DNA of 32,819 nt from Pseudomonadota bacterium (GTDB lineage Bacteria; Pseudomonadota; Gammaproteobacteria; Burkholderiales; Burkholderiaceae_C). A program made the translations under genes and the position numbers. Each line of letters starts with the position of its first letter. Within the stretch, counting starts at the first letter, position 1. The notes under the pieces were generated by a model, which searched no databases, was not told the DNA's origin, and worked only from the letters and a program-made list of their open reading frames with translations. Below are positions 1 to 32,819 of this stretch, in pieces. The stretch spans positions 1 through 32,819 of the forward strand of contig JAKAHP010000005.1 of NCBI GenBank assembly GCA_021825505.1, in the 5' to 3' direction.

Positions 1-532
1 CGCGGCGTGCGCGCAGCTTCGCCAGGGTGGAGCCGGTGAAGCCCGAGTGGGGCTCCCAGCGTGCCCGAATTTCGCCGCTCCCGGCGTCTGCATACCGGCG
101 GTCGAGTTGGGCGAACGGCAGCGCCTCGGCGGTCTCGACAAAACAGTCGGCGTAGCGGTGGATACAGAGTTGGCCGTCGATCGTGTCAAGCTCGACGATC
201 ACCGCTGCGGCAACGGGCCATGCCCAGGGTGGTGCGCCTGCTGCGCCGGCGTCGAAGTAGTCGCTCCGAGCCGCCGCCAGCACCTCCCCCATCCCGACCG
301 GGTCGAATGGGCGCTCCACGAAGCGTTGGGGCAGCGAGGTCGAGATCCGGCGCGCGAACCAGCCGGCGTCGGTGAGATCTGGAAAGTGCTGGAACGGATG
401 CTCGGTCAGGGTCGAGGCTCCGTCAATCACCCAGGCCAGTACCGATGTTTCGCGCTGGAGGTAGCCTGCAACGTCCTCGGAAGGGATGTCTTCGTACGCG
501 CGATCGACAAGGAACTCGGCCTCAAGGTTCAT
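1..532 (-). CDS. PP2C-like protein serine/threonine phosphatase, C-terminus truncated by window edge
   Basis: Reverse-strand frame open from ATG (complement of 530-532) to base 1: MNLEAEFLVDRAYEDIPSEDVAGYLQRETSVLAWVIDGASTLTEHPF..; 'WVIDGAST' resembles the PP2C metal-binding DGxx motif. Not in the ORF track because it runs off the edge. Confidence 0.55.
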   Translation of the reverse strand, partial: MNLEAEFLVDRAYEDIPSEDVAGYLQRETSVLAWVIDGASTLTEHPFQHFPDLTDAGWFARRISTSLPQRFVERPFDPVGMGEVLAAARSDYFDAGAAGAPPWAWPVAAAVIVELDTIDGQLCIHRYADCFVETAEALPFAQLDRRYADAGSGEIRARWEPHSGFTGSTLAKLRARR

Positions 533-680
533 GGTGTGCTCTCACAGGCGCTCGTCGGAGCGCCCATGAAGCGACCTTGGATCCCCCGGATCAATCAAGG
601 TTCATCGGCGGGGTGAGCGTCTTGTCGCGGAGCTGTTCGAATGACCGCCCGCCGCGTGCGCGGCAAGTCCTGCCGCCGCG

Positions 681-1415
681 CTATCGGGCTGGGGCGAGCT
701 CGTCCGCCATCGCCCTGGACCAGATGAAGGTCAGCGTGTCGACGATTGCGTCGAGCTTGCCGGCGGCGCGCGCCAGATGCGCGTCGCCGTACAGGTAGAT
801 GCCGGCCAGGTATTGGTCCACCATGCCGCCCAGTGCGTAGGCGCGCCGGCGCAGCTCGACTTCGGGGGTTCGGGGCGTCGCGCTGCCGCGCTGGCGCTTG
901 GCGACCGCGCGCACGATGGTGTCGATCCAGGCCTTGTTCCAGTCCGAGACGATGCCGCGCGCCTGCGGGAAGGCCTCGTAGTGGTGGAGCAGGCACTTCA
1001 TCAGGCCGCGGTTGGCTTCGAACAGCCGGCAGTAGCTCAGCGTGGCCAGGCGCATCGACTGCTCGGGTGTCGTGCTGTCGAGCGTGGCCGCTTTCATTTG
1101 CTCCTGCAGGAACACGGCGAACTCCTGCAGCAGGGTGGCGAGCAGGTGGTCGCGGTCGCTGAAGTACTGGTACATCGTGCCCTGGGCGATGGCGCTCAGG
1201 GTGCAGATGTCCTGGATCTTGAGCTTGTCCGGGGTGGTGCTGTCCAGCAGTTCGCACGCGGCGGCGCGGATGCGCAGGCCGGTGCGCTGGCCCTTGCGCA
1301 GGGTCTCGTCCGCCGCCCTGCGGCGCAGCACTTCGCAAAACGCCAGGTCCGGGCTCGGGCTCGGGCGCGCGTCGGGCGCGGTCTTGGCGGGGAGCGGAGC
1401 TTTCGGGCGGAGCAT
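681..1415 (-). CDS. TetR/AcrR family transcriptional regulator
   Basis: 244 aa; N-terminal HTH 'LRIRAAACELLDSTTPDKLKIQDICTLSAIAQGTMYQYFSDRDHLLATLLQ' is typical of TetR; divergent from the SDR operon. Confidence 0.9.
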   Translation of the reverse strand: MLRPKAPLPAKTAPDARPSPSPDLAFCEVLRRRAADETLRKGQRTGLRIRAAACELLDSTTPDKLKIQDICTLSAIAQGTMYQYFSDRDHLLATLLQEFAVFLQEQMKAATLDSTTPEQSMRLATLSYCRLFEANRGLMKCLLHHYEAFPQARGIVSDWNKAWIDTIVRAVAKRQRGSATPRTPEVELRRRAYALGGMVDQYLAGIYLYGDAHLARAAGKLDAIVDTLTFIWSRAMADELAPAR

Positions 1416-1478
1416 CGGCGGCGAGGGCAGGGGCGTGGGGCGCGGCGGCGCCGGATGCGCGAATTATTGCAGAAAACA

Positions 1479-1502
1479 AAAACTGAGGTCATAATCAGTT
1501 TT
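1479..1502. promoter_or_regulatory. Candidate TetR-family operator (AAAACTGA-N8-TCAGTTTT)
   Basis: Perfect 8-bp inverted repeat in the TetR/SDR divergent intergenic region. Confidence 0.6.
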
Positions 1503-1524
1503 CGTGAGCGATGTCGAACCGACC

Positions 1525-2355
1525 ATGTCCTACCTTTCCCAATTCCGCCCCGGCCTGTTCGCCGGCCAGGGCTTTCTGATCACCGGCGGTGGCTCGGGCA
1601 TCGGCCTGGCCGTGGCCGAGGAGCTGGCCTCGCTGGGCGCCCGGTTGGTGCTTGTCGGGCGCAAGCCGGAGAAGCTCGAGGCGGCGCGCGAGGCGCTCGC
1701 GGCCTACGGCGGCGACGTGTTCTGCCACGCCTGCGACATCCGCGACGAAGCGCGGGTGAAGGAGGTGGTGGCGAGTGCCGTGGCGCAACTCGGCCACATC
1801 GACGGCCTGGTGAACAACGCGGGCGGCCAGTTCTTCAGCCACGCCGAGGACATTTCGGCCAATGGCTTCGACGCCGTGGTGCGCAACAACCTGCTGGGCG
1901 GCTTCCTGTTCGCGCGCGAGGTCTACCTGCAGTCGATGAAGGCGCGGCGTGCCGGCGCCATCGTCAACATGCTGGCCGACATGTGGGGCGGGATGCCGGG
2001 CATGGCGCATTCGGGCGCGGCGCGCGCCGGCATGCTCAACCTGACGCAGACGCTGGCCTACGAGTGGGCGCCGGTGCGCGTCAACGCGGTGGCGCCGGGA
2101 TGGATCGAGTCGTCGGGCATGGACAGTTACCCCGAGCAGCACCGGCCGATGATCGAGCGTTTCGCGGAACTGGTGCCGGTCGGGCGTCTGGGCACCGTGG
2201 CCGAGGTGGCGGCGTCGATCGTGTTTCTGCTGTCGCCGGCGGCGGCCTTCATCTCGGGCTCGGTGCTGCGCATTGACGGCGCCGTGCCGAACCGGCGCGA
2301 GCACTGGAAGGTGGAGCCGGCGGGGCAGACCGTCCCGTTCACGGGGCGATCATGA
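1525..2355 (+). CDS. SDR family oxidoreductase, PECR/DECR (trans-2-enoyl-CoA reductase)-like
   Basis: 'FLITGGGSGIGLAVAEELASLGA' Rossmann motif, 'LVNNAGGQF', 'HSGAARAGMLNLTQTLAYEWAPVRVNAVAPGWIESS' resembling PECR-type SDRs. ATG at 1525 preferred over GTG at 1504, which abuts the operator-like dyad. Confidence 0.85.
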   Translation: MSYLSQFRPGLFAGQGFLITGGGSGIGLAVAEELASLGARLVLVGRKPEKLEAAREALAAYGGDVFCHACDIRDEARVKEVVASAVAQLGHIDGLVNNAGGQFFSHAEDISANGFDAVVRNNLLGGFLFAREVYLQSMKARRAGAIVNMLADMWGGMPGMAHSGAARAGMLNLTQTLAYEWAPVRVNAVAPGWIESSGMDSYPEQHRPMIERFAELVPVGRLGTVAEVAASIVFLLSPAAAFISGSVLRIDGAVPNRREHWKVEPAGQTVPFTGRS

Positions 2356-4010
2356 GAACCTTCACGCATTCGCTCGCGGTCGAGTTGCGCCGCGCCGCCG
2401 AAGAGGCGCCGGACCGGCCCTTCATCCGTTTCCCGCACGCCGAGTGGACCTTCGGCGAGGTCGAGCGCGAGTCCGCGCAGATCGCCGCCGGCCTGCATGC
2501 CTGCGGCGTGAAGCGCGCCGACAACGTCAGCCTGCTGCTGCCCAACTGCATCGAGTTCGCGCTGGCCTGGTTCGCGCTGGCCCGGCTGGGCGCGGTGGCC
2601 GCGCCGGTCAACACGTCGTTCAAGGGCGCGGTGCTGGCCAGCGCGCTGAATCTGGTGCAGAGCGAACTGCTGATCGTGCACGAGACGCTGCTGGCGCAGC
2701 TGCAGGAGGTGCGCGCCGAGCTGCACACGATCCGGCAGATCATCGTGGTCGGTGGCGACGGCGCAGCGGGCATGCCGTGGTCCGCGCTCAAGCGGCCGGG
2801 CCTGCCGACGGCGCCGAGCTGCGAGGTCGCGTTCTCCGAGCTGGCGCTGCTGCTCTACACCTCGGGCACCACCGGGCGTTCGAAGGCGGCGCGGATCTCG
2901 CACCGCTTCATCCTGCGCCAGGCGCAGGGGGCGATCGACGGCCTGGGCCTGCGTGCGGACGATGTGCTGTATTGCCCCTATCCGATGTTCCATCTGGACG
3001 CCGCGGTGATGACCCTCGCACCGGCGCTGCTGCTGCGCGCCGTGGCCGCGCTGGGCGAGCGCTTCAGCGTCTCGCGCTATTGGGACGAGGTGCGCGCGAT
3101 GCAGGCCACGGTGTTCGATTTCATGGGGGCGACGCTCACCATGCTGTGGAAGCAGCCGCCGTCGCCGCGCGACCGGGACCATTCCGCGCGCCTGGGCTGG
3201 GGCGTGCCCTTGCCGGCCTGGGCGCCGCAGTTCGAGGCACGCTTCGGCTGTCGCCTGGTCGAGCTGTACGGTTCCACCGAAGTCGGCGTGGTGCTCTACA
3301 CGCCGCTGGACGAGCCGGCGCGCCCCGGCTCCTGCGGCAAGCCGCTGGGGCCGTGGAGCCTGCGCCTGATCGACGAGGAGGGCTTCGACGTCGCGGCGGG
3401 CGAGCCGGGCGAACTCGTGGTGCGCGCCGAGGAGCCGTCGGTGCTGATGGACGGCTACTGGGCGATGCCCGAGGCGACCATCGAGGTGTTTCGCAACCAG
3501 GGCTTCCACACCGGCGACCTGCTGCGGCAGGACGCCGACGGCTGGTTCTATTTCGTGGGGCGGCGCAAGGACATCGTGCGCCGGCGCGGCGAGAACATCT
3601 CGGCCGCCGAAGTCGAGTTGACCCTCGAGCAGCACCCCGACGTGCTCGAATGCGCCGTCATCGGCGTGCCCAGCGAGCTGACCGAGGAAGACGTGCTGGC
3701 CTGCGTGGTGCTGCGCCCGGGCTGCACGCTGACGCCCGCAGCGCTGCTGCGCTGGGCCGAGGACAGGATGGCGCGCTTCATGGTGCCGCGCTATGTGCGC
3801 GTGCTGGACGCACTGCCCAAGACGCCGACCGACAAGGTCGAGAAGTTCCGTCTCCAGCAGCAGGGCTGCGCCGGCGCCTGGGATCGCGAAGCCGCCGCTG
3901 TGAATCAAGCTTCTCAAGCAATCGCCGGGCCGCCCCAAGATTGCTTGACCCCCACGGGGGGCGGGCTGGGCGCAGCCCGGCCCTGGGGGCGCTCAAAAGC
4001 AAACTCGTGA
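2352..4010 (+). CDS. AMP-dependent acyl-CoA synthetase/ligase
   Basis: 'LLLYTSGTTGRSKAARISH' AMP-binding motif, 'ELYGSTEVGV', 'GYWAMPEATIEVFRNQGFHTGDL', 'GRRKDIVRRRGENISAAEVE'; ATGA overlap with the upstream SDR. Confidence 0.93.
   Translation: MRTFTHSLAVELRRAAEEAPDRPFIRFPHAEWTFGEVERESAQIAAGLHACGVKRADNVSLLLPNCIEFALAWFALARLGAVAAPVNTSFKGAVLASALNLVQSELLIVHETLLAQLQEVRAELHTIRQIIVVGGDGAAGMPWSALKRPGLPTAPSCEVAFSELALLLYTSGTTGRSKAARISHRFILRQAQGAIDGLGLRADDVLYCPYPMFHLDAAVMTLAPALLLRAVAALGERFSVSRYWDEVRAMQATVFDFMGATLTMLWKQPPSPRDRDHSARLGWGVPLPAWAPQFEARFGCRLVELYGSTEVGVVLYTPLDEPARPGSCGKPLGPWSLRLIDEEGFDVAAGEPGELVVRAEEPSVLMDGYWAMPEATIEVFRNQGFHTGDLLRQDADGWFYFVGRRKDIVRRRGENISAAEVELTLEQHPDVLECAVIGVPSELTEEDVLACVVLRPGCTLTPAALLRWAEDRMARFMVPRYVRVLDALPKTPTDKVEKFRLQQQGCAGAWDREAAAVNQASQAIAGPPQDCLTPTGGGLGAARPWGRSKANS
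3908..3998. repeat. REP-like palindromic repeat, copy 1, overlapping the 3' end of the acyl-CoA ligase ORF
   Basis: Inverted arms 'caagcaatc'/'gattgcttg' and 'CGGGCTGGGCGCAGCCCG'; 34 nt (3962-3995) recur inverted at 11871-11904. Confidence 0.7.
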
Positions 4011-4021
4011 ATGAACACGCC

Positions 4022-4783
4022 ATGCCCTACGTCAAACTGTCCACGCAAGGCCCGGTGAGCGTCGTCACTCTCGACCGTCCCGAGCGGCTGAACGCGATCG
4101 GCGCCGGCCTGCTCGCGGATTTCCACGAGGCCATGGTGACGGCCCAGGCCGATGCGCAGACCCGCGTCATCGTGCTGACCGGCGCCGGCCGTGCGTTCTG
4201 CGCGGGCGACGACCTCAAGGAGTTCGGCGCGCAGGCCGAGTCCAGCCTCTCCGTGGTCGAGACCTGCGAGCGCATTCAGCAGATCACGCGCGACATCATG
4301 TTCGGGCCGAAGCTGGTGATCGGCGCCGTGCATGGTTACGCGGTGGGCGGCGGTTTCGAGTGGATGCTCAATTGCGACCTCGTCGTCGCGGCGGACGACC
4401 TGGTGGCGTTCTTTCCGGAGATGGCGCTGGGTCACTTCGTCACCGGTGGCGTCACCCAGCTGTTGCCGCAGGCGGTGGGCCATCAACGCGCGATGGAGCT
4501 GCTGGTGCTGGGCGACCGGCTCGACGCCAAGGTCTTGCACGAGCTCGGACTGGTCAACCGCGTGGTGCCGCCGCAGGCCATGCTGCCGACCGCGCTCGAA
4601 CTTGCCGCGCGCGTCGCCGAGCGCTCGCCGCTGGCCACCTCGCAGCTCAAGCGCGTCATCACGACGGGGCTGGGGCCGCAGCTGATCGGCGCGCTGGAGC
4701 AGGAGCGGCAGGCGGCGATGGCCTGCTTCGCCAGCGCCGACACCGCGCAGCGCGTGCAGGCCTTCGCCAAGGCGAGGCTCTGA
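4022..4783 (+). CDS. Enoyl-CoA hydratase/isomerase family protein
   Basis: MPYVKLSTQGPVSVVTLDRPERLNAIGAGLL..., 'VIVLTGAGRAFCAGDDLKEF', 'VHGYAVGGGFEWMLNCDLVVA' crotonase motifs. Confidence 0.93.
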   Translation: MPYVKLSTQGPVSVVTLDRPERLNAIGAGLLADFHEAMVTAQADAQTRVIVLTGAGRAFCAGDDLKEFGAQAESSLSVVETCERIQQITRDIMFGPKLVIGAVHGYAVGGGFEWMLNCDLVVAADDLVAFFPEMALGHFVTGGVTQLLPQAVGHQRAMELLVLGDRLDAKVLHELGLVNRVVPPQAMLPTALELAARVAERSPLATSQLKRVITTGLGPQLIGALEQERQAAMACFASADTAQRVQAFAKARL

Positions 4784-4791
4784 GGCCCGGT

Positions 4792-5661
4792 TCAGCCGTC
4801 GACGTCGTGCTCGAGCCTGGCGAGCACCTCGGCCGGCAGCCGCAGCGCTGCGCTGGCCAGGTTCTGCCGCAAATGTTCCAGCGATGAAGTGCCCGGGATC
4901 AGCAGCAGGTTCGGCGCACGCTGCAGCAGCCAGGCCAGCGCGGTCTGCATCGGCGTGGTGCCGAGTGCGGCCGCGGCGGCGTCGAGCGCGCGCGATTGCA
5001 GCGGCGTGAAGCCACCCAGCGGAAAGAACGGCACGTAGGCGATGCCTTCGTCGGCCAGCGCGCGGATCATCGGCTCGTCGGCGCGATGCACCAGGTTGTA
5101 CTGGTTCTGCACGCACACGACCGGGGCGATGGCTTGCGCCTGCCGCACTTGCGCCAGCGTCACGTTGCTGAGGCCGAGGTGTCGGATCAGGCCGCGCTGC
5201 TGCAGTTCGGCCAGCACCGTGAACGGGGCCTCGATCGAGCCTTCGGCCGGAGTGTGGATGTCGAACATCGCGCGCAGGTTGACCACGTCGAGTACGTCGA
5301 CGCCCAGATGTCGCAGGTTGTCGTGCACGGCAGCCTCGAGCGCCTCGGCGGTGAAGGCCGGGTCCCACGATCCGGCGGGGCCGCGTCGCGCGCCGACCTT
5401 GGTCACGATCGTCAGGTTGTCACGGTAGGGGTGCAGCGCTTCGCGGATCAGACGGTTGGTGTGGTGCGGGCCGTAGAAGTCGCTGGTGTCGATGTGGTCG
5501 ACGCCGGCTTCGATCGCCGCGCGCAGCACGGCCAGTGCGCCGGCGCGGTCCTTCGGCGGGCCGAACACGCCCGGGCCGGCCAGCTGCATCGCGCCGTAGC
5601 CGACGCGATGGACATGGCGGTCGCCGAGTGGATGGGTGCCGGCGGCGGCGAGAACAGTCAT
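4792..5661 (-). CDS. Aldo/keto reductase
   Basis: 'HRVGYGAMQLAGPGVFG', 'VDHIDTSDFYGPHHTNRLIREAL', 'LGLSNVTLAQ', 'LLLIPGTSSLEHLRQNLA'. ATG at 5661. Confidence 0.9.
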   Translation of the reverse strand: MTVLAAAGTHPLGDRHVHRVGYGAMQLAGPGVFGPPKDRAGALAVLRAAIEAGVDHIDTSDFYGPHHTNRLIREALHPYRDNLTIVTKVGARRGPAGSWDPAFTAEALEAAVHDNLRHLGVDVLDVVNLRAMFDIHTPAEGSIEAPFTVLAELQQRGLIRHLGLSNVTLAQVRQAQAIAPVVCVQNQYNLVHRADEPMIRALADEGIAYVPFFPLGGFTPLQSRALDAAAAALGTTPMQTALAWLLQRAPNLLLIPGTSSLEHLRQNLASAALRLPAEVLARLEHDVDG

Positions 5662-5767
5662 GATGAGCTCCGGGAATGATGGGGGAAACAACGGAGCCCA
5701 CTGTAGGAAGCTTCGTGTCGTTTGATAATCGGGCGCAATTGGAACGGCTTGTGCGGATTTCAGAACA

Positions 5768-6688
5768 ATGTCCAAACTGGATGATCTCGCGGCCTTTGCC
5801 GCCGTGGTGCGCGAGCGCGGTTTTCGCGGTGCGGCCCGCGCCACCGGCACCAGCGCGTCGCGGCTGAGCGAGGCGCTGCGCCGGCTGGAGGCGGAGCTGG
5901 GCGTGCGACTGTTGCACCGCACCACGCGCAACGTCGCGCCGACCGAGGCGGGCGCGCGCTTGTTGGAGCGGCTGGGCCCGGCCTTCGCCGAGATCGATGC
6001 GGCGCTCGATACCGTCAACGGCTTTCGCGAACGCCCGGCCGGCCCGCTGCGCCTGAACGTGCCACTGAGCGCCGCGCGCCTGGTGTTGCCCGCCATCGTG
6101 CCGGCGTTCCTGGCAGCCTATCCCGAGATCAGGCTGGAGGTGGTTGTCGATGAACGCTTCGTCGACCTGGTGGCCGAGGGCTATGACGCCGGCATCCGTT
6201 ACGAGGAGCGGCTCGAGCAGGACATGGTCGCGATCCCGATCGGTCCGCGCCGTCAGCGCTTCGCCGCGGCTGCGGCGCCGGCCTACCTGGCGCGCCGAGG
6301 CCACCCCGAGCACCCGCGCGATCTGATGCAGCATGCATGCCTGAACGGGCGTTTCTCGGGCCGGCCGATCAGTGCCTGGGAGTTCGAGCGCCACGGCGAG
6401 TCGTTGAGAGTTCAGGTGCAAGGGCCGTTGACCGTCGGCCTGGGCGCCGGAGCCGATCTCGCGGTCGACGCCGCGCTCGCCGGCGTCGGCATCGTCTACC
6501 TGTTCGAGGATTGGCTGCGCACGCATCTGGAGCGCGGCGCGCTGGTGCCGGTGCTGGAGCCCTGGTGGCAGTGCTTCTCGGGGCCGTTCCTGTACTACCC
6601 CGGCCGGCGCCTGCTGCCGGCGCCGCTGCGCGCGTTCGTCGATCACCTGCAGCGGGCGCGGCCAGCATTCGATGCGCCCGCGACTTGA
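5768..6688 (+). CDS. LysR family transcriptional regulator
   Basis: 'MSKLDDLAAFAAVVRERGFRGAARATGTSASRLSEALRRLEAELGVRLLHRTTRNVAPTEAGARLLERL'; divergent from the AKR. Confidence 0.93.
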   Translation: MSKLDDLAAFAAVVRERGFRGAARATGTSASRLSEALRRLEAELGVRLLHRTTRNVAPTEAGARLLERLGPAFAEIDAALDTVNGFRERPAGPLRLNVPLSAARLVLPAIVPAFLAAYPEIRLEVVVDERFVDLVAEGYDAGIRYEERLEQDMVAIPIGPRRQRFAAAAAPAYLARRGHPEHPRDLMQHACLNGRFSGRPISAWEFERHGESLRVQVQGPLTVGLGAGADLAVDAALAGVGIVYLFEDWLRTHLERGALVPVLEPWWQCFSGPFLYYPGRRLLPAPLRAFVDHLQRARPAFDAPAT

Positions 6689-6733
6689 GCGCGGCGGTAC
6701 AGTCACGCCAGGCTTCCATCGAAGGGACGGGCG

Positions 6734-7357
6734 ATGACATTCACTTCCTGGCTGGCGTTCGTCGGCGCCAGCATCGTGCTGCTGCTGCTGCCCGGGCCGA
6801 CCACGCTGCTCGTGATCGGCGACTCGTTGGCGAATCACGCGCGTTCGTCGTGGAGCACCGTGGCCGGCGTGGCGCTGGGCGACGCCACCGCGATGAGTGT
6901 GTCGCTGGCCGGCGCGGGCGCGCTGCTGGCGGCGTCGGCCGCGGCGTTCGGCGTGCTCAAGCTGTGCGGCGGCGTCTACCTGATCTATCTGGGGCTGCGC
7001 GCGATCGGGCGCGCGCGTCAGCAGGGGGCGGTCGCGCTGCCGCTGCAGGCCAGCCCGGCCAAGCGCCGCCTGCTGTCGGCCTGGGTCGTCACCGCGCTCA
7101 ACCCGAAGAGCATCGTGTTCTTCATCGCCTTCGTGCCGCAGTTCATCGCGCCGGGGCAGGGTTACGCCGCGCAGTGCGCGATTCTGTTGCCGACCTTCGT
7201 GGCGCTGGCCGCGCTCAACGCGGCGGGCTACGCGCGCCTGGGCCGGTTCGCCGCGCAGCGGCTGACCAGCGCCGCGGCACAGCGTCGGCTGAGCTACGGC
7301 GGCGGTCTGGTGCTGCTGGGCGCCGGCGTGCTCACGCTGGGCATGTCGCGTCGCTGA
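6734..7357 (+). CDS. LysE/RhtB family amino-acid exporter
   Basis: 207 aa, 'LLLPGPTTLLVIGDSLANHARSSWSTVAGVALGDAT', 'ALNPKSIVFFIAFVPQFI'. Confidence 0.9.
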   Translation: MTFTSWLAFVGASIVLLLLPGPTTLLVIGDSLANHARSSWSTVAGVALGDATAMSVSLAGAGALLAASAAAFGVLKLCGGVYLIYLGLRAIGRARQQGAVALPLQASPAKRRLLSAWVVTALNPKSIVFFIAFVPQFIAPGQGYAAQCAILLPTFVALAALNAAGYARLGRFAAQRLTSAAAQRRLSYGGGLVLLGAGVLTLGMSRR

Positions 7358-7393
7358 CGCGCGCGCGGGCACCCGGGCTGCGCGACGCCCGCG

Positions 7394-7933
7394 TCAGGCT
7401 GCAGCGGCGGTGCTCGCCAGCTCGGTGGTTTCGGCAGTCTGGGCCAGTGTCGCGAATTCCTCAGCCATGAACAGCTTGCCGACCGCGAGCAAGACCGTGA
7501 ACCCGGTCTCGGTCTTGGCCATGCCCTGCAGAAAGGCGCGGCGCACGCCGGCGCCGAAACTCGGGGCCGGCTCGATCTGCTCGGCCGACAGGTCGATCAC
7601 CGAGTTGACCGCGTCGACGACCACGCCGAGCACCTGACCCGCGGTCTCGAGGATCACCACGCCGCTGCGCGGGTGGATCTGCGTGGCGTCGGTGCCGAAG
7701 CGTCGTGCCAGGTCGATCACCGGCACGACATGGCCGCGCAGATTGATCACGCCGAGCATGAAGCTCGGCATGGTCGGCACGGGCGTCGGCTTGGCGTAGC
7801 CGATGATCTCGCGCACATTCGTCAGCGCGACTCCGTAGCGCTCGTCCTGCAGCGTGAAGGCCAGATATTGCCCGGCCCCGGACTCCTTCGGGCTCGGTGC
7901 CGCGGCGGCGGCCAGCGCATTCGTTTGACTCAT
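7394..7933 (-). CDS. cheW: Chemotaxis protein CheW
   Basis: 'QYLAFTLQDERYGVALTNVREIIGYAKPTPVPTMPSFMLGVINLRGHVVPVIDLARRFG'. Confidence 0.92.
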   Translation of the reverse strand: MSQTNALAAAAAPSPKESGAGQYLAFTLQDERYGVALTNVREIIGYAKPTPVPTMPSFMLGVINLRGHVVPVIDLARRFGTDATQIHPRSGVVILETAGQVLGVVVDAVNSVIDLSAEQIEPAPSFGAGVRRAFLQGMAKTETGFTVLLAVGKLFMAEEFATLAQTAETTELASTAAAA

Positions 7934-7948
7934 CGTCGTTGCTCCTGA

Positions 7949-9550
7949 TCAGAATTGCACGAAGGCGCCGTCGCCGGGGTCGGCACCGTGCTTCGCCCGG
8001 GCCGTCGGCGTGCGCTGCGCCGCCGCGCGGCTGCCCGCGCCCGCGGCATCGCCGGCGAGGCGGAACTGTGCCACGTTGCGCTGCAGTTCCTGCGCCTGCG
8101 AGCTCATTTCCTCGGACGTCGCGGCAAGCTCCTCGGCGGCCGACGCGCTTTGCTGGGTCGCGGTGTTGATCTGCCCGATCGCGGCGTTGATCTGTCCGAT
8201 GCCGCTGCTCTGCTCGGTGCTGGCCGCGTTGATTTCGGCGACCAGGTCCGCGGTCTTGGTGATGGCAGGCACCATCGCGATGAGCAGCTTGCCCGCGGCC
8301 TCGGCCTGCTCGACCGATCCGCGCGACAGTTCGCCGATTTCCTTCGACGAGGCCTGCGCGCGCTCGGCCAGCTTGCGCACTTCGGCGGCGACCACCGCGA
8401 AGCCCTTGCCGTGCTCGCCGGCGCGTGCCGCCTCGATCGCGGCGTTCAGCGCCAGCATATTGGTCTGGTAGGCGATGTCGTCGATGATGGAGATCTGCTC
8501 GGCGATCGACCGCATGTCCTCGACGGTCTTGCGCACCGCCTCGCCGCCTTGCTGCGCCTGGGCGGCCGCCTGCTGCGCCATGAGCGCGGTCTGCTGCGCG
8601 TTGTCGGCGTTCTGCTGCACGCTGGCGCCGAACTGATCCAGCGTCGCCGAGGTTTCCTCGATGGAGGCGGCCTGCTCCGAGGCTCCCTGCGACAGGGTCT
8701 GCGAGGTCGCCGACACCTGTTCCGAGGCGGTTGCCATATTGTCCGCGGCGCTGCGGATCGCAGCCAGCGTCGTGGTGAGTTTGTCGACCATATTGCGCAG
8801 GGCCGCCAGCAGCTGTCCGGTTTCATCGGTTCCACGGCGGGCGATCTCGACCGTGAAGTCGCCTGCGGCAACGCGGTCCGCCGCGGCGACCGCGTCGCGC
8901 AGCGGGCGGGTGATCGAGCGCGTGATCCACGCTCCGAAGGCTATCGATATCGCCAGCGCCAGCGCGCCCACCACCAGCATCATCATCCAGGCGCGCTGAT
9001 ACGCCGTCGCTGCGGTGGCCGCGGCCTGCTGGTTTTGCTGCTTCTGGAATTCGACGAAGGACACGATCACCGCGCTTTCATGTTCCTGCGCCGGTTTGAC
9101 CTGGGTCATGATGGCCTTGACCGCGTTCGCCGAGTCATTGGCCAAGCCATATTGCAGGGCCTGGTTGATCGCGGGCGTGCCGGCGGCCTCGAGCTGCTCG
9201 ATCTGGTCCACCAGAGCGCGCGCCTGCGGGGTGACGACCTTGGCGCGCAGGCGCTCGATGTCGGACTGGAATGCGGCACCGACCGATGCGAGACGCTGCT
9301 GCTGCTGTTTCATCGCGGCCGGATCGGTGAGCAAGCCGACGTTGCGCACGATGATGGACTCCTGCGACTGGGTGCTGAGCAGGTCGTTGGCCAGCGCCAT
9401 CTTGACGTTGTTGTCGTGCACGATGTCGTCGATGCGCGTTTTCATGGTCGACATGCCCTGCAGCCCGAGACCGAGTACGAGCAGAAGCATCACGATTTCG
9501 AGGCCGAAGGCCGCGCCCAGGCGCTGGCCGATTTTCAGATTTGCAAACAT
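7949..9550 (-). CDS. Methyl-accepting chemotaxis protein
   Basis: N-terminal TM, HAMP-like region, '[13 protein letters not shown]' and hairpin tip '[47 protein letters not shown]'. ATG at 9550; co-oriented with downstream cheW. Confidence 0.95.
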
Positions 9551-9702
9551 GAGTAGTGCAGATTCCTGTTTTTTTGTTTGGGATCGGCGTCGATTTGCCG
9601 ACGGCGCATCAGGGCCGGTCGTGCGACGATGGCCCAATATTCGTAATTTTCAATACAACAATCACGCACCTCTGCAGCTTAGATACGCGCATGGGTATTG
9701 AA

Positions 9703-9718
9703 TGCCAATTAGTTGGCA
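9703..9718. promoter_or_regulatory. Candidate operator dyad TGCCAA-TTAG-TTGGCA
   Basis: Perfect 6-bp inverted repeat in an AT-rich intergenic region between the MCP (-) and lipoprotein (+) genes. Confidence 0.35.
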
Positions 9719-9936
9719 ATTTGATGCGCATTTACATCTTGAATTTTTGTCTTGCCTCGGGAAATCACGTGCATCCCGACGGCCGCCGCGCGAGACCACC
9801 GCGGCACCGCGGCCGCACCGGTCGATGCGCCGCACGGGCCGGGGCGCAGGCTGGCGGTGCGCGGCAGCTGCGCGAGCGCAAGGCGCGAGGGTCGATGGCG
9901 TGATAGCTTGGCAGCGCAAGCGTCGGGGAGTGACAG

Positions 9937-11130
9937 GTGAGTGGCAGAGTCCGGTTCGTGCTCAGGCGGGTCGTCGGGTTGACGCCGCTGGTCGGGGTGC
10001 TGCTGGCGCTGGGCGGGTGCATCCCGGCGCCGGTGGGCAAGTACTACCAGGCGCAGATGAGCCTGAGCGGCGCGCGCTACTCGGGTTCTGCATGCCACGG
10101 GCAGTCGGGCGCCCCGGCCGTGCTGCATGTGACGCTGGCCCCCGGCGTCGATGCGCGCATCGACGCCATGCCGGTGCACGGCGCCGACGCGGGCGGGCAA
10201 CGGCCGCTGCACATCGCGTTTGAGGTTCCTCGGCACACGACCTTGCGCTTCGGTGGTCGCGTTGCCAGGGTCAGTGTCGACGACGGCCGAACCTGGCGCG
10301 ATCTGCCGCTTCGCGCCAGCGTGCGCGCGTCGGTGTCGGTGGCCGATCGGGTGGCGTTCACGTCATGGGCGCCGACGGCGCTCGGCGCCATCGAGCCCGG
10401 TACCTTCGAGGCGCGGGCCGCACTGTCGTATCAGCTGCCGCACTACGCGCCGCAACGCCTGACGATGACGATTCCGGCCATCGTGCTGGCCGACGGGGCC
10501 GAGCTGGCCGCGACCCAGGTCGAGGCGCAGCGGCAGGAGCGGCCCGAAAGTTATCCCGGCGAGTACCGCACGCATCGGTCGCTGATCTACACGACGGCGG
10601 CGTCGCGTGCCGCGCTGGTGCAAGGCACCGCCGAGTGCCAGCGCAAGGTGGCCGCGGGTGACCGCACGCTGCACTGCGATAACCTGCGGATCTACGACCG
10701 CGGCGGGTTCAAGGTGGCGAACGGTCCGTTCGCGATTTCGGGGCAGTGGTCGGTGTTCGACCTGGAAGGGGGCGCGCCCTTCACGGGGGAACTGCAAGTG
10801 GCGTATCGACAACCCCTGGACTGGCGCTTCGCCCAGGCGCGGCTGCAACTGCTCGACGAGCAAGGCCGGACGACGGACGTGCCGATCCAGGCGCTGCGCC
10901 TGAGTTTCAGCTACGACCTCCCGCTCGACGCGGCGGTGCAGGGGGTCGGCAACACGCCGATCTCGAACGCCACGGCGATGACCCTGCTGGGCAGCCTCGG
11001 CGACGCCGAGGCGCCGCGCTACCTGGTGCAGTTGCCGCCGTTGATCGTCAACGGCACCGTGGTGCCCCTGCCGCCGATCGACCTGCGCCGGCACCTGCTC
11101 GGCTTCGAACTGGCGCCGTTCAATTGCTGA
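9937..11130 (+). CDS. Hypothetical lipoprotein
   Basis: 397 aa from GTG; lipobox-like 'LLALGGCIPAPVG'; no recognised domain. Confidence 0.7.
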   Translation: MSGRVRFVLRRVVGLTPLVGVLLALGGCIPAPVGKYYQAQMSLSGARYSGSACHGQSGAPAVLHVTLAPGVDARIDAMPVHGADAGGQRPLHIAFEVPRHTTLRFGGRVARVSVDDGRTWRDLPLRASVRASVSVADRVAFTSWAPTALGAIEPGTFEARAALSYQLPHYAPQRLTMTIPAIVLADGAELAATQVEAQRQERPESYPGEYRTHRSLIYTTAASRAALVQGTAECQRKVAAGDRTLHCDNLRIYDRGGFKVANGPFAISGQWSVFDLEGGAPFTGELQVAYRQPLDWRFAQARLQLLDEQGRTTDVPIQALRLSFSYDLPLDAAVQGVGNTPISNATAMTLLGSLGDAEAPRYLVQLPPLIVNGTVVPLPPIDLRRHLLGFELAPFNC

Positions 11131-11315
11131 GCGCGCGGCGATCTCTCCGCCGCGGCGCGCCTTCGCAACCGGGGCGGTCGGTTAGCACGGAATCCAGAAC
11201 GCTGCAAAAACCCTGCGCCGGCAAGTAGTTCTAGTGCGAACTACATTGCCGAGACGCGGTGCGAGGCGTGCACCGCGATTCCCCCACGAAACAAAAGCAA
11301 AGCGAGAGCACATCG

Positions 11316-11873
11316 ATGAACAAGATCATGGTTGTCTATCACTCGGGCTACGGCCATACGCGCCGCGTCGCCGAGCATGTCGCGCGCGGCGCCGAAGCGG
11401 AGCTGGTCGAGATCGATGCCGACGGCAATGTGCCGGGCGACGCGTTCGAACGCCTGGCGGCGGCCGACGCGATCATCTTCGGCGCGCCCACCTACATGGG
11501 CAGCCCGAGCTGGCAGTTCAAGAAGTTCGCCGATGCAACGAGCAAGGCCTGGTTCACCCGGGCGTGGCAGGACAAAGTGTTCGGCGGCTTCACCAACAGC
11601 GCGAGCCTCAACGGCGACAAGCAGGTGTCGCTGATCGCGATGCAGACGCTGGCTTCGCAGCACGGCGGCATCTGGGTCAGCCTGGGGCTGCCGCCGAGCA
11701 ACGCGAAGGCGGCCACTCGCAACGACGCCAACAACCTGGGCGGGTCGGTCGGCTTGCTGGTGCAGTCGCCGTCGGACGCCAGTGTGGACGAGATTCCGCA
11801 GGGTGACCTGGCCACCGCGCACAGCTACGGCCAGCGCGTGGCCGCAGTGGCGTCGCGGCTGCGCGGGATCTGA
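11316..11873 (+). CDS. Flavodoxin-fold NAD(P)H-dependent oxidoreductase (WrbA/NADPH-FMN reductase-like)
   Basis: 'MNKIMVVYHSGYGHTRRVAEHVARGA', 'ADAIIFGAPTYMGSPSWQFKKFADATS', 'KVFGGFTNSASLNGDKQVSL'. Confidence 0.88.
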   Translation: MNKIMVVYHSGYGHTRRVAEHVARGAEAELVEIDADGNVPGDAFERLAAADAIIFGAPTYMGSPSWQFKKFADATSKAWFTRAWQDKVFGGFTNSASLNGDKQVSLIAMQTLASQHGGIWVSLGLPPSNAKAATRNDANNLGGSVGLLVQSPSDASVDEIPQGDLATAHSYGQRVAAVASRLRGI

Positions 11874-11904
11874 GCGCCCCCAGGGCCGGGCTGCGCCCAG
11901 CCCG
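11871..11904. repeat. REP-like palindromic repeat, copy 2 (inverted relative to copy 1)
   Basis: TGAGCGCCCCCAGGGCCGGGCTGCGCCCAGCCCG is the exact reverse complement of 3962-3995; its first three bases are the stop codon of the flavodoxin-like gene. Confidence 0.85.
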
Positions 11905-12277
11905 TTCCACCTCGCAGCCTGCAGGCTGCTCGGATTCGGCAGGCGCGCGAACGCGCTCGGCGCGGCGCCTGCCCGCGGGTCGACGATCAGGCGGCCGCGC
12001 ATGGCGGCCAGGTCGCGCATCGGCCAGATCGCCGGGCATGCGTGCGCGCGCCGCTGGAAAGTCGTGGATCACGCGATTCAAGCGCGGGCTTGCGCAAGGG
12101 TTGACGCGATTGAAACAACCCCCAGTGAACTTCGCAGATCAGCTCAATCAAAGTCTACAGATGCAGCGCTTTGCTGAATCTGTCGAGGATTGATCGGCGT
12201 CACACCGGTGTCCTCGGCTCCTGAGCCGGTGGGGCGTTGCCGCACGCGAGCACTGTGACGAGAGGGAGTTTCTCAAA

Positions 12278-14401
12278 ATGAAGCATTGCAAACCTGCACG
12301 CTGGACGCGTGCGCCGTTGGCCGCGTGCGTCGCCGCGGCGATGTTTGGTGGTGTGGCGACCGACGTGAGCGCGACGCTCACCCAGGCCGACAAATCGCAG
12401 GCTGGCCCGAGCGATACACAGCCGCACGCCCAGCGCCAAGGACTGGAGACCTTACGCCTTGTGCCGCAAAGCATCGACCAAAGCATCGACCAAAGCATCG
12501 ACCAAAGCATCGACCAAAGCATCGACCAACGCATCGACCAAAGCATCGCCCAAAAATCCCCCAAGTTTTCGAATTTGCGGGCATACAATTTCCAGCTCTC
12601 GGACTCGGACGATTCCGAGTTCGAGGTATGGCGTGCCTCGAACGCTGCGAGCACCGATCGGTCGGCGGCCAGAGCGTCGGTGTACGATCCGGCGCTGCTC
12701 CGGCTGCTGAAGCAGAAGTATCCGGAGCGGTGGAAGAAGCCGCAGGGCAATCGGCGTGCGGGTGCTGCGCATAAGCCCGCGGCAGAGTTGCGCGCTGCGC
12801 ATAACGAGCAGGCACGCGCTGGCCAAGCCGGCAAGGTCGACGCCCCACGCAAGGGGCACGACGTGGAATACCTTAAGCAGTTGGCGAAGCCGAGGTATCG
12901 GGCGCAGTCCGACACTCGGACTGGGCAGGCACAGCACGACGCTGCCGCCAGGAAGGTTGACACCAGACCCAAGTGGGGTCAGCGGCAGCCTGCGCAAAAG
13001 CAATACTCCAAGGAGCCTTATGGGCAGAAGCCTGTTCTCCGTGGCGCCGACGGCAAGGGACGCGTCGAGCGGAGTGCGTATGCGCAGTACGGCGCTGCTG
13101 AAAAGACCATCGCCCCGCGCGTGACGCAAGAGCCTCAAAAAGTGGTTTCGAAGCGCCTCGAATACCTGGCGACAAGTAAGAAGCGTCACCAGCCTGATTC
13201 TGGAATCGAGCGTGCGTACCAAGCGCCCTCGGCTTACGCCGCAAACTATGACTCGGCGCAGCTGAAAAAGCGCGGCATGCTGGATGAGCGTGGTCGCCCA
13301 GCCCCGGTCGAACAGCAAAACGCCCGACGCGTGACGCACAAGCCTCAAACGGTGGATCAGGCTCGCCTCAAGCACCTGGCGACAAGTAAGAAGCGTTACC
13401 AGCCTGATTCTGGAATCAAGCCTGCGTACCAAGCGCCCTCAGCTTACGCCGCAAACTATGAATTGGCGCAGCCGAAGAAGCGCGGCAAGGTGGATGAGTA
13501 TCGCCTCGAGCACCTGGCGACAAGTAAGACGCGTTACCAGCCTGATTCTGGAATCAAGCCTGCGTACCAAGCGCCCTCGGCTTACGCCGCAAACTGTGAA
13601 TTGGCGCAACCGAAGAGGCGCGGCAAGGTGGATGAGTATCGCCTCGAGCACCTGGCGTCAAGTAAGAAGCGTTACCAGCCTGATTCTGGAATCAAGCCTG
13701 CGTACCAAGCGCCCTCGGCGAACGCCGCTCTCCTTGAGTTGCCCGGTGCTGGAGCCGTTCAGGTGGTATCGACGAGCGTCACCGCGAACGCGCTCAGGAT
13801 CACCGATCAGCATTGTCTGTCGTCCACGCACGCCGTGCACTTGTTGCGTCTGCGCGCAGATCTGCCGCAGGCCTCGAACCCGGCTCTGGAGTTCGACGCG
13901 CCGGCGGAGCCGCAAACCCTCTCGCTGCGCGAGGTCTGGCACAATGAGATCGGCCACGAGACACCGGCCGTGATCCTGAGCCCGGGCCAAGCCCGCTCTG
14001 CCAGCGGTATTCGTAAGGCATGCAAGCCGAGCTGGGACATGAACCAGCGCTGCATTGTTCATTTCGAGCCGGCGCTGAACAGTGTGCCGGACGGCCATAA
14101 GGAATCGATCAAAGGGCTGATCGCTCGCGTCGACGAGCCCACGGACAGCAATGCCCCGTACATCGTGGTGCGTTATGAGGTCGCCAACGATTACATCGGA
14201 TGGGTCGCGGATGGCAAGCCCCAGATATCTGCGGAGCTGTCTGGCGCTTCGATGGATGCGAACGAGATGTTGAACGAGCCGGAGACTACCCCGGCGCGTG
14301 TCGACATCAAGCGAATCGGCAATGTCGAATTGGCGGTCTACAGCGTGCCGGAATACTGGCGTGCGTTGCGGGCTTTGGGATCTCAACCGGTGCAGGACTG
14401 A
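12278..14401 (+). CDS. P1: predicted secreted repeat-rich paralogue, type I C-terminus
   Basis: Signal peptide MKHCKPARWTRAPLAACVAAAMFGGVATDVSA; shares N-terminus with P2-P7; basic central repeats; C-terminus 'ITDQHCLSS..IARVDEPTDSNAPYIVVRYEV' shared with P2 and P4. Confidence 0.85.
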   Translation: MKHCKPARWTRAPLAACVAAAMFGGVATDVSATLTQADKSQAGPSDTQPHAQRQGLETLRLVPQSIDQSIDQSIDQSIDQSIDQRIDQSIAQKSPKFSNLRAYNFQLSDSDDSEFEVWRASNAASTDRSAARASVYDPALLRLLKQKYPERWKKPQGNRRAGAAHKPAAELRAAHNEQARAGQAGKVDAPRKGHDVEYLKQLAKPRYRAQSDTRTGQAQHDAAARKVDTRPKWGQRQPAQKQYSKEPYGQKPVLRGADGKGRVERSAYAQYGAAEKTIAPRVTQEPQKVVSKRLEYLATSKKRHQPDSGIERAYQAPSAYAANYDSAQLKKRGMLDERGRPAPVEQQNARRVTHKPQTVDQARLKHLATSKKRYQPDSGIKPAYQAPSAYAANYELAQPKKRGKVDEYRLEHLATSKTRYQPDSGIKPAYQAPSAYAANCELAQPKRRGKVDEYRLEHLASSKKRYQPDSGIKPAYQAPSANAALLELPGAGAVQVVSTSVTANALRITDQHCLSSTHAVHLLRLRADLPQASNPALEFDAPAEPQTLSLREVWHNEIGHETPAVILSPGQARSASGIRKACKPSWDMNQRCIVHFEPALNSVPDGHKESIKGLIARVDEPTDSNAPYIVVRYEVANDYIGWVADGKPQISAELSGASMDANEMLNEPETTPARVDIKRIGNVELAVYSVPEYWRALRALGSQPVQD
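12470..12553 (+). repeat. 12-nt in-frame tandem repeat (agcatcgaccaa), seven units encoding SIDQ
   Basis: Direct read: five exact plus two one-base-variant consecutive units. Confidence 0.95.
13157..13738 (+). repeat. Tandem protein-coding repeat in P1: one 210-nt unit, two 138-nt units and a partial unit
   Basis: Units start at 13157, 13367, 13505, 13643; consensus L-E-H-L-A-T-S-K-K-R-Y-Q-P-D-S-G-I-K-P-A-Y-Q-A-P-S-A-Y-A-A-N-Y-E-L-A-Q-P-K-K-R-G-K-V-D-E-Y-R. Confidence 0.93.
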
Positions 14402-14513
14402 TGAGTGCAGCGATGGGCGGGAGCAAGGGGTGGACGGCCAGGCGCGAGACGGCACCGAGGCTGTGCATCATCGCGCTCGCGCCCCGCGCTTGGGCGGCTG
14501 GGAGCGCGCCGCG

Positions 14514-15230
14514 ATGAGCCGTCTCAGTGTCGAGCGCATGCTGCAGTCGCAAGGCTTCGGCACGCGTCGACAGTGCCGGCTCCGGGTCCTTGACGGTCAG
14601 CTGCGCATCGCCGGCGAGGTGTTCGACGATCCCGACCGGGTGGTCGACACGGCGGGCTTGCAGTTCACGCTGCTCGACGAACCGTGGGTGTATCGCGAGC
14701 ATGTGTACCTGGCCTTGAACAAGCCGCCGGGCTACGAGTGTTCGCGCCGTCCCAGCCGCCACCCCGGCGTGCTCGGCCTGCTGCCCGAGCCCCTTCGGGC
14801 GCGCGGCGTGCAGCCGGTGGGTCGGCTGGACCACGACACCACCGGGCTGCTGCTGCTGTCCGACGACGGTGCGTTCATTCACGCGCAGTCGTCGCCGAAG
14901 CGCAAGGTCGCCAAGCATTACCTGGCGAGTACCGCGGAGCCGGTCGGCGCGGAGCTGGTCGCGGCGCTGCTGGCCGGCGTGCAGCTGCACGACGAGCCGG
15001 CCCCGCTGGCCGCGGTGCGGTGCGAGGTGGTCGACGCGCAGCGCATCGCGATCACGCTCGAACAGGGCAAGTACCACCAAGTCAAGCGCATGCTCGCCGC
15101 GGCCGGCAACCATTGTGTCGCATTGCAGCGGGTCGCTATCGGCGGGCTGCGCCTGGACGCGCTGGCACTGCCCGAAGGCGCCTGGTGCTATCTGGGCGAG
15201 CGCGAACTCGCGCTGCTGGCGCCGGTCTGA
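14514..15230 (+). CDS. rsuA: 16S rRNA pseudouridine synthase (RsuA family)
   Basis: 'LALNKPPGYECSRRPSRHPGVLGLLPEPLRARGVQPVGRLDHDTTGLLLLSDDG', 'LEQGKYHQVKRMLAAAGNHCVALQRVAIG'. Confidence 0.9.
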   Translation: MSRLSVERMLQSQGFGTRRQCRLRVLDGQLRIAGEVFDDPDRVVDTAGLQFTLLDEPWVYREHVYLALNKPPGYECSRRPSRHPGVLGLLPEPLRARGVQPVGRLDHDTTGLLLLSDDGAFIHAQSSPKRKVAKHYLASTAEPVGAELVAALLAGVQLHDEPAPLAAVRCEVVDAQRIAITLEQGKYHQVKRMLAAAGNHCVALQRVAIGGLRLDALALPEGAWCYLGERELALLAPV

Positions 15231-15243
15231 GGCGCGCGGCGCC

Positions 15244-15320
15244 CGGACCGGCTTCCTCGCCGGGCCGGCACGCAAGGCCGTGCGGCACAACGTCACGCTC
15301 AACAGCCTGCTGCCGGCGCC
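15244..15320 (+). pseudogene. Internal fragment of the SDR gene (relic)
   Basis: Encodes RTGFLAGPARKAVRHNVTLNSLLPAP, matching LTGFVAGLARKTVRHNVTINNLLPGP of the intact SDR (about 17850-17926). Confidence 0.85.
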
Positions 15321-15529
15321 GATCACACGACCCAAGCAGCGGCTTGCGCAGCGCTTGACGCGGTTGAAACAACCCACAGGGAACTACTCCGTTCAGTCTT
15401 ATCAAAGTCGATAGATGCAGCGTGTTGCTGGATCTGTCGAGGATGATCGGCGTAGCGCTGGTGTCTTCGGCTCCTGAGCCTGGGCGGCGTAGCCACCCGC
15501 GACTGACGTGACGAGACGGAGTCTGGACT

Positions 15530-17098
15530 ATGAAGCATTGCAAACCTGCACGCTGGACGCGTGCGCCGCTGGCCGCGTGCATCGCCGCGGCGATGTTTGG
15601 TGGTGTCGCGATCGACGTGGGAGCGATGCAAACCTCGCTCGAGCAATCGCAGGCTGGACCGCGCGATACAGCGCTGGACGCCCAGCGCCTGGGACAGGCG
15701 AACTCCCAGTTATCGGAGATGAACGAGACGGCTCGCAGCAATCTGAATGCCGACCTCCGGAGCGTGCTGGATGATGAAAAACCGGACTTGCCGCGCGCCG
15801 GGCGCCCTCTGCCGCAAAACATCCCCCAAAAGCCGCAGGGCTATCCGCGTGCAGGTGCTGCGGACAAGCCCGGTGCAAAGCTGCACGCCGCGCGCAACGA
15901 GCAGGCACGCGCTGGCCAAGCCGGCAAGGTTGACGCCCCACGCAAGGGGCACGACCAGAAATACATTGAGAATTTGGCGAAGCCGAGGTATCGGGCGCAG
16001 CCCGACACTCGGACTGGGCAGGCGCAGCACGACGCTGCCGCCAGGAAGGTCGACTCTAGACCCAAGTGGGGTCAGCGGCAGCCTGCGCAAAAGCAAAACT
16101 CCAATGAGCCTTACTGGCAGAAGCCTGTTCTCCGCGGCGCCGACGGCAAGGGACGCGTCGAGCGGAGTGCGTATGCGCAGTACGACGTTGCGGCAAAGCC
16201 GATCGCTCGACTTGCGCAGCACGAGGCTCCTGGAAAATCGATCGCCCAGCGCAAGCCGAACGACGAGTCGCGAATTAGGCAATTGGCGCAGCCGCGTAAG
16301 TTCTACGAGCTGGATAAGCATGGACGCGTCGTTCCCGTCGAACAGCAAAACGCCCAGCGCGTGACGCACAAGCCTCGAAAGGTGGATGAGGTTCGCATCA
16401 AGCACCTGGCGGAAAGTAGGAAGCGTTACCAGCCTGATTCTGGAATCAAGCCTGCGTACCAAGCGCACTCGGCTAACGCCGCTCACCGTGAGTTGCCCGG
16501 CGCTGGAGCCGTTCGGGCGGTATCGAGCAGATTCACCGCGAACGCGCTCGGGATCACCGATCAGCATTGCCTGTCGAGCGAGCAAGCCGTGCCCTTGTTG
16601 TTTAGGCTCGCAAATTCGCCGCAGGCCTTGAGCTCGGCTCTGGACCCCGCCGCGACGGCCGAGCTGAAGATCCTGACCCCGGATGAAGCCGAGTCTGTCG
16701 GCGGCATCCCTGCGGCATGCGCGTCGAATTGGAACAGGGGCCAAGGCTGCCCTGTTACTTTCGGGTCAGTGCTGCGCAGGGTGCCGTCCTACCATCGGAA
16801 CTTGATCGTAGGGCTGCTCGCTATCGTCGACGAGCCTGTGGACAGCAATGCCGAGTTCATCTTCGTGCGTCACGCGGTCACCCAGGACTACACCGGGTGG
16901 GTCGTGTATGGCATGCCCCAGATATCTGCGGAGCTGTCCGGCGCTTCGATGGACGCGAACGAGATGTCGAACGAGCCGGAGACTTCCCCGGTGCGTGTCG
17001 GCATCGAGCAAATCAGCAACGTCACAGCGGCGGTCTACAGGGCGCCAAAACACTGGGGCTCGTTCCGGACCTTGGTATCTGAATCGGAGCAGGACTGA
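15530..17098 (+). CDS. P2: predicted secreted paralogue, type I C-terminus
   Basis: MKHCKPARWTRAPLAACIAAAMFGGVAIDVGA; central GQAQHDAAARKVD[ST]RPKWGQRQPAQKQ and C-terminus shared with P1 and P4. Confidence 0.85.
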   Translation: MKHCKPARWTRAPLAACIAAAMFGGVAIDVGAMQTSLEQSQAGPRDTALDAQRLGQANSQLSEMNETARSNLNADLRSVLDDEKPDLPRAGRPLPQNIPQKPQGYPRAGAADKPGAKLHAARNEQARAGQAGKVDAPRKGHDQKYIENLAKPRYRAQPDTRTGQAQHDAAARKVDSRPKWGQRQPAQKQNSNEPYWQKPVLRGADGKGRVERSAYAQYDVAAKPIARLAQHEAPGKSIAQRKPNDESRIRQLAQPRKFYELDKHGRVVPVEQQNAQRVTHKPRKVDEVRIKHLAESRKRYQPDSGIKPAYQAHSANAAHRELPGAGAVRAVSSRFTANALGITDQHCLSSEQAVPLLFRLANSPQALSSALDPAATAELKILTPDEAESVGGIPAACASNWNRGQGCPVTFGSVLRRVPSYHRNLIVGLLAIVDEPVDSNAEFIFVRHAVTQDYTGWVVYGMPQISAELSGASMDANEMSNEPETSPVRVGIEQISNVTAAVYRAPKHWGSFRTLVSESEQD

Positions 17099-17183
17099 CG
17101 AGCGCAGCGATGGGCGCGAGCAAGGGGTGGATGGCCAGGCGCAAGACGGCGCCGAGGCTGACCATCGGCGCGCTCACGCCCGG

Positions 17184-17360
17184 CGCGATCACGCTTGAGC
17201 GGGGCAAGTAACATCAGGTCAAGCGCATGCTCGCCGCGGCCGGCAACCATTGTGTCGCATTGCAGCGGGTCGCGATCGGCGGCTTGCGCCTGGATGTGCT
17301 GGACTTGCCCGAGGGCGGCTGGTGCTATCTGGGTGAGCGCGAACGCGCGCCGGCCACGAC
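17184..17360 (+). pseudogene. 3' fragment of rsuA (5'-truncated, with nonsense codon)
   Basis: 'gcgatcacgcttgagcggggcaagTAAcatcaggtcaagcgcatgctcgccgcggccggcaaccattgt' matches the intact rsuA 3' end; TAC became TAA. Confidence 0.9.
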
Positions 17361-17371
17361 GAGGAGAAGAC

Positions 17372-18151
17372 ATGGATCTGGGCATCGCCGGGCGCCGGGC
17401 ACTGGTGTGCGCATCGAGCAAGGGTCTGGGGCGCGCCTGTGCGCTGGCGCTGGCGGCCGAGGGGGTCCATCTGACCCTGATCGCGCGCGGTGCCGACGCG
17501 CTGGCGGCGACTGCGCGGGAACTGCGCGAGCGCTGCGGCGTCGAGGTCACCGAGGTGGTCGGCGACATCACCACGCCGCAGGGGCGCGCGGCGGCGCTGC
17601 GGGCGGCCGGAGCGATCGACATTCTGGTGACCAACGCGGGCGGGCCGCCGCCCGGCGATTTCCGCGACTGGAGCCGCGACGACTGGATGCGCGCGCTCGA
17701 CGCGAACATGCTGACGCCGATCGAGCTGATCAAGGCGAGCGTGGACGGCATGATCGAGCGCGGCTTCGGCCGCATCGTCAACATCACCTCGGCGGCGGTG
17801 AAGGCGCCGATCGACGTGCTCGGGCTGTCCAACGGCGCGCGCAGCGGCCTGACCGGTTTTGTCGCCGGGCTGGCGCGCAAGACCGTGCGGCACAACGTCA
17901 CGATCAACAACCTGCTGCCGGGCCCGTTCGCCACCGATCGCCTGGCGGCGATCGCGCAGGCCCAGGCGCGGGCAAGCGGCGTCGCGGTCGACGCGATGCT
18001 GGCGCGACGCGCCGCCGAGAATCCGGCCGGGCGTCTGGGCGATCCGGCCGAGTTCGGTGCGGCTTGCGCCTTCCTCTGTTCGGCCAGCGCGGGCTTTGTC
18101 ACGGGACAGAACTTCCTGCTCGATGGTGGAGCCTATCCCGGCACGCTTTGA
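17372..18151 (+). CDS. SDR family oxidoreductase (intact copy)
   Basis: MDLGIAGRRALVCASSKGLGRACALALAAEGVHLTLIARG, 'ILVTNAGGPPPGDF', 'GLSNGARSGLTGFVAGLARKTVRHNVTINNLLPGPFATDRL'. Confidence 0.92.
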   Translation: MDLGIAGRRALVCASSKGLGRACALALAAEGVHLTLIARGADALAATARELRERCGVEVTEVVGDITTPQGRAAALRAAGAIDILVTNAGGPPPGDFRDWSRDDWMRALDANMLTPIELIKASVDGMIERGFGRIVNITSAAVKAPIDVLGLSNGARSGLTGFVAGLARKTVRHNVTINNLLPGPFATDRLAAIAQAQARASGVAVDAMLARRAAENPAGRLGDPAEFGAACAFLCSASAGFVTGQNFLLDGGAYPGTL

Positions 18152-18457
18152 CAGCCTGCTCGCGAGGGCACGGCACCTGCGCGGGTGCGTGCCGCGCAGC
18201 GCGCGAGCAGCAGCGGGCGCCGCGACCTGCCCCCAGGTGCCGGCGCTGGTCAACACGATGCGAGCAGCGGCTTGCGCACGGCTTGACGCGATTGAAGCAA
18301 CCCGCTGGGAACCACTCCGATCAGTCGAGTCAAACTCCAAGGATTCAGCGCATTGTTGAATCTATAAAGGGTGAACAGCGTCACGCCGGTGTCTTCGGCC
18401 CCTGAGCCGGCGTGACGTAGCCACCCGCGAGTGACGTGACGAGACGGAGTTGGGAAG

Positions 18458-19912
18458 ATGAAGGACTGCAAAGCAGCAGGCTGGACGCGTGCGCCGCTGA
18501 CCGCGTGCCTCGCCGTGGCGATGTTCGGGGGTGTCGCGATCGAGGTGGGCGCGGCGGGAACCGGGGCGAGCCAGAACGCATCACCGCTGAGTGATGAAGA
18601 CGGGGAATCCATGGACACCCACCCCCTCGAGCCGCGCTACCTTTCAGCCGACGCCTTCAGCACCAACCGCAGCCCTTTGGATTCGGTCGATTTCGTGCTG
18701 TCGGATGACGAGCCGTCCGGGAGCAGGGAGCTGCGTGGTGCGCACGGCGAGGCGCGGCCGGATCGCCTCCAGCCGCCGAAGCCGTCGCGACAAGGGCCGA
18801 CGGGACATGCGCGGAACGACGGTGCAGGAAAGCCGCTGGCCCAGCGCGGGCCGCGGAGCGCCAATCGACTTGAAGCGTTGGCGCGGCCGAAGCCAGCGTA
18901 CAAACTGGATAAGGATGGACGCGTTGTCGTTGCCGACAAGGCCGACGCCAGCAGCACGCCGGACCGCGGTGCTGCAAGGAAGACGGCCAAGCCTTACTGG
19001 CGCGAAGCGCGATTCCCCATGAGCCTCTCGTACCGCCAAGGGTATCTCAGGGGCGAGCTCGCGCGCGATCGCGCTGCCTTGGAGGTTGCCCAGGAGCGTT
19101 GGATGACCTACGCGGAGCGCGCGTTGCCCAAGGCCATCTCGAAGCTGACACCGGGTGAAGCGCGTGAACTGTACAGGGACCACTTCGCCAAAGCGGGTGT
19201 CGTCATCCAGCTGCCGCGCGTCGGCCAGGCGAACGGCCAGGCGCAGGCTGTCAACGCGCAATATGCCGCTGATGCCGCGGCCGATGTCTCCGACGCGACG
19301 TATTCGGACGCGAGCTATTCCGACGCGACGCATTCCGAGGCAAACCCTGCGGCGGTCGACTTGCCAGACCTTGGGGCGCGCGAGGTGCTGCGTGTCTTGC
19401 TGCAATGCGAGGACTTTGTGACGGTGCTCGGGCCGGACGCCGATGCAAGGTCAAAGGACGCGCTGGAGAGGCTCGGCGCGCTGACCGAGGAGGAGACCAG
19501 GCACAAGACGGTCGGTGCGTTGTGGGAGGAGGTCTCGGGCAACTGCTTCATTCTTACGGAGGTCAAAGGGCCCCGGGACTTTGGGCAGTTTGAAAATCGG
19601 CTCGCTTCCAGGGGCGTGCGAAGCGGGGCGGTGGCGAGTGAACTCTACGGTGAGGAGCCCGTGGTGCTGCATGACCTACCGCAACGTGATCGGCTCGTGG
19701 CGGTGGTCGCACACGGTGAGCATTGGAGCCACGATCGCCCACGCTACATCGTCGCCATTTTTTTGCGCAACGGGCACTTTATTCTGCCCGGGTGGAGCGT
19801 GTCAGGGCCCACTGGAAAGCAGATTCAGCAGGCTGACGCGATCCAATTCGAGCCAGATACCCATCTGGGTGAAATCGAATACGTGATCTACCGACCGCAG
19901 GACGACGTGTAA
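18458..19912 (+). CDS. P3: predicted secreted paralogue, type II C-terminus
   Basis: MKDCKAAGWTRAPLTACLAVAMFGGVAIEVGAA; C-terminal 'DLPQRDRLVAVVAHGE..RPRYIVAIFL..IEYVIYRPQDDV'. Confidence 0.82.
   Translation: MKDCKAAGWTRAPLTACLAVAMFGGVAIEVGAAGTGASQNASPLSDEDGESMDTHPLEPRYLSADAFSTNRSPLDSVDFVLSDDEPSGSRELRGAHGEARPDRLQPPKPSRQGPTGHARNDGAGKPLAQRGPRSANRLEALARPKPAYKLDKDGRVVVADKADASSTPDRGAARKTAKPYWREARFPMSLSYRQGYLRGELARDRAALEVAQERWMTYAERALPKAISKLTPGEARELYRDHFAKAGVVIQLPRVGQANGQAQAVNAQYAADAAADVSDATYSDASYSDATHSEANPAAVDLPDLGAREVLRVLLQCEDFVTVLGPDADARSKDALERLGALTEEETRHKTVGALWEEVSGNCFILTEVKGPRDFGQFENRLASRGVRSGAVASELYGEEPVVLHDLPQRDRLVAVVAHGEHWSHDRPRYIVAIFLRNGHFILPGWSVSGPTGKQIQQADAIQFEPDTHLGEIEYVIYRPQDDV
19289..19342 (+). 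repeat. 15-nt in-frame tandem repeat in P3 (SDATY/SDASY/SDATH)
   Basis: Three 15-nt units plus a partial unit. Confidence 0.8.
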
Positions 19913-19927
19913 GCCGGCACGGCGCTG

Positions 19928-19957
19928 CGCGTGGCGCCCGCCGCGGGGCGCCACGCG
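19928..19957. terminator. 12-bp perfect hairpin CGCGTGGCGCCC-gccgcg-GGGCGCCACGCG downstream of P3
   Basis: Perfect inverted repeat 15 nt after the P3 stop; no clear T-tract. Recurs after P6 and, imperfectly, after P7. Confidence 0.6.
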
Positions 19958-20201
19958 TCAGATGCGACGCGAACCGGCCGACCTGTGCGCCGGTGCTGGC
20001 CGCCGGAAATCCGAATTGAGCACGGCTTGACGCGATTGAAACAATCCCCAGGGAACCACTCCGAACCTGTCTATCAAAGTCCATAGATGCAGCGTTTTGC
20101 GGAATCTGTCGAGGGTTATCGGCGTCACGCTGGTGCCTTCGGCTCCTGAGGTGGCGGGGCGTTGCCACCCGCGACTGACGTGACGAGACGGAGTTTGGAC
20201 C

Positions 20202-21692
20202 ATGAAGCATTGCAATACAGCACGCTGGACGCGTGCGCCGCTGGCCGCGTGTCTCGCCGTGGCGATGTTGGGTGGTGTGACGACCGAGGTGCGCGCGGCG
20301 GGAACCGGGACGAGCCAGAACGCATCATCGCTGGATGATGAAGACGTGAAATTCAACTGCGACCTGTCGCCTGTGTCGCGCCGCGTCGACCCTGACCGCT
20401 CCCTCGCCGGTTGGCACCAGTCGATGGATGGGATCGAATTCGAATTCTCGGATCAGGGCCATTCCGAGAGCGAGGTGGGGCGTGCCTCGGGCACTGGGAA
20501 AACCAAGCGCCTGGCGGCCGGACCGGGGAAATACGATCCGGCGCAGCTCCCGCTGCTGAAGCAGCCGCATGCGGAGCGGCAGAATCCGCAGGGCAAGCGG
20601 CGTGCGGGTGCTGCGGACAAGCCCGGTGCAAAGCTGCACGCCGCGCGCAACGAGCGGGCACGCGCTGGCCAAGCCGGCAAGGTTGACGCCCCACGCAAGG
20701 GGTACGACCAGAAATACCTTGAGTGGTTGGCGCAGCCGAAGCATCGGGCGCAGCCCGACACTCGGACTGGGCAGGCACAGCACGACGCTGCCGCCAGGAA
20801 GGTTGACACCAGACCCAAGTGGGGTCAGCGGCAGCCTGCGCAAAAGCAAAACTCCAATGAGCCTTACTGGATGACGCCTGTTCTCCGTGGCGCCGACGGA
20901 AAGGGACGCGTCGCTCCGCGTGCGTATGCGCAGTACGGCGCTGCTGAAAAGACCATCGCCCGACGCGTGACGCACAAGCCTCGAAAGGTGGATGAGGATC
21001 GCATCAAGCACCTGGCGGAAAGTAGGAAGCGTTACCAGCCTGATTCTGGAATCAAGCCTGCGTACCAAGCGCCCTCGGCTAACGCCGATCACCGTGAGTT
21101 GCCCGGCGCTGGAGCCGTTCAGGCGGTATCGAGCAGATTCACCGCGAACGCGCTCGGGATCACCGATCAGCATTGCCTGTCGTCCTCGCACGCCATGGAT
21201 TTCTTGCGTCTGCGCGCAGGTCTGCCGCGGGCCCCGAGCTCCAAGGACATGCCGAAGGCCGTGGTCGTGACCCCGGATGAAGCCGAGTCTGCCGGCGGCA
21301 TCCCTGCGGCATGCGCGTTGAGCTGGGACAGTGAGCAAAGCTGCACTGTTCTTTTCGAACCAGGGCTGCGAAGGGTGCCGCCCTACCATCGGTACTTGAT
21401 CGAAGGGTTGATCGCTCGCGTCGACGAGCCTGTGGACAGCAATGCCCCGTTCATCGCGGTGCGTCACGCGGTCACCCAGGACTACACCGGGTGGGTCGTG
21501 GATGGCATGTCCCAGATAAATTCGGAGCTGTCCGGCGCTTCGATGGACGCGAACGAGATGTTGAACGAGCCGGAGACTTCTCCGGTGCGTGTCGACATCG
21601 AGCGAATCAGCAACGTTCGAGTGGCGGTCTACAGGGCGCCAGAACACTGGCGTTCGTTCCGGACTTTGGTATCTGAACCGGCGCCGGACTGA
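20202..21692 (+). CDS. P4: predicted secreted paralogue, type I C-terminus
   Basis: MKHCNTARWTRAPLAACLAVAMLGGVTTEVRAAGTGTSQNASSL; central and C-terminal regions match P1 and P2. Confidence 0.85.
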   Translation: MKHCNTARWTRAPLAACLAVAMLGGVTTEVRAAGTGTSQNASSLDDEDVKFNCDLSPVSRRVDPDRSLAGWHQSMDGIEFEFSDQGHSESEVGRASGTGKTKRLAAGPGKYDPAQLPLLKQPHAERQNPQGKRRAGAADKPGAKLHAARNERARAGQAGKVDAPRKGYDQKYLEWLAQPKHRAQPDTRTGQAQHDAAARKVDTRPKWGQRQPAQKQNSNEPYWMTPVLRGADGKGRVAPRAYAQYGAAEKTIARRVTHKPRKVDEDRIKHLAESRKRYQPDSGIKPAYQAPSANADHRELPGAGAVQAVSSRFTANALGITDQHCLSSSHAMDFLRLRAGLPRAPSSKDMPKAVVVTPDEAESAGGIPAACALSWDSEQSCTVLFEPGLRRVPPYHRYLIEGLIARVDEPVDSNAPFIAVRHAVTQDYTGWVVDGMSQINSELSGASMDANEMLNEPETSPVRVDIERISNVRVAVYRAPEHWRSFRTLVSEPAPD

Positions 21693-21777
21693 TGAGCGCA
21701 GCGATGGGCGCGAGCAAGGGGTGGATGGCCAGGCGCAAGACGGCGCCGAGGCTGACCATCGGCGCGCTCACGCCAGG

Positions 21778-21960
21778 CGCGATCACGCTCGAACAGGGCA
21801 AGTAACATCAGGTCAGGCGCATGCTCGCCGCGGCCGGCAACCACTGCGTCGCATTGCAGCGGGTCGCTATCGGCGGCTTGCGCCTGGATGCGCTGGACTT
21901 GCCCGAGGGCGGCTGGTGCTATCTGGGTGAGCGCGAACGCGCGCCGGCCACGACGAGGAG
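21778..21960 (+). pseudogene. 3' fragment of rsuA, second copy (same truncation junction and same nonsense codon)
   Basis: 'gcgatcacgctcgaacagggcaagTAAcatcaggtcaggcgcatgctcgcc'. Confidence 0.9.
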
Positions 21961-21965
21961 AAGAC

Positions 21966-22193
21966 ATGGATCTGGGCATCGCCGGGCGCCGGGCACTGGT
22001 GTGCGCATCGAGCAAGGGTCTGGGGCGCGCCTGTACGCTGGCGCTGGCGGCCGAGGGGGGCCATCTGACCCTGATCGCGCGCGGTGCCGACGCGCTGGCG
22101 GCGACTGCGCGGGAGCTGCGCGAGCGCTGCGGCGTCGAGGTCACGGAGGTGGTCTTCCTGCTCGATGGTGGAGCCTATCCCGGCACGCTTTGA
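21966..22193 (+). pseudogene. SDR copy with in-frame internal deletion (75 aa left of 259)
   Basis: ..GVEVTEVV|FLLDGGAYPGTL; 552 nt missing relative to 17372-18151, joining the SDR N- and C-terminal ends. Confidence 0.9.
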
Positions 22194-22499
22194 CAGCCTG
22201 CTCGCGAGGGCACGGCACCTGCGCGGGTGCGTGCCGCGCAGCGCGCGAGCAGCAGCCGGCGCCGCGACCTGCCCCCAGGTGCAGGCGCTGGTCAACACGA
22301 TGCGAGCAGCGGCTTGCGCACGGCTTGACGCGATTGAAACAACCCGCTGGGAACCACTCCGATCAGTCGAATCAAACTCCAAGGATTCAGCACCCTGTTG
22401 AATCTATAAAGGGTGAACAGCGTCACGCTGGTGTCTTCGGCCCCTGAGCCGGCGTGACGTAGCCTCCCGCGACTGACGTGACCAGACGGAGTTGGGAAG

Positions 22500-22919
22500 G
22501 TGAAGGACTGCAAAGCAGCAGGCTGGACGCGTGCGCCGCTGACCGCGTGCCTCGCCGTGGCGATGTTCGGGGGTGTCGCGATCGAGGTGGGCGCGGCACA
22601 AACCGGGGTCGACAACTCGCCCGTGGCGACCTCGGCGACCAGACGATTGCGATCCAGCTCGTCGATGGGGGCGCGCCCTTGCAAAGCCTGCCGCAACGCG
22701 AGCGGATCGCTGCGGTGGTCGCACGTGTTCCAGGCTGGAATGACGATTACCGACGCTACATCTTCGCGACCTTGTCACCTGAGGGGACGATCTTTTTCCC
22801 CTGGGGGTTATGTCACACGACTTTGGTTGGTGCTATTTCATGCCCGACGTGCTCGAAGACAACGATTTGTTCATGCGCCAGGTCGAATACGTGATCTACC
22901 GCCCGCTGCGCGACGTGTA
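22500..22919 (+). pseudogene. P5: degenerate type II paralogue (centre deleted, frameshifted)
   Basis: GTG instead of ATG; N-terminus nearly identical to P3 (MKDCKAAGWTRAPLTACLAVAMFGGVAIEVGAA), then 'LQSLPQRERIAAVVAR..RRYIFATL' in a second frame and 'RQVEYVIYRPLRDV*' in a third. Confidence 0.88.
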
Positions 22920-22944
22920 AATCGGCACAGCGCGCTGCCGTGCC

Positions 22945-22990
22945 GTGTCACCTGCAGCAGCAAGGGCTCGGGGTATGCCTGTGCGCTGGC
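22945..22990 (+). pseudogene. SDR glycine-motif relic
   Basis: Encodes VTCSSKGSGYACALAA versus VCASSKGLGRACALALAA of the intact SDR. Confidence 0.7.
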
Positions 22991-23191
22991 CGCCGTGGAT
23001 CCGAATTAAGCACGGTTTCACGCGATTAAAACAAGCCACAGTGAACTCCGCAGGTCAGTTCTATCAAACTCCATAGATTCATCGTTTTGTTGAATCTGTC
23101 GAGGCAGATCGGTGTCACGCCGGTGTCTTCGGCCCATGAGCCGGTGTGGCGTAGCCACCCGCAACTGACGTGACGAGACGGAGTTTGGAAG

Positions 23192-24592
23192 ATGAAGGAC
23201 TGCAAAGCTGCACGCTGGACGCGTGCGCCGCTGGCCGCGTGCATCGCCGCGGCGATGTTCGGGGGTGTGGCGATGGATGTGGGCGCGGCTCAAACCGGGG
23301 CTGGCAACGCGCCGCTTGGCCAGGGTGAAGATCTGTTGGATCACCCGCCATTGGGGATGAACGATGCGCATGCCAGCGCTGCGAATGACCTGATCCCACC
23401 AGCGAAGAAGCCTCGAAAGTGGGACGACGCTCGACTCGAGAGCCTGGTGAACTCCAGGAAGTCTCACGAGGTTCTGCGTGCTCAAGCTCGCGCTGAGAAA
23501 AAGCCGCCGGTTGTCGAGGGTAAGCAAGTACGCGCTGTGCCTGCCAGGCAGGTTGACGCCCAACGCGCGCGGGCCCAGCGCGAGCTAAGTGAGAGGTTGT
23601 CGCAGCAGAAGCCTTCCTACAGGCTGAATGAGCATGGGCAGGTCGTGCCCGTCGACCAGAATGAGCTCCACGGCGCGCCGAGCCACGGTGCCAGCAAGAA
23701 GGCTGGCAAGCCTCGCGATTACGCTGCGGAGCGGCGCAAGCGCGAGGAAGTGCGCACGGTGAAGTATGTCCGTGAGCTTGCTCGCATCGACAAATACATG
23801 GCCGCCCCGAGGCTCGGGGGCCTGAAAAAACCGGTGCTGGCTCAAGTGCTTGAGCATCCCCTCAACGGCGGTGGGGGCTTCTTCGCTCCGGGCGTAGGCA
23901 CCGGCGAAGCGTACGGCGCCGGGCCGGGGCAACCGGGTCAGTTGCAGGTTCAGCTGCCAAGCGTCCTGCACGACCCGGCCTTCGGGGCCTTGGGCCAGAT
24001 AAGTGACGATATTCGCAGCAAGCAAGATGGCGAGCAGTCACCCACCGCTCAGAGTCAGTCCGAGCACGCCGGTGGGGATGCTCTATTGGCGAGCCTTGAT
24101 GCGATGGACGTGATGGAGGTCTTGCTGCGGTGCGAAGACTGTCAGTCGTCGCTCGGCCCGGCCAAGGGGTCAGACACAAATCAAGTGCTGCAAGGTCTCC
24201 GAGACAAGCTGACTATCGAGGGACGCGCGAACGAGCCGCTCGACGGCATGTGGGCTATCGTGACGGGCAATGAATTCAGTGCCGGGCTCGTCGATGGCGA
24301 CGACGCCCTCGCGCATCTTGCCGTGAAGCTCAAGGAGCCGGCTGCGTCGTTCAACGACCTGCCGCACCCTGGCCGGATCGCTGCGGTGGTTGCGCGCGCT
24401 TCCAGCGAGAACCCCAATCAGCCGCGCCACGTCGTCGTGACTTATACGCGCGACGGGCAATTCACAGCGCCCGCGGGGTTCATATCAAAAGCCACGAACG
24501 AACTGATTCCGTGGTCTGATGACTGCAGTGCCGGCACTCTGAACCTAAGGGGGATCGAATACGTGATCTATCGTCCGGAGGACGACGCGTAA
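23192..24592 (+). CDS. P6: predicted secreted paralogue, type II C-terminus
   Basis: MKDCKAARWTRAPLAACIAAAMFGGVAMDVGAAQTGAGNAPLGQGED; C-terminal 'NDLPHPGRIAAVVARASSENPNQPRHVVVTY..GIEYVIYRPEDDA'. Confidence 0.85.
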   Translation: MKDCKAARWTRAPLAACIAAAMFGGVAMDVGAAQTGAGNAPLGQGEDLLDHPPLGMNDAHASAANDLIPPAKKPRKWDDARLESLVNSRKSHEVLRAQARAEKKPPVVEGKQVRAVPARQVDAQRARAQRELSERLSQQKPSYRLNEHGQVVPVDQNELHGAPSHGASKKAGKPRDYAAERRKREEVRTVKYVRELARIDKYMAAPRLGGLKKPVLAQVLEHPLNGGGGFFAPGVGTGEAYGAGPGQPGQLQVQLPSVLHDPAFGALGQISDDIRSKQDGEQSPTAQSQSEHAGGDALLASLDAMDVMEVLLRCEDCQSSLGPAKGSDTNQVLQGLRDKLTIEGRANEPLDGMWAIVTGNEFSAGLVDGDDALAHLAVKLKEPAASFNDLPHPGRIAAVVARASSENPNQPRHVVVTYTRDGQFTAPAGFISKATNELIPWSDDCSAGTLNLRGIEYVIYRPEDDA

Positions 24593-24608
24593 CACCTCAC
24601 AGCGCCGT

Positions 24609-24636
24609 GCGTGGCGCCCGCTGCGGGGCGCCACGC
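24609..24636. terminator. Hairpin GCGTGGCGCCC-gctgcg-GGGCGCCACGC downstream of P6
   Basis: 11-bp perfect stem, near-identical to the hairpin after P3. Confidence 0.6.
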
Positions 24637-24673
24637 GTCAGGTGCCACGCGGTCGAAGCGACCCTTGCACAGC

Positions 24674-24712
24674 GCCGGGCGCCAGGGTGATCCGGCCGAA
24701 TTGAGCACGGCT
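24674..24712 (+). pseudogene. SDR 3'-region relic
   Basis: 'ccgggcgccagggtgatccggccgaattgagcacggcttg' resembles 'ccgggcgtctgggcgatccggccgagttcggtgcggcttg' in the intact SDR (about 18028-18066). Confidence 0.6.
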
Positions 24713-24886
24713 TGACGCGATTGAAACAACCCGCTGGGAACCACTCCGATCAGTCGAATCAAACGCCATGGATTCAGCGTTTTGCGGAGTCTGTCGAGGG
24801 TGATCGGCGTCACGCTGGTGTCTTCGGCTCCTGAGGCGGTGGGGCGTTGCCCCTCGCGACTGACGAGACGAGACGGAGTTTGGAAG

Positions 24887-26287
24887 ATGAGGGACTGCAA
24901 AGCTGCACGCTGGACGCGTGCGCCGCTGGCGGCGTGCATCGCCGCGGCGATGTTCGGGGGTGTGGCGATCGATGTGGGCGCGGCACAAACCGGGGCTGGC
25001 AACGCGCCGCTTGGCCAGGGTGAAGATCACGTGGATCCCCCGCCATTGGGGATGAACGATGCGCTTGCCAGCGCTGTGAATGACCTGATCCCACCAGCGC
25101 AGAAGCCTCGACGGCGGTACGACGCTCGACTCGAGAGCCTGGTGAACTCCAGGAAGTCTCACGAGGCTCTGCTTGCTCAAGCTCGCGCTGAGAAAATGTG
25201 GCCGGTTGTCGAGGGTAAGCAAGTACACGCTGTGCCTGCCAGACAGGTTGACGCCCAACGCGCGCGGGCCCAACGCATACAAGCTGAGAAGTTGTCGCAG
25301 CAGAAGCCTTCCTACAGGCTGAATGAGCATGGGCAGGTCGTGCCCGTCGACAAGAACGACCTCCACGGCGCGCCGAGCCACGGTGCCGGCAAGAAGGCTG
25401 ACAAGCCTCGCAGCCTTGAGAAGCCCGTCCGCAAGATGCACCTTGACGATGAGTTTGCCCGCCTTGGCGCCGCCATCCAGGCCCGCGACGCTCGCATCGA
25501 CAAATACGCCAAGGAGGCAAGGGTCAAGAGTCCGCGGCGGATCGAAAGGGATCGACGGCCTGGGGACAACTTCGCCAAGGCGGGCTTCGACCTCCAGCGG
25601 CCATCGGTCGATCAGGGGAACGGCGCCGGGGTGGGGCTGGGGGGACCAGGAACGTTGCGCGATGCCCATGCCGAACTTGCCGCAGCGCCGGTGGCGTTGT
25701 GGAATGGGCAGGCGATGCCTACCGTGTCGAGCCTCCGCGCGGTGCAAATGACATTGTTCGTTCTCGGGGGATACAACGGCCCGGCGGATCCGAGGGTGCC
25801 GCATGCGCATCAATTGTTCAAGGAGTTCATGGAGTTCAAGGAGCACCTCGCCACGCCGGTGCAGGCCAGCTTTCACAACATCTGGGGCGACGTGCTGGAG
25901 TTGGACTACCGGGAGCTGGAGTTCGAGGAAGGTTCCGATATCAGCGAGGTCATCGAGCAGGCGATCGACAATGCCAGCCTCGATACCAAGAGGGTCGGCA
26001 GCGCGCTGATGGCGTTGCCAAACCCGATACGCTTCGCCGATTTGCCGCAGCCCGAGCGCATCGCCCTGGTGATTGCGCGCAGCACGCCGGACAATGCGTC
26101 CGAGCCACGCTACGCGATCGCGGGACGCGTCCGGCACAGCGACACCAAGCTCAGAATGCTCTATCTGGACCCGAAGGAGAACGGCGAGCTGGACATGAAA
26201 GCCGTTACGCGGTACAGGGTCGGCGCCCCGCCCGTGGAAATGAGTCACGTGGAGTTCGTGGTCTATCGGACACAAGCGCCGTCTTGA
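24887..26287 (+). CDS. P7: predicted secreted paralogue, type III C-terminus
   Basis: MRDCKAARWTRAPLAACIAAAMFGGVAIDVGAAQTGAGNAPLGQGED; N-terminal half closely matches P6, C-terminus 'NIWGDVLELDYR..DNASLDTKRVGSALMALPNPIRFADLPQPERIALVIARSTP' matches P8 and P9. Confidence 0.85.
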   Translation: MRDCKAARWTRAPLAACIAAAMFGGVAIDVGAAQTGAGNAPLGQGEDHVDPPPLGMNDALASAVNDLIPPAQKPRRRYDARLESLVNSRKSHEALLAQARAEKMWPVVEGKQVHAVPARQVDAQRARAQRIQAEKLSQQKPSYRLNEHGQVVPVDKNDLHGAPSHGAGKKADKPRSLEKPVRKMHLDDEFARLGAAIQARDARIDKYAKEARVKSPRRIERDRRPGDNFAKAGFDLQRPSVDQGNGAGVGLGGPGTLRDAHAELAAAPVALWNGQAMPTVSSLRAVQMTLFVLGGYNGPADPRVPHAHQLFKEFMEFKEHLATPVQASFHNIWGDVLELDYRELEFEEGSDISEVIEQAIDNASLDTKRVGSALMALPNPIRFADLPQPERIALVIARSTPDNASEPRYAIAGRVRHSDTKLRMLYLDPKENGELDMKAVTRYRVGAPPVEMSHVEFVVYRTQAPS

Positions 26288-26326
26288 TACGAACTCGGTG
26301 GCGGCTCGCGTCGCGCTTGCACGGAT

Positions 26327-26360
26327 GCGCGTGTGGCGCCCGCCGCGGCGCACCACGCGC
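26327..26360. terminator. Imperfect hairpin downstream of P7
   Basis: GCGCGTGTGGCGCC-cgccgc-GGCGCACCACGCGC: 14-nt arms with a 2-nt mismatch; resembles the P3 and P6 hairpins. Confidence 0.45.
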
Positions 26361-26361
26361 T

Positions 26362-26388
26362 AAATACCACGCTACGATAATGGTATTT
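26362..26388. promoter_or_regulatory. Inverted repeat AAATACCA-N11-TGGTATTT upstream of the multicopper oxidase
   Basis: Perfect 8-bp arms, ending 21 nt before the ATG at 26410. Confidence 0.45.
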
Positions 26389-26409
26389 TGGTGAGCGTGA
26401 GACGCAACC

Positions 26410-28524
26410 ATGCAATCCGTGTTGGGTGGCGACGGCGAGGACGGGGATTCCGCTGCGGTGGCGCGCTTGGGGCGGCGTCGCTTTTTCCGTTGGGTCGGTG
26501 CCGCCGGCGTCGGGTTGTTGCCGGGCCTGCCCAGTCTGGCACGGTCGCCTGCGTCGGCGGCCGTCGAGCCGCTGCGCGGTGCGCAGCTGAGCTTGTCGGT
26601 GCAGGCGCGCAGCGTGCAGCTGGGCGAGGCGCCGGCACCCCGGGTCGCGAATGCCTGGGTGTATTGCAGCGGTGCCGTGAGTGACGCGCCGCTGGCCAAC
26701 TATCTCGGGCCCACCATCGAGCAGCGCCGCGCGCTGCCGTGCCGCGTCACATACCGCAACGCGCTGCCTGCCCACCAGGGCGCGATGCCGGTGCCGCCGG
26801 GGCTGTCGCCGCTGGACACCAGCTCGTGCGGCGGCATCGCCGCGCAATCGGACGTGGGCATCGTCGCCCATCTGCACGGTGCGCGCGTGCAGGGGCATGA
26901 GGCGGCACGCGCGCTCGAGAGCGACGGCTGGCCGCTGGTGCCGATCGGACTGGCCGACAACCCCTACGGATTCGCGCGCGAGCACAGCTGTCACTACCCG
27001 AACGACCAGCGCGCGACGCTGCTGTGGTACCACGATCACGCGATGGACCATACCGGCCCGCATGTCCACGCCGGACTGGCCGGGCTGTACTTCATCCGCG
27101 ACGCGGCCGACGACGCGGTGCTGGCCGCGCTCGGCGGCACCGCGCAGGAGCGCGTGCTGGTGATCCAGGATCGCATCCTGAACGCTGCCGGGACCGGGTT
27201 CGATTTCGATGCCGGCACGCCGGATGCGGGGCCGAACGGCCGCCCCGAGTTTCTCGGCGATCGCCTGTTCGTCAACGGCCGCCCGCCGGCGCGCCTGGCG
27301 CTGGCGCCGCGTGCGTGGCGGCTGCGTGTGCTCAACGGCTGCAATGCGCGCACCGTGGCGTTGGCGCTGTGCGATGTCGACGCGCTGCGGCGCGGCCGCG
27401 GCCGCGTCTGGTGGAGCGACCGGCTGCGCATCATCGGCAGCGACGGCGGCCTGCTGGCGCGCCCGCTCGCGCTGGCCGCCACCGACACCGTGGTGATCGC
27501 GCCGGCGCAGCGCCGCGACCTGGTCGTCGATCTTGCCGGTCTGCCGAGCGGCGTGCGCCGGCTGCGCCTGGTCAACGTCGCGCTGCGCTCGTTCGCCGAG
27601 TCCAGCGCCGAGCGGCCCGAGGACATCTATTCGACCTACGCCGCGTCGGTGCTGGCGCCGTCGCAGGCGACGCACACCGAGCTCGACGCGACGCTGTACC
27701 GGGTGCTCGGCAACGGCCGCGCCGGGGTTGCGGAAATCGATGTCGAGGGCGCCGCGCCCGCCGCGGCGAAGCCCTGGCACGCCGAGCTCGAGCGCCTGCT
27801 GCCGGCCGTGGCGTCCGACGACGACTACGTCTGGGACGGGCGCTCGCTGGGCGCGCGCGGGGGCGTGCCGTTCGGGCCGAACCGTCTGATCCTGCTGATC
27901 AGCAACACGGTCGGCGACGACGCCGGCGAAGTCGAGGTGGCGCCGGGCTGGCCGGGCTGGAACGACGTGCAGATCTTCGAGCTGCTGCCCGGCGGCGGCC
28001 ACGGCCCGCAATGGCGGCTGCCCTTCGCGGTCGATCTGGCCGCGCGCGCCGACCCCCGGCCCGGGGCGCCCAGCGCCGCGCAGGTCGCCTACACGGTGGC
28101 GCGCGGCACCTTCTTCGCGCGCGCCGACGCGCCCGACATCGCGCTCACGCACGCCTATCCGCGGCTGCACGAGCCGACCATACGCGCGCGCGCCGGGACC
28201 TACGAGCGCTGGTACGTGGCCAACATCGGCAACGACCAGCCGCTGTCGCTCGACGACGACCGACCCGACATGCACCCGTTCCACGTGCATCTGGTGCAGT
28301 TCGTCGTGCTGCGCCGCTGGGTGCTCGACGGCGGGCAGTTCCGCGCGCTGGCCGCCGACCCGCTCGACCGCATCGCGCGCCAGGACACCGCGCTGATTCC
28401 GTCGAACACCGTGGCCGAGTTGCTGGTCTGGTTTCCGCCCGGCTACAGTGGCCATTACGTCTACCACTGTCACGTGCTTGAGCACGAGGACAACTGCATG
28501 ATGTCGTCGTTCCACGTCGCCTGA
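26410..28524 (+). CDS. Multicopper oxidase (probable Tat-exported)
   Basis: 'RRRFFRWVGAAGVG' twin-Arg-like leader; copper motifs 'AHLHGA', 'WYHDHAMDHTGPHVHAGLAG', 'HPFHVHLVQF', 'HYVYHCHVLEHEDNCMM'. Confidence 0.93.
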   Translation: MQSVLGGDGEDGDSAAVARLGRRRFFRWVGAAGVGLLPGLPSLARSPASAAVEPLRGAQLSLSVQARSVQLGEAPAPRVANAWVYCSGAVSDAPLANYLGPTIEQRRALPCRVTYRNALPAHQGAMPVPPGLSPLDTSSCGGIAAQSDVGIVAHLHGARVQGHEAARALESDGWPLVPIGLADNPYGFAREHSCHYPNDQRATLLWYHDHAMDHTGPHVHAGLAGLYFIRDAADDAVLAALGGTAQERVLVIQDRILNAAGTGFDFDAGTPDAGPNGRPEFLGDRLFVNGRPPARLALAPRAWRLRVLNGCNARTVALALCDVDALRRGRGRVWWSDRLRIIGSDGGLLARPLALAATDTVVIAPAQRRDLVVDLAGLPSGVRRLRLVNVALRSFAESSAERPEDIYSTYAASVLAPSQATHTELDATLYRVLGNGRAGVAEIDVEGAAPAAAKPWHAELERLLPAVASDDDYVWDGRSLGARGGVPFGPNRLILLISNTVGDDAGEVEVAPGWPGWNDVQIFELLPGGGHGPQWRLPFAVDLAARADPRPGAPSAAQVAYTVARGTFFARADAPDIALTHAYPRLHEPTIRARAGTYERWYVANIGNDQPLSLDDDRPDMHPFHVHLVQFVVLRRWVLDGGQFRALAADPLDRIARQDTALIPSNTVAELLVWFPPGYSGHYVYHCHVLEHEDNCMMSSFHVA

Positions 28525-28532
28525 GGCGGGGT

Positions 28533-28550
28533 GGCGCGGCGTGCCGCGCC
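28533..28550. terminator. Hairpin GGCGCGGC-gt-GCCGCGCC after the multicopper oxidase
   Basis: Perfect inverted repeat 9 nt after the stop; no T-tract and a very short apical spacer. Confidence 0.35.
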
Positions 28551-28684
28551 GCTCACCTGCATCTGATGCTGCAATGCGTTCGAGCTGAGCCAGATGAAAC
28601 GGAGCTCGGGAACTGGGTGCTGAAACCAGATCTAATTCAATAGATCAAGCATTTCGCTGGATCATTGAAAGAAGGATCGTGATC

Positions 28685-29980
28685 ATGCCCACTCCTGACT
28701 CGAATGCTCCACGCATGCGACGTGCTCGCCTGACCGGTGGCTTGGCCCTGGCAGTGTGCGGCATGGTGCTGTTCACCCTGGCACAGGACAAGGCCTGCGC
28801 CAGCGACGCGCCGCCGTTGGCGCAAGACCAGCGTGCCGCGCTCGAGCGCGCGCAGCAGCACCACGATGAACAATTGGCGCGCAGGCGAGCGAAAGCCGAG
28901 AGCTTGCGCCAGGCGCAGTTCAAGGACCCGTTCCTGCGCGACGCGCCGGCGGTGGCGCAAGACCAGCGTGCCGCGCTTGAGCGCGCGCAGCAGCACCACG
29001 ATGAACAATTGGCGCGCAGGCGAGCGAAAGCCGAGAGCTTGCGCCAGGCGCAGTTCAAGGACCCGTTCCTGCGCGACGCGCCGGCGGTGGCGCGGGCGCG
29101 GGTCGAGCATCCCGAATATGCGCATGCACTGCTGAAGTCGAAGATCAGGAAGGAAGAAGCTCGGTTCGAACGCATGATGCGCGCGGTCCAGCCGTCGACG
29201 CTCGCGCAGCAGCGCGCAAAGCAGCGGAAAAAGCTGGAGACCAAGGTCGTTCGCGCACCGTTTGGCGACGAGGAAAGCGGCAGTGTGCTCGATCTTCGCT
29301 CGCATGCGGCGCAAGCGGTTGATGCGCGCCAGCCGAAGCGCGCCCCGCGACGCGTCGTTGCGCAAGGAGAAGGCGCCCGCGCTGGCGATGCGCCGCGGCC
29401 GGTGGTGCTGTGGCGCAACAAGCCGGTGGCCACCACCTCGGGCGCGGAGGCGGTCCGCATGGTGTTGCGCAGCATCGCCTACCTGCATGGTCGTGGCGAT
29501 CCGTGGTACCAGCAGGCGCGCACCTTTGCCGGCGCGGTTGGTCAGGGGCATGCGTCGGCCAGTTTCGATCAGGTCTGGCGCGGCACGCTGGGCTTGGGCT
29601 ACCGCACGCTGCCGATGGTCGCCGAGGGCAATCTGCGCGCCAGGATCGACCAGGCCATCGACGACACCAGCCTCGATACGGCGACGCTCGACAGCGCACT
29701 GATCGCATTGCCGCGGCCGATGCGCTTTGCCGACCTGCCGCAGCGCGATCGCATAGTCGCGGTGGTCGCACGCAGCGAGCCGGGCGGCGCCACCACGTCG
29801 CGCTACGTGGTGGCGGCGAAGCTCCAGCCGGATGACGCCGAGTACTCGGTCTTGACGGCGAAATGGGGTCCTGACGGGACGATGGGGCTGAGCACAAAGC
29901 GCCTGCGCACGATGAAGGAGCCCAGGCTGGTGATGGATCAGGTGGAGTACGTGATCTATCGGCCGCGCGCGTTGTACTGA
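28685..29980 (+). CDS. P8: predicted secreted paralogue, type III C-terminus, divergent N-terminus
   Basis: Signal peptide MPTPDSNAPRMRRARLTGGLALAVCGMVLFTLAQDKACA; C-terminus 'QVWRGTLGLGYR..DDTSLDTATLDSALIALPRPMRFADLPQRDRIVAVVARSEP..QVEYVIYRP'. AGGA upstream of ATG 28685. Confidence 0.85.
   Translation: MPTPDSNAPRMRRARLTGGLALAVCGMVLFTLAQDKACASDAPPLAQDQRAALERAQQHHDEQLARRRAKAESLRQAQFKDPFLRDAPAVAQDQRAALERAQQHHDEQLARRRAKAESLRQAQFKDPFLRDAPAVARARVEHPEYAHALLKSKIRKEEARFERMMRAVQPSTLAQQRAKQRKKLETKVVRAPFGDEESGSVLDLRSHAAQAVDARQPKRAPRRVVAQGEGARAGDAPRPVVLWRNKPVATTSGAEAVRMVLRSIAYLHGRGDPWYQQARTFAGAVGQGHASASFDQVWRGTLGLGYRTLPMVAEGNLRARIDQAIDDTSLDTATLDSALIALPRPMRFADLPQRDRIVAVVARSEPGGATTSRYVVAAKLQPDDAEYSVLTAKWGPDGTMGLSTKRLRTMKEPRLVMDQVEYVIYRPRALY
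28805..29074 (+). repeat. 135-nt in-frame tandem duplication in P8
   Basis: Two units (28805-28939, 28940-29074), nearly identical, encoding DAP[PA][LV]AQDQRAALERAQQHHDEQLARRRAKAESLRQAQFKDPFLR. Confidence 0.95.
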
Positions 29981-30088
29981 CGCGGCGGGGGGAGGCGCTC
30001 ACGCGCCTCTGATGAACGGCTGCGCCGCGCATAGGCCAGGCGAAAACGAGGTGCAGGAACGCAAGGCATGAGGCTCCTCTAAAGAACA

Positions 30089-30111
30089 GGATCCCGCGCC
30101 GTGCGGGATCC
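30089..30111. promoter_or_regulatory. 5'-leader hairpin GGATCCCGC-gccgt-GCGGGATCC upstream of P9
   Basis: Perfect 9-bp stem, 5-nt loop, ending 20 nt before the P9 ATG. Confidence 0.55.
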
Positions 30112-30131
30112 GTGACATAAGGATCTGCACC

Positions 30132-31541
30132 ATGCTTTCAATCGCATCGAGCTCGCCGCGCAAGCGGCGCGTGCCGCTGGTCGCCGGGATGGCGCTGGCC
30201 TTGTTCGTGCTGGCGCTGGACGACGCCTGTGCCGGCGGCGCGCAGGGCCGGCCGCGCCAGATCACGCCGCTGCCCGGCAACCAGCTGAGCTTGCTCGACT
30301 TCAGCTCGCTCGACTTCAGCGACCCGCGCGACATACTGCGCGTGCCGCCTACGCGGGTGCTGAAGCATCCCGACCGCCAGGATGCGGCCGTGCTCGCCTG
30401 GCAGCTCGACGCGAAGCTGATGGCGCAGCGGCACGCCCGGGAAGCAGGTGAGCGCAAGCGCGAGCGCAGGGATCCGTACCAGACCGGCGCGTGGAAGCTG
30501 GAGTGGCTCGAGCAATCCGAGCACGCCAGGGTGACAATGGAACAACTCGTCGAGCAGGCGAAGCAGGCCCACCAGCGGGCGATGCAAGAGACGCAGCGCA
30601 CGCCGAAGCCCAAGCTGAAGTCGATCCTCAAGCAGGCGAAGCCGACCCACGAGCAGGCGGTGCACGCGACTCAGCCGAAGCCCAAGCTGAAGTCGATCCT
30701 CAAGCAGGCGAAGCCGATCCACGAGCAGGCGGTGCACGCGACTCAGCCGGAGCCGAAGCGGCTCGCCGTTCAGAGCGCCGCTCAGCGTCGCGATCCGCAG
30801 GGCAAGATCAACCGCGGCCGTTTCGCCAGCGAGGAGCGCGGCAACCTGAGCGATCTGCACGATAACCGGGGGACGGGGCGCGAGCTGCGGCCACGCTCGC
30901 TCGCCCCGCTCAAACCCATGGCAGCGCATTTGGGCGCTGGCTACCGGGATCCTGGGGTGCAAGCGGTGGCGCAGTGGGAGGGGACGCCGCTGGAGACGGC
31001 ATCAAGCCTTGAAGCGGTGCGCATGGCGATGCTCCACATCAAGTATTTCAACGGCTCCCACGACGCGCGGCAGACGGAGGCGCAATCGACCATCAACGCC
31101 TATATTCCGGCGCGGGACGGCGCCAGTTTCGACGACATCTGGCGCAACACGCTGGGATTGACTTACCGCCCGTTGCAAGCGCCCTGCGGCGATGTGCGCG
31201 CCGCGATCGAGCAGAGCATCGACGATCCCAGCCTCGACAACTCGCAGGTCGGCAGCGCGCTGATCGCGCTGCCGAGGCCGATGCGCTTTGCCGATCTGCC
31301 GCAGCGCGAGCGCATCGCGATGGTGATCGCGCGCAGCGAGCCTGATGGCGTATCGGCGCCACGCTATGCGGTCATCGGTCGCCCCGAGCCCGATAACGTC
31401 AATTTCCGCGTGGCCTGCCCGCGCTGGCATGACGACGGTGCGATGAGCATGACGATCGAGCGGCTGTCCAAGGTCAGCAAGACGACCTTGACGATGGATC
31501 GGGTGGTGTACGTGATCTATCGGCCGCTGCCACCGTCCTGA
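30132..31541 (+). CDS. P9: predicted secreted paralogue, type III C-terminus
   Basis: Signal-peptide-like MLSIASSSPRKRRVPLVAGMALALFVLALDDACAGG; C-terminus 'DIWRNTLGLTYR..DDPSLDNSQVGSALIALPRPMRFADLPQRERIAMVIARSEP..VVYVIYRPLPPS'. Confidence 0.85.
   Translation: MLSIASSSPRKRRVPLVAGMALALFVLALDDACAGGAQGRPRQITPLPGNQLSLLDFSSLDFSDPRDILRVPPTRVLKHPDRQDAAVLAWQLDAKLMAQRHAREAGERKRERRDPYQTGAWKLEWLEQSEHARVTMEQLVEQAKQAHQRAMQETQRTPKPKLKSILKQAKPTHEQAVHATQPKPKLKSILKQAKPIHEQAVHATQPEPKRLAVQSAAQRRDPQGKINRGRFASEERGNLSDLHDNRGTGRELRPRSLAPLKPMAAHLGAGYRDPGVQAVAQWEGTPLETASSLEAVRMAMLHIKYFNGSHDARQTEAQSTINAYIPARDGASFDDIWRNTLGLTYRPLQAPCGDVRAAIEQSIDDPSLDNSQVGSALIALPRPMRFADLPQRERIAMVIARSEPDGVSAPRYAVIGRPEPDNVNFRVACPRWHDDGAMSMTIERLSKVSKTTLTMDRVVYVIYRPLPPS
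30603..30746 (+). repeat. 72-nt in-frame tandem duplication in P9
   Basis: PKPKLKSILKQAKP[TI]HEQAVHATQ twice (30603-30674, 30675-30746). Confidence 0.95.
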
Positions 31542-31577
31542 CGCGGGCCCGGGCCGGGGCGTGTCGACCGGCCCGGC

Positions 31578-31626
31578 GCGTTTCATGGTCTGAAACGCGG
31601 AACCGAAACGTTCCATGATCGGAACG
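31578..31626. promoter_or_regulatory. Two adjacent dyads, candidate enhancer sites for a sigma54 activator (PrpR-like)
   Basis: GCGTTTCA-tggtc-TGAAACGC (31578-31598) and CGTTCC-atgatc-GGAACG (31609-31626), about 30 bp apart, upstream of the sigma54-type promoter. Confidence 0.6.
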
Positions 31627-31768
31627 AGGCGGCCGCCGACGGCGCGCGCGCGTGCCGGGTTCGCGTCGCCCCCGGCACGCGTGCGCCGCGCGGTTTTCCT
31701 GCGCCGGCGCGGCCTTGGGCGGCATGCGCGAGGTCGGCGGCGGCGCGCCGCGCGCACGGCGCGCGGTT

Positions 31769-31784
31769 TGGCACGCGGTTTGCA
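31769..31784 (+). promoter_or_regulatory. Sigma54 (-24/-12) promoter of prpB
   Basis: TGGCACG-CGGT-TTGCA, matching the RpoN consensus TGGCACG-N4-TTGCW; 33 nt before the prpB ATG. Confidence 0.85.
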
Positions 31785-31817
31785 ATGCATGGCCGGTCCG
31801 ACCTTCGAGGAATAGCC

Positions 31818-32699
31818 ATGACGACTCCAGGAGCTGCCTTCCGCGCCGCGCTCAAAGCCGAATCGCCGCTGCAGGTGATCGGTGCGATCAACGCCAACCA
31901 CGCGCTGCTCGCGCGCCGCGCCGGCTACCGCGCGATCTATCTGTCGGGCGGGGGCGTCGCCGCCGGCTCGCTGGGCATGCCCGACCTGGGCATCAACACG
32001 CTCGACGACGTGCTGACCGACGTGCGCCGCATCACCGACGTGTGCGATCTGCCGCTGATCGTCGACATCGACACCGGCTTCGGCCCGAGCGCGTTCAACA
32101 TCGCGCGCACGGTCAAGAGCCTGATCAAGTTCGGCGCCGCCGGCTGCCACATCGAGGACCAGGTCGGCGCCAAGCGCTGCGGCCACCGTCCGGGCAAGGA
32201 AATCGTTCCGGCCGCCGAAATGGCCGATCGTGTGCGCGCCGCCGCCGACGCCAAGACCGACCCCGACTTCTTCCTGCTGGCGCGCACCGACGCGCTCGCC
32301 GTCGAAGGCGTGGAGCCGGCGCTGGAGCGCGCGCGGCTGTGCGTCGAGGCCGGTGCCGACGGCATCTTCGCGGAGGCGGTGCCCGACCTGGCCACCTACA
32401 AGCGCTTCGTCGACGAGCTCGGCGTGCCGATCCTGGCCAACATCACCGAATTCGGCAAGACGCCGCTGTTCACGCGCGACGAGCTCGCGTCGGTCGGCGT
32501 GGCCATCGCGCTGTATCCGCTGAGCGCGTTCCGCGCGATGAACAAGGCCGCCGAAATGGTCTACGAGACGCTGCGGCGCGAAGGCACGCAGCGTACGATC
32601 ATCGACCAGATGCAGACCCGCGAGGAGCTGTACGACCGCATCGGCTACCACGACTACGAACAGCGCCTCGACGCCGTGTTCGCGGCGACGCGCAAGTAA
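31818..32699 (+). CDS. prpB: 2-methylisocitrate lyase
   Basis: 293 aa; '[40 protein letters not shown]', '[44 protein letters not shown]'; RBS gaggaa. Confidence 0.96.
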
Positions 32700-32731
32700 A
32701 CACAAGACCACGCCATCCCAAGGAGACCGCC

Positions 32732-32819
32732 ATGACCGAAACCGCCGCCGGCTTCAAGCCGAAGAAATCCGTCGCCCTGTCGGGTACCGTCGCCGGCAAC
32801 ACCGCGCTGTGCACCGTGG
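32732..32819 (+). CDS. prpC: 2-methylcitrate synthase, N-terminal fragment (runs off window)
   Basis: MTETAAGFKPKKSVALSGTVAGNTALCTV directly after prpB; N-terminus typical of betaproteobacterial PrpC. Confidence 0.85.
   Translation, partial: MTETAAGFKPKKSVALSGTVAGNTALCTV

Follow-up and report, generated by a model that had tools for sequence, protein, structure and literature searches.

A putative ECF promoter, followed at a fixed distance by a stem-loop, in front of an array of genes for predicted exported proteins

Promoters of RpoE (sigma-E, ECF02), such as rpoH P3, carry a -35 box GGAAC and a -10 box TC(A/T)AA separated by approximately 17 bp, with an A-rich region upstream. The RpoE consensus has been given as approximately GGAACTT for the -35 and TCAAA for the -10 (PMC12153292), and GGAACTT appears as an RpoE box in another study as well (PMC8103513). 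At the RNA level, short stem-loops stabilise the 5' ends of mRNAs for exported proteins, as in ompA and papA of E. coli and vacA of H. pylori. Structured 5' ends hinder RppH and RNase E (PMC3997798), and the 5' stem of the H. pylori vacA mRNA lengthens its half-life, with a stronger effect under stress (PMC4843948). In tandem arrays of exported proteins that diversify rapidly, the 5' ends with signal peptide and leader are conserved and the gene bodies divergent, and degraded copies and mosaic segments occur.

The window analysed here, a stretch of 32,819 nucleotides (contig 98 of a draft assembly of 426 contigs that is 81% complete), holds an array of genes with features of each of these systems. 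Its genes, termed P1 to P9, are preceded by boxes, spacing, and A-rich upstream sequence like those of RpoE promoters. As in RpoE systems, whose products are envelope or exported proteins, the P proteins are predicted to be exported, and the genome has genes for RpoE and for an RseA-like protein. Unlike RpoE promoters, the -35 of most copies lacks the final TT, an inverted repeat stands at a fixed position after the -10, and the composite element is confined, within the 28 same-genus genomes searched, to one gene family. As in ompA, papA, and vacA, a short stem-loop lies at or near the expected mRNA 5' end of a putative exported protein, whereas the stem of the P genes is locked to the promoter at 6 nt, is repeated over an array of paralogues, and covaries, and its stabilising role is presumed. 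The array resembles the tandem arrays described above in its conserved leader and signal peptide, its diverging gene bodies, and its degraded copies and mosaic segments. It differs in that the P family matches no model of Pfam or NCBIfam and that its members were detected in 4 of the 28 same-genus genomes but in no other genome sampled from the taxonomic family.

The P genes and the extent of their leader block

All nine P genes lie on the forward strand and are predicted to encode exported proteins, based on signal-peptide-like N-termini recognised by inspection. They are P1 (12278-14401), which belongs to no known family, P2 (15530-17098), P3 (18458-19912), which has the shared C-terminal domain, P4 (20202-21692), P5 (22500-22920), P6 (23192-24592), P7 (24887-26287), P8 (28679-29980), and P9 (30132-31541). 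P5 is a degraded gene: its signal peptide is read in frame 1, and its C-terminal domain is split between frames 3 and 2. P8 has a different signal peptide, and both P8 and P9 have the C-terminal domain in common with the family. Searches of the P proteins against Pfam and NCBIfam gave nothing above the cut-off. The C-terminal domain of approximately 190 amino acids was recognisable in the 4 same-genus genomes mentioned above, and a profile search of 401 genomes from the taxonomic family, with the best eight candidates per genome scored and G008, G018, and G025 absent from the same-genus genomes listed, found it in no further genus. A wide protein scan returned the record of G008 itself (MAG LL7.bin22) as the sole match, and a PDB sequence search with the C-terminal profile gave nothing significant. 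The structure model of the domain (window positions 29384-31538) had a pLDDT of 77 and a pTM of 0.80. A papain-like or ubiquitin-specific protease fold was not adopted, the Foldseek matches being non-significant (best E 0.025, TM approximately 0.25); no conserved Cys/His pair was seen in the domain by eye.

Among P1, P2, and P4, dN/dS was approximately 1 over the full length, with values of 1.5-2.6 in some stretches of 100 codons, which suggests diversifying selection or relaxed constraint. The P gene bodies diverge more than the pseudogene fragments of the same duplication. Just past the signal peptide region of P1, a 12-bp repeat (CAAAGCATCGAC, encoding SIDQ; 12467-12554) occurs approximately seven times, and a segment of 135 bp in P8 is duplicated in tandem and in frame with 98% identity (28803-29072).

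The original prediction of a conserved block upstream of P1 to P7 was confirmed by alignment. The block extends over approximately 185 bp, and all seven leaders can be aligned without indels apart from one or two bases in P1: 12090-12277 for P1, 15344-15529 for P2, 18272-18457 for P3, 20016-20201 for P4, 22314-22499 for P5 (before the frameshifted, degraded gene), 23006-23191 for P6, and 24701-24886 for P7, each followed by its start codon (12278, 15530, 18458, 20202, 22500, 23192, and 24887, respectively). The similarity runs on into the signal-peptide codons; pairwise identity was 73.8-95.1% for the leaders and 81.8-98% for the signal-peptide DNA. When a 300-bp leader query was used to search the genome, it gave seven strong matches, all on this contig and none beyond it, and in 27 same-genus genomes it gave just weak fragments of 28-44 bp. 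The block is thus real, given the seven alignable leaders, the matches of the 300-bp query, and the identity of 74-95%.

The predicted contrast between conserved leaders and diverging gene bodies holds for distant copies and is reversed for sister copies. P6 and P7 are 81% identical in their leaders against 96% in the first 100 bp or so of coding sequence, and P2 and P4 are 83% identical in their leaders against 90% in mid-gene.

The array consists of repeated duplications of a unit of a P gene, rsuA, and an SDR gene, and the gene fragments left by the same duplications served as a neutral control. The rsuA 3' fragments are 89-95% identical and the SDR fragments 85-98%, against 74-87% for the leaders (95% for P3/P5). 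The P1/P2 (78%) and P2/P4 (83%) leaders fall below the fragments of their own units, and the P3/P5 leader compares with 98-100% for its SDR flank, which was duplicated together with it. Since leader identity does not exceed that of the pseudogene fragments, the block as a whole is not conserved beyond the age of the duplications. For the leader as a whole, this is the outcome that the original prediction had named as refuting it. Most of the block is thus alike through duplication, and the clear functional signal is limited to sub-elements. Three tandem copies of the unit have decayed in a complementary manner (14471-15230, 15232-15324, 17184-17350, 17355-18151, and 21778-22193): copy 1 retains rsuA and an SDR stub, copy 2 the SDR gene and an rsuA stub, and copy 3 neither.

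Several leaders are mosaic, P7 most clearly, which supports to a degree the proposal that gene conversion uses the leader as a homology tract. The P7 leader has the exact sequence of P4 in alignment columns 101-126, resembles P5 in columns 127-178, and returns to a P4-like sequence in columns 179-230; at the informative sites of columns 114-180 it is P5-like in 17 of 18 cases, and not otherwise. In a mosaic test, 15 of 100 triplets, which are non-independent, reached p<=0.01. These mosaic leaders support exchange between copies as well as duplication.

Putative promoter boxes and the stem-loop after the -10

All seven leaders of P1 to P7 contain GAAC-N17-TCAAA, with G or T before GAAC, followed by a stem-loop. 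The -35, -10, and stem-loop are located, in this order, at 12126-12130 (TGAAC), 12148-12152 (TCAAA), and 12159-12181 in P1; at 15380-15384, 15402-15406, and 15413-15435 in P2; at 18308-18312, 18330-18334, and 18341-18363 in P3; at 20052-20056, 20074-20078, and 20085-20107 in P4; at 22350-22354, 22372-22376, and 22383-22405 in P5; at 23042-23046 (TGAAC), 23064-23068, and 23075-23097 in P6; and at 24737-24741, 24759-24763, and 24770-24792 in P7. P5 is degraded as a gene, yet its boxes and stem are intact and its changes fall in the loop.

Upstream of both P8 and P9, the sequence GGAAC-N17-TCTAA was found on the same strand with a stem-loop of the same kind. The composite element of P8 spans 28609-28664 (GGAAC 28609-28613, TCTAA 28631-28635, stem-loop 28642-28664) and that of P9 spans 30056-30111 (GGAAC 30056-30060, TCTAA 30078-30082, stem-loop 30089-30111). 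The P8 and P9 leaders gave no blastn match to those of P1 to P7 and are otherwise not alignable with them. The distance between the -10 and the stem is exactly 6 bases in all nine genes.

Including related genomes, the -35 is GGAAC at 11 of 15 sites, TGAAC in P1, P6, and G008P9L, and AAAAC in G008X1; the TT extension to GGAACTT is present at some sites only. The gap between -35 and -10 is exactly 17 bp in P1 to P9, in X1 and X2 of G008, and at the G018 and G025 sites, and 18 bp in G008P9L; the -10 of site G018d is CCTAA. In an ungapped logo of ten divergent sites, the invariant positions (10/10) are AA at -12/-11 relative to the -35, corresponding to a conserved A-pair approximately 11 bp upstream of it, AAC of the -35, AA of the -10, T of GAT, and G of the inner GC. 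Two other promoter readings were dropped: a sigma-70 reading of TTGACG, which by eye had no acceptable -10 at the proper spacing and does not occur in P8, in P9, or in the other species, and an upstream GAAAC read as a SigW -35 (TGAAAC), which had no matching -10.

Within P1 to P7, conservation was 100% for the -10, 90% for the -35, and 82-84% for the stem, against 64% for the spacer, 66% for the 6-nt gap, and 63% for the loop (boxes vs spacer, gap, and loop, Fisher p=0.0005); the 36 bp upstream of the -35 reached 86% and the remaining UTR 82%. These values bear on the explanation that, as a block, the leader plays no particular role and is conserved only through the recent duplication of the units and its use as a homology tract for exchange. 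Although the equal or greater similarity of the rsuA and SDR fragments and the mosaic leaders fit it, the variation among P1 to P7 falls in the spacer, the gap, and the loop, and the promoter and stem recur at P8, P9, and the genes of other species, where nothing else is similar. It is refuted for the promoter and stem, and for the leader as a whole we hold it to be distinctly improbable.

The stem of P1 to P9 has 9 bp and a 5-nt loop, RGAT-nnnGC-nnnnn-GCnnn-ATCY, and the logo shows TT at loop positions 3-4 in 8 of 10 sites. The P9 stem is perfect (GGATCCCGC GCCGT GCGGGATCC), P3 has 9 of 9 pairs, and P4 (7 of 9) and P8 have two mispairs each. The GATTCA-N9-TGAATC dyad, which had been read as clearest in P3, P5, and P6, is exact in these three and is contained in this stem-loop. 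The second predicted stem, GGCTC/GAGCC, did not hold up: one pair is broken in five of seven copies (GAGGT in P4, GAGGC in P7, and GGCCC in P3, P5, and P6) with no compensatory change.

When the leaders were scored for covariation, as the original prediction had proposed, the signal was limited to the first stem. Over 13 sites, which are related sequences and some of which were chosen by eye once the pattern was known, 89.7% of the stem cells were standard pairs and 10 cells were changed on both sides, so this covariation supports rather than proves an RNA stem. None of 500 shuffles reached the observed pairing or the both-side changes, and sliding the partner by one column lowered the pairing to 30-42%. 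The centre of the arms varies with pairing kept (TA, CG, and GC at pair 5; AU, CG, GC, and UG at pair 7). These results support selection on the RNA pairing of the first stem. No covariation was counted in the GGCTC/GAGCC stem or the rest of the 5'-UTR, including a larger hairpin at UTR columns 24-60.

The inverted repeat could also be a DNA operator for a dimeric regulator acting alongside the ECF promoter, not an RNA hairpin. The palindrome overlaps the expected +1, its ends GAT..ATC are strongly conserved and its loop is semi-conserved, and the stem is missing from the minimum-energy fold predicted for the complete leader in P1, P4, P7, and P8. However, arm centres that change in sequence with pairing kept are less expected for the half-sites of one protein, and the stems of G018a, G018c, and G025b, which are shorter and shifted by two bases, have different arm sequences again. 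On balance, an operator seems unlikely to us, and an RNA stem-loop is the reading followed below.

The 5'-UTR is long and GC-rich, and P3 (z -3.4) and P5 (z -3.2) fold better than shuffled sequences, as a riboswitch, thermosensor, or other sensory RNA might. However, the other copies gave z values of -0.6 to -1.3, an Rfam search of the window found no match, stems beyond the first lack covariation, and P8 and P9 have almost no UTR past it. We give a sensory RNA very little credence, and the promoter-linked stem-loop remains the preferred reading.

Occurrence in related genomes and the candidate sigma factor

Among the 28 same-genus genomes, the pattern GAAC-N16..18-TCWAA-N7-GAT-N15-ATC matched eight sites in this genome (P1 to P6, P8, and P9), one in G008, and no further site; the reversed-pattern control gave 0 matches. 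P7 misses the exact pattern with GAGTC in place of GAATC. A covariance model built from the 13 sites gave strong matches (E approximately 1e-12 or better) at family loci only. Weak matches in G018 (C45, inside an unrelated ORF) and in G014 (stem only) were judged to be chance.

The promoter, the spacing, and the stem-loop also precede homologous genes in three other species, G008, G018, and G025. G008 has three sites, namely X1, X2, and one that runs into the P9 orthologue, which is split over a contig end; the element lies before three genes in G018 and before one in G025. The G008 locus has the same flanks as the present one, namely wrbA-like, rsuA, SDR, and multicopper oxidase genes, P9, and the match of the ORF at 31785-32699, which adjoins the P9 orthologue there. 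Just three family genes, two of them inverted, lie between the SDR and oxidase genes of G008.

The genome encodes RpoE (TIGR02939, 266 bits, above the cut-off), followed directly by an RseA-like gene whose protein scores weakly, and it also encodes other ECF factors. In the genus, GGAACTT-N14..16-TCTRA gave 33 matches, against approximately 10 for the reversed control. The gene rpoH is a classical sigma-E target, and reading of the loci revealed GGAACTT-N16-TCTAA before rpoH in two species of the genus. Just upstream of rpoE in this genome no matching promoter site was found, nor was the exact box found upstream of its own rpoH; RpoE, rather than another ECF factor, is therefore likely and not proven. 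On these grounds, RpoE is the leading candidate and the likely sigma factor for the P-gene promoters.

A recurrent GGAACTTTCC...CTCTGA was seen in several same-genus genomes, at L116 and L121 (G009:C60 and G004:C488) and at L092, L102, L105, L111, L119, and L120. In L116 and L121, it lies approximately 80 bp upstream of a Phage_GPD (VgrG-like hub) gene, which hints at ECF control of a contractile-injection component.

A possible link between envelope stress and mRNA protection

The shared promoter or 5'-UTR regulator suggested by the original prediction can be sharpened to an RpoE-like ECF promoter and a stem-loop at constant spacing, which recur at P8, P9, and in the three other species. On the sequence evidence, the leader is probably a family-specific promoter of the RpoE type with a 5' stem-loop at a fixed distance that would most plausibly stabilise the mRNA. 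The ECF promoter GGAAC-N17-TC(A/T)AA would drive each exported-protein gene. The stem starts 6 nt past the -10, where ECF starts are expected, and transcription would thus begin at about the base of the stem with its 9 bp and 5-nt loop. With such a start, the mRNA of each exported protein would begin with the stem-loop or within a base or two of it. The stem-loop would most likely shield the transcript against pyrophosphate removal and RNase E entry, as would be fitting for genes induced under envelope stress. The remaining 95 bp or so of the leader carries the ribosome-binding site, and its likeness among P1 to P7 is mainly the result of tandem duplication of the units and of exchange of segments between them.

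We propose, tentatively and with some doubt, that the ECF promoter and the start-site stem-loop may form a new promoter class, a single locked cassette of approximately 60 bp that serves one fast-diversifying exported family, is copied and exchanged among paralogues, and couples envelope-stress transcription to mRNA protection. A search of the literature for arrays of paralogues in which an ECF promoter is coupled to a start-site stem-loop found nothing relevant.

The analysis offers an example of how, in the conserved leader of paralogues, a functional core can be told apart from a remainder that is shared through duplication. The signature of approximately 60 bp could be used to recognise further members even where the proteins have diverged beyond easy recognition. 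For this uncharacterised, fast-evolving exported family, it gives a concrete regulatory hypothesis, namely that its genes may respond to envelope stress through an ECF sigma factor.
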